Positions 1 through 64,000 of a stretch of DNA of 64,000 nt are shown here, piece by piece. Numbering within the stretch: position 1 is the stretch's first letter; every line of letters begins with the position of its first letter. The position numbers and the translations under genes are program-made. This DNA is from Pseudomonas sp. Fl4BN1. GTDB lineage: Bacteria > Pseudomonadota > Gammaproteobacteria > Pseudomonadales > Pseudomonadaceae. The stretch covers positions 1-64,000 of the forward strand of contig NZ_JAAARM010000032.1 in the NCBI RefSeq assembly GCF_009908285.1, written 5' to 3'. The notes below the pieces were generated by a model. That model saw nothing but the letters and a program-made list of their open reading frames with translations. It searched no databases and had not been told where the DNA came from.

Positions 1-2500
1 GCCCACCCCGGTCGCCACGGGCAGCGGTGTAGAACATGTCGAAGATCTTCGCTCGTTCGTCCTCGGGGATTCCCGGACCTTCATCGCTGACGGCAAAGCT
101 CAACGCCTGCTCATCGGCACTGACCTTGAGTTGCAGGCGGCCCTGGGGCGGTGAGAAACGTGCGGCATTCTCCAGCACATTGACCAGGGCCTGCTCGATC
201 AAAGCCGCGTGCACATAAAGCAATGGCAGGTTTGGCGGTAGCTCGGTGCTCACCTGCAACGGTGCCAGCACCGCACGCAGGCGGTTCAGGGCACTGCCGA
301 CGATGTCCCCCGGCGCGACCCAGTCGCGGGCCAGCTTCAACGCACCATGGCCAAGCCGGGTCATGTCCAGCAGGTTCTGGATATAGCGATCCAAGCGTTC
401 GGCCTCATCGCGAGTGCCTTCGAGCAGTTCACGACGGTCCTCCAGAGGAATCGCCTCCCCCAGCGCCAGCAAGCTGTCGATACTGCCGCGCATCGAAGTC
501 AGTGGCGTGCGCAGGTCGTGGGACACCGAAGCTAGCAAGGCGCTACGCAATTGCTCAGTTTCACCGTGCAGCCGCGCCGCCTCCAGGTCTTCGGCCAGAC
601 GTGCCCGGGCCAACGCCTGGGCCAGTGGCTGGCTGAGTGCGGTGAGCAGGCGCCGACGCTGGCCGCTGAACTCTTCGCCTTCCCTAGGGCAGACCCCCAG
701 CAAGCCCAGGGGGCCATCATCCACCGACAAAGGCCACCACCACCAACGACCCAAAGGCAAAGTCCCGGTGCCAAGCCCCGCAGGCTGATCATGCTGCCAG
801 GCCCAGTCGGCCGCGGCACGCTCGGCCTCGGAAAACTGCGGCGAGCTGCCGGTTTCAACTTTCCAGCCGCCCTGCGCGTCACGATTGAGCAGGCAAATAC
901 GCAGTTCATCACGACCATTCAAATGCTGGGCCGCGGCACTGATCACTGCTTGGCGGTCGGTGGCAGCGGTGAGCTTGCGCGACAGGTCCAGCAGTTCGTT
1001 GGTTTCCTCCTGGGTATCGCGCAGGGCCTGCAACTGCCGACGCTGACGCGCAGCCAAATTGCCGGTAAGCGCGGCCATAAGCAGGAAGAACAACAGGGTC
1101 AGTACATCTTCTTCGCGCTGAATGGCGAAGGAGAAACTCGGCGGGATAAACAGAAAGTCATAGCTCAAGAACGACAACGCAGCACAGACCAGAGACGGTC
1201 CGAGGCTACTGCGCACTGCCACCAGCAACACCGCGGCAAGAAACACCAGGGAGATGTTCGGCAACGGCAGGACACTGGCCACGCCCCAAGCCAGGGCACT
1301 GGCCAGCACCGTTGCCACCAACGCCAGGGCATAGTCGAACCATACCAGCGAACGCTTGGCCCGCAAGCCCGGCTGATGAGGCTGCGGCTCGCTGTCCAGG
1401 ACGTTGATTTCCAAGCCATCGGCATTGCGCAGCAAGCGCGCCGCCAGGCCGCCACCCAACCAGCGCCGACGCCAGCCGCGACTGGACTGACCCACCAGCA
1501 ACAGGCTGGCGCGACGCTCAGCAGCATGCCGGATCAGGGTCTTGGCCACCTCACCGGCCCGTAGCAGGACCACCTCCCCGCCCAGGCGCTCGGCCAGTTG
1601 CTGGGCCGCCTGCAAGCGCAAGCGCGACTGCTCATCACGCACGCTCCCGTTGTCTACGTGGACCAGGCTCCAGGGCAGGTGCCGGCGCTGTGCCACTCGG
1701 CTGGCATGGCGCACCAGGCGTTCGGCCTGGGCATCGCCATCGATCCCCACCAGCAAACGCCCGCGCACCGCCGGCGCCGCCTGCCCCAACTGGCGATAGC
1801 CCAGGGCCAGATCGTTATCCACCTGGGCCGCAGCGGCCTGCATCGCCAACTCGCGCAGAGCGGTGAGATTGGTCTGGGTGAAAAAAGCATCGATGGCCGC
1901 CCGCGCCTGCTCCGGCACATAGACCTTGCCGTCGCGCAGCCGCTCCAGTAATTCGCGCGGTGGCAAGTCCACCAGCAGCAGTTCATAGGCTTCCTGCAGC
2001 ACCCAGTCGGGCAACGTCTCGCGCACCTGGACCCCAGTGATACCGCGCACCTGATCGTTGAAGCTCTCCAGGTGCTGGACATTGACTGTGGTGAACACGT
2101 CGACTCCCGCCGCCAGCAGCTCCTGAATATCCTGCCAGCGCTTGGCATGCCGGCTGCCCGGTGCATTGCTGTGAGCCAGTTCATCCACCAGCACCAACTT
2201 GGGCTTGGCCTTGAGCAGACCGTCCAGGTCCATCTCTTCCAGCATCACCCCGCGGTACTCCGAACGCACCAGGGGTTGCTGCGGCAGCCCCCCCAGCAGC
2301 GCCTCGGTCTCGGCACGGCCATGGGTTTCCACGACCCCGGCGAGCACCTTGACCCCTTGGCGCAATTGCGTATGGGCAGCCTGGAGCATGGCGTACGTCT
2401 TGCCGACACCGGGAGCGGCACCGAGGAAGACCTTGAGCCGGCCACGGCCATCCCGAGGCAGATCAGCGAGCAGCGCGTCGGCGCGGCCGGAATCACTCAT
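1..2500 (-). CDS. kdpD: KdpD osmosensitive K+ sensor histidine kinase (C-terminus beyond window)
   Basis: Inner-membrane sensor kinase that, with the response regulator KdpE, switches on the kdp K+ pump when K+ is scarce. About 833 codons are present, running off the left edge, so kdpE is not visible. The N-terminal KdpD domain has a Walker A (GAAPGVGKT, about residues 27-35) and the LVDELAH Walker B-like motif. A Usp-like region follows, then hydrophobic segments of the DUF4118 four-helix membrane unit, a GAF-like part, the H-box (SVSHDLRTPLTSM), the N-box (NVLENAARF) and the G1 box (DEGPGIPEDE). The ATG at 2498-2500 gives the family N-terminus. It lies about 145 bp downstream of kdpC on the same strand. 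Identification is certain from domain order and neighbours. Confidence 0.97.
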   Translation of the reverse strand, partial: MSDSGRADALLADLPRDGRGRLKVFLGAAPGVGKTYAMLQAAHTQLRQGVKVLAGVVETHGRAETEALLGGLPQQPLVRSEYRGVMLEEMDLDGLLKAKPKLVLVDELAHSNAPGSRHAKRWQDIQELLAAGVDVFTTVNVQHLESFNDQVRGITGVQVRETLPDWVLQEAYELLLVDLPPRELLERLRDGKVYVPEQARAAIDAFFTQTNLTALRELAMQAAAAQVDNDLALGYRQLGQAAPAVRGRLLVGIDGDAQAERLVRHASRVAQRRHLPWSLVHVDNGSVRDEQSRLRLQAAQQLAERLGGEVVLLRAGEVAKTLIRHAAERRASLLLVGQSSRGWRRRWLGGGLAARLLRNADGLEINVLDSEPQPHQPGLRAKRSLVWFDYALALVATVLASALAWGVASVLPLPNISLVFLAAVLLVAVRSSLGPSLVCAALSFLSYDFLFIPPSFSFAIQREEDVLTLLFFLLMAALTGNLAARQRRQLQALRDTQEETNELLDLSRKLTAATDRQAVISAAAQHLNGRDELRICLLNRDAQGGWKVETGSSPQFSEAERAAADWAWQHDQPAGLGTGTLPLGRWWWWPLSVDDGPLGLLGVCPREGEEFSGQRRRLLTALSQPLAQALARARLAEDLEAARLHGETEQLRSALLASVSHDLRTPLTSMRGSIDSLLALGEAIPLEDRRELLEGTRDEAERLDRYIQNLLDMTRLGHGALKLARDWVAPGDIVGSALNRLRAVLAPLQVSTELPPNLPLLYVHAALIEQALVNVLENAARFSPPQGRLQLKVSADEQALSFAVSDEGPGIPEDERAKIFDMFYTAARGDRGG

Positions 2501-2645
2501 GGGTTATCTCTCTGCAACAAAATATTCAGTTCAATTCGCACTTTAGCTGCTGCGACAGGCCATGCGCTCCGTTGAAGGAAACGCCATTCTTGAGGGCCGC
2601 AAAAGCCGCATTGGCCTTATCGCAGCCTCGCAGACCCAGCACCGG

Positions 2646-3191
2646 CTACAGACGCTCCAGGGCCATATTCAGGGACAGTACGTTGACCACCGGCGGCCCT
2701 ACCAGCGGACGCTCGACATGGGCCTGAACCAGTGCCTCCAACTTGGCTGGCGGCAGATTGCGCGCCGCCGCGACACGCGCCAGTTGATAGTCAATTGCTT
2801 CGGGTGGCAAGTGCGGATCAAGACCACTGCCCGAGGTGGTCAGCAATGCCAGGGGCACCGCTCCTTGCCCCGGAACCTGGAGCTTGTTGGCATCGTCAAT
2901 CACCCGTGTTGCCAGCGCCGGGTTGCTCGGCGCCAGGTTGCTGGCGGCGCTGGAAACCGTGGCAAAGGCACCCGCCGATGGACGCGGATGGAACCAGGCA
3001 TCACCGACAAAATCCTGGGCGATCAGTGCCGAGCCGCGCACCTTGCCGTCGGCATCACGCACCAGGCTGCCATTGGCCTGGTCCGCAAACGCCAACTGGG
3101 CCACTCCGGTGACCACCAGCGGATAGGCCACACCGGTGATCAGGGTCATCAATACAATCAGGCTCAAGGCCGGACGCAATACGCTAGACAT
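2646..3191 (-). CDS. kdpC: KdpC, K+-transporting ATPase subunit C
   Basis: Single-span accessory subunit of the KdpFABC P-type K+ pump; it contacts KdpA and helps K+ affinity. The protein is 181 aa, the usual size. It has one N-terminal membrane helix (about residues 7-35) followed by a periplasmic domain with the conserved WFHPRPS and SNLAPSNP stretches and the [12 protein letters not shown] motif. The start follows a weak GAGAG site. It lies 82 bp after kdpB, a larger gap than the 7 bp between kdpA and kdpB, because a REP-like inverted repeat sits between them. Confidence 0.97.
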
Positions 3192-3219
3192 CTCTCAATC
3201 CTCGATTCGTTCAATCCCG

Positions 3220-3263
3220 GCAGGAACCAGCATGGACGCCTTCATCGGCGAGCCGGCTCCTGC
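3220..3263. repeat. REP/REPIN-like inverted repeat between kdpB and kdpC
   Basis: Two arms, GCAGGAACCAGC (3220-3231) and GCCGGCTCCTGC (3252-3263), are inverted with two mismatches. The right part reads as a Pseudomonas REP core (on the minus strand GCAGGAGCCGGCTCGCCGAT). Such paired inverted REPs (REPINs) are abundant between genes in P. fluorescens. Here it lies inside a transcribed operon, so the hairpin would be in the kdp mRNA between the ATPase subunit B and C cistrons. REP identity is by motif resemblance only. Confidence 0.6.
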
Positions 3264-3273
3264 AAGAGGGGCT

Positions 3274-5361
<2,088 letters not shown>

Positions 5362-5368
5362 CAGGTCC

Positions 5369-7063
5369 TCAGAAGCCCATGCTCAGTTGTTCGGCAATAG
5401 GGCCCAACGCCAGGGTCGGCAGGAAGGTCAGGCCACCCACCAGCAAAATGGTCACGGTCAGCAAAGCCACGAACAATGGACCGTGGGTGGGGAAGCTGTT
5501 CTGGCCGATAGGTGCGATCTTCTTCAGCCCCAGGCTGCCAGCCAGGGCCAGCACCGGCAGAATGTAGCCGAAGCGTCCAATCAGCATGCCCAGGCCCAGC
5601 ATCAGGTTGTGGAACGGGGTGTTGGCACTGAAGCCGCCAAACGCCGAGCCGTTGTTGGCACTGGCCGAGGTGTAGGCATACAACAGCTGGCTGAAGCCGT
5701 GAGGTCCCGGGTTGCTGATGGCACCTGCAGGGCCAGGCAAGCTGGCGGCCAGGGCGCCCAGGACCAGAACGCCGATCGGCATTACCATCAGGGTCACCAC
5801 CAGCAGTTGCACCTCCTTGGCCTGGAGCTTCTTGCCCAGGTACTCCGGAGTGCGGCCGATCATCAACCCGGCCAGGAACACCGCGATCAACACGTTCAGC
5901 AGCATGCCGTAGAGGCCAGCGCCAACCCCCCCGAAGATCACTTCACCGACCATCATATTGATCAGCGCCACCATGCCGCTCAGAGGGTTCAGGCTGTCGT
6001 GCATGCCGTTTACCGAACCATTGGAAGCTGCGGTGGTAGTGACCGACCAGAGCACCGTGGCGGTAGTACCAAAGCGTGTTTCCTTGCCCTCCAGCGGCGC
6101 CGTCTGTTCCACCGCGGCATTCTGCAGCGCCGGGTTCGGCTGGTACTCCGCCCACAGCGAGGTAGCGCCACCAATCAGGAACAAGGCAAACATGCAGGCA
6201 ATGATCGCGCGGCTCTGGCGCAAGTCCTTGACGTAGTGACCGAAGGTGAACACCAGGGCCACCGGAATCAGGATGATCGACACCAACTCGAACAAATTGC
6301 TCCAGGCCGTCGGGTTCTCGAACGGGTGCGCCGAGTTAGCGCCGAAGAAACCGCCACCGTTGGTACCCAGTTGCTTGATCGCAATCTGGCTGGCCGCCGG
6401 GCCCAGGGGAATCACCTGGTCATTGCCTTGCACAGTCAGCGCATCCACGTAGTGGGCAAAGGTCTGGGGCACACCCTGCCAGACCAGGAACAGAGCCAGC
6501 AGCAGGCACAGCGGCAACAGGCCATAGAGGGTGGCGCGGGTCATGTCGACCCAGAAGTTGCCCAGGGTACGCGCCGAACGGCGGCCGATACCCCGGCACA
6601 GGGCAACCAGCACAGCCAGGCCGGTGGCGGCACTGACGAAGTTTTGCACAGTCAGCCCAACCATCTGGCTGAGGTAGCTCAGGGAAGCCTCGCCGCTGTA
6701 GGACTGCCAGTTGGTATTGGTAACGAAGCTAACGGCAGTGTTGAACGCCAGGGTCCATTCCTGCCCTGGAAGATTCTGCGGGTTGAGGGGCAAGTGGTCT
6801 TGAAAAAGGAGGATAGCGAACAGCAGGACAAATCCGGCCAGGTTGAAGACCAGCAAAGCCAGGGTGTACTTCTGCCAGCTCTGCTCCACCTGCGGGTCGA
6901 CACCGGAAATCCGATAACAGATGCGCTCCACTGGCCCCAGTATCGGGCTCAGCCAGGTGCGCTGACCTTCCATCACCTTGTAGTAGAAACGTCCAAGCCA
7001 GGGCGCGGGCAACAGCACCAGCGCAAAGAAGGCAAGGATCAGCCAATAGTCATAACTGTGCAT
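5369..7063 (-). CDS. kdpA: KdpA, K+-transporting ATPase K+-binding subunit
   Basis: Channel-like membrane subunit that selects K+ and passes it to KdpB. The protein is 564 aa and almost entirely hydrophobic helices with four P-loop repeats. Recognisable filter segments include [10 protein letters not shown] and [10 protein letters not shown], both typical of KdpA. It begins 11 bp after the kdpF stop with AGGAGC as ribosome site, so the genes are translationally close. Family length is about 557-565 aa. Confidence 0.98.
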
Positions 7064-7074
7064 AGCCGCAGCTC

Positions 7075-7164
7075 CTAGTTCCGATCCGCGCGCAACAGCG
7101 CAACCAGTAGATAAACGAACAGGCCCACTGCTAGCAGCAGCGACACCGCGTCCAGAATGTTCAT
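7075..7164 (-). CDS. kdpF: KdpF, small K+-ATPase stabilising peptide
   Basis: A 29-residue, single-helix membrane peptide that stabilises the KdpABC complex. It reads MNILDAVSLLLAVGLFVYLL then VALLRADRN, matching the E. coli/Pseudomonas KdpF pattern of one transmembrane helix with a short basic tail. The ATG at 7162-7164 is preceded by GGAG. A longer in-frame extension to 7257 exists, but its N-terminal ~31 residues are arginine-rich and unlike KdpF, so the short form is chosen. First gene of the kdpFABCD operon. Confidence 0.9.
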   Translation of the reverse strand: MNILDAVSLLLAVGLFVYLLVALLRADRN

Positions 7165-7508
7165 GGAATGTCTCCGAGGTACGGCGCTTGCCGCGAATGC
7201 AGACATTGTCCGCAGGGTGCCTGTAAAGGAACGAGATCGACGGGGTGGGCGACTCATAAAGAAAGCGTAAAGACTGGCTTTATGCGGCGTTTACGCGGGC
7301 GGCGATAGGACGGGGCCAGGGATGCGAACGGCCGCCCTGCCCTAATGGGAGGCGCAGCCATGCACCAGGTTGAACGCCATCAGCGGTAAAAAGCCGGGAA
7401 ACATCCTCGATACGACAGCTTTCTGGACTTTACGACGGTCGCCGCAAGACTGGCATGGCCACTGCACGGGCCAGTCCCGAGCACTTCCAACCGTTCAGGG
7501 AGCAACCA
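7165..7508. other. Divergent intergenic region, kdpF / permease
   Basis: These 344 bp separate kdpF (minus) from the permease (plus), so both promoters must lie here. A KdpE-like box and a wider GCGTAAA...TTTACGC inverted pair (7265-7271 and 7290-7296) are the visible regulatory marks. No convincing gene is seen; open frames in this stretch have no family resemblance. Confidence 0.6.
7255..7271 (-). promoter_or_regulatory. Putative KdpE binding box upstream of kdpFABC
   Basis: Read on the minus strand this is TTTACG-CTTTC-TTTATG, two TTTA-type hexamers separated by 5 bp. The E. coli KdpE site is TTTATA-N5-TTTACA, so the architecture and spacing agree with hexamer order swapped. It lies about 91 bp upstream of the kdpF start, a suitable activator position. 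Inference from pattern; the regulator gene is outside the window. Confidence 0.5.
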
Positions 7509-8873
7509 ATGAACACACAACTCAAGCCCACCTTGGGCACGCTGCATTTATGGGGCATCGCGGTCGGCCTGGTGATCTCCGGGGAATATTTCGGCTGGAG
7601 CTATGGCTGGGGCGTGGCCGGAACCTTGGGCTTTCTCGTGACCTCATTACTGGTCGCGACTATGTATACCTGCTTTATATTCAGTTTCACCGAGCTGACC
7701 ACAGCGATTCCTCATGCAGGAGGTCCCTTTGCCTACAGCCGTCGCGCCTTCGGTGAAAAAGGAGGATTGATTGCCGGGTTGGCGACCCTGATCGAATTCG
7801 TCTTCGCACCACCGGCCATCGCCCTGGCCATTGGTGCCTACCTGAATGTGCAATTCCCGGCGTTGGACCCAAAGCATGCTGCGGTTGGTGCGTACATCGT
7901 CTTCATGGGCCTGAATATTCTCGGGGTAAAACTGGCGGCCACCTTCGAACTGGTGGTCTGCATATTGGCGGTGGCTGAACTCCTGGTGTTCATGGGCGTT
8001 GTGGCCCCAGCGTTCAGTTTCAGCAATTTCGCCCTCAATGGCTGGGCTGGAGCTGACACCTTCGGCGCCCCAGCAATTGCCGGGATGTTTGCGGCCATCC
8101 CCTTCGCCATCTGGTTCTTCCTGGCTATCGAAGGTGCGGCCATGGCCGCCGAGGAAGCCAAGGACCCCAAGCGCACCATCCCCAAAGCCTACATCAGCGG
8201 CATCCTGACCTTGGTGCTGCTGGCGATGGGGGTAATGTTCTTCGCCGGCGGCGTGGGCGACTGGCGTACCCTGTCGAACATCAACGATCCATTGCCCCAG
8301 GCGATGAAAGCCGTGGTCGGCGACAGTTCCGGCTGGCTGCACATGCTGGTGTGGATCGGTCTGTTTGGCCTGGTGGCCAGCTTCCACGGAATCATCCTCG
8401 GCTACTCACGGCAGTTCTTCGCCCTGGCCCGAGCCGGTTACCTGCCGACCTACTTGGCCAAGCTGTCGCGCTTTCAGACACCGCACCGGGCGATCATCGC
8501 CGGCGGCCTGATCGGCATAGCCGCGATCTACTCCGATGGCCTGATCAACCTTGGCGGCATGACCCTCACCGCAGCGATGATCACCATGGCCGTGTTCGGG
8601 GCGATCGTGATGTACATCATGAGCATGCTCAGCCTGTTCAAACTGCGTAAGGCAGAGCCGAATCTGCTGCGCACCTTCCGCGCCCCTGGCTATCCACTGG
8701 TACCAGCCATCGCACTGACGCTGGCAGTTGTGTGCCTGGTGGCCATGGCCTGGTTCAACGCCCTGATCGGCTTGATCTTCCTCGGATTCATGCTGCTCGG
8801 TTTTATCTACTTCCAGCTCACCGGGCAATTGCGCGCCAATGCTCCGGCGGATGCCATGCTCACCGGTCTTTAG
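7509..8873 (+). CDS. Ethanolamine-type permease (APC superfamily)
   Basis: Inner-membrane amino acid/amine transporter of the APC superfamily, 454 aa with about 12 hydrophobic segments. The N-terminus (LWGIAVGLVISGEYFGWSYG) and the EGAAMAAEEAKDPKRTIPKA loop are typical of the ethanolamine permease group. The ATG at 7509 has AGGGAGC upstream; a longer frame from 7455 lacks a ribosome site and adds a non-conserved leader. No ethanolamine ammonia-lyase genes (eutBC) are in the window, so the substrate is inferred from family only. It is divergent from kdp. Confidence 0.8.
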   Translation: MNTQLKPTLGTLHLWGIAVGLVISGEYFGWSYGWGVAGTLGFLVTSLLVATMYTCFIFSFTELTTAIPHAGGPFAYSRRAFGEKGGLIAGLATLIEFVFAPPAIALAIGAYLNVQFPALDPKHAAVGAYIVFMGLNILGVKLAATFELVVCILAVAELLVFMGVVAPAFSFSNFALNGWAGADTFGAPAIAGMFAAIPFAIWFFLAIEGAAMAAEEAKDPKRTIPKAYISGILTLVLLAMGVMFFAGGVGDWRTLSNINDPLPQAMKAVVGDSSGWLHMLVWIGLFGLVASFHGIILGYSRQFFALARAGYLPTYLAKLSRFQTPHRAIIAGGLIGIAAIYSDGLINLGGMTLTAAMITMAVFGAIVMYIMSMLSLFKLRKAEPNLLRTFRAPGYPLVPAIALTLAVVCLVAMAWFNALIGLIFLGFMLLGFIYFQLTGQLRANAPADAMLTGL

Positions 8874-9004
8874 GCTGCGACCGCGCCCAGAAGACCGATC
8901 AGGCATACAATGGAACCAGTGCGAAGCGCTTTAACTCAAAGCGTTACAGGCAGTGCCGGGGGCGAACCTCCGCCCTCGGAAAACTGCCGATTAAGGAGAG
9001 CCCT

Positions 9005-9172
9005 ATGCCCTGGTATGCCTGGCTGATTCTGGTGGTTGCTATCGGTTCGATCGTCGGCGGCTTGATGATGCTGCGCGACACAGCCAACAAGGTCGAGCTG
9101 ACCGATGAGCAACGTAAGCGCGTGGCCGAACGCAATGCGGAAATGGATGCCAAGGAAACCCAGGACCGTTAA
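9005..9172 (+). CDS. DUF2897 family small membrane protein
   Basis: A 55-aa protein with one N-terminal transmembrane helix (MPWYAWLILVVAIGSIVGGL) and a charged, likely helical tail (DEQRKRVAERNAEMDAKE). This layout fits the DUF2897 family of gammaproteobacterial small membrane proteins, whose role is unknown. A strong AAGGAGAG ribosome site precedes the ATG, and a good terminator follows directly, so it is probably a real gene. It lies 131 bp after the permease and may be transcribed alone. Confidence 0.8.
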   Translation: MPWYAWLILVVAIGSIVGGLMMLRDTANKVELTDEQRKRVAERNAEMDAKETQDR

Positions 9173-9178
9173 CCTCTC

Positions 9179-9208
9179 CAGCCCCTTCACCCATTGATGA
9201 AGGGGCTG
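9179..9208. terminator. Bidirectional hairpin terminator
   Basis: An 11-bp perfect stem, CAGCCCCTTCA (9179-9189) with TGAAGGGGCTG (9198-9208), an 8-nt loop and a short T-run after it on the plus strand. It lies between the converging DUF2897 and DUF1989 genes and can serve both. Confidence 0.75.
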
Positions 9209-9217
9209 TTTGAGGCG

Positions 9218-10069
9218 TTACTTTTCCCACTCGGCCTTGGCGATGTGCAAACCGTGCTGACCTTTGTAGGCTGCCCGTTCCGGCGGGCTCCAACCCTCGA
9301 GCAATGACGCCTCAAGGCGATAGACTTCTACGCCCAGCGGGCGGCACACGCTTAATGGGTCCTGAGCCTCTGGGCCCCACATTGGCAAGGACAGATCCCC
9401 TCCCGGGCAGGTCGACAACGCACAAAGCAGGTCGATTTCGGCAAAAAACTCCAGGTAATCACCCTTCTCTGCCGGGCAGGCCTTCATGAAATACATGTCG
9501 TCATGGTTAAGGCCCGTGCACTGGAAAATGTTCAAGACGTCGTGCACATCGAATTCGGTGAGACCGTGGGGCAGGACAGCCCGCGTCAGGTTGGAATGGC
9601 AGTGATGATGAAAATCCTCGCCCGTAAGCATGCGGTTCACATAGGGGTCGCAACGGGTGCCCAAAAGATCATGCAACCGCCCACCGTGCTCGTCGATACC
9701 GTAATGCGCCAGGCTGTCATCAGTGATCGTCACCAGCGGTCGCAGAAAGGGTAGATTCGACCAGAGCCGATCGTAGGTACTGACATGTGCTCCCTGCAAC
9801 TGCCGGGTACGAGCGGCCCACAGTCGCTCTCGCGGGTCATTGGCATTCCAGACGTTGAAGTCTCCCACTTGCGGCCCCTCCGGAGTGGTCACTCGAAACA
9901 CATGCCCCGCCGGCACCGTCCAGGCACGACCAGTACGAATCGGTACTTCGAATTGCTCAATCAATATGCGCTGTGCCTGGTTGGCGCGGATGCGTTCATA
10001 AAAAGCCGTATCCACCTGTAGTGCCGAACCTTTGCTGACCTGATAAGCCGCTGGATAGTCTTTGTACAT
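9218..10069 (-). CDS. DUF1989 family (urea-carboxylase-associated type) protein
   Basis: Cytosolic protein of 283 aa with no signal or membrane segment. It fits the DUF1989 family: GHVFRVTTPEGPQVGDFNVW early, the histidine-rich GEDFHHHCHSN segment in the middle, and the cysteine-containing ALSTCPGGDLSLP near the end, likely metal ligands. Members near urea/guanidine carboxylases form carboxyguanidine deiminase; this one is longer and stands without a carboxylase, so its substrate is unknown. It begins 15 bp after the GntR regulator gene on the same strand, suggesting a two-gene operon under that regulator. Start is preceded by GAGGGCG. Confidence 0.75.
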   Translation of the reverse strand: MYKDYPAAYQVSKGSALQVDTAFYERIRANQAQRILIEQFEVPIRTGRAWTVPAGHVFRVTTPEGPQVGDFNVWNANDPRERLWAARTRQLQGAHVSTYDRLWSNLPFLRPLVTITDDSLAHYGIDEHGGRLHDLLGTRCDPYVNRMLTGEDFHHHCHSNLTRAVLPHGLTEFDVHDVLNIFQCTGLNHDDMYFMKACPAEKGDYLEFFAEIDLLCALSTCPGGDLSLPMWGPEAQDPLSVCRPLGVEVYRLEASLLEGWSPPERAAYKGQHGLHIAKAEWEK

Positions 10070-10084
10070 GGGTATCGCCCTCGC

Positions 10085-10738
10085 TCAGTGACGGAAGGAT
10101 TGGCTGAGTATGTTCAACAACAAGCGCTCGGAGTCGTCCAGATAAAGCTCCATGGCCTCGCCAGCGGAGATTTTGTCTCCCTCTACCAGCGACTCATGGA
10201 TCTGCCGGTCACGCATCAGCCAGGGAGCCTGGAACAGCGCTTCATCTGGCGCGACACAAAACACCAGACGCAACTGCGCCACTACATTGGTGAAGAACTC
10301 ATCGAACAGTCGCGAATCCAGCAGCGCCACTACATATTGGTGAAAGCGCAACCCATGGGTACCGACGGCGCGCCAGTCTTCACGCTCTCTGGCCAACTCG
10401 GCCGCCTCGATAGCATCAAGCATGCGGTCCGACTGGTACTCACGCAGCGGTCTTGCATTGAGAATCGCCTGCAACTCCAAGGTGCGGCGCACTCGGAACA
10501 GATCGCGGACGTCATCACTGCCAAGACAACGAACTACCACACCTTTATGGCGTACATAGGAAGTAAGCCCTTCCTGCCCCAAGCGGTGCAACGCTTCACG
10601 AATGGTGTTGCGAGAAGCGTTATAGGTGCTGACCAACACACTCTCTACCAGAGGCATCCCAGGTAATAGCCGGCCACCGATAATGTCAGCACGCAGCTCC
10701 AACGTAATATGATCCGCAAGGGATAAACCATTGCTCAT
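10085..10738 (-). CDS. GntR family regulator, FCD subfamily
   Basis: DNA-binding repressor/activator of 217 aa. The N-terminal winged helix-turn-helix (about residues 10-75) includes ASRNTIREALHRLGQEGL. The C-terminal all-helical FCD ligand-binding domain follows, with the usual RVRRTLELQA and HGLRFHQYVVALL stretches. The ATG at 10736-10738 has AGGAGC upstream and was chosen over a 16-residue upstream extension. It heads a probable operon with the DUF1989 gene, whose substrate is a natural candidate for its ligand. A TTGT-N3-ACAA dyad sits just upstream of its ribosome site. Confidence 0.88.
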   Translation of the reverse strand: MSNGLSLADHITLELRADIIGGRLLPGMPLVESVLVSTYNASRNTIREALHRLGQEGLTSYVRHKGVVVRCLGSDDVRDLFRVRRTLELQAILNARPLREYQSDRMLDAIEAAELAREREDWRAVGTHGLRFHQYVVALLDSRLFDEFFTNVVAQLRLVFCVAPDEALFQAPWLMRDRQIHESLVEGDKISAGEAMELYLDDSERLLLNILSQSFRH

Positions 10739-10753
10739 GGAAGCTCCTGAGGA

Positions 10754-10771
10754 TTGTTCAACAACTGTTGA
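10754..10771. promoter_or_regulatory. Putative FCD-GntR operator
   Basis: TTGT-TCA-ACAA (10754-10764) is a perfect dyad of the type bound by FCD GntR regulators. It overlaps a second dyad, TCAACA-AC-TGTTGA (10758-10771). The pair lies 16-33 bp before the GntR start codon, where binding would block transcription of the regulator/DUF1989 unit. Inferred from pattern. Confidence 0.45.
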
Positions 10772-10881
10772 GTAAGCAGTAACCACTTATCGTGCCAGCT
10801 TCCAAATGACCACTCATGGCATGAAAACCTGTCTGAAAGCTGTAACCAGGTTCCAAAGCACGCTCAGAAGTTGGACGTAAC

Positions 10882-10895
10882 CCAATGAACATTGG
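10882..10895. promoter_or_regulatory. Putative TetR autoregulatory operator
   Basis: CCAATG-AA-CATTGG is a perfect 14-bp palindrome ending 34 bp before the tetR-type ATG at 10930. Position and symmetry fit self-repression by the adjacent TetR regulator. Confidence 0.5.
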
Positions 10896-10929
10896 TTAAA
10901 ATAGTGGTCTAGTTGCGGAGGTTTCTCAG

Positions 10930-11490
10930 ATGCGTTATTCAGCAGACCACAAAGCCCAGACACATAAACGCATTATCAAAGAAGCTTCGAAACGTTTTCG
11001 TCGTGATGGAATAGGTGCAACGGGCTTACAACCACTGATGAAAGCCTTGGGCCTGACTCATGGAGGTTTTTACTCCCACTTCAAATCCAAGGAGGAGTTA
11101 GTAGAAAAGGCGCTTTCAGTGGCGGCCGATGACCTGGACACCCATTGCGCCAAGCTATTTGCACAAGAGCATCCTTTGGCGGCGTTTATCGACAACTACC
11201 TTTCCGAGTGGCACCAGAGCTCACCTGATCAAGGTTGCCCACTGCCAACAATGAGCTCGGAACTAGGTCAACGAGGCCAACCCAGTCCCACTACCGATGC
11301 GGTCCTCACCGCCCGAGTGACGCAGGTAGCGGCAACCCTGGAAGGCGAAAACAAAAGTCAGCGCAGCCTGTTGATCATGTCGACTCTGGTCGGCGCCTTG
11401 ATGCTCTCGCGCAGCGTGGAAAGCCCAGAGTTAAGCGTGCAGATACTGGAGGTCGTTCGTGAGGGCTTGAAAGACCAGGAACGGGCGTAA
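10930..11490 (+). CDS. TetR/AcrR family transcriptional regulator
   Basis: 186-aa TetR-type regulator. The N-terminal helix-turn-helix (about residues 10-56) contains IIKEASKRFRRDG and the recognition part LTHGGFYSHFKSKEELV, which is the signature of the family branch with a TetR_C_33-like ligand domain. The start has GGAGG 8 bp upstream. It converges on the short-chain dehydrogenase gene that follows on the minus strand; the 14-bp palindrome in its own promoter suggests autoregulation. Target and inducer are not evident. Confidence 0.88.
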   Translation: MRYSADHKAQTHKRIIKEASKRFRRDGIGATGLQPLMKALGLTHGGFYSHFKSKEELVEKALSVAADDLDTHCAKLFAQEHPLAAFIDNYLSEWHQSSPDQGCPLPTMSSELGQRGQPSPTTDAVLTARVTQVAATLEGENKSQRSLLIMSTLVGALMLSRSVESPELSVQILEVVREGLKDQERA

Positions 11491-11513
11491 GGCACCCGCC
11501 CCAAGTGCATGCC

Positions 11514-12308
11514 TTACTTGTAGCGTGCAGCAGCGCTACTCCTCGACAAGTTGGGCCCCAACGCCAGACGCGCCGCTACCAGCGCTTGCCAGTCCGCCGC
11601 GTCGGGCAGTGAAGGTAGGGTGATCAATTCCCCCTGATCAAAGCCACTTAAAGAAGCATCGACCATCTCTCCAACCTCCATCACCATCTCAGGTGGAATA
11701 GTTGTCGCATCCAGGCCTGATCGCTCCCAGATCTCGGTACGAGTAATCCCCGGCAGGACCGCCTGAACCTGGACGCCGCAGCCCTTCAACTCAGCCTGCA
11801 GCGACTGCGTCAAGCTGAGCACATAAGCCTTGGTGGCACTGTAAGTCGCATTGAAGCGCTCCGGGATCAAGGCTACAACCGAAGCAATATTAATGATTGC
11901 TCCTCGTTCTGCAGCCGAAAAACTAGTGGCGGCTGCTCCAGCCAGACGGGTCAAGGCCACCACATTGAGCTGAATCATGCGTTCCATCTGATCCAGATCA
12001 GCACCAGCCAAAGGTCCGTTTGCAGCTACCCCGGCATTGTTCAGCAGTAAACTAATGCTCGAGTCCTCGCGCAAGCGTTGCTCGACCTGCAGCAGATCAT
12101 CCTTGAGCGTCAGATCAGCTTTAAGCACCTCGACTTGCACCTGATACTTATCGCTCAGGACCTTGGCTGCCGTCTGCAAACGTGCTTCATCGCGGGCTAC
12201 CAACAACAAATCAAAACCTCGCGCTGCCAACCGCTCAGCGTAAACCGCACCGATACCGGATGAAGCACCAGTTATCAACGCCGTACCTTGTGATCGAATC
12301 GGACTCAT
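11514..12308 (-). CDS. Short-chain dehydrogenase/reductase (SDR)
   Basis: 264-aa classical SDR oxidoreductase. The nucleotide-binding TGASSGIG is at about residues 13-20, NNAG near 91, and the catalytic triad appears as NIAS...Y-S-A-T-K (YSATKAYVLS). Substrate unknown. The start has AGGAG upstream. The gene ends 23 bp from the TetR gene, with which it converges; such SDR/TetR neighbours are common, but control of one by the other is not shown here. Two dyads lie in its promoter. Confidence 0.85.
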   Translation of the reverse strand: MSPIRSQGTALITGASSGIGAVYAERLAARGFDLLLVARDEARLQTAAKVLSDKYQVQVEVLKADLTLKDDLLQVEQRLREDSSISLLLNNAGVAANGPLAGADLDQMERMIQLNVVALTRLAGAAATSFSAAERGAIINIASVVALIPERFNATYSATKAYVLSLTQSLQAELKGCGVQVQAVLPGITRTEIWERSGLDATTIPPEMVMEVGEMVDASLSGFDQGELITLPSLPDAADWQALVAARLALGPNLSRSSAAARYK

Positions 12309-12374
12309 AGCTGTACTCCTGACGGTGCATGCAAGTAATGGACGCTCTCTGATTTGAAAAACAGAGACACAACA

Positions 12375-12409
12375 AAATATTACGATAATAATATTTCATG
12401 AGTTCATGA
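12375..12409. promoter_or_regulatory. Paired dyads upstream of the SDR gene
   Basis: AAATATTA-cgataa-TAATATTT (12375-12396) is a perfect inverted repeat with 8-bp arms, and it abuts TCATGA-GT-TCATGA (12396-12409). Both lie 67-101 bp before the SDR start in an AT-rich stretch. They look like operator half-sites for unknown regulators; they do not match the palindrome of the nearby TetR gene. Confidence 0.35.
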
Positions 12410-12467
12410 AAAAAATCTATCTCGTCGATACACGCTCACTTTCAGGCTACAGGGTTACGAAACATAA

Positions 12468-12490
12468 AAGGCCGGTCAAAGACCGGCCTT
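12468..12490 (-). terminator. Rho-independent terminator after the ComEA-like gene
   Basis: 10-bp perfect stem AAGGCCGGTC / GACCGGCCTT with an AAA loop. On the minus strand it is followed by TTTTATGTTT. It lies 18 bp beyond the stop of the ComEA-like gene. Confidence 0.85.
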
Positions 12491-12508
12491 CATCGCGACG
12501 AGCACAGA

Positions 12509-12838
12509 TCAGTTGACCGTCAGCTTGTCTCGATTGCGCTCCAAAATAGTCTTGCCGATACCTTTAACCTCCAACAACTCATCGATCGAAGCGAAAGGAC
12601 CGTTCTCTTCGCGATAGGTAATTATTGCCTTGGCCTTAGCCTCGCCAATTCCAAAGAGCTCTCGCTGCAACGAAGACACGTCGGCAGTATTCAGGTTGAC
12701 CTTGCTTGTTTGAACAGTTGAATGCTCTGCCACTACTGGCGGGGTTACCTCTGTTTTAGTGACCTGCACCGCATGGGTGGCAAGCGAGAGGCTGGCTAGA
12801 AAGGCAAAGATCAGTGAGGAAAAATAAGGGTTACGCAT
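12509..12838 (-). CDS. ComEA-like helix-hairpin-helix protein
   Basis: Exported or periplasmic DNA-binding-type protein of 109 aa. Residues 1-23 form a signal peptide (LIFAFLASLSLATHA). The C-terminal part is a ComEA HhH domain with VNLNTADVSSLQ, GIGEAKAKAII and VKGIGKTILERN. ComEA proteins bind incoming DNA in natural transformation, but stand-alone HhH proteins next to wbpM are a constant Pseudomonas feature whose role is not established. The ATG at 12836-12838 has GGAG upstream; a longer frame to 13012 overlaps a terminator and is rejected. Confidence 0.85.
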   Translation of the reverse strand: MRNPYFSSLIFAFLASLSLATHAVQVTKTEVTPPVVAEHSTVQTSKVNLNTADVSSLQRELFGIGEAKAKAIITYREENGPFASIDELLEVKGIGKTILERNRDKLTVN

Positions 12839-12862
12839 AATGACGCTCCATAACATCGATAA

Positions 12863-12890
12863 GGAAGGCAGCGTTCCGAAGCTGCCTTCC
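12863..12890 (-). terminator. Hairpin terminator after wbpM
   Basis: 10-bp perfect stem GGAAGGCAGC / GCTGCCTTCC with an 8-nt loop that reads TTCGGAAC on the minus strand. It lies 58 bp beyond the wbpM stop; the following T-tract is short (TTAT). Confidence 0.65.
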
Positions 12891-12947
12891 AAACCTAGGT
12901 GATGCAGGGGGCAAGTCAAAGGCAGGAGGGTTACCGGTTGTGTAGAT

Positions 12948-14942
12948 TCAAGGTTCCAATCGGCGTTGCTGGTAGATCCAATCGACAATTTCGCTGTCTG
13001 GCGTATAGCCACTTACCGTTTCACGAAGTAATTGACGAACCTTCGAATAATCATCCAACTCAAGCGCCGTAAGGAGTTCGTTCAATTTTTCCTTGAGCGT
13101 ATCCCAGGGCAGATGGTCTTCATTAGCACTCATAATCATGGGATGCCGAGTAGCCACTACGTTGTCACCAATCAGCAACTCTTCGTAAAGCTTTTCACCA
13201 GGCCGCAGGCCAGTGAACTCGATGGATATATCGCCATGAGGGTTCTTTTCTGAACGCACGCTCAGCCCGGAAAGATGAATCATCTTTTCTGCCAACTCAA
13301 TAATCTTTACCGGCTCCCCCATGTCCAGTACGAACACATCACCGCCCTGGCCCATCGAACCGGCCTGAATGACCAACTGTGCAGCTTCCGGAATGGTCAT
13401 AAAGTAACGTGTAATCTTGGGATGAGTGACGGTCAACGGCCCACCAGACTTTATCTGCTTATGGAACAGTGGGATTACCGAACCCGAGGAGCCTAATACA
13501 TTACCAAAACGGACCATGGTAAACCGGGTTTTATTAACCCGAGATATGCTTGACGAATCATTGAAAAATACAGGTGTCAACTCTTTACTCAAGGCCTGCA
13601 GCGTGAGCTCTGCCAAACGCTTGGTGCTCCCCATTACATTTGTTGGTCTAACAGCCTTATCAGTGGAGATCAGCACAAAGTTAGCAACACCCGATTGCAA
13701 TGCAGCTTGCGCAGTATTAAGCGTACCCATGACATTATTAAGTACGCCCTCAGCAATATTATGTTCCACCATAGGCACGTGCTTATAAGCAGCCGCATGA
13801 TAAACAGTATCAACACGCCAAGAATTCATAACAGACAATAGCTTATCGTAGTTACGCACCGAACCTAAAATCGGCAACAGCCTGACCGCTCGAGACTCTC
13901 TCGAAAGCCGCTGTTCAAGCTCGGACAAGATACTGTAAAGATTGAACTCACTATGATCGAGTAATATTAAAGTAGTGGGACCCAAGTTCAGAATTTGCCG
14001 ACACAACTCAGAGCCAATAGACCCTCCAGCCCCCGTCACCAGAACAGTTTGACCTTTAATACAGTGGGCGAGCAGATCTCCTTGAGCAGGCACGGAATCT
14101 CGCCCAAGCAGATCGGCGATATCTACTTCCTGAATGTCATCTACCTTTACCCGGCCACTGGCGAGATCCATAAAGCCTGGAACGCTTCGGACATGAAGAG
14201 GAAAACCCTCCAAATAACCTAATATCTCTCTACGTCGACTACGAGTGGACGAAGGGATCGCAAGAAGAATTTCTTCTGCGTCAGTTTCGTCAATCATCTG
14301 CTGCAAATGTTTGGGTTTGTAGACCTGGATCCCCGCAATCATTCGATCTGCGATACTGCTGTCATCATCGATAAACGCAACCGGACGCATCATGCGTCCT
14401 AATCGCAATGCTGCAACCAGCTGATTACCAGCAGCCCCCGCACCATAGATGGCGACTTTAGGCAAACCATCGTCTCGATTGGCAAACGGTACGTGCTGGG
14501 CAGTGGTGAACCAATCACCCAGAAAGTACTGCCGCATGACCAGCCTGAGACCTCCGATCAGTACCATGCTCAACCACCAGTAGTTGAACACGATTGAGCG
14601 AGGCACTACGGTCTGATGATTGCTATACAGATAGACAATCAATGCAAGAACCAAAGAAGACAGCGTCACCGCTTTTACTATGGCAATGAGGGCATCGTTG
14701 CCAAAGTAACGCATGACCGCACGATACATTCCAAACCGAATGAACAGAGGAATAGCAACAATTGGCGCACTGGCAAATAGCCAGAAGTGCACAACGAAGG
14801 GGTTATTCAGGTCATCAAACCCTAGCCTGACGACAAACGACATCCACAACGCGACCCACACCAGCAAAATATCGGTGATCACCTGCAGAATTCTTTTTTG
14901 TCTGCGTGGAAGCCTCAACAGGCACGTTCGTATTTTATCCAT
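12948..14942 (-). CDS. wbpM: WbpM-type UDP-GlcNAc 4,6-dehydratase (membrane SDR)
   Basis: Inner-membrane nucleotide-sugar dehydratase making the UDP-4-keto-6-deoxy-GlcNAc precursor of QuiNAc/FucNAc residues in O-antigen. 664 aa, the size of P. aeruginosa WbpM (about 665). The N-terminal part has about four membrane helices (ITDILLVWVALWMSFVV onward). A CoA-binding-like Rossmann part follows (AIYGAGAAGNQLVAAL), then the catalytic SDR domain with VTGAGGSIGSELCRQI. The usual Tyr of the SDR YxxxK is Met (NVMGSTKR), as known for WbpM. The ATG at 14940-14942 has AAGGGA upstream; a longer 710-aa frame has no support. Last gene of the wbpV-L-M unit. Confidence 0.93.
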   Translation of the reverse strand: MDKIRTCLLRLPRRQKRILQVITDILLVWVALWMSFVVRLGFDDLNNPFVVHFWLFASAPIVAIPLFIRFGMYRAVMRYFGNDALIAIVKAVTLSSLVLALIVYLYSNHQTVVPRSIVFNYWWLSMVLIGGLRLVMRQYFLGDWFTTAQHVPFANRDDGLPKVAIYGAGAAGNQLVAALRLGRMMRPVAFIDDDSSIADRMIAGIQVYKPKHLQQMIDETDAEEILLAIPSSTRSRRREILGYLEGFPLHVRSVPGFMDLASGRVKVDDIQEVDIADLLGRDSVPAQGDLLAHCIKGQTVLVTGAGGSIGSELCRQILNLGPTTLILLDHSEFNLYSILSELEQRLSRESRAVRLLPILGSVRNYDKLLSVMNSWRVDTVYHAAAYKHVPMVEHNIAEGVLNNVMGTLNTAQAALQSGVANFVLISTDKAVRPTNVMGSTKRLAELTLQALSKELTPVFFNDSSSISRVNKTRFTMVRFGNVLGSSGSVIPLFHKQIKSGGPLTVTHPKITRYFMTIPEAAQLVIQAGSMGQGGDVFVLDMGEPVKIIELAEKMIHLSGLSVRSEKNPHGDISIEFTGLRPGEKLYEELLIGDNVVATRHPMIMSANEDHLPWDTLKEKLNELLTALELDDYSKVRQLLRETVSGYTPDSEIVDWIYQQRRLEP

Positions 14943-15018
14943 AATCCCTTTTCGAACCTCGAACCCTAGCCTCAACCTTTCTTGCACACCACTCGGCAGC
15001 TTCTGGCGTTGGGATAAA

Positions 15019-16044
15019 TTAGCCAGCCTGTTCCAACTCACCAGCATGAAACCTGAAAGCAAGGAAAAGCAAAGGTACATAAGCCAGCATTAGACCAATA
15101 GTACCATCCAGGCCGAGCAGCCCAACGCATATGGCTATGGGAAACAACCAAAGTACATTGATCGCCAGCACTGCAAGGGTCACTGGTAAATGCCGACCAA
15201 ACTGACGAGATGCAAATTGATAAGCATGACTGCGATGCGCTTCATACACTTTATCCCCTCGTAACAATCTACGAGCCAGAGTAAAGGTCGCATCAACAAT
15301 GAACACACCAAGAAGAATCAGCCAGATCCAAAAAAATCTTGGAGAAGTCCAGGCCGCTTGAATTGAGAACACTCCCAGCACAAGCCCGAGAAACCCACTT
15401 CCCGCGTCACCCATGAAGATACGTGCCGGAGGAAAATTCCAGTAGAGGAAACCTAGTACTGCCATCGCCAATAGCAATGGAGCCCAAATCAACGATGTGT
15501 CTCCCGCTAACCAATAGATGACACATGCGCCAAAGCAGGCACTGACCGCCTGTACACTGGCTAACCCATCAATACCGTCCATGAAGTTGTATAAATTGAG
15601 CATCCAGACTAGATAGAAAATGGCAAAAACATGCCCCGCCCATGAAAAATTGAAGTCAATCTCAAACAAACGAACAGGTGGAAAGCCACTCAGGCAAACC
15701 AGTACCCAAATCGCTGCAATGAAGTGAGCAAGCAGCCTCCAGCGCGCAGCAATGTGCCCATGATCATCAAGAAAGCCAACTACAGCAGTTAACGCTCCAG
15801 CACCCCACAGAGCCCAGATATAAGGCCAAGGAATATCAACAAAAAGGCTTAGAATCGGGGCGATTGCAAGAAAGCTTAGGACAATTGCCACCCCTCCTCC
15901 CCTTGGAGTAGGTATGGAGTGGGAGCTGCGACTATTGGGGATGTCCATCAAACTGCGTGCTAATGCATAACGACGCAGAACCCAAGTTAACAGAAGCGAA
16001 ATACCGACCACTGTCAGCATCAACCACCAGATCGCCATGGACAT
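15019..16044 (-). CDS. wbpL: WbpL-like undecaprenyl-phosphate sugar-1-phosphate transferase
   Basis: Integral membrane initiating glycosyltransferase (MraY/WecA family) that puts the first HexNAc-1-phosphate on undecaprenyl phosphate. 341 aa with about 10-11 membrane helices. Family motifs are visible: the conserved FLDDHGHIAARWRL, NFMDGIDGLASVQA, and GDAGSGFLGLVLG. The start at 16044 follows TAGGAA; one at 16038 is also possible. It is 76 bp before wbpM and 101 bp after wbpV. In P. aeruginosa O6 the same trio ends the O-antigen cluster. Confidence 0.87.
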   Translation of the reverse strand: MSMAIWWLMLTVVGISLLLTWVLRRYALARSLMDIPNSRSSHSIPTPRGGGVAIVLSFLAIAPILSLFVDIPWPYIWALWGAGALTAVVGFLDDHGHIAARWRLLAHFIAAIWVLVCLSGFPPVRLFEIDFNFSWAGHVFAIFYLVWMLNLYNFMDGIDGLASVQAVSACFGACVIYWLAGDTSLIWAPLLLAMAVLGFLYWNFPPARIFMGDAGSGFLGLVLGVFSIQAAWTSPRFFWIWLILLGVFIVDATFTLARRLLRGDKVYEAHRSHAYQFASRQFGRHLPVTLAVLAINVLWLFPIAICVGLLGLDGTIGLMLAYVPLLFLAFRFHAGELEQAG

Positions 16045-16145
16045 TCTAATTCCTAAAACCGAATGAGAGAGCAAGCACTACAGGCATCGATCTCATTAAA
16101 CAATAAAAACAATCTATTGATGCAATCTTCAAGAGGCACAAAAAA

Positions 16146-17108
16146 TCAGACCTGCTCGTCAAGAAAATATTTAGCTGTAGCATCGAAAGCTGCATCGACC
16201 GCGATCGGTGGGGTCCAACTTAACAACTCACGATTCTTGGAAATATCAACCTGAAGCGACCCACACAATCGCTGGGAGAGTGATCTTTTACCAAAAAAAT
16301 TTGCACAAACCGTCAAAAAAACACTTGGCACGGGCAACAAACGAGCAGGTTTTCGCAGCGCGCGCGCCATTCGCTGCAACAACTCTGTTGTTGAGAGGTC
16401 GTCACCATCACTGACCAAAAACTTCTGATTTGCTGCTTTAGGGTGCGCGATACAAACAATTATCAGATCAACCAAGTTACCCAACGCCACTAAACTACGG
16501 CGATTGTGTATTGCACCAAAAGGTAAAGGTATACCCTTATGCAACCAGCGCATCATATTCAAGAAGTTGGCCTTCACGCCAGGACCGTAAACTAGCGTTG
16601 GGCGAATGATCACGACCTCCATTCCAGTTTGAGCGGCAATGATCATCAGTCCATTTTCCGCTTCCATCTTGGAGATGCCGTAAGGGTCCACCGGTGCAGG
16701 GGCTGCATCAGCGGTGTAGGGAACATCGAGAGATGTCTCCTCTCCGTTGACCTTGATGGAGCTGATAAATACGAAACGACGTACACCTTTTTGCGCAGCT
16801 TGCCTCGCTAGATTTAGAGTCCCTTCTACGTTAACTTTTCGAAATGAGGCAAGAGGATCAACAGAGGAGTCATTCATTACATGCACACGGGCGGCTGCAT
16901 GTATTACAACATCACAACCCACTAAAATATGCATCCAATCCGTGGTACCGTCGATCTGATCAATCTGCGCAACACTAGTAGTTACTGGCAACCCATAGAT
17001 ATGCTTTCGTACCGCAACCACCAACTCGTGTGCTGTGATCTTGGACAAACAGTCATGGACAGCTCTCCCTACAAAACCGGATGCCCCCGTCAAAAGTATC
17101 CTGCCCAT
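16146..17108 (-). CDS. wbpV: WbpV-like NAD-dependent epimerase/4-ketoreductase
   Basis: Cytosolic 320-aa extended SDR (NAD-dependent epimerase/dehydratase). It has LTGASGFVG at the N-terminus, the RVHVMND and FVFISSIKVNG stretches and a YGISKMEAE catalytic Tyr-Lys pair. WbpV of P. aeruginosa O6 reduces the WbpM product to UDP-QuiNAc; with WbpM and the WbpL-like gene alongside, the same job is likely. Start ATG at 17108 follows TAGGAA. Base composition is visibly AT-richer than rpsA or gyrA, as usual for O-antigen genes. A 4-epimerase role cannot be excluded. Confidence 0.78.
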   Translation of the reverse strand: MGRILLTGASGFVGRAVHDCLSKITAHELVVAVRKHIYGLPVTTSVAQIDQIDGTTDWMHILVGCDVVIHAAARVHVMNDSSVDPLASFRKVNVEGTLNLARQAAQKGVRRFVFISSIKVNGEETSLDVPYTADAAPAPVDPYGISKMEAENGLMIIAAQTGMEVVIIRPTLVYGPGVKANFLNMMRWLHKGIPLPFGAIHNRRSLVALGNLVDLIIVCIAHPKAANQKFLVSDGDDLSTTELLQRMARALRKPARLLPVPSVFLTVCANFFGKRSLSQRLCGSLQVDISKNRELLSWTPPIAVDAAFDATAKYFLDEQV

Positions 17109-17523
17109 TTCCTATGCGAACCTTTTCAAACCGGCGCTACAGAGTGGTATCTGAAACACTCAAAAAGACATTATGCACTTGTAGAGCTCAGATGAGCCAT
17201 CTCGCTATCAAGTAATACTCGGCATAACACTAAAACTAAAAATAAAAGCCACTCCATCAATAGTCGACAGAGGAGAAAACATTTCCAAAAGGCACAACTA
17301 AAAAAATGTAACTCGACCAGCACGAACACCGTAACGCTGAAGGAGTGTCAATCAGACCTCGACGTTCATTCAACCAAAAAACCCAAAACCCAAAACCCAA
17401 AAAATCTCCTATTGCTTATCACAAAGAAGATTCGTTAAATTTTCTCAATGGAGCACAGCGAAACCATACCGAAAGCCATATCCTCATAAATACCAAAACA
17501 TTATAGTTTTCTACATCCAAAAT
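17109..17523. other. AT-rich gap between ihfB and wbpV
   Basis: 415 bp without a supportable gene, much richer in A/T than its surroundings. It holds three tandem ACCCAAA heptamers (17381-17401). In P. aeruginosa this position (between himD/ihfB and wbpM) carries wzz and the variable O-antigen genes; here none are present. It probably contains the wbpVLM promoter. Confidence 0.6.
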
Positions 17524-17820
17524 TCAAAAGTCGCTTCCCTCCTCCTCATTAACGCGATCCCTAAGCTCTTTACCCGGCTTGAAATGAGGAACGAATTTTC
17601 CGTCCAGGCTAACTGACTGACCCGTCTTTGGGTTCCGTCCTACCCGAGGAGCACGATAGTGAAGCGAAAAACTACCAAACCCTCGAATCTCAATCCGATC
17701 GCCAGTAGCCAGACACTGAGACATTTGCTCAAGCATCGTCTTGATGGCCAACTCGACATCCTTGGATGAGAGCAGCCCTTGATGGGTGACAATTCGTTCG
17801 ATCAACTCCGACTTCGTCAT
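17524..17820 (-). CDS. ihfB: Integration host factor subunit beta
   Basis: 98-aa HU/IHF-family protein that with IhfA bends DNA for recombination and sigma-54 promoters. The sequence shows the IhfB N-terminus ([10 protein letters not shown]), [14 protein letters not shown] and the DNA-minor-groove arm with [20 protein letters not shown] ribosome site precedes the start. It lies downstream of rpsA on the same strand, as in other gammaproteobacteria, but with a small lipoprotein gene in between. Confidence 0.97.
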
Positions 17821-17967
17821 ATTTTTCCCTTCTTTTTCAAGCAGCTAGGTCAGTGCTCAAAAGGTTTTAGCATGCTCTGAAGGTTTTGAACAGCCCAAGT
17901 GCCGACTTGCCAGCACAAACCTCTTTTCCATTACCAGAGGCACGACGGCAAAAAGCTCAAACCCGTC

Positions 17968-18249
17968 TTATCGACACATGACGAGCATCGTTCTAGTCAA
18001 GTAACCGGCCGGATTCCAACCAAAAGGGTAATCACCCTCCTCTTCCTTGGCATCACTAGACTTGGTAATGACCTTATAACCAGCAGCCTTACACTCGCGC
18101 TCAGCACGCTTGTAACATTTATCCCAACCTGCCCCCAACCCGGAACAATCGATCTCTATGCCACTGACCCCACGAACCACGTGAGTCTTTACGTTGGTCG
18201 TACACCCAGCCAGGAGAAGAACCAAAACAACTACAACTAGCCTGGTCAT
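17968..18249 (-). CDS. Small hypothetical lipoprotein
   Basis: 93 aa with an N-terminal lipoprotein signal: hydrophobic VVVVLVLL followed by the lipobox LLAGC, acylated cysteine at residue 16. The mature part has four more cysteines (IDCSG, DKCYK, RECKA and the C-terminal MLVMCR), which could form disulfides in the periplasm. The GGAAGAG ribosome site and steady coding pattern support a real gene. Family not recognised. It lies between rpsA and ihfB, after a strong rpsA terminator, so it probably has its own promoter. Confidence 0.75.
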   Translation of the reverse strand: MTRLVVVVLVLLLAGCTTNVKTHVVRGVSGIEIDCSGLGAGWDKCYKRAERECKAAGYKVITKSSDAKEEEGDYPFGWNPAGYLTRTMLVMCR

Positions 18250-18406
18250 ACTCTTCCTTATGGCAGCCCCTGCTGCTCAAACACCGTACCTGTTAAACAA
18301 AGCCTAGACCTTAATATGTAATTGGCTCGCTTACTAAAGAGACAACTCATTGCAGACGTTGGTTTCCCTCCACACCAGCATCAGCCCTGACAATTTCAAG
18401 ACACAA

Positions 18407-18432
18407 AAAAGGGCGACCTAAGTCGCCCTTTT
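18407..18432 (-). terminator. Rho-independent terminator of rpsA
   Basis: 11-bp perfect stem AAAAGGGCGAC / GTCGCCCTTTT with a 4-nt loop. On the minus strand the stem ends in a run of T. It lies 18 bp after the rpsA stop and closes the long gyrA-rpsA gene run. Confidence 0.92.
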
Positions 18433-18450
18433 CTTATGGTCTAACAGAAC

Positions 18451-20145
18451 TTAGTTCTGTTTTTCCATCTGTGCGCGCAGCAGGTCGCCCAGAGTGGTAG
18501 GACCAGCAGCGATATCCGAAGCAGCTGGCTTGTCGCGCAGGCTCTGGATAGCTTCTTTCTCGTCTTCAACGTCTTTCGACTTGATCGAGAGCTGGATTAC
18601 ACGGCTCTTACGGTCAACGCTGATGATCTTGGCTTCAACTTCTTCGCCTTCTTTCAGAACGTTGCGCGCATCTTCGATGCGGTCACGGCTGATTTCGGAG
18701 GCTTTCAGAGTAGCTTCGATGTCGTTAGCCAGGGTGATGATGGCGCCTTTGGCGTCAACTTCTTTTACAACACCCTTAACGATTGCGCCTTTATCGTTCT
18801 CTTGTACGTACTCGGAGAACGGATCGCTTTCCAGCTGCTTGATACCCAGGGAGATACGCTCACGCTCTGGATCAACAGACAGGATAACGGTGTCCAGCTC
18901 GTCGCCCTTCTTGAAACGACGTACGGCTTCTTCGCCCACTTCGTTCCAGGAGATGTCGGACAGGTGAACCAGGCCGTCGATGCCGCCGTCCAGACCAATG
19001 AAGATACCGAAATCGGTGATCGACTTGATGGTGCCGGAGATTTTATCGCCCTTGTTGAACTGGCCAGAGAAGTCTTCCCATGGGTTGGACTTGCACTGCT
19101 TGATGCCGAGGGAGATACGACGACGCTCTTCGTCGATGTCCAGAACCATAACTTCCACTTCGTCGCCGACTTGTACGACTTTCGAAGGATGGATGTTTTT
19201 GTTGGTCCAGTCCATTTCCGAAACGTGTACCAGACCTTCAACGCCTTCTTCCAGCTCAGCAAAGCAGCCGTAGTCGGTCAGGTTGGTTACGCGCGCGGTA
19301 ACGCGGGTGCTTTCTGGGTAACGAGCTTTGATAGCAACCCATGGATCTTCACCCAGCTGCTTCAGGCCCAGGGAAACACGATTGCGCTCGCGATCGTACT
19401 TCAGAACCTTGACATCGATCTCGTCGCCAACGTTGACGATTTCGGAAGGATGCTTGATGCGCTTCCAAGCCATGTCGGTGATGTGCAGCAGGCCATCGAC
19501 GCCACCCAGATCGACGAATGCGCCGTAATCGGTGAGGTTCTTGACGATACCTTTGACTTGCTGACCTTCCTGCAGGGATTCCAGCAGAGCTTCACGCTCA
19601 GCGGAGTTCTCGGCTTCAAGGACACTACGGCGGGAAACGACAACGTTGTTGCGCTTCTGGTCGAGTTTGATGACTTTAAACTCGAGCTCTTTGCCTTCCA
19701 GGTGCGTGGTGTCGCGCACTGGACGGACGTCAACCAGAGAACCTGGCAGGAACGCACGGATGCCGTTAACGTCGACAGTGAAGCCGCCCTTAACCTTACC
19801 GTTGATAACGCCCTTAACCACTTCTTCAGCTGCGAAGGCTGCTTCCAGAACGATCCAGCATTCAGCGCGCTTGGCTTTTTCACGGGAGAGCTTGGTTTCA
19901 CCAAAGCCGTCTTCAACCGAATCCAGAGCAACGTGAACTTCATCACCAACATTGATGGACAGTTCGCCAGCATCGTTGTAGAACTGCTCAAGCGGGATAA
20001 GTGCTTCAGACTTCAGACCAGCGTGAACGGTTACCCAACGCGCTTGGTAGTCGATGTCGACGATAACACCGGTGATGATGGAGCCTGCCTGAAGGTTCAG
20101 GGTTTTTAGGCTTTCTTCAAAGAGTTCCGCAAAGCTTTCGCTCAT
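18451..20145 (-). CDS. rpsA: 30S ribosomal protein S1
   Basis: 564-aa ribosomal protein S1, which unfolds and holds mRNA on the 30S subunit. Six S1 RNA-binding repeats can be followed, each with the G.V..I.D.G.FV/ DL pattern (for example [17 protein letters not shown] and [17 protein letters not shown]). E. coli S1 is 557 aa. The start follows AGGAATT. It lies downstream of cmk, the standard cmk-rpsA pair, and has a strong terminator. Confidence 0.98.
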
Positions 20146-20266
20146 TTTAATTCCTGTTGATAAGGGCGAAGAATACGCCCATCTGCCACATCCCAGACGA
20201 TGTGGGTTACGTTCATATAAAAGAAAAATCGCAGGACTATGACTGGTCCCCCGCGACCCTCCTTAT

Positions 20267-20956
20267 TCACCCGGCAATATCGCGAATGGCGATCTCACTC
20301 AAGATGTGTTGCAACACCTGATCGATGGACAACTCCGTGGAATCCAGCTGTATGGCGTCAGCCGCCGGCTTGAGCGGGGCTACCGCTCGCTGGGTATCGC
20401 GCTCATCACGCGCACGAATCTCATCTAGCAGACTCGACAGACTAACACCATCGACTTTTCCCTTCAACTGCAAGTAGCGCCGCCGGGCACGCTCTTCGGC
20501 GCTGGCAGTCAGGAAGATCTTCAATGGCGCATCGGGAAATACCACCGTCCCCATGTCGCGACCATCCGCAACCAGGCCCGGCGGCTCCTGGAATGCGCGC
20601 TGGCGCTGCAACAAGGCATCACGCACAGCCGGCAGAGCCGCTACCTGGGAAGCCCAGGCGCCAACCTGTTCATTACGCAGGTCGTCAGTCACATCATCGC
20701 CTTCCAGAATGATCCGTTGCGGATGATTTTCAGTGGCACCAAGGAACTGTACATCCAGGTGAGCCGCCAGCAGCTTCAGCGACTCTTCGTTAGTCAGATC
20801 AACACCATGATTGCGCGCAGAAAAAGCCAGCAACCGGTACAGAGCCCCGGAATCCAGCAGGCACCAACCCAGATGCTTGGCCAGCTTGCCAGCAATGGTG
20901 CCTTTGCCCGAACCACTTGGCCCATCGATGGTGATCACAGGCGCCTTGATATTCAC
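20267..20956 (-). CDS. cmk: Cytidylate kinase
   Basis: 229-aa cytosolic kinase that phosphorylates CMP/dCMP with ATP. The P-loop GPSGSGKGT lies at about residues 10-18, and LLDSGALYR and [13 protein letters not shown] are family motifs. The start is a GTG at 20954-20956 whose GTGA overlaps the stop of tyrA-aroA, implying translational coupling; the sequence from there ([12 protein letters not shown]) matches Pseudomonas Cmk. A longer frame to 20998 has no support. Confidence 0.95.
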
Positions 20957-23160
20957 GACTGAGCCTCTTGTGCGACACGAATCCCCACCTGCGCGCACAA
21001 CGCGAGGAAGTTCGGGAACGAGGTAGCGACGTTCGCACAGTCATGGATACGAATCGGCGCATTGGCACGCAGCGAGGCAACACTGAATGCCATGGCGATA
21101 CGGTGATCGCCGTGACCATGAACCTCACCACCACCAATCTGGCCGCCATCAATGATGATGCCGTCTGGAGTCGGCTCGCACTTGACCCCCAAGGTCAGCA
21201 AACCATCAGCCATTACCTGGATACGATCAGACTCCTTGACCCGCAGCTCTTCCGCGCCACGCAGCACAGTACGCCCTTCGGCGCAGGCGGCGGCCACGAA
21301 CAGCACGGGGAATTCGTCGATCGCCAGAGGCACCAGCTCCTCAGGAATCTCGATACCCTTGAGCTTGGCGGCACGCACGTGCAAATCAGCAACCGGCTCA
21401 CCGCCGACTTCGCGCTGATTTTCCAGACGAATATCCGCCCCCATCAAACGCAGGATATCGATCACGCCGGTCCGGGTCGGGTTGATCCCGACATGCTCCA
21501 GCACCAACTCTGAACCTTCAGCGATCGAAGCCGCCACCAGGAAGAATGCAGCGGAGGAAATATCCGCCGGCACTTCAATATGGGTCGCCTTAAGCTTGCC
21601 GCCCGACTCAACCGAGGCGGTGGCGCCGTCGACGCTGACCGAATAGCCGAAACCACGCAGCATGCGCTCAGTATGGTCGCGGGTCGGCGCCGGCTCGGTG
21701 ACAGTGGTCTTGCCCTCAGCGTACAAGCCAGCCAGCAGCAGGCAAGACTTAACCTGGGCGCTGGCCATCGGCAAGGTGTAAGTCAGCCCTTTGAGCTTGT
21801 GACCGCCACGGATCACCATCGGTGGACGACCTTCGGCCGCAGTCTCGATCACCGCGCCCATTTCCCGCAGCGGGTTGGCCACACGATTCATCGGACGCTT
21901 GGACAGCGAGTGGTCCCCCGTCAGCGTACTGTCGAAACTCTGCGCAGCCAGCAGACCGGAGAGCAAGCGCATCGAAGTACCGGAGTTACCCAGATAGATC
22001 GGACCCGGCGCCGGCTTCAGGCCGTGCAGACCAACACCATGAATAGTAACACGCCCGTGATGCGGGCCCTCGATGACCACCCCCATGTCGCGAAACGCCT
22101 GCAGCGTCGCCAGAGCATCTTCACCCTCGAGAAACCCTTCGACTTCGGTGGTGCCTTCAGCCAGGGAGCCAAGCATGATCGAACGGTGGGAAATCGACTT
22201 GTCGCCCGGTACACGAATCCGCCCAGACAGGCGGCCACCAGGATTTGCCAGGAAAATCAGATCGTTGGAGTTCATAGCGTCCACATAGGCCCGGCGGGCC
22301 AGGATTTTACCGAAATGCTCGCGGGCAACCCGGGCGCGAGTGAATACGCCCAACAACTGATGCCCGTCCCCTGCATCGACCGCGTCGCGCAAGGCGTCGA
22401 GGTCGTTGCGAAATGTATCGAGTGTGCGCAGTACCGCCTCGCGATTGGCGAGGAAGATGTCGTGCCACATGACCGGGTCGCTGCCGGCGATTCTCGTGAA
22501 ATCGCGGAACCCGCCCGCAGCGTAACGAAAGATATCGAGATTTTCACTGCGCTTGGCCAGGGAATCGACCAGGCCGAATGCCAGCAGGTGCGGCAAGTGG
22601 CTGGTCGCCGCCAGGACTTCGTCGTGACGCTCGACCTGCATGTGCTCGACATCTGCTCCCAGCTCGCACCAGAGCTTGTCGACAAGGTCCAGTGCAGCAG
22701 GATCGGTCTGCTCCAGAGGCGTCAGGATCACCTTGTGCCGACGGAACAGCTGCGCATTGGAGGCTTCAACGCCACTCTGCTCGGAACCGGCAATAGGATG
22801 CCCCGGAACAAAACGCGCAGGCATACCGCCAAAAGCCTCTTTCGCAGCCCGCACCACATTGCCCTTGGCACTGCCGACATCGGTCAGCACCGCCTGCCCC
22901 AGATCCATGCCAGCCAATAAGGCCAGCAGTTTCTCCATGGCCAGGATCGGCACCGCCAGCTGGATCACATCGGCTCCCTGGCAAGCCAGGGCCAGGTCCT
23001 CTTCACAGCGATCCACCACCCCCAGCTCCACCGCCAACTGGCGGGACTGCGGGTCCAGATCGACACCAACCACTTCGCGGCACACGCCACTTTCACGCAA
23101 ACCCTTGGCGAAGGAGCCGCCAATCAATCCCAGGCCGATCACCACCAGGCGACCGATCAT
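20953..23160 (-). CDS. tyrA-aroA: Fused prephenate dehydrogenase / 5-enolpyruvylshikimate-3-phosphate synthase
   Basis: Bifunctional cytosolic enzyme of aromatic amino acid synthesis, 735 aa. Residues 1 to about 290 are Tyr[19 protein letters not shown] site, [11 protein letters not shown] and [15 protein letters not shown]. About 300 to the end is AroA (EPSP synthase): [34 protein letters not shown], and the C-terminal [12 protein letters not shown]. The fusion in this order is a Pseudomonas trait. ATG at 23160 is chosen because [11 protein letters not shown] is the family start; ATG at 23178 is an alternative, neither having a strong ribosome site. The gene follows hisC closely and overlaps cmk. 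Confidence 0.95.
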
Positions 23161-23188
23161 AGGCACAGCAGATTGCATTGGAATGACA

Positions 23189-24301
23189 TCAACCACGAGC
23201 CAGAACCTTGGCCAAAGCCTCAAGGAAACGAGTGTTTTCCGCCGGCAAGCCGATGGTAATGCGCAAATGGTTCGGCATGCCGTAGTTGGCCACCGGACGC
23301 ACGATCACACCTTCACGCAACAAGCCCTGGAATACCGGCGCAGCCTCACGCCCCAGATCCACGGCAATGAAGTTGCCCTTGGAAGGAATCCAGCTCAGGC
23401 CCAGGCCACGCAAACCCGCTTCCAGTTGCTGCATGCCGGCTTCGTTCAAACGACGGCTCTCTGCCAGATAATCCACATCCTGCAGCGCGGCACAGGCCGC
23501 TGCCAAAGCCAGGCTATTGACGTTGAAAGGCTGGCGCACACGGTTCAGCACATCGGCCACCACCGGGGTCGAAAGCCCATAGCCGACCCGCAGGGCCGCC
23601 AGGCCATAAGCCTTGGAGAAGGTCCGCGAGACCAGCAGGTTCGGGTAGGCCGCCAGGAAATCCAGCCCATCCGGCAGGTCGCTGCCTTCGGCGTACTCGA
23701 TATAGGCCTCGTCCAGCACTACCAGCACGTGGGCCGGCACATCCTGCAGAAACTCGTCCAGCGCCTCGGCGCCGAACCAGGTACCGGTCGGGTTGTTCGG
23801 GTTGGCGATGAACACCACGCGGGTCTGCTCATCGATCGCCTTGAGCATGGCCGGCAGGTCGTGCCCCCAGCTGTTGGCCGGAACCACGCGAGCCTGGGCA
23901 CCGACGGCCTGGGTAACGATGGGATAGACGGCAAAGGCGTGCTCACTGAACACCGCATTCAAGCCAGGCGCCAGATAGGCGCGAGCCACCAGCTCCAGGA
24001 TGTCGTTGGAACCGTTGCCCAGGGTCACCTGGTTGATTTCCACGCCGCAGCGCTCGGCCAGCAGGGACTTGAGGGCAAAACCGTTGCCATCCGGATAACG
24101 GGTCAGCTCGGCCAGCTCGTCGCGGATCGCCGCCAGGGCCTTGGGGCTGGCGCCCAGCGGGTTTTCATTGCTCGCCAGCTTGACGATAGTGGCCGGATCG
24201 ATGTCCAGCTCACGGGCCAGTTCGTCCACGGGCTTACCCGGAACGTAAGGCGAGAGTTGTTGCACGCCTGGTTGTGCCAGTGCGAGGAAGTCACCACTCA
24301 T
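23189..24301 (-). CDS. hisC: Histidinol-phosphate aminotransferase (HisC2 type)
   Basis: 370-aa PLP-dependent class I/II aminotransferase that acts on histidinol phosphate and, in this gene order, also on aromatic substrates. The PLP lysine lies in SRTFSKAYGLAALRVGYG, and the substrate motif NPNNPTGTWF is clear. It begins 10 bp after pheA, and a 57-residue upstream extension overlaps pheA and is rejected. Its place between pheA and tyrA-aroA supports a broad role in phenylalanine/tyrosine synthesis. Confidence 0.95.
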   Translation of the reverse strand: MSGDFLALAQPGVQQLSPYVPGKPVDELARELDIDPATIVKLASNENPLGASPKALAAIRDELAELTRYPDGNGFALKSLLAERCGVEINQVTLGNGSNDILELVARAYLAPGLNAVFSEHAFAVYPIVTQAVGAQARVVPANSWGHDLPAMLKAIDEQTRVVFIANPNNPTGTWFGAEALDEFLQDVPAHVLVVLDEAYIEYAEGSDLPDGLDFLAAYPNLLVSRTFSKAYGLAALRVGYGLSTPVVADVLNRVRQPFNVNSLALAAACAALQDVDYLAESRRLNEAGMQQLEAGLRGLGLSWIPSKGNFIAVDLGREAAPVFQGLLREGVIVRPVANYGMPNHLRITIGLPAENTRFLEALAKVLARG

Positions 24302-24311
24302 TGTTAAAGCC

Positions 24312-25406
24312 TCAGAGAACCGCTTTCGGGTAGGAACCCAGCACCTTGAGTGCCACTGCTTCCTGACTGATCTTCTCCAGCACGCTCTTGACCAGCGGGT
24401 CACGGTGATGGCCGACGAAATCGATGAAGAACACATAGGTCCATTTGCCACTGCGCGAAGGCCGGGTTTCAATTCGCGTCAGGTCGATGCCATTGTCATG
24501 GAACGGCACCAGCAACTCATGCAGCGCACCAGGCTTGTTGCTCATGGAGACAATGATCGAAGTCTTGTCGTCGCCGGTTGGCGGCACTTCCTGGCTACCG
24601 ATCATCAAAAAGCGCGTGGAGTTGTCCGGACGATCCTCGATCTTCTCGGCCAGGCGCGTCAGACCATACAAGCCCGCAGCCATGTCGCCGGCAATGGCCG
24701 CCGAATTCCACTCACCCTTGACCCGCTTGGCCGCTTCGGCGTTGCTGGACACCGCCACCCGCTCGACATTCGGGTAGTGCGCGTCCAGCCACTTGCGGCA
24801 CTGGGCCAGGGACTGAGCGTGGGAATAGATACGACTGATGCTGTCAGTCTTGGTGTTCTCACCTACCAACAGGTGGTGGTGAATCCGCAGCTCAACTTCG
24901 CCACAGATCACCATATCGTGCTCGAGGAAGCTATCAAGGGTGTGGTTGACCGCACCCTCGGTGGAGTTTTCCACCGGCACCACGCCGAAGTTCACCGCCC
25001 CGGCAGCGACCTCACGGAACACTTCGTCGATCGCTGCCATTGGCTTGCTGATCACCGCATGTCCGAAGTGCTTCATGGCCGCAGCCTGGGTGAAGGTACC
25101 TTCAGGGCCGAGGTAAGCCACTTTCAGCGGCTGCTCCAGAGCCAGGCACGAAGACATGATCTCGCGGAACAAACGCGCCATCTCTTCATTACCCAGAGGC
25201 CCCTGGTTACGCTCCATCACGCGCTTGAGCACTTGGGCTTCACGCTCCGGACGATAGAACACCGGCACTTCGCCTTCTGCCAGGGTGGCCATCTTGACCC
25301 GGGCAACTTCCTGGGCGCACCGCGCACGCTCACTGATCAGCTCCAGGACCTTCTCGTCCAGGGCGTCAATGCGCAGGCGCAGGGCCTTGAGTTCTTGCTC
25401 AGACAT
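24312..25406 (-). CDS. pheA: P-protein: chorismate mutase / prephenate dehydratase
   Basis: 364-aa bifunctional enzyme from chorismate to phenylpyruvate. The AroQ chorismate mutase domain covers about residues 1-90 (LRLRIDALDEKVLELI). The dehydratase domain runs about 95-270, with YLGPEGTFTQAA, VVPVENSTEGAVNHT and the NSTRFLMIG motif. The C-terminal ACT domain has GALHELL and the IETRPSR phenylalanine-binding motif, so feedback inhibition by phenylalanine is expected. Its ATG overlaps the serC stop by one base (TGATG). Confidence 0.97.
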   Translation of the reverse strand: MSEQELKALRLRIDALDEKVLELISERARCAQEVARVKMATLAEGEVPVFYRPEREAQVLKRVMERNQGPLGNEEMARLFREIMSSCLALEQPLKVAYLGPEGTFTQAAAMKHFGHAVISKPMAAIDEVFREVAAGAVNFGVVPVENSTEGAVNHTLDSFLEHDMVICGEVELRIHHHLLVGENTKTDSISRIYSHAQSLAQCRKWLDAHYPNVERVAVSSNAEAAKRVKGEWNSAAIAGDMAAGLYGLTRLAEKIEDRPDNSTRFLMIGSQEVPPTGDDKTSIIVSMSNKPGALHELLVPFHDNGIDLTRIETRPSRSGKWTYVFFIDFVGHHRDPLVKSVLEKISQEAVALKVLGSYPKAVL

Positions 25407-26491
25407 CAGCCGTGTTCCTTCTCGAACTCTGCCATGTAGGCCACCAGCGCGTTGACTGCATTGATGTCCACAGCGTTGTAGATAGAGGCACGCATACCCC
25501 CCACTGAACGGTGACCCTTGAGGTTCAGCAGGCCACGAGCCTCAGCGCCGGCCAGGAACGGCTTGTCCAGGCGGTCGTCCGCCAGACGGAACGGTACGTT
25601 CATCCACGAGCGGTCAGGCTTGTTGATCGGGTTGCTGTACAGGCCGCTGGCGTCGATGAAGTCGTACAGGGTGCGCTGCTTGACATCATTGAGCTTGGCG
25701 ATGGCTTCTACACCACCCTGCTCCTTGAGCCACTCGAACACCAGGCCGGACAGGTACCAGGCCAGGGTCGGCGGGGTGTTGTACATCGAGCCATTATCTG
25801 CCGCGACCTTGTAGTCGAGCATGGTCGGGCACAGCGAACGGGCATGTCCCAGCAAGTCTTCGCGAATGATGTTTACCAGGATACCGCTGGGGCCGATATT
25901 CTTCTGCGCGCCGGCGTAGATCATACCGAAGCGAGAGATATCCACAGGGCGCGACAGAATGTCGGAAGACATGTCGGCCACCAAGGGAACATCACCGGTT
26001 TGCGGAACCCAGTTGAACTCCAGGCCGCCGATGGTTTCGTTCGGCGCGTAGTGCACGTAGGCGGCGTCTTTCGACAACTGCCATTCGTTCTGGCCAGGAA
26101 TTGCAAAGTAGTCGTACGGCTTGGAGGTAGCGGCCACATTGACCTGCCCATAGCGGGAGGCTTCTTCGATGGCTTTCTGCGACCAGATACCGGTATCGAT
26201 ATAGTCGGCCTTGCCGCCTTCAGGCAGCAGGTTCAGTGGAATCTGGGCAAACTGCTGGCTGGCGCCGCCTTGCAGAAACAGCACTTTATAGTTCGAGGGG
26301 ATATTCAGCAGGTCACGCAGATCCTGCTCGGCCTTGGTGGCAATGGAGACGAACTCATCACTGCGATGACTCATCTCCATGACCGACAGGCCCTTGCCAT
26401 GCCAATCCAGCAATTCGGCCTGGGCACGCAACAGGACAGCTTCAGGTAGCGCAGCGGGACCTGCGCAGAAGTTATAGGCTCGTTTGCTCAC
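25406..26491 (-). CDS. serC: Phosphoserine/4-phosphohydroxythreonine aminotransferase
   Basis: 361-aa PLP enzyme for serine and pyridoxal phosphate synthesis. N-terminal NFCAGPAALPEAVL and the PLP lysine region IYAGAQKNIGPSG identify SerC. The start is a GTG: GTG at 26491 gives the family N-terminus (SKRAYNF) and the usual 361 aa; a GTG two codons upstream at 26497 is also open. It follows gyrA by 64 bp, in the known supraoperon order, and is coupled to pheA. Confidence 0.95.
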   Translation of the reverse strand: MSKRAYNFCAGPAALPEAVLLRAQAELLDWHGKGLSVMEMSHRSDEFVSIATKAEQDLRDLLNIPSNYKVLFLQGGASQQFAQIPLNLLPEGGKADYIDTGIWSQKAIEEASRYGQVNVAATSKPYDYFAIPGQNEWQLSKDAAYVHYAPNETIGGLEFNWVPQTGDVPLVADMSSDILSRPVDISRFGMIYAGAQKNIGPSGILVNIIREDLLGHARSLCPTMLDYKVAADNGSMYNTPPTLAWYLSGLVFEWLKEQGGVEAIAKLNDVKQRTLYDFIDASGLYSNPINKPDRSWMNVPFRLADDRLDKPFLAGAEARGLLNLKGHRSVGGMRASIYNAVDINAVNALVAYMAEFEKEHG

Positions 26492-26555
26492 ATCCACTCT
26501 CGCTATGCATTCACGGTAGCGGACAGAGCAAACACTCTGCCCTGCTACGATTTAT

Positions 26556-29225
26556 TTAGTCTTTCGACTCTTCTTCGCCTGCGGCGTCTGCCTGTTGGCC
26601 ATCGGCTGCCTCATCCAGCTCGGCAGCCACATCCAGCGCGGCCCCGTCGAACTCAGCACCGTCTTCACCTTCGAACTCTTCGCCGTCGATTTCCGACGGT
26701 TCCTGCACACGCTCCAGGCCCACCAGGGTTTCATCGCTGGCCAGCTTGATCAGGGTTACGCCCTGAGTGTTACGACCCAGGCTCGACACTTCATCGACAC
26801 GGGTACGAACCAGAGTGCCCTGATCGGAAATCAGCATGATTTCCTCACCGTCCAACACCTGCACGGCACCTACCAGGCGACCGTTACGATCGTTGCTGAC
26901 CATGGCGATAACGCCCTGACCGCCACGCTTGTACTCAGGGAACTCGGTGATCGCCGTACGCTTGCCATAGCCACGCGCCGAAGCGGTAAGGATCTGGCTG
27001 CCTTCTTCCGGAATCAGCATGGAGATCAGCTTCTGGCCCTCTGGCAGACGCATGCCGCGAACACCGCGCGCAGTACGACCCATGGCACGAACATCAGACT
27101 CTTTGAAGCGAGTGACCTTGCCACCATCGGAGAACAGCATGACTTCACGCTCGCCATCGGTAATCGCGGCAGAAATCAGTACGTCGCCCTCATCCAGCTC
27201 CAATGCGATCAGACCCACACTGCGCTGACGACTGAAGGATTCCAGCGGTGTTTTCTTCACGGTGCCGTTGGCGGTCGCCATGAAGATGTAGTGACCTTCG
27301 GTGTATTCCTCGACCGGCAGCATGGTGGTGATGTATTCACCCTCATCCAGCGGCAGCAGGTTAACCAGCGGACGACCACGAGCAGCACGGGAAGCCTCAG
27401 GAATTTCATAGGTCTTCAGCCAGTACACCTTGCCTTTGCTGGAGAACAGCAGCAGCGTGGTGTGGCTGTTAGCTACTAGCAGGTGAGCGATGTAGTCCTC
27501 ATCCTTGACGCCGGTAGCCGACTTGCCTTTACCGCCACGACGCTGAGCCTGGTACGCAGCCAGTGGCTGGGTCTTGGCATAACCACCGTGAGAGATGGTC
27601 ACCACGCGCTCTTCTTCCGGGATCATGTCACCCAGGGTCAAGTCGAGACGGGCATCGAGAATCTCGGTGCGACGCACATCACCGTATTCGGCACGGATCA
27701 CTTCCAGTTCTTCGCGGATCACTTCCATCAGGCGCGTGGCGCTGCTGAGGATACGGATCAGCTCGCCGATCTGGTTGAGAATCTCCTGGTACTCGGCCAG
27801 CAGTTTTTCGTGTTCAAGACCGGTCAGGCGGTGCAGGCGCAGTTCCAGAATGGCTTGCGCCTGCTCTGGCGACAGGAAGTACTTGCCGTCGCGCATGCCG
27901 TATTGCGGATCGAGGTTCTCCGGACGGCAGGAATCGGCGCCCGCACGTTCAACCATGGTCACCACCGCACTGGATTCCCAAGGCGTGCTGATCAACGCTT
28001 CCTTGGCTTCCGATGGTGTTGGCGACGCTTTGATCAGAGCAATAACCGGATCGATGTTGGACAGGGCAACGGCCTGGCCTTCGAGAATGTGGCCACGCTC
28101 ACGAGCCTTGCGCAGCTCGAACACAGTACGACGGGTAACCACTTCGCGACGGTGACGGACGAAGGCTTCCAGCAGATCCTTGAGATTGAGGATCCGTGGA
28201 CGACCGTCGATCAACGCAACGATGTTGATACCGAACACTGCCTGCAGCTGGGTCTGGGCATAGAGGTTGTTGAGGATCACCTCCGGCACTTCACCACGAC
28301 GCAGCTCGATGACTACGCGCATACCGTCTTTGTCCGACTCGTCGCGCAGCTCAGTGATGCCTTCGAGCTTCTTCTCTTTTACCAGCTCGGCAATCTTCTC
28401 GATCAAGCGCGCCTTGTTCAGCTGGTACGGCAGCTCGGTGATGACGATCTGCTGGCGGCCACCGACTTTGTCGATGTCTTCGATGATCGAACGGGCGCGC
28501 ATGTAGATGCGACCACGGCCCGTACGATAGGCCTCGATGATGCCTTCACGACCATTGATGATTGCCGCGGTCGGGAAGTCCGGGCCGGGGATGTATTGCA
28601 TCAACTCATCGACGGTCAGCTCGGGATTGTCGATCAGCGCCAGGCAACCATCGATGACTTCACCGAGGTTGTGCGGCGGAATGTTGGTCGCCATACCCAC
28701 GGCAATACCGCTGGAACCGTTGACCAGCAGGTTGGGGATCTTGGTCGGCATGACCGCCGGGATCATCTCGGTGCCGTCGTAGTTCGGCACCCAGTCCACG
28801 GTTTCTTTGTGCAGGTCAGCCAGCAGCTCGTGCGCCAGCTTGGTCATGCGCACTTCGGTGTATCGCATGGCCGCCGCGTTGTCGCCGTCGACCGAACCAA
28901 AGTTACCCTGGCCGTCTACCAGCAGGTAGCGCAGGGAGAATGGCTGAGCCATACGAACGATGGTGTCGTACACCGCGGTATCACCGTGGGGGTGATACTT
29001 ACCGATCACGTCACCGACAACACGGGCAGATTTCTTGTACGGCTTGTTCCAGTCATTACCGAGCTCGCTCATCGCGAACAGCACACGCCGGTGCACGGGC
29101 TTCAAGCCATCGCGCGCATCAGGCAGTGCCCGCCCGACGATTACGCTCATCGCGTAGTCGAGATAGGACTGTTTCAGCTCGTCTTCGATATTGACCGGGA
29201 GGATTTCTTTGGCCAGTTCGCCCAT
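26556..29225 (-). CDS. gyrA: DNA gyrase subunit A
   Basis: 889-aa DNA breakage-rejoining subunit of gyrase. The catalytic tyrosine is in [10 protein letters not shown] (about residue 122). The quinolone region reads [15 protein letters not shown], with Thr and Asp at the two resistance positions, the P. aeruginosa-type unmutated state. The GyrA box QRRGGKG precedes the C-terminal beta-pinwheel repeats ([11 protein letters not shown] and similar), and an acidic tail closes the protein. It heads the minus-strand run gyrA-serC-pheA-hisC-tyrA/aroA-cmk-rpsA. Confidence 0.98.
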
Positions 29226-29565
29226 GAGAAGCCTGATTCCTTTTTCTGGTGAAACTTCGTCACATCCATATGGGACGAACGAAGCTCGCCGCTGCAGGCC
29301 TAGTGCCCTGCACCGACTTACGACAAATCAACAAGTTGTGCCATGGATTTGCGCAGTAAAGACGGCCGCATCGGACCGCCTTGGAAACCGCCGGATGTTA
29401 TCACAATCGCCGCCACGCACCTATCCCTCTGACGGGCATGGAACATAGTTAGTTGACCGGTGACAGCCTGATAAGGGACGAGAGAGGCTCAGAGGACAAA
29501 TTCGCACGCATTCAGGTGTTTTTTACTGACCAGGCGGCGTTCGTTGGAAGCCATCGTCGATGACC
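29226..29565. other. gyrA upstream region
   Basis: 340 bp between the gyrA start and the mtnA stop, both on the minus strand. It must hold the gyrA promoter and the mtnA 3' end. No gene, strong hairpin or clear -35/-10 pair was recognised. Confidence 0.5.
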
Positions 29566-30642
29566 TCAATGCAAGCGCTTGCGGCACATCAACTGCGCTA
29601 TTTTTGCCGTATCCGGACGCTCGACTATGCCCTTTTCAGTGACGATCGCGTCGATCAGGTCCGCGGGCGTGACATCGAACACCGGATTGAACACATCGAC
29701 TTCGGCCCCCACGCGCTTGCCAGCGAGCTCCAGCAATTCCTTGCCATCGCGCTCCTCGATAGGAATGTCCTCGCCGCTGGCCAGGCTCAGGTCGATGGTC
29801 GAACTGGACGCCACCACCATAAAGCGCACGCCGTGGTGCATGGCATTGACCGCCAGCTGATAGGTCCCGATCTTGTTCGCCACATCACCATTGGCGGTGA
29901 TCCGATCGGCTCCGACGATCACCCAGGTCACCCCTTTGGTCTTCATGATATGCGCCGCGGCGGAGTCAGCATTCAAGGTCAGTGCAATGCCCTCATTGGC
30001 CAACTCCCAAGCCGTCAAGCGCGCCCCCTGCAACCAGGGCCGGGTTTCGTCGACATAGACCCGCTCCACCATGCCTTCAAGCCAGGCCGCACGAATCACC
30101 CCCAGCGCAGTGCCAAAACCGCCGGTGGCCAAGGCACCGGTATTGCAATGGGTCAACAGGGCCTGGGGATTGCCTTGGTGCCTGCGGATCAGGTCCACAC
30201 CCAACTGAGCCATGGTCAGATTGGCTTCACGATCACTTTCATGGATTGCCAGCGCCTCAACCTCAAGGGCCGCCACCGGGTCGGCGTTATCCTTGACCCG
30301 CCCCAGGCGCTCGCGCATGCGATTCAAGGCCCAGAACAGATTGACCGCAGTAGGACGCGAGTCCGCCAGCAAAGCGAAGTCCTCCTCCAGGGCCGCAACC
30401 CAGTCACCACCCGCAGCAAAACGTGCGCGCGCAGCCAGCACTAGCCCATATGCTGCACTGATGCCAATGGCCGGGGCACCGCGCACCACCATTGAGCGGA
30501 TCGCCTCTGCGACTCCGGCAACTTCATCGTAGGCAACCCAGGTTTCTTCAAAGGGTAAAATCCGCTGATCGAGCAGATACAGAGTGTTATCCCGCCAATC
30601 AATGGCCTTGACCTTCTCCGCAGCCAACAGACGATCGCGCAT
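29566..30642 (-). CDS. mtnA: S-methyl-5-thioribose-1-phosphate isomerase
   Basis: 358-aa methionine-salvage enzyme that isomerises methylthioribose-1-phosphate to methylthioribulose-1-phosphate. Catalytic cysteine and aspartate regions are visible: [19 protein letters not shown] and [19 protein letters not shown]. The ATG is preceded by GAAGG, and a TATAAT -10 lies at 30676-30681 on this strand. It is divergent from an MTA deaminase gene, which supplies the same pathway. Confidence 0.95.
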
Positions 30643-30750
30643 CCTTCACCCCGTACTCATGAACAAAAGCCGCCGATTATAGCGATCCCCCTGCGAAGAC
30701 GCTCGGGTATACTTCGCCATCCTCTATATGACGCCCTGGACCGATATTCG

Positions 30751-32082
30751 ATGCCAAACCGTGATGCTGCGCTCGACCTGCTCCTGTTACCGACCTGGTT
30801 GGTACCGGTGGAGCCGGCCGGCGTTGTCCTCAAGGAACATGGCCTGGGCATCCGCGACGGCCGTATCGCGTTCATTGGCCCACGGACCGAGGCCTTGAAA
30901 CAGCCAGCCAGCGAAGTCCGCGAATTGCCTGGCATGCTGCTCAGCCCAGGATTGATCAACGCCCACGGGCATGCGGCCATGACCCTGTTTCGTGGCCTGG
31001 CCGATGATCTGCCACTGATGAACTGGTTGGAAAATCATATCTGGCCCGCCGAGGCCAAGTGGGTAGATGAAGCCTTCGTCCGTGATGGCACCGACCTTGC
31101 CATCGCCGAACAGATCAAAGGTGGCATCAGCTGCTTCGCTGACATGTACTTCTTTCCGAAGGTTGCCAGTGAGCGAGTCCACAACAGCGACATTCGTGCA
31201 CAGATCGCCATACCGATCCTCGACTTCCCGATTCCCGGCGCGCATGACGCCGACGAAGCCATTCGCCAGGGCGTGGAGCTGTTCGGCGACCTCAAGCTTC
31301 ATCCTCGAATCAAGATCACTTTCGGCCCTCATGCACCCTACACCGTCTGTGACGAGAATCTGGAGAAAATTCGCGTCATCGCTGAAGAACTCGACGCCTC
31401 GATTCACATGCATGTGCATGAAACAGCATTCGAAGTGCAGCAGTCCCTGGAGCAGCACGGCGAACGACCGCTGGCCCGCCTGGCCCGCCTGGGTCTCTTG
31501 GGTCCGCGCTTCCAGGCCGTTCATATGACCCAAATCAGCGATGACGACCTGGCTTTACTGGTAGAAACCAACACCAGCGTCATTCACTGCCCGGAATCCA
31601 ACTTGAAACTGGCCAGCGGCTTCTGCCCGGTGGAGCGCCTTTGGCAAGCGGGAGTCAACGTCGCCGTGGGCACCGACGGCGCGGCCAGCAACAATGACCT
31701 GGACCTGCTGGGGGAAACCCGCACCGCGGCCCTCCTGGCCAAGGCCGTAGCCGGCTCGGCAACAGCCCTGGACGCTCATCGTGCCTTGCGCATGGCTACC
31801 CTCAATGGAGCCCGGGCCATGGGCCTGGATAACCAAGTGGGCTCCCTGGAAATCGGCAAGGCTGCGGACCTGGTGGCCTTCGACTTGTCCGGACTGGCCC
31901 AGCAACCGATTTACGACCCGGTGTCGCAACTGATCTACGCCACCGGCCGCGACTGCGTAACGCATCTATGGGTCGCCGGCAAGCAACTGCTGGATGACCG
32001 GCGTCTGACTCGCCTGGATGAACAGCAGCTCGGCGAAACCGCCCGCCGCTGGGGCCAGCGCATCAGCGGCCACACCCACTAA
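30751..32082 (+). CDS. mtaD: 5-methylthioadenosine/S-adenosylhomocysteine deaminase (TRZ/ATZ family)
   Basis: 443-aa amidohydrolase of the TRZ/ATZ family. The metal site is visible as [14 protein letters not shown] (HxH), [11 protein letters not shown] and [17 protein letters not shown]. In P. aeruginosa the counterpart (PA3170) deaminates methylthioadenosine to methylthioinosine. With divergent mtnA 108 bp away, it fits an MTA to methylthioinosine to methylthioribose-1-P route; the phosphorylase is not in the window. Its start has a weak ribosome site but a TATACT hexamer at 30708. Confidence 0.88.
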
Positions 32083-32144
32083 CCCGGGCCTTGAGCTGAA
32101 GCTTGAGGCTGTACACAGAATTTTTTAGCTTTGGAGTACTACCC

Positions 32145-32843
32145 ATGAGCAACGTCGACCACGCTGAAATCGCCAAATTCGAAGCCCTGGCCCATCGCTG
32201 GTGGGACCGCGAAAGCGAGTTCAAGCCCCTGCACGACATCAATCCATTGCGGGTCAACTGGATCGAGGAGCGGGTCAGCCTGGCCGGCAAGAAGGTGCTC
32301 GACGTTGGTTGCGGCGGCGGCATCCTCAGCGAGGCCATGGCCCAACGCGGCGCCACCGTTACCGGCATCGACATGGGTGAGGCCCCCCTGGCAGTGGCAC
32401 AGCTGCACCAACTGGAATCCGGCGTGAACGTCGAATACCGGCAGATCACCGCCGAAGCCTTGGCCGAGGAAATGCCCGAACAGTTCGACGTGGTCACTTG
32501 CCTGGAAATGCTCGAACACGTCCCCGACCCTTCGTCGGTAATCCGCGCCTGCTTCCGCATGGTCAAGCCAGGCGGCCAGGTGTTCTTCTCCACCATCAAC
32601 CGCAACCCAAAGGCTTACCTGTTCGCCATTATCGGTGCGGAATACATCATGAAGCTGCTTCCTCGCGGCACCCATGACTTCAAGAAGTTCATCCGCCCTT
32701 CGGAGCTTGGCGCCTGGAGCCGTTCCGCCGGCCTGAGCGTCAAGGACATCATCGGCCTGACCTACAACCCACTGACCAAACACTACAAGCTGGCTGCGGA
32801 CGTGGACGTCAACTACATGATCCAGACGCTGCGAGAGGAGTGA
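32145..32843 (+). CDS. ubiG: Ubiquinone biosynthesis O-methyltransferase
   Basis: 232-aa SAM-dependent methyltransferase that performs both O-methylations of ubiquinone synthesis. SAM motif I is [16 protein letters not shown], and [15 protein letters not shown] and the C-terminal [13 protein letters not shown] are UbiG-typical. ATG at 32145 has GGAG upstream; a frame starting at 32103 adds an unrelated leader. It is followed after 3 bp by mupP, forming an operon. Confidence 0.96.
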
Positions 32844-32846
32844 GAC

Positions 32847-33518
32847 ATGGCTATCAGAGCCGTTCTTTTCGACATGGATGGCACCCTGCTCGACACCGCG
32901 CCTGATTTCATCGCCGTGTGCCAAGGCATGCGACGTGATCGCGGCCTGCCGCCGATCGCCGACCAGCATATTCGCGACGAAGTCTCCGGCGGCGCCCGAG
33001 CCATGGTCGCCGTGACCTTTTCCATGGACCCGGAATCCCCGGGGTTCGAGGCATTGCGCCTGGAGTTTCTCGAGCGCTACCTGAAGCATTGCGCGGTGCA
33101 CAGCAAGCTTTTCGACGGCATGGCCGAGCTACTGGCTGATATCGAAAAGGCCAATCTGATCTGGGGCGTGGTGACCAACAAACCCCTGCGTTTCGCCGAG
33201 CCGATCATGCAGCAACTCGGGCTGGCCGAGCGTTCGGCGCTGCTGATCTGCCCCGACCATGTGAAAAACAGCAAGCCCGACCCCGAACCACTGATCCTGG
33301 CGTGCCAGATGCTCAAGCTGGACCCGTCCAGCGTTCTGTTCGTCGGTGATGACCTACGGGATATCGAGTCCGGTCGGGACGCCGGAACCAAGACCGCCGC
33401 CGTGACCTACGGCTATATCCATCCGGACGACAACCCCCGGCATTGGGGTGCCGACGTAGTGGTCAATCATCCGCTGGAACTGCGCCAGGTTCTGGATAAC
33501 GCATTGTGCAGCTGCTAA
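32847..33518 (+). CDS. mupP: N-acetylmuramic acid 6-phosphate phosphatase (HAD family)
   Basis: 223-aa HAD phosphatase. The nucleophile motif is [10 protein letters not shown], motif II VTNKP, and motif [13 protein letters not shown]. In P. aeruginosa and P. putida the gene in this place (PA3172 / PP_1764) is MupP, which removes the phosphate of MurNAc-6-P in peptidoglycan recycling that bypasses de novo MurA (fosfomycin tolerance). The gene order ubiG-mupP-SDR is the same here. Annotators often call it phosphoglycolate phosphatase. Confidence 0.88.
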
Positions 33519-33574
33519 GCAGTGGCATTTCCGACTAAACGCCGGGGACGTTCCAATTTATATTGAGGCCTTTT

Positions 33575-34315
33575 ATGTTTGATTATTCCGCGCGCCCCGA
33601 ACTGCTCAAGGATCGGGTCATTCTGGTCACCGGAGCCGGTCGCGGCATCGGCGCTGCTGCCGCCAAGACCTTTGCCGCCCATGGCGCCACGGTGCTCCTG
33701 CTAGGCAAGACCGAAGCCAACCTGACCGAGGTCTACGATGCCATCGAGGCGGCGGGCCATCCACAGCCTGCGGTGATTCCGTTCAACCTGGAAACCGCCC
33801 TGCCACACCAGTACGACGAACTGGCAGCGATGATCGAAACCGAGTTCGGCCACCTCGACGGCCTGCTGCACAACGCCTCGATCATCGGTCCGCGCACACC
33901 GCTGGAGCAGCTCTCAGGGGAGAACTTTATGCGGGTGATGCAAATCAATGTCAACGCCATGTTCATGCTGACCAGCACCCTGCTGCCCTTGCTCAAGCTA
34001 TCCCAGGACGCTTCGGTGGTTTTCACTTCCAGCAGCGTTGGGCGCAAGGGCCGGGCCTATTGGGGCGCCTACGGTGTATCCAAATTCGCCACCGAGGGGC
34101 TGATGCAAACCCTGGCCGACGAGCTAGATACTGTGGCCCCGGTCCGCGCCAATAGCATCAACCCTGGCGCCACTCGGACCAGTATGCGGGCCCAGGCCTA
34201 CCCCGGCGAGAACCCCAGCAACAACCCCACACCTGAAGAGATCATGCCGGTCTACCTGTATCTGATGGGACCGGACAGCACCGGGATCAATGGCCAGGCC
34301 TTCGACGCGCAGTAA
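33575..34315 (+). CDS. YciK-family SDR oxidoreductase
   Basis: 246-aa SDR with VTGAGRGIGAAAAKTFA, LHNASIIGPRTPLEQL and the catalytic YGVSKFATEGLMQ. The YciK group is found beside ubiG-mupP in Pseudomonas; substrate not established. The ATG at 33575 follows GAGG by 7 bp; four upstream in-frame codons are rejected. Likely last gene of the ubiG operon. Confidence 0.88.
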   Translation: MFDYSARPELLKDRVILVTGAGRGIGAAAAKTFAAHGATVLLLGKTEANLTEVYDAIEAAGHPQPAVIPFNLETALPHQYDELAAMIETEFGHLDGLLHNASIIGPRTPLEQLSGENFMRVMQINVNAMFMLTSTLLPLLKLSQDASVVFTSSSVGRKGRAYWGAYGVSKFATEGLMQTLADELDTVAPVRANSINPGATRTSMRAQAYPGENPSNNPTPEEIMPVYLYLMGPDSTGINGQAFDAQ

Positions 34316-34328
34316 CCCCTTCCGTTCG

Positions 34329-34350
34329 TCGCGACGGAATACCGTCGCGA
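34329..34350 (+). terminator. Hairpin after the ubiG-mupP-SDR operon
   Basis: 9-bp perfect stem TCGCGACGG / CCGTCGCGA with an AATA loop, 14 bp past the SDR stop. There is no T-run, so it may stabilise the 3' end rather than terminate by itself. Confidence 0.45.
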
Positions 34351-34571
34351 TGCCCGAAAAAGAACTTATCCCCAAGCTTTCCAAGCCAAACAAATGCCGG
34401 TCGCAACTGATTGACCCTCAGAATAAAAACCCAAACCACTGAATTAGAACGAATTTTATTTATCTGAACCGAATGGCACGAGTTTCGCTCTAACACCACT
34501 CAATACACCGTGCATTGGCGCAGTGAAAAACAGCTTGCGTCGAGGGCTTTATCGCCATCAGCGAAGCGGCA

Positions 34572-34684
34572 TAAAATGTGCGCGATTGTCCTACGGGGCT
34601 GATGGAACAGTATGACGCGCAGCCCTGAGCCGCCCTCACCCAAGCAGTAAGACCGTACACCGTGCTCAGGGGGCTCACACTCAG
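34572..34684 (+). promoter_or_regulatory. Promoter and structured 5' leader of the GGDEF gene
   Basis: TAAAAT at 34572-34577 is a plausible -10 hexamer (weak TTATCG 17 bp upstream). The leader then holds inverted arms CCCTGAGC (34623-34630) and GCTCAGGG (34664-34671), 8 of 8 matching, 33 nt apart. The right arm overlaps the only ribosome-site-like sequence, AGGGGG (34668-34673), before the ATG at 34685. This would hide the start region when folded. The rest of 34316-34571 shows no gene. Confidence 0.4.
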
Positions 34685-35611
34685 ATGAAAACACCGACCC
34701 AGACCAACGCAATTGACTTCGACAGCGCCAAATTGCAGCGCCTGGGCTTTGGCCAGCAGTCGCCACTGATCAGACAGCCCGTCAGCCTCGGACAATTGCG
34801 CCAGCAGATGGGACTGCAGTTGCAGACCAGCCTTGAGCCACAGCGCATCCTCGGCCTGTTCTTTCGTGAGGTTCAACGCTTGGTACCGCTCGACGCACTG
34901 TTCTACAAGCACGCGCCGAGTGATCTGCGTCTGGAGTTCGGTCAACGCGGACACCACTCCATCAGCTATCGCCTCAGCCACGAAGGCGAACCGATGGGTG
35001 AACTGGTCTTCCGTCGCAACCAACGTTTCAGCGATTCAGAACAGGGTTATCTGGAGTCACTGCTGTCAACCCTGCTGTACCCAATGCGCAACGCGCTCTT
35101 GTACCGTGCCGCCACTCGCAGCGCCCTGCGCGACCCACTGACCGACACTGGCAACCGCATTGCCATGGATCAGACCCTGGAACGGGAAATCGAAATGGCC
35201 CAGCGTCACCTGCATCCGCTGTCGCTGCTGATGCTGGACATTGACCACTTCAAGCGCATCAACGATAACCACGGCCACAGCGCTGGCGACGAAGTACTCA
35301 AAGCAGTTGCCGCCTCGATCAAGGAACAGTTGCGCAACGTCGATATGGTGTTTCGTTTTGGCGGGGAAGAGTTCCTGATCCTGCTTTCCAACACCGGCCG
35401 CGACGCTGCAGCGATGGTTGGCGAACGCCTGCGGCATGCCACCCAGGCCCGGGAGTACTGGGCTGATGGCAACTTGATCGAACTTACGGTGAGCCTGGGC
35501 TGCTCGACCCTTTTGCCGGGGGAATCTTCGGAGAGTCTGTTGCGTCGCGCCGACAGCGCACTGTATGTAGCCAAGCGCGAGGGGCGCAATCGCCTGGCAA
35601 TGGCGGGTTAG
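34685..35611 (+). CDS. Diguanylate cyclase (GGDEF)
   Basis: 308-aa enzyme making cyclic di-GMP from GTP. The N-terminal ~140 residues look like a cytosolic GAF-type sensor without membrane helices. The GGDEF domain starts near 145 (RSALRDPLTDTGNR). The active site is intact, FGGEEF (226-230), and the inhibitory I-site RNVD (217-220) is five residues before it, so product feedback is expected. It corresponds in type and place after ubiG-mupP-SDR to PA3177 of P. aeruginosa. It converges on undA. Confidence 0.92.
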   Translation: MKTPTQTNAIDFDSAKLQRLGFGQQSPLIRQPVSLGQLRQQMGLQLQTSLEPQRILGLFFREVQRLVPLDALFYKHAPSDLRLEFGQRGHHSISYRLSHEGEPMGELVFRRNQRFSDSEQGYLESLLSTLLYPMRNALLYRAATRSALRDPLTDTGNRIAMDQTLEREIEMAQRHLHPLSLLMLDIDHFKRINDNHGHSAGDEVLKAVAASIKEQLRNVDMVFRFGGEEFLILLSNTGRDAAAMVGERLRHATQAREYWADGNLIELTVSLGCSTLLPGESSESLLRRADSALYVAKREGRNRLAMAG

Positions 35612-35705
35612 ACACCGAACCCCGCCTCAGCAGATCATTCACGGGCAACCCACCGACACAAACGTCAACCGCTTGAGGCAATCGAGCAGCCCGCAAACCC
35701 CAGCC

Positions 35706-36491
35706 CTATCCCTCAGCCAACGCCAGGCGCTCGCGGGTCACGGTGGTCTTTTCCTGTTGCATGCAGCGCTCCAGGAACAGGTACATATAGTCATAGCTCT
35801 TGCAGATGGCCTGGCGCAATTCGGCCTGCAAGGCCTTGCTCGGGCTCAACCCAGCCAGGGTAACGATGATTTCCAGCGCTTCCCAGGGATGTGCATCATC
35901 GTACTGCGCATGCATCTTCAGCCATTTCATGGCGCGCTTGCGGTCTTCTTCCGGAAATGACGCGGCATAAATGCCATTGGAGCACACCAGGGCCGACCAT
36001 TCGCCCGTCGCCCCTTCGATTGCGTAATTGGTGGCTGCGATGGCCACGATCAGCGAGTCCGCCGAACTGGTGTGCCAGCACCAATGGCTCAGTGCGTGCA
36101 ACTCTGGCGCTACCTGCTGTGCCTGCAGGTCTTCCAGGGTCACGCCATGAGCCCGACTCCAATGCACCCAGTAATCCGCATGATTGAGCTCAACCCGAAT
36201 ATTGCGCATCAACCAGCGGCGCGCCATGTCCTCGCCGGGATGACGGGCAAAGCGGGTCTTCGTCAGGTTTTGTGCCATGTACAGGGCAAATTGCTCAACC
36301 ACCGGCCAGCCGCCGATCAAGTACTGACGCATGACTTTGGCGCTGAGCTTGTTATCGCGCATGCGCTGGTACAGCTCATGCTCGACCACGCGGCGCTTGC
36401 TCTCGCTGCAGTCCTGGATCAGTTGCTGGGTCCAGGCGGGGTAACTGGCAGCTTCCATGAGCGGGCCGGTTCGGCTGAATGTGTCGATCAC
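35706..36491 (-). CDS. undA: UndA, medium-chain fatty acid decarboxylase forming 1-undecene
   Basis: 261-aa cytosolic non-heme iron oxidase of the heme-oxygenase-like (TenA-fold) group. UndA of P. protegens Pf-5, also 261 aa, turns lauric acid plus O2 into the volatile 1-undecene. The published iron ligands E101, H104 and H194 fall exactly in place (ELNHADYW; KMHAQYDDAH), and E159, D198 and H201 complete a diiron-type set. The start is a GTG at 36489-36491 with AAGGAG 7 bp upstream; a longer frame to 36593 overlaps the GGDEF-EAL gene. It sits 44 bp behind that gene on the same strand, so the two are probably cotranscribed. Databases often list it as TenA-type regulator. Confidence 0.9.
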   Translation of the reverse strand: MIDTFSRTGPLMEAASYPAWTQQLIQDCSESKRRVVEHELYQRMRDNKLSAKVMRQYLIGGWPVVEQFALYMAQNLTKTRFARHPGEDMARRWLMRNIRVELNHADYWVHWSRAHGVTLEDLQAQQVAPELHALSHWCWHTSSADSLIVAIAATNYAIEGATGEWSALVCSNGIYAASFPEEDRKRAMKWLKMHAQYDDAHPWEALEIIVTLAGLSPSKALQAELRQAICKSYDYMYLFLERCMQQEKTTVTRERLALAEG

Positions 36492-36535
36492 TGTCGGGCT
36501 CCTTTTGATTGTGATGTACGGATCCAAAAGAGGTT

Positions 36536-38995
36536 TCAACGGAACGTGCCGGGCGCCTTGAATAACAGGGGCTGTGGTCGCACGGGTCGACACTGCAGAC
36601 TGTCACAGGTGAACAATTGCGGGCGTTCAATAATGTAGCCTTGAGCATAATCCACACCGATCTCAAGCAAGGCCTGCTCGATCTGCGGCGTTTCAACAAA
36701 CTCGGCAATCGTGCGCTTACCCATGACATGCCCGATGTGGTTGATCACCTCGACCATGGCGCGGTTAATCGGGTCGTCCAGCATATCCTTTACGAAACTT
36801 CCATCGATCTTGAGGAAGTCTACAGGCAAATGTTTGAGATAAGCGAACGACGACATTCCTGCACAAAAGTCATCCAGAGAGAAACGACAACCTAAACCCT
36901 TGAGTTCATTTATAAAACGGATTGCACTGCCCAAGTTGGCGATTGCACTGGTTTCAGTAATTTCAAAACAGATCATCTTCGGCGGCACGCCATAGGCGAC
37001 AAACTGCTCCCTCAGGAAGCCGAGGAACTCATCATCGCCAATGGTGATGCCTGAGAGGTTGATCGCACACGTCGCCATCGGCCCTTCGCGACCCTCTTCG
37101 ATGCACTGGGCGATGATCTTGAATACGTTTTGTACCACCCAGCGATCCAGGGACGTCATCAAGCCGTAACGCTCAGCCGCCGGAATGAAGCTGTCCGGCA
37201 AGATCATCCTGCCGGCCTCGTCATGCAGGCGCAGAAGAATCTCGACATGGCCACCATCGTGTTCGACGTGGCCCAAGGCAGTAATTTCCTGGGAATAGAG
37301 ACAAAAGCGGTTTTCCTCGAGGGCCATGTGCAGGCGCTGGACCCAGGCCATCTCGCCAAACCGCAGGGAAAGCTCGGAGTCGTCGGCATGATAAACCTGA
37401 ACCCGGTTGCGGCCTTTTTCCTTGGCCATGTAGCAGGCCATATCCGCCGCTCGCAGCGAAGCCTCGAGGGTGGTTGGAGTCTGGGCGACATGCACCAGGC
37501 CAATACTCACGGTGGTCACGAAGGGCCGGCCCTTCCAGACAAAATGCAGGTTCTGCACCGTTTGGCGCAGCCCTTCGGCAATCTTCTCAGCCGCCTCCGG
37601 CGAGCAGTTCTCCAAGAGAATGCCGAACTCGTCCCCCCCCAGTCGGGCCAGAGTGTCGCCTTCACGTAACCCCGACTGCAGCAGCGCACAAATATGCCGC
37701 AGCAACTCGTCCCCGGCGGCATGGCCGCAAGTGTCGTTGACCAGCTTGAACTGGTCCAGGTCCAGGAACATCAACGCATGCCTGGCTGGCTGGCGCACCA
37801 GACTGTGCAGGGCTTGCTCCAGGCGGAACTCGAACTCCCGGCGATTGGCCAGGCCAGTCAAGGCATCGTGGGTCGCCTGCCAGGATAGATTGGCAATGTA
37901 TTGCCGCTCTTGGGTCATGTCATGCAGTACCAGCACCGTGCCACTGACTTTCCCCGCATTGCGGATCGGTGCACCTACCAAGGTCACCGACACCGTGCTG
38001 CCATCCAACCGCTGGATCAGCTTGGAATGCTCGCTGCCACCGCTGAGCTGGCCGCTGAGGATGTGCTCAATCAAGGTGAAACCGTCGGCCTGGGCGTTTT
38101 CATCCAACAGATTGAACAGAGCCGCCAGGGGCAGCCCCACGGCCTGCTCGGCCTTCCAGCGAGTCAGCTCTTCAGCCGCCGGGTTCATGTAGGCGATAGC
38201 ACCCTCGACATCGGTGGTGATCACCCCGTCGCCAATGGACTGCAAGGTGATCTGCGCGCGCTCCTTCTCCAGTTGCAAGGCATCGGCAAAGGCATGGCGC
38301 TGGGCCAGCAACTTGTGGGTACGCAGCAAGGCCAAGGCAATCAGGATCAGCGCTGTGGCCAGGTTGGTCACCAGCAATAGTCGCAGGATGACTCGCGAGC
38401 CTTCGCCCAAGGCATCGCTGAACGCCTTGGCGGCCGGAGTAACACCGTCGTTGATGGCAAATATCTGGTTTTTCCAACGCTGCACATCGGCTTCGCTGGC
38501 ACTGTTGCTACTGATCCCCTGATGCATCTCCCGAGCCACGGTATCCAGTTGCAGCAGGTAGCCATCCCCCACGGTCCAGAGGTCGATGGCTTTTTCCAGG
38601 TAGCTGAAATGACGGAAATTAAGGTACAGCCAGATCAGGCTAGAAACGTCATCCGGGTGGTTGCCGCCCTTGAGGATGCCCTGGCGCGCAGCGTCCAGAT
38701 CCGGTGGCCGACGATCCAGGGCCACTCGCAGCTCATGGCCGCCCTGAGGCACGGCAATTGCGTTCTGGTACTTGAGGAAAGCCCCCTCATCGCGACTGTC
38801 GGCATACAGGTTGAGGTAGTAGATGGCGTCTTTCTGGCCTTTGGACCACAGGCTTTCACCGGCAACATAGCCGCGTACTGCCGACAGGACATACAAGCTG
38901 AGGCCGCCCAACAGCGCTTGAAATAACACCACGGCAATAAAGGGCCAGACGATGCCCAACAACCGCGGCGTTGCGAAAGTCCGCTTTTGCTTCAT
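36536..38995 (-). CDS. rbdA: RbdA-like PAS-GGDEF-EAL membrane protein
   Basis: 819-aa inner-membrane c-di-GMP enzyme. Order: TM helix about 11-38, periplasmic sensor to about 200, TM about 204-224, PAS about 245-365, GGDEF about 375-540, EAL about 555-805. GGDEF is intact (453-457) with I-site REGD (444-447). The EAL signature reads EIL (585-587) and loop 6 reads DDFCAG instead of DDFGAG, but FEITET, KIDGSFVKDM and AEFVE are kept, so phosphodiesterase activity is likely yet not certain. Neighbours (ABC exporter upstream, undA downstream) match the PA0860-PA0862 order, where PA0861 is the biofilm-dispersal regulator RbdA. ATG at 38995 follows AAGGA. Confidence 0.87.
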   Translation of the reverse strand: MKQKRTFATPRLLGIVWPFIAVVLFQALLGGLSLYVLSAVRGYVAGESLWSKGQKDAIYYLNLYADSRDEGAFLKYQNAIAVPQGGHELRVALDRRPPDLDAARQGILKGGNHPDDVSSLIWLYLNFRHFSYLEKAIDLWTVGDGYLLQLDTVAREMHQGISSNSASEADVQRWKNQIFAINDGVTPAAKAFSDALGEGSRVILRLLLVTNLATALILIALALLRTHKLLAQRHAFADALQLEKERAQITLQSIGDGVITTDVEGAIAYMNPAAEELTRWKAEQAVGLPLAALFNLLDENAQADGFTLIEHILSGQLSGGSEHSKLIQRLDGSTVSVTLVGAPIRNAGKVSGTVLVLHDMTQERQYIANLSWQATHDALTGLANRREFEFRLEQALHSLVRQPARHALMFLDLDQFKLVNDTCGHAAGDELLRHICALLQSGLREGDTLARLGGDEFGILLENCSPEAAEKIAEGLRQTVQNLHFVWKGRPFVTTVSIGLVHVAQTPTTLEASLRAADMACYMAKEKGRNRVQVYHADDSELSLRFGEMAWVQRLHMALEENRFCLYSQEITALGHVEHDGGHVEILLRLHDEAGRMILPDSFIPAAERYGLMTSLDRWVVQNVFKIIAQCIEEGREGPMATCAINLSGITIGDDEFLGFLREQFVAYGVPPKMICFEITETSAIANLGSAIRFINELKGLGCRFSLDDFCAGMSSFAYLKHLPVDFLKIDGSFVKDMLDDPINRAMVEVINHIGHVMGKRTIAEFVETPQIEQALLEIGVDYAQGYIIERPQLFTCDSLQCRPVRPQPLLFKAPGTFR

Positions 38996-39203
38996 GAGGG
39001 TCCTTGCTTCAGCACTGCCAAATGAACAACCCAGTAGTCCCGCCTCAGACAGCACAGATTAGGCTAATTTCCGCAGATCCGGCGCAAGGTGAATACCGGC
39101 CGGATCAGCCCCGTAGGAGGAAACTGCCACCGTCTCATGCTGAAGCGGTTATTCCACCAGGAAATTCAAGCACTAAGCACAGAAAGCCGAGGAAAACTCA
39201 AGA

Positions 39204-41024
39204 CTATCGAACCTGCTGCAAATGCCCGTACAGCTTGGCGTAAAGACCACCATCGGCAATCAACTGCTGGTGGTCGCCATCTTCGGCAATCTGTCCACCA
39301 TCGAACACCAAAACCCGATCAGCCTGTTTTACCGCCGACAGGCGATGAGCAATGATCAGCGTAGTCCGCCCACGCAGAAAACGCGTCAATGCCTGATGCA
39401 GGTTGTATTCGGTGGCCGCATCCAGGGCGGACGTGGCTTCATCGAGGATCACCACCTTGGGCTCGGCCAGGACCATTCGCGCAATCGCCAGGCGCTGGCG
39501 CTGTCCGCCTGAAAGGCGCACGCCGGAACGGCCAACCACGGTGTCCAGGCCCTGAGGCAACGCCCTGACCGTGGCGTCCAACTGAGCAATTTCCAGGGCC
39601 TGCCAGCAAGCGCCATCATCGCGCTCACGGCCCATGGTCAGGTTGGCGCGAACAGTGTCGTTGAACAGTGCCGGATGCTGCAGCACCACGGCGACGTTTT
39701 CCCGCACCGTTTCCAAGCCGATCTCCTGCTGGGTCGCACCACCAAAACGGATCACCCCGGTCTGCGGCGTGTACAACCCCAGCAACAGCTGCACCAGGGT
39801 GCTCTTGCCACCGCCACTGGCGCCGACAATCGCCACCTTCTCGCCAGGAGCAATGGACAGGTTCATGTTGTCCAGCACTCGCTCGTCGCCGTAACCGAAG
39901 CTCAGCCCACGCACTTCGATACCAACGGTGTCTCGCCCCTGGAAGGGATCCACGCCACCGGGGTATTGCGGCTCATCGGCCCGCGCCAGCAACTCGTTGA
40001 TCCGAGTCAGGGCTCCACCCGCCGCGTAATAGGCGTATTGCAGATTCAACAACTGCTCCACCGGACCGATCATGAACCACAGGTAACTGAACACGGCGAG
40101 CATCTGGCCGATCGACAGATCGGAGAACAGCACCGTGAGCATGGCGGCGGCGCGAAAAATATCGATGCCGAACTGGAACAGCAAGCCACTGGCCCGTCCC
40201 GAAGCGTCGCTTTTCCACTGCGAGGCCACTGCGTAATCCCGCACCTCCTCGGCACGCTGTCCCAGGCGCCCAAGAAAGTAGCCCTGGCGATTGCCGGCAC
40301 GAACTTCCTGAATAGCCTCCAAGGTCTCGGTCAACGCCTGGGTAAACCGCGAAGTGCTGTCGTTTTCCAGCTTCTTCAGGTGCTTGACCCGCTTGCCCAA
40401 CTGCACCGTGGCAAAGATCACCAGGGGGTTGAACAGCAGAATCAGCAAAGCCAGCTTCCAGTGCATCCACATCAGGATGCCCGCGGTCCCCACCAGGGTC
40501 AGCATGGCGACCAGGAAGCGGCTCAGGGTTTCACCAACGAATTTGTCCACCGTGTCCAGGTCAGTGACCAGGTGAGTGGTGACCGTGCCGCCCCCCAGGC
40601 TTTCGTACTCACCCAGGGAGATACGCTTGAGTCGCTCGATCAGGCGCACGCGGATCCGATAGACGATGTCCTTGGCCAGGCCGGCGAACAACCGCGCCTG
40701 AATCACGTTGAACACCAAGGCTGCGCTTCGCAGGATCAACGTCAGCAGCAGCATCAGTCCGATATAGCCGGCGGCCTGGTGCCAACCCTCAGGCAGAAAG
40801 CGGTTCATCACTTGCAGTGCAGCGTCGCCTCGGCCCAGCAACACTTCGTCCACCAGCAAGGGCAACAGCAGCGGGATAGGTACACTGCACAGGGTAGCCA
40901 GCACGGCTACGCCGTTGGCGATCCACAGTGACTTCCGGTGATGCAGGGCCAGGCGGCGAATTTCTGTCCAGCTCAGACGATCAACCCGTTTGCCAGGAGC
41001 ATTTGAATCAACCGGGTCAGGCAC
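39204..41024 (-). CDS. MsbA-like ABC exporter (fused permease-ATPase)
   Basis: 606-aa half-transporter of the B-subfamily exporter type. The N-terminal ~320 residues hold six membrane helices; the ATPase domain has Walker A GASGGGKST, signature LSGGQRQRLAIARM and Walker B VVILDEATSALD. Substrate unknown; likely a lipid-like or amphiphilic compound by family. A GTG start at 41022-41024 overlaps the end of the dsbA-like gene, so the two are coupled. No ATG start gives a better fit. Confidence 0.87.
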   Translation of the reverse strand: MPDPVDSNAPGKRVDRLSWTEIRRLALHHRKSLWIANGVAVLATLCSVPIPLLLPLLVDEVLLGRGDAALQVMNRFLPEGWHQAAGYIGLMLLLTLILRSAALVFNVIQARLFAGLAKDIVYRIRVRLIERLKRISLGEYESLGGGTVTTHLVTDLDTVDKFVGETLSRFLVAMLTLVGTAGILMWMHWKLALLILLFNPLVIFATVQLGKRVKHLKKLENDSTSRFTQALTETLEAIQEVRAGNRQGYFLGRLGQRAEEVRDYAVASQWKSDASGRASGLLFQFGIDIFRAAAMLTVLFSDLSIGQMLAVFSYLWFMIGPVEQLLNLQYAYYAAGGALTRINELLARADEPQYPGGVDPFQGRDTVGIEVRGLSFGYGDERVLDNMNLSIAPGEKVAIVGASGGGKSTLVQLLLGLYTPQTGVIRFGGATQQEIGLETVRENVAVVLQHPALFNDTVRANLTMGRERDDGACWQALEIAQLDATVRALPQGLDTVVGRSGVRLSGGQRQRLAIARMVLAEPKVVILDEATSALDAATEYNLHQALTRFLRGRTTLIIAHRLSAVKQADRVLVFDGGQIAEDGDHQQLIADGGLYAKLYGHLQQVR

Positions 41025-41652
41025 AGGCAGCACGCTCCAGCCAACGGCCGAGCAACGGTGACAGCTCACCGAGTGGCTGATAGCCGTTGGTCAGCAACGC
41101 CAGTTGGCCATTGCGCTCCGCCAGCAAGGTCGGAAACCCAGCGATACCCAGGTCCTGGACCCAGGTAAAGTCCGCCGCGGTGGCGGCGTGCTGCTCGGCC
41201 CGATCGAAAGCTTCGGCGAACTCGATGCGCGGCACCCCGGCTTGTTCAGCCAACTCCACCAACACACTGGCCAGCGTGACATCACGGCCTTCGACATAGA
41301 ACGCCCGCTGGATCAGTCCCAGCAGTTTCCAGGCACAGTCAGATGCCAGACCACGAGCGGTAACGATGGCTCGACAGGCCGGCTCGGTGTCATAGACAAA
41401 CCCATCGGGCAAGGCGCCGTCGAAGGTGAATGGTTGACCGGTGGCCTGATGCACGGCCTGCCAATGCTCAAGGATATAGCGCCGGGTGTTGGGTTCCAGG
41501 GCCGCACCACTCCCCGTGCGCAAGCCGCCCACCACCAGATGCAATTCAACGCCGGCAGCCTGCGCCTGATCTGCCAGGGCCTGGGCCACGGGCGCGAAGC
41601 CCCAGCACCATGAACACATCGGGTCCATCACATAGAGCAGGCGGGCAGACAT
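41017..41652 (-). CDS. DsbA-family (FrnE/2-hydroxychromene isomerase-like) thioredoxin-fold protein
   Basis: 211-aa protein without signal peptide, so cytosolic. It has a thioredoxin-like fold with CSWC at residues 13-16 (MDPMCSWCWGF) and the cis-proline part GIAGFPTLL. This is the DsbA family, near FrnE-type proteins of unknown target; a redox role is inferred. It begins 3 bp after trhO and its end overlaps the ABC gene start, giving a trhO-dsbA-ABC operon. Confidence 0.85.
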   Translation of the reverse strand: MSARLLYVMDPMCSWCWGFAPVAQALADQAQAAGVELHLVVGGLRTGSGAALEPNTRRYILEHWQAVHQATGQPFTFDGALPDGFVYDTEPACRAIVTARGLASDCAWKLLGLIQRAFYVEGRDVTLASVLVELAEQAGVPRIEFAEAFDRAEQHAATAADFTWVQDLGIAGFPTLLAERNGQLALLTNGYQPLGELSPLLGRWLERAACA

Positions 41653-41655
41653 GGC

Positions 41656-42597
41656 TCAGGCCTCGGTGGATGATTGCTTGTAGTTGAAACCAATCGGGTG
41701 CGGCATGTTGCGAGCCTTGGCCAATTCGATCTGTTTCTGCCGGTCGACGGCACTGCGGCGAGTCTTTTCGCTCAGCGTGTCCCAGCAGTGGGGGCAACTG
41801 ATACCCGGCACATAGTGCTCGGACGCGCGCTCTTCGACGCTCACCGGAGTACGGCAGGCATGACATTGATCGTAGTCGCCTTCGCTCAGGTCGTGGCGCA
41901 CGGTGACCCGGTTATCGAAAACAAAACAGTCGCCCTGCCATTTGCTCTCTTGCTGCGGCACTTCCTCAAGGTACTTGAGAATGCCGCCCTTGAGATGGAA
42001 GACCTCTTCGAACCCCTCGCCGAGCATGTAGCTCGAGGCTTTTTCGCAACGGATACCGCCGGTGCAGAACATGGCCACTTTCTTGTGCTTGCTCGGGTCG
42101 AAGTGGGCTTTGATGTAGTCCGGGAACTCGCGAAAACTGGTGGTTTTCGGGTCGATCGCACCTTCGAAGGTACCGATGGACACCTCGTAGTCGTTACGGG
42201 TATCGATCAACAGCACTTCCGGGTCGTTGATCAGGGCATTCCAGTCCTGCGGCTCGACATAGGTCCCGACCTTCTTGTTGGGGTCGACACCAGGTACGCC
42301 CAGAGTGACGATCTCTTTCTTCAGCTTGACCTTGGTGCGGTAGAACGGCTGATCGTCGCAGTACGACTCTTTGTGATCGATGTCGAGCATGCGCGGGTCG
42401 TTCTTCAGCCAGGCCAGCAGCCCATCGATGCCTTCTCGGCTGCCGGATACCGTGCCGTTGATGCCTTCTTCGGCGATCAGCAAGGTACCTTTGATGCCGT
42501 TGTCGAGCATCGCCTGCAACAGCGGTTCGCGCAGGTTTACGTAATCTTCGAGGGTGACGAACTTATACAGTGCCGCCACGACAATCGGTTGTGTCAT
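41656..42597 (-). CDS. trhO: tRNA uridine(34) hydroxylase (rhodanese family)
   Basis: 313-aa enzyme that hydroxylates uridine 34 of some tRNAs (formerly YceA). An N-terminal acylphosphatase-like part is followed by the rhodanese domain with catalytic cysteine in [13 protein letters not shown], then a zinc-binding CHACR...CPHC module. ATG at 42597 has TGGAG upstream; an upstream extension to 42687 crosses a terminator and is rejected. First gene of trhO-dsbA-ABC. Confidence 0.94.
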
Positions 42598-42648
42598 GGG
42601 TAATCTCCAGGTGGCTACCCTCGCAAAGGGTGAACCGGATGCAAAAAA

Positions 42649-42673
42649 AACGCGCCGGCTTGAGCGGCGCGTT
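42649..42673 (-). terminator. Rho-independent terminator of bolA
   Basis: Stem AACGCGCCG / CGGCGCGTT with a 7-nt loop; on the minus strand it is followed by a run of eight T. It separates the DUF2059-bolA pair from trhO. Confidence 0.92.
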
Positions 42674-42698
42674 GCGGATTCTAACAAAAAAACCGCGG

Positions 42699-42998
42699 TT
42701 AATGCTTACTGCCACCAGCGCAGGTCGGCGAGGCCGGGGCTACACCGATCTTCGACCACTCCTCAGGCGTGTAAGTGTGCAACGCCAACGCATGGAACTG
42801 GCCCATCAGCTCACCCAGAGTGGCGTAGACCTTCTGGTGGCGCTTGACGCTGTTGAGGCCGGCAAACTGCTCGCTGACCAGCACCGCTTTATAGTGGGTT
42901 TCCTGGCCACGGCTGTGCATGTGGCTTTCATCCAGCACTTGCAGGTGCTCGGGCTGCAATGCACCCAGCGCCGATTCGATACGTTGTTGCATGGTCAT
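42699..42998 (-). CDS. bolA: BolA family protein
   Basis: 99-aa BolA/IbaG-type protein with the class II KH-like fold that pairs with monothiol glutaredoxin for iron-sulfur trafficking. It shows the conserved [21 protein letters not shown] and the histidine [13 protein letters not shown] near the end. The start at 42998 has GGAGCC upstream. It follows the DUF2059 gene by 12 bp. Confidence 0.93.
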
Positions 42999-43010
42999 TG
43001 CGGGCTCCGC

Positions 43011-43526
43011 TTACTTCTTCTTCGCAGGTGCTGCTTTTGGCTCGAGTTCGGCCGTCATGTCAGCCAGCAGTTTGTTCACCACCGGTACTGCGCTTTCCAG
43101 CTTGGCCTGGGTCATCTGCGCCGATTGCTGGGTTAGCTGAGGCATTTTTTCCAGGACTTTCTTGCCCAGTGGCGACTGATAGAACGCCACCAGGTCCTTG
43201 AGCTCGGATTCGCTGAAGTTGCTGGTGTAGAGCTTGACCATGTCCGGCTTCAACTTGTTCCAGCCAATGGCCTGGTCCAGGGCGGCGTTGGCCTTGGCCT
43301 GGTAGGTTTCCAGCAGGGCACGCTTGGATTCCGGGGCTTTGGTCTGCTCGAAACGCTGGGCGAACATTTGCTGAACTTGCATGTACACCGGAGTACCGAG
43401 CTTGTCCGCATGGGCCAGGGTCAGGAAGGACTCGGCACTGGCGTTGTGGCTGGCGGTATCGGCAAGAACTTGGCCGCTGGCACAGACCAGAACAACCGCG
43501 GTACAGATGGCACGAAAACGGGTCAT
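43011..43526 (-). CDS. DUF2059 domain periplasmic protein
   Basis: 171-aa exported protein: signal peptide of about 22 residues (ICTAVVLVCASGQVLA), then a helical DUF2059 domain (FYQSPLGKKVLEKMPQL). A lysine/alanine-rich tail ends it. Function unknown; family members are periplasmic. Ribosome site AAGGAAAC. It precedes bolA and is divergent from fumC. Confidence 0.85.
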   Translation of the reverse strand: MTRFRAICTAVVLVCASGQVLADTASHNASAESFLTLAHADKLGTPVYMQVQQMFAQRFEQTKAPESKRALLETYQAKANAALDQAIGWNKLKPDMVKLYTSNFSESELKDLVAFYQSPLGKKVLEKMPQLTQQSAQMTQAKLESAVPVVNKLLADMTAELEPKAAPAKKK

Positions 43527-43719
43527 CGAGTTTCCTTTTCTAGCAGGCGAGGTAAAACCCCAAGGGCGACCATTCTGCGCCTATTAATCCGCGTCCCTCA
43601 ACCCCACACCCGGACACCCTTGGGTTTTGCTCAAGTACAGGACGGAAAAACACCTTTCAGGGAACCCGAGCCACGGATCACGGCCTAAACTGGCCAGTCA
43701 GACTTGGAGGATTGCCACG

Positions 43720-45114
43720 ATGAATCGAATCGAAACTGACAGCCTGGGCCAGGTTGAAGTCCCTGAAGAGGCCTACTGGGGTGCACAAACCCAACGTTCT
43801 CTGGTCAATTTCGCCATCGGCAATGAACGCATGCCACTGTCGGTGCTACATGCCCTGGCGCTGATCAAGAAAGCCGCCGCCCGGGTCAACGACCGCAATG
43901 GCGACGTACCCGCCGACATCGCCCGCCTGATCGAGCAGGCCGCCGACGAAGTACTGGCAGGCCAGCATGACGACCAGTTCCCCCTGGTGGTGTGGCAGAC
44001 CGGCAGCGGCACCCAGAGCAACATGAACGTCAATGAAGTACTCGCCGGGCGCGCCAATGAGTTGGCGGGCAACCCCCGGGGCGGCAAGGCGCCGGTGCAC
44101 CCCAACGATCACGTCAACCGCTCGCAAAGCTCCAACGACTGCTTCCCGACCGCCATGCACATCGCCGCAGCCCAGGCGGTGCAGTTCCAGCTGTTGCCGG
44201 CGATCATCGAGCTGTCCGGCGGCCTGTCCGAATTGGCGGCCCGGCACATGAAGCTGGTGAAGACCGGACGTACCCACATGATGGATGCCACGCCCATCAC
44301 CTTTGGCCAGGAAGTCTCCGCCTTCATCGCCCAGTTGGGCTACGCCGAGCGGGCCATCCGCAGCGCCTTGCCCGCAGTCTGCGAGCTGGCACAAGGCGGT
44401 ACCGCCGTGGGCACCGGGCTCAATTCGCCACACGGCTTCGGTGAAGCCGTTGCCGCCGAACTGGCAGCGCTCTCAGGCTTGCCCTTCGTCACCGCGCCCA
44501 ACAAATTCGCCGCCCTCGCCGGTCACGAGCCACTGACCACGCTCTCCGGCGCACTGAAAACCCTCGCCGTGGGCCTGATGAAAATCGCCAACGACCTGCG
44601 CCTGCTGGGTTCGGGGCCGCGAGCCGGCCTGGCGGAAGTCAAGCTGCCGGCCAACGAGCCAGGCAGCTCAATCATGCCCGGCAAGGTCAACCCGACCCAG
44701 TGCGAAGCCTTGTCGATGCTGGCTTGCCAGGTCATGGGCAACGACGTGGCAATTGGTTTTGCCGCCAGCCAGGGCCATCTGCAGTTGAATGTGTTCAAGC
44801 CGGTGATCATTCACAACCTGCTGCAGTCGATCCGCCTGCTGGCCGATGGTTGCCGCAACTTCCAGGAGCATTGCATCGCCGGACTGGAGCCCGATCCTGT
44901 GCAAATGGCCGAGCACCTGGAGCGGGGACTGATGCTGGTAACGGCACTCAACACCCATATTGGCTATGACAAAGCCGCCGAGATTGCCAAGAAAGCCTAT
45001 GCCGAGAACCTGACCCTGCGGGAAGCGGCGCTGGAGCTGGGCTACCTGACCGATGAACAGTTCGATGCCTGGGTCCGACCGGAAAACATGCTGGAGGCAG
45101 GAAAACAGAGCTAA
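43720..45114 (+). CDS. fumC: Class II fumarate hydratase
   Basis: 464-aa iron-free fumarase interconverting fumarate and malate. The signature [30 protein letters not shown] and [13 protein letters not shown] are all present. TTGGAGG precedes ATG at 43720; a longer frame to 43627 is rejected. It is divergent from DUF2059-bolA and matches P. aeruginosa fumC2 (PA0854) in place. Confidence 0.96.
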
Positions 45115-45138
45115 GACGGCAACTCATCTACTGATGAT

Positions 45139-45187
45139 CCAGCGCCTGGCAAAGCTCCACCGGCCTGCAGGCGCTGGCTTGCCAGCG
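45139..45187. repeat. REP-like palindromic element after fumC
   Basis: CCAGCGCCTG (45139-45148) pairs with CAGGCGCTGG (45168-45177), and a compact hairpin CGCTGGC-TT-GCCAGCG (45172-45187) follows. The GGCTTGCCAGCGAAGCT end resembles Pseudomonas REP cores. It lies between converging fumC and EamA genes and may end both transcripts. Confidence 0.55.
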
Positions 45188-45191
45188 AAGC

Positions 45192-46151
45192 TCAGCCCAC
45201 GCTAATACGCTGACGTCGAGCCCTGAGGCCGGCCATCAACGACGGCCCCAGCGCCGTCAGCGCCGAACCCAGTACCACCAGCAGCGCCCCGCCATAACCC
45301 AACCCATTGATCTCTTCAGCTTGTACATACTCCGGCCAGAGCCAGGCAGCCCAGGCCACTGCGGCAAAAGTCACCAGGGGGGTTATTGCCAGGGTCGCAC
45401 TGACTCGTGACGCCTCCCAATGGGCCAGGGCCTCGGCAAAGGCGCCATAGGCGATCAAGGTATTCAGGCAGCAAGCCAGCAACAGCCAGCCCTGCAAGGG
45501 ACTCAGCTCCAAGGCTTCCAGTGGATGGACCCACGGGGTGAGCAGCAGTGCACAGAACAGGTAGATCACCATCATCACCTGCAGCGAGTTCCATACACTC
45601 AGCAGTTGTTTCTGCCCCAGAGCATAAAAGGTCCAGACCGCAGAGGCGGCCAGGATGGTCAACACCCCGGCGGTGTAATCACTGAGTGAAGTCAGTAATT
45701 CGGTCAGGCGCTGATTGAAGAACAACCCGAAACCGACCAGCAACACCAACAGTCCCAGGCCCTGCCCCAGGCTGAATCGCTCCTTGAATACAAACACACT
45801 GGCGATCAGCAGCAGGATCGGGCCCATCTGCACCACCAGTTGCGCAGTACCCGGACTCAGCAGGTTCAGGCCCATCAGGTACAACACGTAGTTGCCCACC
45901 AAGCCACAGACCGCGATCGGCACCAGCCAGGCGCCCTGTGGACCAAGCAAGCGCCAGCGCGGTAGGCGCCCCACCGCCGTGAGGTAGAGCAGCAGGCAAC
46001 CGCCGGACACCAGCAAGCGAAACCAAGTCACGGTGACCGGGTCCATCACCAGCAGCACTTGCTTGAGCTTGATCGGCAGGATGCCCCACAACAGTGCAGT
46101 CAGTAAGGCGAGGAACAGGCCATAAACCCAGCGACCGGATGAAACGTGCAT
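45192..46151 (-). CDS. EamA/DMT-superfamily transporter
   Basis: 319-aa membrane protein with about ten hydrophobic helices in two EamA halves (TALLWGILPIKLKQ first; ASAVWTFYALGQKQ second). Drug/metabolite transporter superfamily; substrate unknown, with amino acid or metabolite efflux common. The start has no strong ribosome site but matches the family N-terminus. Monocistronic by spacing. Confidence 0.85.
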   Translation of the reverse strand: MHVSSGRWVYGLFLALLTALLWGILPIKLKQVLLVMDPVTVTWFRLLVSGGCLLLYLTAVGRLPRWRLLGPQGAWLVPIAVCGLVGNYVLYLMGLNLLSPGTAQLVVQMGPILLLIASVFVFKERFSLGQGLGLLVLLVGFGLFFNQRLTELLTSLSDYTAGVLTILAASAVWTFYALGQKQLLSVWNSLQVMMVIYLFCALLLTPWVHPLEALELSPLQGWLLLACCLNTLIAYGAFAEALAHWEASRVSATLAITPLVTFAAVAWAAWLWPEYVQAEEINGLGYGGALLVVLGSALTALGPSLMAGLRARRQRISVG

Positions 46152-46267
46152 GCGAACCCCACAAAGCCCTACCAGCGAGACTCACATTCTAGGCCCCGGC
46201 CTGAGGCCAACACAGAGACAGTTGGCGACGAAGCGCAATCAGGATTGTGCAGGTCGCAAAACGCAAA

Positions 46268-46287
46268 CCGGCCCCGTCCGGGGCCGG
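46268..46287 (-). terminator. Terminator of the thiolase gene
   Basis: 9-bp perfect GC-rich stem CCGGCCCCG / CGGGGCCGG with a minimal TC loop, followed on the minus strand by TTTGCGTTTTG, 24 bp after the thiolase stop. Confidence 0.75.
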
Positions 46288-46310
46288 CTCAGCCGCACAG
46301 TTCCACGAAC

Positions 46311-47495
46311 CTAGCGCACCGCCTCAAACAATCCTGTCGCGCCCATGCCTCCGCCCACACACATGGTGACAATGCCGTAACGCAGATTGCGCCGCTGTAA
46401 CTCACGCACCAGATGCCCTACCTGGCGTGATCCGGTCATGCCAAACGGGTGACCAATGGAGATCGAGCCACCATTGACGTTGTACTTGGCGTTATCGATC
46501 TCGAGCCGGTCACGGGCGTACAAGCACTGGGAAGCAAAGGCTTCGTTGAGTTCCCAGAGGTCGATGTCATCCACCCTCAGGCCCTTGGCCTGGAGCAACT
46601 TGGGCACCGAGAACACCGGGCCGATGCCCATCTCGTCCGGCTCGCAACCGGCCACGGTAAAACCGCGAAAAAACGCCTTGGGCTTAAGCCCCAGGGCCAG
46701 CGCCCGCTCCAGGCTCATCACCAGGGTCATCGAAGCGCCGTCGGACAGCTGCGAGGAGTTGCCCGCCGTAACCGAACCGTCGTCGGCAAACACCGGCTTC
46801 AGGGCTGCGAGGTTATCCAGGGTGGTATCGGGGCGGTTGCAGTCATCACGATCCACCACGCCATCCAGTATCTGCACCTGGCCGCTCTGCTTGTCCTCGA
46901 CCTTGTACTTGACCGTCATCGGCACGATCTCGTCATTGAACAGGCCGGCAGCCTGGGCTTGGGCAGTACGCTGCTGGCTTTGCAGGGAATACCGGTCCTG
47001 AGCCTCGCGGCTGACCCCATAACGCCGAGCGACGACCTCGGCGGTCTGCCCCATGGGGAAGTAGATGCCCGGCACCTGCTCCTTGAGCAGCGGGTTGATC
47101 AGGTTGTCGGTATTGACGCTCTTCATGGTCAGGCTGATGGACTCGACCCCACCGGCGACGATGATGTCGCTGCAGCCAGAAGCAATCTGGTTGGCGGCAA
47201 TGGCGATCGCCTGCAGGCCCGAGGAACAGAAGCGGTTGAGAGTCATGCCCGCGGTGCCGGTGCCCAGTGCCGAGAGCACCGCTACGTTGCGACCGATATT
47301 GAAACCCTGGGCGCCCTCATTGGACCCGGCGCCGACGATGCAGTCCTCGACACTGGCCGGGTCAATGCCATTGCGGCTCAGCAGCGCATTGACGCAGTGA
47401 GCGGCCATGTCATCCGGGCGGGTCTGATTGAACTTGCCCCGAAAGGACTTGGCCAGGCCAGTCCGTACGCTGTCGACGATCACCACTTCACGCAT
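46311..47495 (-). CDS. Acyl-CoA thiolase (acetyl-CoA C-acyltransferase)
   Basis: 394-aa thiolase for fatty acid or ketone-body type metabolism. The nucleophilic cysteine is in NRFCSSGLQAIAIAANQI, the second signature is GHPFGMTGSRQVG, and the proton-relay cysteine is in CVGGGMGATGLFE. ATG at 47495 follows GAGGTG; an upstream stretch to 47567 is rejected. Chain-length preference cannot be read from sequence. Confidence 0.92.
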   Translation of the reverse strand: MREVVIVDSVRTGLAKSFRGKFNQTRPDDMAAHCVNALLSRNGIDPASVEDCIVGAGSNEGAQGFNIGRNVAVLSALGTGTAGMTLNRFCSSGLQAIAIAANQIASGCSDIIVAGGVESISLTMKSVNTDNLINPLLKEQVPGIYFPMGQTAEVVARRYGVSREAQDRYSLQSQQRTAQAQAAGLFNDEIVPMTVKYKVEDKQSGQVQILDGVVDRDDCNRPDTTLDNLAALKPVFADDGSVTAGNSSQLSDGASMTLVMSLERALALGLKPKAFFRGFTVAGCEPDEMGIGPVFSVPKLLQAKGLRVDDIDLWELNEAFASQCLYARDRLEIDNAKYNVNGGSISIGHPFGMTGSRQVGHLVRELQRRNLRYGIVTMCVGGGMGATGLFEAVR

Positions 47496-47598
47496 GACGC
47501 ACCTCATTGTTGTTGTCGGCTGGAAGGAGCATCGAGCATAAATGCCCTTGCTTGCCGACCGCGACAATCATTCACTCGGCATATGCGTGACCATCGGC

Positions 47599-49113
47599 CT
47601 ACTTCTTATCTTTTTTATCGTGCTTGTCGGAACGTTCGAACGCCGCCTCCAAGGCCCGGTTGATGGTGCGCAGGACCTTGACCCGGGCCCAGCGCTTGTC
47701 ATTGGCCTCGACCAGGGTCCAGGGCGAGACTTCGGTGCTGGTGCGATCCACCATGTCACCGACGGCAGCCCGGTAGTCGTCCCACTTGTCGCGGTTGCGC
47801 CAATCGTCCTCGGTGATCTTGAAGCGCTTGAAGGGAATGGCCTCCCGGGCCTGGAAGCGCTCCAACTGCGTATCCTTGTCGATGGCCAACCAGAACTTCA
47901 GCACGATCACCCGGGCGTCGGCCAATTGCTCTTCGAAGTCGTTGATCTCGCTATAGGCCCGCAGCCAGTCAGCTGGCTGGCAAAACCCCTCGATCCGCTC
48001 CACCAACACCCGGCCATACCAGGACCGGTCGAAGATGGTGAACTTGCCCCGCGCCGGAATATGCCGCCAGAAGCGCCAGAGATAAGGTTGCGCACGCTCT
48101 TCTTCAGTGGGCGCGGCGATCGGCACGATGCTGTACTGACGCGGGTCCAGCGCCGCGGCGACCCGGCGGATGGCGCCGCCCTTGCCGGCCGCGTCATTGC
48201 CTTCGAAGACCGCCACCAAGGCGTGCTTGCGCATGCGCTTGTCCCGCAGCAAGCCAGCCAGGCGCGCCTGCTCGGTGATCAGTTGTTCCTCGTAGTCGTC
48301 CTTGTCCAGGTGCTGGGTCATGTCCAGGCTGTCCAGCAGGCTGCGCTGGTCGACTGCCGCCGTCAGCGGCGCTGCATTGACCTGGGCGGGCCTCAACGGT
48401 TGGCGGTTCAGGGCATTTTGCAGCCCCTCCAGCAAAATCCGTCCCACGGTGAGGCTACGATAATACGGGTCAACCCCCTCGATCACATGCCAGGGGGCGT
48501 AGTCGCGGCTGGTGCGGCGCAGCACGCGCTCGCCGTACTTGACGAACTTGTCGTAGGTTTCCGACTGCTGCCAGTCCAGCGGGCTGATGCGCCAACTGTG
48601 CAGCGGGTCATCTTGCAGGGCCTTGAGACGGGCCTTCATCTGTTTCTTGGACAGGTGAAACCAGAACTTGAAGATCAGTGCTCCTTCATCACAGAGCATC
48701 TTTTCCAGGCGCTCGGCACCATTGATCGCCTGATCCAGCCGCGGGTCCTTGATCTCGCCATGCACCCGGCTCTGGAGCATCTGGCTGTACCAGTTGCCGA
48801 AAAACACCCCCATGCGGCCTTTGGCCGGAAGCATCCGCCAGTAGCGCCAGGCCGGTGGTCGCGACAGCTCCTCATCGGTCTGCTGGTCAAAGGTGCGCAC
48901 TTCGATCAGTCGCGGGTCCATCCACTCGTTGAGCAGTTTGACTGTCTCGCCCTTGCCCGCGCCCTCGATACCGTTGATCAGCACAATCACTGGAAACGTC
49001 GCTTTCTGACGCAGCTCGAACTGCGCTTCGAGCAGCGCCTCGCGCAAGGCTGGCACTTCGGCGTCGTAGGTTTCTTTGTCGATGGCGTGACCGATTTCAG
49101 CGGATTCGAACAT
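47599..49113 (-). CDS. pap: Polyphosphate:AMP phosphotransferase (two-domain PPK2)
   Basis: 504-aa fused PPK2 enzyme that phosphorylates AMP to ADP with polyphosphate. Two homologous kinase domains are visible: Walker A GIEGAGKGETV (about 50-60) in the N half and GNDAAGKGGAI (about 305-315) in the C half, each followed by a lid with Arg residues (FFGNWYSQML; FDRSWYGRVLVERI). Matches the P. aeruginosa PA3455 type. Strong GGAAGGAAG ribosome site; divergent from mnmC. Confidence 0.94.
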   Translation of the reverse strand: MFESAEIGHAIDKETYDAEVPALREALLEAQFELRQKATFPVIVLINGIEGAGKGETVKLLNEWMDPRLIEVRTFDQQTDEELSRPPAWRYWRMLPAKGRMGVFFGNWYSQMLQSRVHGEIKDPRLDQAINGAERLEKMLCDEGALIFKFWFHLSKKQMKARLKALQDDPLHSWRISPLDWQQSETYDKFVKYGERVLRRTSRDYAPWHVIEGVDPYYRSLTVGRILLEGLQNALNRQPLRPAQVNAAPLTAAVDQRSLLDSLDMTQHLDKDDYEEQLITEQARLAGLLRDKRMRKHALVAVFEGNDAAGKGGAIRRVAAALDPRQYSIVPIAAPTEEERAQPYLWRFWRHIPARGKFTIFDRSWYGRVLVERIEGFCQPADWLRAYSEINDFEEQLADARVIVLKFWLAIDKDTQLERFQAREAIPFKRFKITEDDWRNRDKWDDYRAAVGDMVDRTSTEVSPWTLVEANDKRWARVKVLRTINRALEAAFERSDKHDKKDKK

Positions 49114-49260
49114 GGGTGGCTTCCTTCCAAGAATTTCCCAAGACTAGCGGATCGACCTCCACCTAGGAAAACAAATCCCCAACCGATGTCGGCTTGCTAT
49201 GGATCAAGCATCAGCATGGCGATCGGCTAGAATGGCCGCCTTGTGGTTGACGAGCCGAAC

Positions 49261-51237
49261 ATGACACCTGAACTGCCCCACGCCCAGCTCGACTGGGACG
49301 ACCAAGGACGCCCGCGTTCGCGGGTCTTCGATGACGTGTATTTTTCCAGTGAGTCGGGCCTGGATGAAACCCGCCATGTGTTCATCGAACAGAACCGCCT
49401 GCGGGAGCGTTTTGCTGCGCTGCCAGCGGGCGGGCGCTTTGTCATCGGTGAAACCGGCTTCGGCACCGGGCTGAACTTTCTCTGTGCCTGGCAGTTGTTC
49501 CAGCAACAGGCGCCCGCCGATGCACGCCTGCATTTCGTCAGTGTCGAAAAGTACCCCTTGAGCCACGCCGACCTACAGCGTGCCCTGGCGCTGTGGCCGG
49601 AACTGACGGCGCTGGTGCAAGACTTGCTCAAACACTACGTGGCCGTACACGGCGGTTTTCAGCGCATCACCCTGGAAGGCGGCCGGGTCACCCTGACGTT
49701 GCTGATCGGCGACGCACTGGAGCAGTTGCCGCAACTGGATGCGCAGATCGATGCCTGGTTTCTCGACGGCTTTGCCCCAGCGAAAAACCCTGACATGTGG
49801 ACCCCTGAACTGTTCGCCGAGCTGGCGCGCCTGGCCGCGCCGGGTTCCACCATCAGCACCTTCACCAGCACCGGCTGGGTGCGCCGCCTGTTGAACGCGG
49901 CGGGCTTCAAGATGAAGCGCACCCCGGGTATCGGTCATAAGTGGGAAGTGCTGCGAGGCGAATTCCTCGGCTGGCCCGAAGAGGCCCCGACCCCGGCCAG
50001 GATCAAGCCCTGGTTTGCCCGCCCGGCGCTGCAGGCAAAAACTGCCCTGGTGATCGGCGGTGGGCTGGCCGGTTGCGCCAGCGCTGCAAGCCTGGCGGCT
50101 CGCGGTTGGCAGGTGCAATTGCTGGAACGTCACTCGCAACTGGCCGAGGAAGCCTCGGGCAATCCTCAGGGCGTGCTCTACCTCAAGCTCTCGGCCCACG
50201 GCACCGCGCTGTCGCAGATGATCCTCAGCGGCTTTGGCTACACCCGCCGCCAGTTGGAGCATCTGCAGCGCGGTGTGGATTGGGACGGTTGCGGCGTGCT
50301 GCAACTGGCGTTCAATACCAAGGAGGCCGAACGCCAGGCGCAGTTGGCCGAGGCCTTCCCTGCCGACTTGTTGCATGTGCTGGATCAACCCGCGGCCCAG
50401 GCCCGGGCGGGCATCGGCCTGGAGCACGGCGGCCTGTTCTATCCCGAAGGTGGCTGGGTGCATCCGCCAGCCCTGTGCCAATGGCAGGCCAGCCATCCAC
50501 AGATCCGGGTCCTGACGCACCGGAACGCGCTGGAGTTGCGCCGAGTCGAGCAACAGTGGCAAGCCTGGGATGGCGAGCAGATGCTGGCCTGTGCGGCAGT
50601 GGTGATCCTCGCCGGTGCCGCCGAGATCAAGCGCTTCCCGGCCAGTGCCGAGCTGCCCCTCAAACGCATTCGCGGGCAGATCACTCGCCTGCCACAGACA
50701 GAGCAAAGCCAGAGCCTGGCGACAGTGGTCTGCGCCGAAGGTTATGTCGCCCCGCCGCGACTGGGAGAACACACCCTGGGTGCCAGTTTCGACTTCAAGA
50801 GCGAAGACCTGACCCCCACCGCAGCTGAACACGCCGGCAACCTGGAGATGCTGCGGGAAATCTCCAACGACCTGCTCCAGCGGCTGAACGCCGAGCACCT
50901 GCCCCTGGAACAGCTGCAAGGTCGTGCGGCCTTTCGCTGTACCAGCCCGGACTACCTGCCCATCGTCGGCCCCCTGGCCGATCAGGCAGCGTTCGCCGAG
51001 ACCTACGCCGCCTTGGGTAAAGATGCGCGCCAGGTACCGGACCAGCCCTGCCCCTGGCTCGATGGGCTGTACATCAACAGTGGCCACGGCTCTCGCGGGC
51101 TGATCACTGCCCCCTTGTCCGGCGAGCTGTTGGCCGCCTGGCTGGAAAACGAACCCCTGCCGCTGCCCAGGAGCGTGGCCGAAGCCTGCCATCCGAACCG
51201 CTTTGCCCTGCGCCGGCTGATTCGCGGCAAGGCTTGA
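49261..51237 (+). CDS. mnmC: MnmC bifunctional tRNA modification enzyme
   Basis: 658-aa enzyme finishing 5-methylaminomethyl-2-thiouridine in tRNA anticodons. The N-terminal methyltransferase (about 1-240) has GETGFGTGLNFLCAW; the FAD oxidoreductase (about 265 to end) starts with VIGGGLAGCASAASLAARGW and ends with NSGHGSRGLITAPLSGELLAAW. ATG at 49261 fits the family; in-frame GTG six codons upstream is possible. Divergent from pap. Confidence 0.95.
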   Translation: MTPELPHAQLDWDDQGRPRSRVFDDVYFSSESGLDETRHVFIEQNRLRERFAALPAGGRFVIGETGFGTGLNFLCAWQLFQQQAPADARLHFVSVEKYPLSHADLQRALALWPELTALVQDLLKHYVAVHGGFQRITLEGGRVTLTLLIGDALEQLPQLDAQIDAWFLDGFAPAKNPDMWTPELFAELARLAAPGSTISTFTSTGWVRRLLNAAGFKMKRTPGIGHKWEVLRGEFLGWPEEAPTPARIKPWFARPALQAKTALVIGGGLAGCASAASLAARGWQVQLLERHSQLAEEASGNPQGVLYLKLSAHGTALSQMILSGFGYTRRQLEHLQRGVDWDGCGVLQLAFNTKEAERQAQLAEAFPADLLHVLDQPAAQARAGIGLEHGGLFYPEGGWVHPPALCQWQASHPQIRVLTHRNALELRRVEQQWQAWDGEQMLACAAVVILAGAAEIKRFPASAELPLKRIRGQITRLPQTEQSQSLATVVCAEGYVAPPRLGEHTLGASFDFKSEDLTPTAAEHAGNLEMLREISNDLLQRLNAEHLPLEQLQGRAAFRCTSPDYLPIVGPLADQAAFAETYAALGKDARQVPDQPCPWLDGLYINSGHGSRGLITAPLSGELLAAWLENEPLPLPRSVAEACHPNRFALRRLIRGKA

Positions 51238-51420
51238 TCCAGAGCCGCGGCGTTCAGCCTTGAATGCCGCCGATGGTCGCCCGAGAAGCTGACAAACCAA
51301 GCCTCTGATGCCGGCACCGCACGCCGATTTATAACCTGTCGATTTAAAAGACCCGAGTCATGCACAGGTCAGTGTCCAGGTAGCCACCATTTTGACGGCG
51401 CAGCGGACCAGCCAGAACAT

Positions 51421-51719
51421 GTGTTCATCGAAGCCAACGAGCGTGCCGTGAAGGACAACGGCCGCCTGACCCTGGCCCCAGTGGGCTGCTGGCCTTCGGT
51501 TGCGACGCCACCCACGGCTACGAACGCACCCACATCGACAGCCTGGCGACACTCGGTCGCTTGCTCGGCGCCTAGATCCTCAGCCCAGCGGTTTTCGCCA
51601 GCGATGCGCAGCCAGCCCAGGTTTCCCTGGACCGTTTCAGCCATCAACTGCACGATGCACCGATGGAAAGCGACACCCGAGTGCCCTCGGTAGACAGCCT
51701 GCTGGGGCATAAATCCTGA
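51421..51719 (+). pseudogene. Decayed reading frame of unknown origin
   Basis: Within a 567-bp gap (51238-51804) this stretch looks coding but broken. From 51421 codons read FIEANERAVKDNGRLTLAPVG; near 51480 the plausible frame shifts to GLLAFGCDATHGYERTHIDS and runs to an in-frame TAG at 51573-51575, then continues as QVSLDRFSHQLHDAPMESD to TGA at 51717. One frameshift plus one stop suggest decay. No family recognised. The rest of the gap shows no gene. Confidence 0.4.
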
Positions 51720-51804
51720 ACCTTGGCCCGGGGTTTGTGCACGTCGTGGCTGGCGGCACAGCCCCGGGCGCAGTAGCATCCTGGATTGTTTGCCGGAGGC
51801 CCCC

Positions 51805-52032
51805 ATGCTGATTCCCCACGACCAACTTGAAGTCGACACACTGACCCGCCTGATCGAAGACTTCGTCACCCGCGAGGGCACCGACAACGGTGACGAAACC
51901 CCGCTGGAAACCCGGGTCCTGAGGGTCCGTCAGGCCCTGAGCAAGGGGCAGGCGGTGATCGTTTTCGATCCGGACAGCGAGCAGTGCCAACTGATGCTCA
52001 AGCACGACGTGCCCAAGGAGTTGTTCGACTGA
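51805..52032 (+). CDS. YheU family protein (UPF0270)
   Basis: 75-aa acidic cytosolic protein of the YheU/UPF0270 family (MLIPHDQLEVDTLTRLIEDF, then VRQALSKGQAVIVFDPDSEQC). Function unknown. ATG at 51805 has GGAGG upstream (GCCGGAGGCCCCC); a start five codons earlier is rejected. A convergent hairpin separates it from ynfA. Confidence 0.9.
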   Translation: MLIPHDQLEVDTLTRLIEDFVTREGTDNGDETPLETRVLRVRQALSKGQAVIVFDPDSEQCQLMLKHDVPKELFD

Positions 52033-52039
52033 TCCGCCA

Positions 52040-52063
52040 CCCGGCTCAGGCGCCTGGGCCGGG
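52040..52063. terminator. GC-rich bidirectional hairpin
   Basis: CCCGGC-T-CAGGC / GCCTG-G-GCCGGG forms a near-perfect 12-bp stem with one wobble pair between the converging yheU and ynfA genes. No T-run, so termination strength is uncertain. Confidence 0.5.
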
Positions 52064-52067
52064 ATGC

Positions 52068-52400
52068 TCAACCATTGGAAAAGCGCGGGCCAAACAGAAT
52101 CACACTGGCCCCGATCACACACAGCAACAGCCCCAGCCAATCCGAGCCCAGGGGCCGTACCCGCTCCACCACCGCCAGCCAGCCAATAGACGCAACGATG
52201 TAGATGCCTCCGTAGGCGGCATAGGCGCGCCCGGCATATGTAGCTTCGACTTTGGTCAGCAACAGGGCGAACAGGGTCAGGCTGATCAGCGCGGGAGCAA
52301 CCCACAGGGCACTCTTGCCCTGGCGCAACCACATCCAGAAAGCAAAACAGCCGGCGATTTCAAACAGCGCGGCGAGAAAGAACCACAGGTAATTGAGCAT
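52068..52400 (-). CDS. ynfA: YnfA family inner-membrane protein (UPF0060)
   Basis: 110-aa protein with four hydrophobic helices ([69 protein letters not shown]), the YnfA/UPF0060 pattern related to small multidrug transporters. Substrate unproven. The ATG at 52400 follows GAGACC. Confidence 0.9.
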
Positions 52401-52463
52401 GCAAGGTCTCGTCAGGATTGCCAGATGCGGCAACCCTAACCACGCCTTGATTAGCGAGCAAGT

Positions 52464-53279
52464 CTAACCGGCGACAGGTTTGGCCTTGGCGCGCATCTTG
52501 TCGGCCATCAAGGTCATTTCATCGTACAGAGCCTGTGGGTTTTTCTGCTTCAGGGCCCAGGCCATACGCCCTTGCTCGTGGGGCAGGATCATGAACTGGC
52601 CGGCACCGACCTGGGCATGGATGTAGTCGGCAATCTCGGCGGCGGTAATCGGCGAGCTTTCCAGCAGCTTGCCCACCTGGGCCTTCATCGCTGGGGTCGG
52701 GCCACGGAAGGAGTCCAGCAGATTGGTCTGGAAGAATGACGGACAAACCACATGCACACCGATTTCCTGTTGCGCCAGCTCAATCAGCAGACTCTCGGAA
52801 AGCGCCACCACTCCGGCCTTGGCCACGTTGTAATTGCTCATGGCCGGGCCCTGCATCAAGGCGGCCATGGAGGCAATGTTGATGATCTTGCCCTTGCTCT
52901 GCTCCAGCAACGGCAGGAAAGCCTTGCAGCCCTTGACCACGCCCATCAGGTTGATCGCGATCTGCCAGTCCCAGTCCTCCAGGGACAATTCACTGAAGAA
53001 CCCACCCGACGCCACGCCCGCATTGTTGACGATGATATCGATGCCGCCGAACTTGACCTCGCAGGCCTGGGCAAACGCCGTCAACTGGCTGTAATCGCGC
53101 ACATCGCAACGCTGCACAAAACCGTCACCACCTGCCGCGCGCACCAATTTCAAGGTTTCCTGCAGTCCCGCCTCGCTGACATCGGACAAGGCCAGCCGCC
53201 AGCCTTCGCGAGCCCAGCGCAAAGCGATTTCGCGACCCAGGCCGGAGCCGGCGCCAGTGATCATCATGCGATTTTGCAT
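52464..53279 (-). CDS. SDR family oxidoreductase
   Basis: 271-aa SDR with TGAGSGLGREIALRWA, NNAGVASGGFF and the active-site INIASMAALMQ...YNVAKAGVVAL. Substrate not recognised. ATG at 53279 follows AAGG; a 49-residue upstream extension has no support. Confidence 0.85.
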   Translation of the reverse strand: MQNRMMITGAGSGLGREIALRWAREGWRLALSDVSEAGLQETLKLVRAAGGDGFVQRCDVRDYSQLTAFAQACEVKFGGIDIIVNNAGVASGGFFSELSLEDWDWQIAINLMGVVKGCKAFLPLLEQSKGKIINIASMAALMQGPAMSNYNVAKAGVVALSESLLIELAQQEIGVHVVCPSFFQTNLLDSFRGPTPAMKAQVGKLLESSPITAAEIADYIHAQVGAGQFMILPHEQGRMAWALKQKNPQALYDEMTLMADKMRAKAKPVAG

Positions 53280-53586
53280 AAGAGTTGCCTTGTTGTTCCG
53301 GGGAAGATGAGCCGCAGTGTAGCGAAGGGCCCTGCGCCACCCACGTACCATCAGAGTGCTGAATGCCCGAGGCAAACCGCTGCCTGGGTGAGCATTGGCG
53401 CGCCAACGAAGGGCAACGTTGCCCAACCGAAAGGAAATAATCCCGTAAGCGGAACGCTTTAAAAAAACTTGGAATTTTTACGCTAGGCGCCGAGTCGGAT
53501 TTATTAAGCGCTTGGGCTTTCTCGATAAAGCCAAGTTGTCCTTGAACAACTGCGTTGTTCAACTCTATTCAAATAAGGAAACCACC

Positions 53587-53739
53587 ATGGGCACCATTCT
53601 GATCGTGATTCTGATTTTGCTGCTGATTGGCGGCCTGCCGGTTTTCCCACACTCTAGAAGCTGGGGTTATGGCCCTTCGGGGATTATTGGCGTGGTCTTG
53701 GTGGTGCTTTTGGTGCTGTTGTTGCTTGGCAGAATCTAA
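53587..53739 (+). CDS. DUF3309 family small membrane protein
   Basis: 50-aa hydrophobic protein: helix one (ILIVILILLLIGGLPVF), a PHSRSWGYGPSG turn, helix two (VVLVVLLVLLLLGRI). This fits DUF3309, whose role is unknown; relatives are often stress-linked. AAGGAAACCACC ribosome site precedes ATG. The gene stands alone. Confidence 0.82.
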   Translation: MGTILIVILILLLIGGLPVFPHSRSWGYGPSGIIGVVLVVLLVLLLLGRI

Positions 53740-53800
53740 ATGGCTTGATACAGCCACTAGGGTGAATACAGGCCGCTTTCAATTGCACAACTCCAGCGGC

Positions 53801-54781
53801 CTATTCATAAATTAAAGTAACGATGGCATTGGCCTTGACATACCCCCCCGTTACCAACGCATCCGTTTGCACGTAGCGAGCGGTCAGAGGAATGGCGACC
53901 CGCTCTTCGTCCTGATTGGAGGGCACCGCAGTGAGGTTGCTACGGACCCCGAGCGGCTGCAGGACGCTGCTGCTGGTGTCGCCTTTGAACAACTGAATGC
54001 CCACACCCGTTGCCATATCGGCGCCTGTGCCGTTGAGCAAAATATCGGACTGCCGGTGTGGACTATCGATGAGATAAGCGACCTTCACCCCCTTGTCGCA
54101 CTTGAGATCAATCAAGAAGGCCTTGGCACCCGAAGCACTGCCAATCTGGTTGAACGACTGCTGTCTGGCCGTGGGCAACAAGATGTTGTCTACAGGCCTG
54201 TCGGGACGGCAGCCAATGTTTTTTTGCGTGAGGGTAAAGTTACTGAGATTGATCAGGTTGCTTCTGAAGTCGGAGTACCAGACCTCCATTTTCAGGTTTT
54301 TCGTACTACCGGAGGTGATGGGTCCGGTTTTTATCAGCTCAAAGGTGAAATGGTGGGGAACATCAAACTTCTTGTTGAACTCGAAACCACGACTTAGCGG
54401 CTCGATTCTTCTCCTGCCGATATAGGTCCCTTCTGGGGACTTGGCCTCCGGAGGGCTAAACCAAAACACCCGAACGCCGACACCAGGAATACCGGTTGAA
54501 AATACATTGTTACCGGTGTCCGCGCCCGCGCCCATCAACTCCATGCTCATATTGAAAGACGTGATGGATCCGCACGTGACAATGACGCTTCCCCTGTTGA
54601 TCTCTTCCTTGAAAATAGTGGTGCCTATAGGAGCATCACGGGGTATCGAGCGCTCCAAGAGCGTGTAAGGGGTTTCCTGAGCTGTTCCACTGCAGATTGC
54701 CGCCCAAGCTGTACCTTGCCATAGGGAACAAGCGCTCAACAGCGCAGCAGGCAATACCACTGCTCGTCCCAACCGAGTCAT
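53801..54781 (-). CDS. Fimbrial tip/adhesin-type subunit
   Basis: 326-aa secreted protein with signal peptide (VVLPAALLSACSLWQGTAWA). The C-terminal pilin domain (IGCRPDRPVDNILLPTARQQS onward, DLKCD cysteine, ending VTLIYE) is donor-strand type; the N-terminal ~160 residues are a receptor-binding-like domain. Last gene of the chaperone-usher operon, so it is read as the tip adhesin. Receptor unknown. Confidence 0.78.
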   Translation of the reverse strand: MTRLGRAVVLPAALLSACSLWQGTAWAAICSGTAQETPYTLLERSIPRDAPIGTTIFKEEINRGSVIVTCGSITSFNMSMELMGAGADTGNNVFSTGIPGVGVRVFWFSPPEAKSPEGTYIGRRRIEPLSRGFEFNKKFDVPHHFTFELIKTGPITSGSTKNLKMEVWYSDFRSNLINLSNFTLTQKNIGCRPDRPVDNILLPTARQQSFNQIGSASGAKAFLIDLKCDKGVKVAYLIDSPHRQSDILLNGTGADMATGVGIQLFKGDTSSSVLQPLGVRSNLTAVPSNQDEERVAIPLTARYVQTDALVTGGYVKANAIVTLIYE

Positions 54782-54932
54782 AAACTGCCTCTCTGCCCCA
54801 TATTGCGCACAGGGTTATCAGGTTTATAGGTGGCGCTATGACACAACGCCGGGTTTGACCCACTAATCATGCTTATCTAAAAGCTCACCATCACGATGAC
54901 CTAGGGCTCTGCTATCGTCCCTGCCGAAACGG

Positions 54933-57580
54933 TTATTGCCTTAGCGCCTCCCTCTGTACAGACACCTGACAAGCCAACTTCAACGGCTGGTGGTAGTCCT
55001 CTGTGCTGGAGATTCCAGCATCAATGCTGTAGGGCGCGATACAACTCTGCCTCTTCTCTTGCCCCCATCGGACCAACAACTGCCCCGTCCCCTCTAGCCC
55101 CCGCACAAAGGCCCGACCACTCTGCCCGACCTGAGTCAATGTCTCGCCAGTAGCAGTGAGGACTTGTGACCCCAAAGGGATACTCTCGCTATCGTCACGT
55201 ACCAGCTTGAGTAGGATTGGCCGTCCAACTACTGTCGGATAACGCAGCATGACCACGGCTCCCGCCCGAGGAGCCACTTGTTGCGAGGTCATCTCCAGTT
55301 CCACATCTCTCGAAGTGCCCTTTGGATCCTGGACCACTTCGTTACGACGATAAGGCGTCAGTCCGGCGACCACCGCGTAGCCGTTATCGGCGACTCGCGC
55401 ATTGGTACTGCTGAGCACCTGGGCGCCTTCGGCACCCGTCGCTTCGAGCACCGCGATGGTTTCACCCTGGTTCGCCGTGGCGTTCAGCCCGCCTGGATGC
55501 GCCACCAACGTGCCCTGCATGCCGAGGTTGGCCTGACGATAGTTTTCCCCGCGGCTGGCCCCGAGGTTATAGCTGGCATGGGCTGCGTCATAACGCAGGT
55601 TGCCGCCGTAGTTGTTGCTGCTCTGCCCCCCGTAGCTATCACGGGAGCCATACAGGCTGTAGCCAAGCTCGCCCTGGTCACCGGCACTGCCACTCAGGGA
55701 GTTGTTGATGCCGTAGTTGCGATTACCGTCGTAGCGGATCGACGAACTCAGGTAAGGCGAGTACCGGGTACGCCCCAGGGGCACGCTGAAGCTCAGCAGG
55801 TATTGATTATCCATGCGCCCGCTGCCACTGCGGGTACGACGGCGCTGAGGTTGAAACTGCCCCAGTTGAAACCGTTGGAATAGCCCACTTGATAGGTGAT
55901 GTCGCGGCCCTGATCGCGGTTCCAGTAGTTCTGTGCCATACCGGAAAAAGCGAGGTAGCCAAGACGCTCACCCAGGGGTTGGTTGAGGTTCAATTGCACC
56001 CGGCTGCGTTGCTTGAACAGGTGGCTGGGTGTCTCGGTGCTGCGCAGGCGGGCAAACTCACCGAAGTTCAGATAGCCCTCGCTGGAAAACCGGTAGGCCG
56101 CCACGCTGAAGTTGGTGGAAGTGGTTTCAATAAGCTTGTTGTAAGTCACCCGCAGGCTTTGTCCGCTCATCTGCGCCTGACTGTCAGGCAGCGAATCGTT
56201 CAAGCCCGATGCCTGGGAATGAGTCACGTCAGCGGCCACAGCCCCCAGCGCAGTGCTCAAGGCGACGCCTCCCAACAAGGCTCGATAATCCTGCGCAACA
56301 ATCCCGCCGCCATAACCTGTCAACAGGTTGGACAGACCGCGCTGATAACTGCCCTGAAGGAAGGTCGGAGGCGTGTCGAGACTCTGATCGCGATAGCGCC
56401 CGGCACTGAGGCTGAAACGCGAACTGTCGGGGCGCAGCAACTGCGCCACTGACGCGTAAGGCACGATAAAGCTCTTGGTCCGACCATCGGCCTCGGTGAT
56501 GGTGACGTTGAGGTCACCGGCATAACCGGAGTGGTACAGGTCATCGATCGCAAATGGGCCAGGGGGCACCGTGGTTTCGTAGAGCAGGCTTTCACCCTGA
56601 CGCACACTGACCTTGGCCGTAGTATCTGCAACGCCGCGCACCACAGGGGCAAAACCGCGCATGGAATCGGGCAGCATTCGCTCATCACTGCTCAACTGCA
56701 CACCGGTGTAGGGCATGCTGTCGAAGAAGTTGCCGGGGGTGTAGAACTCCCCCAGGGTCAACTGCGCCTGGAGTGCCGTCATGTCCCGCTGTACATAGCT
56801 GCTCAGCGCGCTGTAATGGCTGCGTCGGCCGCTGGCGGACGAATCGTTGTAGGTGTAGGAACCGTTGTGCCGCAGGCGCCAATCCCCCAGATTGATTCCT
56901 CCATTGAGGCTGCTATAGAACTGTCGACTGGTCTGTCCACTGGAACGGTTGTCGTTCAAATTGCTGCTGTAACCGAGAAAAGCGGCATCGACCCCTGAGT
57001 CCCAGTCCTTGGGTGATACATAACCACGCTTGGTCTGGCTCAAGTACAGCTGGGAAATGGACAGATCAACCCGCAGCGCCGACATATCCACATCGAAACG
57101 GCTATGGGCTGGCAGATCATCAGGGCCCAGACATTCAGAGGAGAAGGCGCGCGCCGCTTGCTCCACGGGCAGCCTGGAAAAATCCAACCCCAACTGTTCC
57201 AGTACGCCTGGCGGCAGGCAGGGCTGTACCTTCAAGCCGTCAGTGGAAGTCCTGAACAAGATCTCCTGACGTCCCAGCCAGTTCTGGTTCAGGTAAAGGT
57301 CAAGCCGGTGAGTGCCCGGTGTCAGGGGGTTGCCGCGCTCAAACTGCGACAGGTCCACAGACTGTCCCCGACTATTGTCAAAGAACGCAGGGTTGAACTG
57401 GATCAGTTCCTCTGCCTCACTGACTGCACTCAGCAGTCCAGACAACAGTGTTGCACCTCCGAAAATGACTTCCGCACGCAGAGCAAAACGGCCGCACCTC
57501 ATACGCAAGAGGCGGCTAAGCGATAAAAACGGTGGGGGTGACAAAGTGCTCACTACACCTTTCCAGACGTTAGGCACCAT
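54933..57580 (-). pseudogene. Outer-membrane fimbrial usher, broken by a -1 frameshift
   Basis: Usher pore that assembles fimbriae. The 5' part (57580-55793) holds the signal region, the N-terminal chaperone-binding domain (LIQFNPAFFDNSRGQSVDLSQFE) and most of the barrel; it runs into a stop with the out-of-frame tail AVAAGAWIINTC. The 3' part continues in another frame from about 55846 (RSGSGRMDNQYLLSF) to 54933 and contains the plug-distal barrel and C-terminal domains. Re-adding one base near 55837 (a C-run or GTC-CGT site) restores a typical usher of about 870 aa. The true start may be GTG at 57553 or ATG at 57502. Real mutation versus sequencing error cannot be told from here. Confidence 0.85.
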
Positions 57581-57650
57581 GCGCCAGAGCTGACGAAATC
57601 ACGGCTGCCGTAGTAGCGCGAAGAAGAGAACAAAACGCCCGGAATGCCTC

Positions 57651-58400
57651 CTAGGGCTCAAGCGAGGTTTCGCGACGAACCGCAGTTCCGTAGTCGTTAA
57701 TCCACTCGTAAACCACGCTGCCCTGCCCCCCAGGGGGAGACGGTGCTTGCCCTAGCGTGAAGTCAGCAGAGGATTTCGGTGCCAGCATCCGGCTTTGCGC
57801 ACTCAGACTTGGGCCACTCTTGAGCTTCACATCCACCGAATTGAAGGAAACGTGAAAGGCCGAGTCATTGCGTACCCTCAGTACGGTCTCAGCACCTGAC
57901 TTGACCAAGCTCCAACGGAGTTTTTCCGCCGCGTCCATGACACTTCCCGACAGTTGCGCGGGACGGAAAAACAACTTCAAACGAGTACGAAACGCCAATT
58001 GCATGTGGTTGCTGACCGGCCCGGAAGCCAATGGCGGAACGTCCAGCAGGTTGAGCCAGTACACCGACTCGCGATCCTGTGGGACACCCGATTGAGGGGT
58101 GTAGGCGATGCGCAGGGTCTGCCCCTTTCCCTGGTTGATACGGGCCATTGGCGGCATGACCACAAACGGCACGTCCACATCATCAGGCTTGGAATCCGGA
58201 TTGCCTTCGTCGATCCAGACTTGCACCAAGGCGGGTTGCCCACCCTTATTGCTGAGTCCAAGACTGACTTCACGCTCCTGAGCCGGATAGATGATCCGCG
58301 TTCCACTCACTACCACGTTGGCTTGCGCCATCGGGGGCAGCAACGCAAGGGAACAGCAGAAACACAGCAGAAACGAAAAACGGCGGGGCATGGCTCTCAT
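57651..58400 (-). CDS. Periplasmic fimbrial chaperone (PapD-like)
   Basis: About 249-aa periplasmic chaperone with signal peptide (FLLCFCCSLALLPPMAQA). Two Ig-like domains: N-terminal VSGTRIIYPAQEREVSLGLSN and PPMARINQGKGQTLRI with VYWLNLLDVPP, then a C-terminal domain from FFRPAQLSG. It delivers pilins to the usher. ATG codons at 58400 and 58391 are both possible. Second gene after the pilin. Confidence 0.9.
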   Translation of the reverse strand: MRAMPRRFSFLLCFCCSLALLPPMAQANVVVSGTRIIYPAQEREVSLGLSNKGGQPALVQVWIDEGNPDSKPDDVDVPFVVMPPMARINQGKGQTLRIAYTPQSGVPQDRESVYWLNLLDVPPLASGPVSNHMQLAFRTRLKLFFRPAQLSGSVMDAAEKLRWSLVKSGAETVLRVRNDSAFHVSFNSVDVKLKSGPSLSAQSRMLAPKSSADFTLGQAPSPPGGQGSVVYEWINDYGTAVRRETSLEP

Positions 58401-58447
58401 CACTCGTTACGTGGAGCCCCGAAACCTAAGCCCCGGGACGTCCTTGC

Positions 58448-59005
58448 TCACTCAAAAACCATGTCCAGTACAACGCTTGCAGCAACTGGACCACCGGTGG
58501 TGTTATCAGCACCGGCTAGGTACTGGGCGTAGAAATTCAGCGTCGCGTCCTTACTGCCCTTATCAACATTCACTTTCTGAATATCGTCAGGAGTGATGGT
58601 ATTCAGGTTGAGAGCCTGCTGCTGGCTGTTGAGCAATTGCACCTGAACGTTTGAAGCGGTTTCCACGCCAGAGTAGGTGTTGATCAAAGCACCGCTCAGA
58701 GCATCCACTTTGGTCAAGTCGGGCTTGAACCAGACTCCCACCGTACTGCCGGAGCAACCGGTGAACTTGAGCTTGAAGGGGGTCAATCCCGCAACAGTGC
58801 CCTTTTCAGCCAGCACGCTTGAGCCGACAGGGGGCAGATCAACCTTATGAACGTAGGTACCACTTGCGGTGTTTTCGACGGAGCAGGTTTCGGTGCTGAT
58901 AAACCCCGTAAACTCCAACCTCACGTCGACGCCATCAGCCCAAGCACTCCCCGCCGCCATCAAAAGGCCGGAAGCCATACCCGCCGCCACAAATAGTTTT
59001 TTCAC
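58448..59005 (-). CDS. Major fimbrial pilin subunit
   Basis: 185-aa FimA-type pilin. Signal peptide (LFVAAGMASGLLMAAGSAWA), then a pilin fold with the first cysteine in STETCSV and the second in LKFTGCSGSTV, and the C-terminal VVLDMVFE donor-strand end. Start is GTG at 59003-59005 with a strong GGAGGAG site. It opens the pilin-chaperone-usher-adhesin operon. Confidence 0.88.
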   Translation of the reverse strand: MKKLFVAAGMASGLLMAAGSAWADGVDVRLEFTGFISTETCSVENTASGTYVHKVDLPPVGSSVLAEKGTVAGLTPFKLKFTGCSGSTVGVWFKPDLTKVDALSGALINTYSGVETASNVQVQLLNSQQQALNLNTITPDDIQKVNVDKGSKDATLNFYAQYLAGADNTTGGPVAASVVLDMVFE

Positions 59006-59210
59006 TAATCTCCTCCGTTACCAATCTTCGTGGCGGATTGCCGATCGCACCATTCAAGAACCGATGCTGCGAGCCTGATCTAGAGCGTTATCCGTATCTG
59101 TCTGGGCCGAAGCGGGAGGGATCATTACAGTCTGTTGGGATGGCCGATATGAGATGAATCCTAAAACCCGAGAAACGTCCCGTATCCGACCAAGAAATCG
59201 ACTTTTCATG

Positions 59211-59255
59211 TAGGAATTCTTCCTAACAAACACAAGGAAATCCTTAAAACAGGAA
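59211..59255. promoter_or_regulatory. AGGAA/TTCCT half-site array upstream of the pilin gene
   Basis: TAGGAA-TTC-TTCCTA (59211-59225) is a perfect dyad, and AAGGA-AA-TCCTT (59234-59245) is a second; a lone AGGAAAG follows at 59251. On the minus strand this reads as repeated TTTCCT/TTCCTA heptads, like the sites of BvgA- and RcsB-type NarL/FixJ regulators that control fimbriae elsewhere. About 206-250 bp before the pilin start. Function inferred. Confidence 0.4.
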
Positions 59256-59335
59256 AGATGATCTCTTTATAAAATCGGCGCGAAATCCGTGGACGAAGCA
59301 ACTCTGCTAACACAGCTTGATTCGATGCAAAAAAA

Positions 59336-59357
59336 AACACCCCTCATGAGGGGTGTT
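59336..59357 (-). terminator. Terminator of the LTA-synthase-type gene
   Basis: Perfect palindrome AACACCCCTC-AT-GAGGGGTGTT (22 bp, realistic loop about 4-6 nt) followed on the minus strand by about nine T. It lies 69 bp after the gene's stop. Confidence 0.92.
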
Positions 59358-59425
59358 CGATGTGCAGCGAGTCGAGCCCTGTCAACCCGCCAGCCCTCTA
59401 CAGGGATTGGCGGGAGACGCGCGGA

Positions 59426-61513
59426 TCAATCCGGTTTGCCGTTGACCACTCCGGCGGTGTTGTCGATCAGGCTCTTGGTCGCAGTCTGCAGGAAGGACTC
59501 CAGCTTCTGCTTGAGCTGCGCCTCATCCGCGGAGTCGGGAATCAGTTCGCCAGACGGCGCCGAGCCCAGTTCGTACTTGTACAGCCTTGGCGGCATTTCC
59601 TTGGGCAGTACCAGCACCCGATCCGCAGTCAACAGCGCAACGGTCTGATCGCTGCCCGAAGGCTTGATCACGCCGAAGCCCTTGTCGCCTTCCGGCAGGT
59701 TGAGCAGGTCGCGGCCCCAGCACTGATGCAGCACATCGCCACCGAGACGCCCCATGATGGTCGGCACGATGTCGATCTGGGTGCCCACGGTGTGGTCACG
59801 CTGGCCGAACTTCTCCTGGATACCCGGCGCAATCATCAGCATCGGCACGTTGAAGCGCCCCAGATCCATTTCGGTGATCTGCTGCTCGTTGCCAAAGCCA
59901 TGGTCGCCCACCACCACGAACAAGGTTTCCTTGAAATAAGGCTCCTTGCGCGCTTTCTCGAAGAACTGGCCCAGGGCCCAGTCGGAGTAGCGCATAGCGG
60001 TCAGGTGCTCGTTGAGACTGCCGCGGTCGGTGACCTTGTCCACCGGCAATGGCGTCGGCAGCGCATACGGGGTGTGGTTGGACAGGGTCTGCAGCAGGGC
60101 ATAGAACGGCGCCTTGCCTTCCCGGGCCTTCAACTCTTCCAGGCCACGGTTGAACATGTCCTGATCGGACACGCCCCAGGTCGGGTCGGAGAACACCGGA
60201 TTGACGAAGTCGTTGCGGCCGATGAAGTTGGTCATGCCCTGGTTGCTGAAGAACCCCGACTGGTTGTCCCAGGCGAAATCGCCGTTGTAGACATACACGT
60301 CATCGTACTTGCGAGCACTGAGCAGTTGCGGCAGGCCGGACAGCTTGTGGCTGCCTTCCGGCGTCTGCATCAGGTATTCGAAGCCCGGCAGGTTGGGGAA
60401 GCACGCCATGGTCGCGAACATACCCTGGTGGGTATGAGTGCCGTTGGAGAAGAAGCGATCGAACAGCAGGCCTTCCTTGGACAGTTTGTCGAAGTACGGT
60501 GTGACCTCGCCCGGACGTCCCAGGGCGCCCACCGAATGCCCGGCGAAGCTTTCCATCAGGATCACGACGACGTTCTTGATCGGCAGGGTCTTTTCCCCGT
60601 CCGGCGTGTAGTTGCGGCGCACGGCTGCGATGTCCGCATCCACCAGCTTGTCGCTCGGCACCAGCAGCATGTCGCGCACGGTCTGCTGCGCCAGCGGCTG
60701 GGGCAAGGTGGCCTTCCAGATATTGGTGCGGTCTTCGGACAGACGATCCTTGGCCGCCGCAGCCAACTGCAGCGTGCCGTTGAGGCCCAGCTGGTTGGCA
60801 AAGTTCGATTCGGTGGTGTAGACGTCACCCCAACGCATCGGCGGGCCTTGGCGCAGGGTGCCACGGGCGGCAACCACACAGATCAGCAGGCACACCACGA
60901 ACACCGCGATACGCGCATACCAGGGCGCGATCTGACGGGTACCGACATTGCCGCCACTGAACGGACCACGTGGCCGGGTAGCGCGGTCAGCGCCCTTGAA
61001 TGCCAGGCTCAGGATCCAGGTACCCACGGCCCAGGCCAACAGGTAGCGAACCACCGGGAAGCCGTACCAGAGCATGCTCATCACGGTCTTCGGGTCTTCC
61101 TTCACATATTGGAAGACCAGGCCGTTGAGGCGCTGGTGGAATTCGCGATAGAAGTCCATTTCCATCAGGCCGAGGAACAGCGCGATGCTGGAAGTGACGG
61201 TCAGCCAGAAACGCAGTACCCCACGAGCCGCCATGGCCCGGGCACTGAACAGTGCCAGCAGCAGCGGCACGCTGAGATAGACCACCAGCCGCAGGTCAAA
61301 ACGCAGCCCGTTGGCAAACGCCTCGAGGAAGGTCGAGGCCGGGGTGTCGAGGATCATCTCGCGGTTGTAGATCAGCAGCGCGACGCGCAACAGGGAGAGC
61401 ATCACCATCATGACCAGTGCACACAACAGCGTGTAGGCCAGATGGGATTTAACGGTCGGTTGCAGCAGGCGATTCGAGGATCGCTGCTGACTCAGGGCAT
61501 CCGAGTTTGCCAT
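59426..61513 (-). CDS. LTA-synthase/OpgB-type phosphoglycerol transferase
   Basis: 695-aa inner-membrane protein. About five N-terminal membrane helices (to about residue 190) are followed by an alkaline-phosphatase/sulfatase fold domain: VVVILMESFAGHSVGALG metal-binding entry, NGTHTHQGMFATMACFP with the likely Thr nucleophile, and VVVGDHGFGN. This is the LTA synthase family; in Gram-negatives its relatives modify periplasmic glucans with phosphoglycerol, since no lipoteichoic acid exists. Exact substrate not known. Has its own terminator. Confidence 0.86.
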   Translation of the reverse strand: MANSDALSQQRSSNRLLQPTVKSHLAYTLLCALVMMVMLSLLRVALLIYNREMILDTPASTFLEAFANGLRFDLRLVVYLSVPLLLALFSARAMAARGVLRFWLTVTSSIALFLGLMEMDFYREFHQRLNGLVFQYVKEDPKTVMSMLWYGFPVVRYLLAWAVGTWILSLAFKGADRATRPRGPFSGGNVGTRQIAPWYARIAVFVVCLLICVVAARGTLRQGPPMRWGDVYTTESNFANQLGLNGTLQLAAAAKDRLSEDRTNIWKATLPQPLAQQTVRDMLLVPSDKLVDADIAAVRRNYTPDGEKTLPIKNVVVILMESFAGHSVGALGRPGEVTPYFDKLSKEGLLFDRFFSNGTHTHQGMFATMACFPNLPGFEYLMQTPEGSHKLSGLPQLLSARKYDDVYVYNGDFAWDNQSGFFSNQGMTNFIGRNDFVNPVFSDPTWGVSDQDMFNRGLEELKAREGKAPFYALLQTLSNHTPYALPTPLPVDKVTDRGSLNEHLTAMRYSDWALGQFFEKARKEPYFKETLFVVVGDHGFGNEQQITEMDLGRFNVPMLMIAPGIQEKFGQRDHTVGTQIDIVPTIMGRLGGDVLHQCWGRDLLNLPEGDKGFGVIKPSGSDQTVALLTADRVLVLPKEMPPRLYKYELGSAPSGELIPDSADEAQLKQKLESFLQTATKSLIDNTAGVVNGKPD

Positions 61514-61873
61514 GTGGTTTTAGGACCCATTGGAAGTTTAAGTTGCAAAGATACAGCTGCGTTCTGCCCTCTTGTTGCCGCCAGGGCGACGGGGAAATAC
61601 GCGGTGCGCAAATGTTGCACGATCACTCAAGGCATTGCCATTGATTAGTAGGCAGCACCGCCGAACCCACTGCCAGCGGCTCTGGGACAAGAGATTGCAG
61701 AGGATTAACCGAGGAAAAAGCGCCAGCGAATTGTCTTAGAGCGTTTGTGAAAATTTCGTTCAACGCATGTTTAGTCACACAAAAAAGGGCCTGATGACCC
61801 TTTTTTTCCCTGCCTAATCAGCCATTACCAAGAAGATTCACCGCCTACGAACCACGGTGCGGTGAATCCAGGC
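61514..61873. other. Upstream region of the LTA-synthase-type gene
   Basis: 360 bp between the LTA-synthase-type start and the PLDc_N stop, both minus strand. It contains a bidirectional hairpin (61781-61806) and, by position, the promoter of the gene. No coding region seen. Confidence 0.55.
61781..61806. terminator. Bidirectional hairpin terminator
   Basis: AAAAAAGGG (61781-61789) pairs with CCCTTTTTT (61798-61806) around an 8-nt loop, giving T-runs in both directions. It most likely ends the PLDc_N gene on the minus strand. Confidence 0.8.
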
Positions 61874-62065
61874 TCAGAGCCGCACATTACCTCGGGGACC
61901 GGCGATCGCCCAGATAATCAGCCCCAGCACCGGCAAGAAGATAATCAGCAGCACCCAGAGGATCTTCATCCCGGTTTCGGCGCCACTTTTGAGCACGTTG
62001 ATGATTGCCCAGATGTCCAGGGCCAGGATGATCAGGCCAATCAGGCTATTGAAGGTGGAACCCAT
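61874..62065 (-). CDS. PLDc_N domain small membrane protein
   Basis: 63-aa protein with two hydrophobic helices (LIGLIILALDIWAIINVL and ILWVLLIIFLPVLGLIIWAI) ending in GPRGNVRL. This is the PLDc_N module without a phospholipase part, thought to be a membrane anchor; function unknown. Start follows GGGAG. Confidence 0.85.
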   Translation of the reverse strand: MGSTFNSLIGLIILALDIWAIINVLKSGAETGMKILWVLLIIFLPVLGLIIWAIAGPRGNVRL

Positions 62066-62143
62066 GGTCTCGCTCCCAAATGAGGTATGCCTCTTTAGGA
62101 TAGCTGGGCTGAATCAGGGTTCCGTATTATTAGCGCGCAGATT

Positions 62144-62674
62144 TCAGACGTGCACGGCAACCTTCAGCGCTTCCAAGGCCGGCGCAGCCGCAATCCCGAC
62201 CTCGCTACACAGCTCCAACACCCGCGGTACGTCATTGCCGTAGACCAGCACCACCTGCAGTTCGTCATCCAGCAACTGGCTGAAATTCATCAGCACATAA
62301 CCGCCGTTTTCCGGGTTCATGCTGCCCATCTGGATCTGGATGCGGTTCAGGGCAGTCAGCGCTTCGATCTTGGCCAACTGTTTGGGCTTGATATTGAAAC
62401 TCACCTCCTTGCCGAAGGAAGCAACGATCTGCGCGAACAGGTCGACATAAGTGTCGGCCTGAAACAGCACCGTCTCGGGCAGGCTGCCGACCACCACCCA
62501 CTCGCCCAGGGGAATAGGGAAGCTGTCGTCGTAGTTGATGTCCGGATTGGCCGCCAGGAACACCTGGGGATCGGCGTAGGCCAGGACCGCTTCATCGGCG
62601 ATCTGCTGAATCTCGGCGTCGCCCATGCACCCGGAGCTGATTTTGCTGATGAGTTCGATAAGGGCGGTTTTCAT
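62144..62674 (-). CDS. Hypothetical cytosolic protein
   Basis: 176 aa, no signal or membrane segment, clear coding composition. N-terminal helix (ALIELISKISSGCMGDAEIQQ), a middle PDINYDDSFPIPLGEW part and a hydrophobic C-terminal half (QVVLVYGNDVPRVLELCSE). Family not recognised. It stands between the PLDc_N and ankyrin genes on the same strand with intergenic gaps of 78 and 116 bp. Confidence 0.75.
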   Translation of the reverse strand: MKTALIELISKISSGCMGDAEIQQIADEAVLAYADPQVFLAANPDINYDDSFPIPLGEWVVVGSLPETVLFQADTYVDLFAQIVASFGKEVSFNIKPKQLAKIEALTALNRIQIQMGSMNPENGGYVLMNFSQLLDDELQVVLVYGNDVPRVLELCSEVGIAAAPALEALKVAVHV

Positions 62675-62790
62675 GGGCGCATCCTGAAGGCAAGGAAATT
62701 TCGAGGGCGCGAAGGATAGCCTAAAGTGCCAGGCCAGACCTATCGCTGCGACGAAGGCATGGTGCCCTCGTCCGCTCGAACCAGGCGGGC

Positions 62791-63309
62791 TCAGGCCAGG
62801 ATTTTTTCCAGTTGCGCAGTGGTGTCCGCCGCGCCCATGGTCTTGGCCGCCTCCAGGGCGCTGACGCCATTGGCGTCAAGGGCCTTGGGGTCAGCGCCCT
62901 GGCTGATCAGGTAAGTGACGATTTCAGTGCGGTTGAACATTGCAGCCATCATCAACGCCGTGCGCCCGTCGAAGGACGAGCCTTCCACCTGCGCGCCGCC
63001 CTCCACCAAGGCCTTGACCACTGCCAGGTCGCCCTTGAATGCAGCGCCGGCAATCGGGCTCTGGCCATTGTCATTGCGGATCTCGGGGTCGGCCTGGTAC
63101 TTGAGCAATACCTGTACCGCGTCTACGTGCCCGTGATAAGCGGCCAGCATCAGCAACGTATCGCCCTTGTGGTTACGCAGGTTGACCGGCAGGCCACTGT
63201 TCGCCAGCTTGTCGAGCATCTGTGCATCGCCCTGGCGAGCCACATTGAATACCTGCTCGACAAACTGGGCGGCCTCTTCTTCAGTCATCTGGCGGCTGTT
63301 GTCGGTCAT
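62791..63309 (-). CDS. Ankyrin-repeat protein
   Basis: 172-aa soluble protein made of about four ankyrin repeats (GDTLLMLAAYHGHVDAVQVLL; NGQSPIAGAAFKGDLAVVKAL; GRTALMMAAMFNRTEIVTYL; NGVSALEAAKTMG). Ankyrin folds bind protein partners; the partner here is unknown. ATG at 63309 follows TGGAG; a start seven codons upstream is less likely. No signal peptide. Confidence 0.9.
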   Translation of the reverse strand: MTDNSRQMTEEEAAQFVEQVFNVARQGDAQMLDKLANSGLPVNLRNHKGDTLLMLAAYHGHVDAVQVLLKYQADPEIRNDNGQSPIAGAAFKGDLAVVKALVEGGAQVEGSSFDGRTALMMAAMFNRTEIVTYLISQGADPKALDANGVSALEAAKTMGAADTTAQLEKILA

Positions 63310-63406
63310 CGGAAACTCCAGGTTGATCAAATCGGAAAGCCGCTAGTTTCCCCAAGCCGGCCGCAGCCTGTCATCCCTTTTTTCCCAAGAGCCGCCATAG
63401 ACAGAA

Positions 63407-64000
63407 TCAATAACGCAGACGCCCGGCCTGGATTTGCTCAAGAATCTGCGGAGTCAGTCGCTCATAGGTCTGCGCCCCTGGCAACCAGGCGTAGACCGGG
63501 TCATCGCCGATCTGCTCAAGGTCAAATGCCTGCTCCTTGAGACGGCTTTTCTGGTATTTGAAGGTTCCGGTGGTGTCCATTTTCACCTTGATCCGCAGGA
63601 ACAGCGGCACCGCGTAAGCCGGCAGTTGCTGCCGGGCAAACTGCAGCAGTGCACTGAAATCCAGGGTCGCCAGGGACTCGGTGGGGGTGATCGCCACCAT
63701 TCCCGCCCGGCCGTTAGTGTTGTGAATCTCGACGCCATAGGCCACCACTTCGGCAATCTGCGGGTGCCCCAGGAGAATGTTCTCCACTTCGGTAGTGGAG
63801 ACGTTCTCACCCTTCCAACGGAAGGTGTCCCCCAGGCGGTCCACGAACTGCACATGGCCAAAACCGATGTCGCGCAGCAGATCACCGGTATTGAAGTAGC
63901 AGTCGCCCTTCTCGAATACATCCGTGAGGATCACCTTGAGGTTCTTCTCCGGGTCGGTGTAACCGTCCAGGGGCGCCTTGTCGTCGATTTTCGCCAACAA
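63407..64000 (-). CDS. Long-chain acyl-CoA synthetase, C-terminal part (N-terminus beyond window)
   Basis: At least 197 codons, 5' end beyond the right edge. It is the C-terminal adenylation subdomain of an AMP-binding enzyme: GDLLRDIGFGHVQFVDRLGD hinge, FRWKGENVSTTEVE, and the final KYQKSRLKEQAF with the catalytic lysine. The FRWKGENVST form is typical of FadD6/very-long-chain acyl-CoA synthetases. Activates a fatty acid with ATP and CoA; chain length unknown. Confidence 0.88.
   Translation of the reverse strand: MLAKIDDKAPLDGYTDPEKNLKVILTDVFEKGDCYFNTGDLLRDIGFGHVQFVDRLGDTFRWKGENVSTTEVENILLGHPQIAEVVAYGVEIHNTNGRAGMVAITPTESLATLDFSALLQFARQQLPAYAVPLFLRIKVKMDTTGTFKYQKSRLKEQAFDLEQIGDDPVYAWLPGAQTYERLTPQILEQIQAGRLRY

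Follow-up and report, generated by a model that had tools for sequence, protein, structure and literature searches.

A gene for c-di-GMP turnover beside undA in Pseudomonas, and c-di-GMP genes beside UndA-family genes of other Gammaproteobacteria

The pairing of undA with rbdA in Pseudomonas is already in print: a passage in PMC10614000, citing Rui et al. 2014, has undA always associated with rbdA in this genus, and the same paper describes poor biofilm maturation of a ΔundA mutant, rescued by wild-type volatiles. RbdA of P. aeruginosa is reported to have c-di-GMP phosphodiesterase activity that promotes dispersal. The locus described here lies in a 64,000-nucleotide stretch of Pseudomonas DNA (the window, always meant at its full length) and is an ordinary example of the published pairing. 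The first-pass annotation of the window knew of no established functional link between the two genes, and did not take in the association and the ΔundA biofilm defect in PMC10614000. Its idea that 1-undecene is tied to biofilm dispersal signalling is supported as far as biofilm is concerned by the gene linkage, the rbdA-undA association and the ΔundA defect (PMC10614000), but the published phenotype is one of maturation rather than dispersal. Among the passages found in the open-licence PubMed Central literature, none links the rbdA phenotype with that of undA.

The rbdA-undA locus

The undA gene (35706-36491, minus strand) starts with GTG and encodes 261 residues, assigned to the heme-oxygenase-like dimetal oxidases by homology, PDB matches and metal ligands. 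Alignment places all six ligands (E101, H104, E159, H194, D198 and H201) in the protein, in agreement with the initial reading of this gene, and the best PDB matches cover residues 2-261 (4wwj, named as a TENA/THI-4 family protein, E 2e-176; 6p5q, named as UndA, E 4e-176). The source strain of both structures is presumably P. protegens Pf-5. The product of this gene, of which the genome holds one copy, is by homology a predicted lauric acid decarboxylase making 1-undecene. The gene behind which it lies (36536-38995, minus strand) encodes an RbdA (PA0861) orthologue of 819 residues, a putative c-di-GMP enzyme with the full RbdA architecture, in which two predicted membrane helices flank a periplasmic domain and are followed by PAS, GGDEF and EAL domains; its best PDB match is 5xgb, entered as 'Uncharacterized protein PA0861' (residues 236-795). 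An MsbA-like ABC transporter gene, recognized by homology, precedes rbdA in the same orientation (39204-41069, minus), and a diguanylate cyclase gene with a GGEEF motif, called from its domain (34685-35611, plus strand), is convergent with undA. Of 58 undA loci, 36 have a homologue of this cyclase gene downstream at a distance of no more than 1.5 kb.

Coordinates and a pattern scan bear out the earlier description of undA as lying 44 bp behind an RbdA-like PAS-GGDEF-EAL gene on the same strand with no terminator between them. The gap (36492-36535, minus strand) contains the Shine-Dalgarno sequence AAAAGGAG at 36499-36506, and the scan detected no terminator-like site between the genes and a terminator-like hairpin just 3' of undA (35665-35685, minus strand), with four such sites in the scanned region against 3.8 expected by chance. 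Judged by this spacing and by the negative terminator scan, rbdA and undA could be read from one transcript in Pseudomonas.

The adjacency of the two genes is far above chance. Within the genus (249 genomes) undA was found in 206 genomes and the rbdA N-domain in 217, with rbdA present in every undA genome (206/206) and 11 further genomes carrying rbdA without undA; a family survey of 198 genomes gave 39 with undA and 54 with rbdA, the latter again accompanying undA in 39/39. Synteny across Pseudomonas, proposed as a check in the first-pass annotation, was equally uniform, as rbdA was upstream of undA on the same strand in 58/58 loci checked directly and in 77/77 loci of a second, partly overlapping set, 76 of which have a gap of -4 to 81 nt.

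A constrained block inside rbdA

In the 3' part of rbdA, codons 721-744 (36764-36835, minus strand) are nearly without synonymous change among 33 loci of the window's Pseudomonas subgroup. The synonymous difference of this segment, the lowest of all 24-codon segments in the gene, is 0.098 against a gene mean of 0.412, the next lowest segment outside the block stands at 0.312, and none of 20000 column permutations of the 33 loci gave a value as low. The lowest rbdA segment of 20 P. aeruginosa-like loci falls on the same codons (0.091 against 0.251), whereas in a 15-locus subset of that group it lies elsewhere, and among 22 further Pseudomonas loci with an intact rbdA-undA pair the block is unconstrained (z -0.4). 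The block is probably a cis-element in the window's subgroup, a role suggested by the constraint itself, and might perhaps be the promoter of undA, in which case the simple single-transcript model would be weakened.

A sigma-70 scan of the block found no site, and no convincing promoter motif was seen there. At its 3' end lies a weak FliA(sigma28)-like match, TAAA-N15-CCCGATTA (36766-36792, minus strand), with two mismatches to what we take to be the FliA consensus; the window holds five such matches against 1.8 expected. In P. aeruginosa, mutation of fliA is reported to leave rbdA unchanged (-1.05; PMC4866697), so the match serves as a lead only. Nor did the block give signs of RNA structure: its fold z-score is -0.1, its fold is free of covariation (the consensus folds best there, as conserved segments do), and a search of Rfam up to E 1 gave no hit. 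No earlier description of the block was found in the open-licence PubMed Central literature, and it offers a concrete place to seek undA control.

UndA relatives and their c-di-GMP neighbours outside Pseudomonas

Outside the Pseudomonadaceae, UndA-family genes are often found beside c-di-GMP genes as well, with a different gene order and different partners, and no earlier report of such neighbours outside Pseudomonas was found in the open-licence PubMed Central literature. A genome scan gave at least 527 confirmed relatives, and among the best 80 of these, for which neighbourhoods were collected, 56 lie within 700 bp of a GGDEF gene and 24 do not. Five arrangements, with four partner types by sensor part, occur in total; undA may precede an rbdA-type gene or a GAF-PAS-GGDEF-EAL gene, follow a membrane GGDEF-EAL gene (HTCC5015, a Marinobacter) or, in 38 of the 42 Acinetobacter loci among the best 80, diverge from a diguanylate cyclase gene. 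The unlinked loci of the same 80 include 11 of the 13 named Alcanivorax, 3 of the 5 Alloalcanivorax and 4 of the 42 Acinetobacter, as well as the deep rows L253, L262 and L265; L202 and L227 run into contig ends, and L204, L258 and L264 have a GGDEF gene 0.8-1.6 kb away. Class and phylum samples gave six UndA-like matches outside the family. All four with a readable neighbourhood (G696, G646, G995 and G976) adjoin an rbdA-type or GGDEF-EAL gene, the contig end being reached before any GGDEF in the partner of G696, while G748 runs into a contig end and the match in G742 is too weak for a judgement. The orders of G646 and G696, with 4 and 2 genomes, are too small to add cases.

The 19 genomes counted carry 4-50 GGDEF genes each (only 10-15 in those of Acinetobacter and Alkanindiges), so that the chance of a GGDEF gene as immediate neighbour is about 2.6% at most. 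Among the matches listed, 4 of 11 tree clades outside Pseudomonas have the linkage, which corresponds to p of about 1e-4, or 0.012 if one linked clade is dropped and the chance rate doubled, for clades that were delimited after the tree was seen and without separate clades for L239 and L258, unlinked loci inside the Acinetobacter clade. The tree was built without L265, L260, L202 and L227 (short or cut), and 18 of 19 Pseudomonas rows picked by hand were included. Recurrence of the linkage in other bacteria with different c-di-GMP genes raises the likelihood of a genuine functional link, and as the partners comprise both pure cyclases and GGDEF-EAL proteins, it implies no common direction of c-di-GMP change.

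Of 161 aligned rows, which include those of the window and of Pseudomonas, 160 have all six metal ligands; in L265, whose reading is short or incomplete, two of them are missing. For one protein of the Acinetobacter/Alcanivorax type, L226, the nearest solved structure is UndA by sequence match (3oql, E 4e-43; 4wwj, E 3e-40; 6p5q, E 5e-40), followed by CT610 (E 0.004), which we take to be CADD. The HTCC5015 protein is 34% identical to the window's UndA. Relatives of this type are putative enzymes placed in the UndA family by these measures, and the survey flags UndA-like enzymes still to be characterised in Acinetobacter, Alkanindiges, Alloalcanivorax and Marinobacter. An 'iron-containing redox enzyme' of P. 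alcaligenes, described as induced by fungal exudates (PMC8304167), was set aside as at most a possible undA; it sits beside fatty-acid genes.

A proposed functional pair and the competing explanations

UndA-family chemistry and c-di-GMP are likely to be functionally linked. We propose, at a probability of roughly 0.6, that undA and rbdA are a functional pair by which the biofilm/c-di-GMP programme switches alkene production, and that this partnership recurs in other Gammaproteobacteria. UndA, an iron oxidase, would convert lauric acid into volatile 1-undecene, and the pairing of its gene with that for a membrane enzyme that turns over c-di-GMP would place alkene output under that programme. 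A single rbdA-undA transcript may serve both genes in Pseudomonas, with undA probably having, in the window's subgroup, a cis-element of its own inside the end of rbdA; in several other Gammaproteobacteria the partnership, seen as gene linkage, would have been rebuilt with GGDEF-EAL proteins or pure cyclases. Because the c-di-GMP proteins vary in this way, the shared requirement seems to be local c-di-GMP turnover and not one sensor domain.

Against a functional pair count the 24 of the best 80 loci without a GGDEF gene within 700 bp, the mixed nature of the partners, and the fact that adjacency can also last for expression reasons alone. Both genes may simply be wanted in late growth or biofilm, neither protein affecting the other, as would fit the separate papers that link each gene to biofilm, the strong effect of GacS on undA (PMC5114270) and the variation of the partners' sensor parts between clades; this account is possible but doubtful, leaving unexplained why the neighbour in each linked clade is a c-di-GMP protein. 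Together with the constrained block, the 9.7-fold lower undA signal reported for an SBW25 gacS mutant (PMC5114270) suggests that undA is possibly also under control of its own. Taken further, undA could be an independent transcription unit, with a promoter in the block and Gac/Rsm or stationary-phase control, which we regard as a real possibility short of an even chance. The depth of the constraint, its recurrence at the same codons in the 20 P. aeruginosa-like loci and the predicted RsmA sites in the MFE01 undA leader (PMC11841057) argue for such a unit, whereas the different position of the lowest segment in the 15-locus subset, the unconstrained block of the 22 other pair-keeping loci, the lack of a convincing promoter motif or of covariation, and the statement in PMC5114270 that no Gac box lies upstream of undA argue against it; a promoter inside rbdA would, moreover, be compatible with readthrough.

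It is very unlikely that the pair is an accident of history, kept by descent while the other linkages are coincidences in GGDEF-rich genomes. The arrangement does look inherited within each clade, and the clade statistic weakens under the stricter assumptions given above, but five arrangements with four partner types, and the low GGDEF gene numbers in Acinetobacter and Alkanindiges, are hard to reconcile with coincidence. We give equally little credence to a closed volatile loop in which 1-undecene or laurate, bound in a hydrophobic pocket of the periplasmic domain of RbdA, would govern c-di-GMP breakdown. PMC10614000 describes 1-undecene as a cue for biofilm and offers receptors as a hypothesis only, and PAS identity to the window is 46-57% in undA-less loci against 54-62% in undA loci at about 67-71% catalytic identity, a difference confounded by kinship. 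The periplasmic domain, however, is equally conserved with and without undA at equal catalytic divergence (52-59% and 52-58%, respectively), so that these data give no support to it as a 1-undecene receptor, and the sensor parts of the other partners, except the rbdA-type ones of G696 and G995, have no detected similarity to it. For this comparison L150 and L074 (<700 aa) were dropped, and L085, L086, L088 and L089 were left out.

The functional pair might extend to an ancient module of the Gammaproteobacteria, in which a hydrocarbon or lipid cue comes from the oxidase, the adjoining cyclase or phosphodiesterase couples this cue to the biofilm decision, and the sensor part is swapped freely between lineages. 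We consider this extension unlikely as it stands; if true, the Acinetobacter and Alcanivorax relatives would make alkene-like cues too. The UndA relatives beside other c-di-GMP proteins turn what was a curiosity of Pseudomonas into a functional link that can be tested, and could lead to the machinery still missing behind the biofilm cue 1-undecene.

Compared with known systems, the association credited to Rui et al. 2014 concerns the same two genes as in the window, across Pseudomonas genomes, and the passage in PMC10614000 that cites it is silent on other families, gene orders and c-di-GMP partners. DtpC of Acinetobacter baumannii, as described in PMC13232832, has residues E143, H153 and H232 and belongs to a katE operon, unlike the Acinetobacter UndA-like gene here, and was set aside as the Acinetobacter relative on this description rather than by sequence. 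The window's UndA is near-identical in sequence to that of 4wwj and 6p5q and has the same six metal ligands, with no notable difference seen. Its RbdA has the domain order of P. aeruginosa RbdA/PA0861 (5xgb, 8pps) and an intact GGDEF motif, with an EAL-type site that reads EILLR where PA0861 has ELLLR.

The undA-rbdA pair in the window and across Pseudomonas

The first-pass annotation described a GTG-started undA carrying the iron ligands of its family, 44 bp behind an RbdA-like PAS-GGDEF-EAL gene on the same strand and with no terminator between them, and this description holds. The 261-codon gene (35706-36491, minus strand) has a good Shine-Dalgarno sequence, and its product matches crystallised UndA over nearly the full length, with all six metal ligands found. 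Upstream, across the 44 bp gap, lies rbdA (36536-38995, minus strand), which encodes PAS, GGDEF and EAL domains and whose product matches PA0861 (RbdA) over residues 236-795. A pattern scan detected no terminator-like site between the two genes and one just 3' of undA, in a region where the number of such sites equals chance expectation. A diguanylate cyclase gene (34685-35611) is convergent with undA; of 58 undA loci, 36 (all from the window's genus) have a homologue no more than 1.5 kb downstream, and with rbdA upstream, undA thus often has c-di-GMP genes on both flanks. Elsewhere in the window, 29237-29323 matches the gyrA RNA motif (Rfam RF01740, 81 bits).

According to Rui et al. 2014, as cited in PMC10614000, undA and rbdA were always found in association across a range of Pseudomonas genomes, and the pairing in this genus is not new. 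Our synteny survey, a check proposed in the first-pass annotation, supports and sharpens the published association. The rbdA gene was upstream of undA on the same strand in 58/58 undA loci read directly (in one, L030, the contig end falls inside rbdA) and in 77/77 loci of a second, partly overlapping set. The intergenic gap was -4 to 81 nt in 76 of the 77; at the last (L150, genome G418) the rbdA frame is broken early, with undA and later rbdA sequence still downstream. The genus sample (249 genomes) held undA in 206 genomes, nested within the 217 with the RbdA N-domain, and the family sample (198 genomes, some shared with the genus draw) gave 39 nested within 54. No genome in either sample carried undA without rbdA. 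The reverse state occurred in 11 of 249 genomes in the genus sample; in the family sample it was seen in 12 genomes of a different genus and in G311, G342 and G403. At locus L074 (G108), the rbdA frame is broken and undA is absent, with the adjacent genes for the cyclase and YciK still in place, which looks like loss of the pair.

UndA-like genes and their c-di-GMP-type neighbours outside Pseudomonadaceae

Class (369 genomes) and phylum (398 genomes) samples yielded six UndA-like matches beyond Pseudomonadaceae, and a c-di-GMP-type gene adjoins the UndA-like gene in all four readable neighbourhoods. In G696 and G995, undA is followed by an rbdA-type gene, reversing the Pseudomonas order (the G696 contig ends inside the partner, leaving only its RbdA-like N-terminal part visible). 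A GAF-PAS-GGDEF-EAL gene follows undA in G976, and in gamma proteobacterium HTCC5015 (G646, locus L186) a GGDEF-EAL gene precedes undA by 22 bp. Two matches were left out of the linkage count: G748, cut at a contig end and with no c-di-GMP-type gene in the 6.5 kb read upstream, and G742, whose weak match contains an internal stop.

Named genomes were also scanned with a query headed by the HTCC5015 protein, and the best 80 of at least 527 UndA-like relatives were taken. A GGDEF gene lay within 700 bp in 56 of these 80 loci and was missing from 24, two of them contig-cut. Linkage among the best 80, sorted by the organism name on record, was seen in Acinetobacter (38/42), Alkanindiges (3/3), Agitococcus (1/1), other Moraxellaceae (4/4), HTCC5015 (1/1), Marinobacter sp. 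SS21 (1/1), Alloalcanivorax (2/5), Alcanivorax (2/13), Alcanivoracaceae (1/2) and others (3/8); 12 Alcanivorax-type loci (L188-L199) had no GGDEF gene in the stretch examined. The partner in the Moraxellaceae loci of this set and a few others is a diguanylate cyclase divergent from the UndA-like gene (at L237 called as overlapping it under the longest-start rule). A GGDEF-EAL gene lies downstream on the same strand at L200, L201 and L205, and precedes the UndA-like gene in HTCC5015 and Marinobacter sp. SS21. A TgpA transglutaminase gene, identified by Pfam, is upstream at both unlinked L189 and linked L200, and an ORF of similar size precedes the UndA-like gene at L204. UndA-like genes in metagenome bins labelled Omnitrophota, Nitrospina, Nitrospirales and Pedobacter (L253, L262, L265 and L206) may reflect transfer or binning error. 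Of 161 aligned rows, the window and Pseudomonas included, 160 keep the full set of six metal ligands, and among solved structures UndA was by a wide margin the closest to the single Acinetobacter protein tested.

The sensor parts of the partners vary, comprising a periplasmic domain, membrane helices or GAF-PAS. Among the 18 partner or window proteins covered by a motif search, GGEEF is kept in 9/9 divergent-type cyclases checked, the L267, L200, L201 and L205 partners keep EALLR with no match to the GGDEF pattern, and SSDEF stands in the HTCC5015 partner. For the Marinobacter partner there was no match to either motif pattern; both domains were found by Pfam, which was applied to the partners of L186/L086, L187, L200, L201, L204, L206, L226, L259, L266 and L267. 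The recurring feature beside UndA-like genes is c-di-GMP-type domains rather than one sensor.

In a quick tree of 97 rows, gene arrangements group by clade and 4 of 11 non-Pseudomonas clades are linked, with deep branches unsure and a support of only 31 for grouping HTCC5015 with Marinobacter. GGDEF genes number 4-50 per genome in the 19 genomes counted, so that the chance of an immediate GGDEF neighbour is at most 2.6%. The clade count then gives p of about 1.2e-4 (0.0017 at doubled chance), or 0.0018 (0.012) with one linked clade left out, values that are rough because the clades were delimited after the tree was seen and two unlinked Acinetobacter-clade rows were not counted apart.

A constrained block within rbdA

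The 3' part of rbdA contains a block of about 24 codons (codons 721-744; 36764-36835, minus strand), about 270-345 bp upstream of undA, that is almost without synonymous change across the window's subgroup of 33 loci (L094-L125 plus the window itself, labelled P. fluorescens-like from closeness to the window). The lowest synonymous difference of any rbdA segment is 0.098, against 0.412 for the gene and 0.312 for the next lowest elsewhere, and 0 of 20000 column permutations gave a value as low. No comparable segment exists in undA itself (lowest 0.288), and 22 other Pseudomonas loci showed no constraint in the block (z -0.4). Over 20 P. aeruginosa-like loci the lowest rbdA segment falls at the same codons (0.091 vs 0.251); when the comparison used 15 of the 20, it lay elsewhere. 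Read most simply, the block is a control element acting as DNA or RNA, possibly a promoter for undA; searches for motifs, RNA folds and Rfam families did not reveal its identity.

In SBW25, undA is 9.7-fold lower in a gacS mutant, and no Gac box was found upstream of it (PMC5114270); RsmA sites are predicted in the MFE01 undA leader (PMC11841057). In a RimA/RimB/RimK study, SBW25 UndA (PFLU4307) is listed with 6 counts in a single column of the pull-down data, apparently that of RimB (PMC4741518). A PFLU4313-PFLU4308 fusion raises PFLU4308 transcription 219-fold, and wrinkly spreaders result (PMC4395868); from length and place, we infer that PFLU4308 is SBW25 rbdA.

RbdA as a hypothetical receptor and the published pair

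An attractive proposal, based on a modelled hydrophobic cavity with no assigned ligand (PMC11372557), is that RbdA is the 1-undecene receptor. The sequence comparison does not support this role: among loci with a catalytic identity of about 67-71%, conservation of the periplasmic domain is equal with and without undA. Conservation of the PAS domain is slightly lower in loci without undA, which kinship could account for. A functional link between UndA-family genes and c-di-GMP signalling is likely.

In P. fluorescens MFE01, deletion of undA impairs biofilm maturation, which wild-type volatiles restore, and work on RbdA was announced as planned (PMC10614000). The pair in the window is itself ordinary and already published; added here are the recurrent placement of UndA-family genes beside c-di-GMP genes more widely and the constrained block within rbdA.
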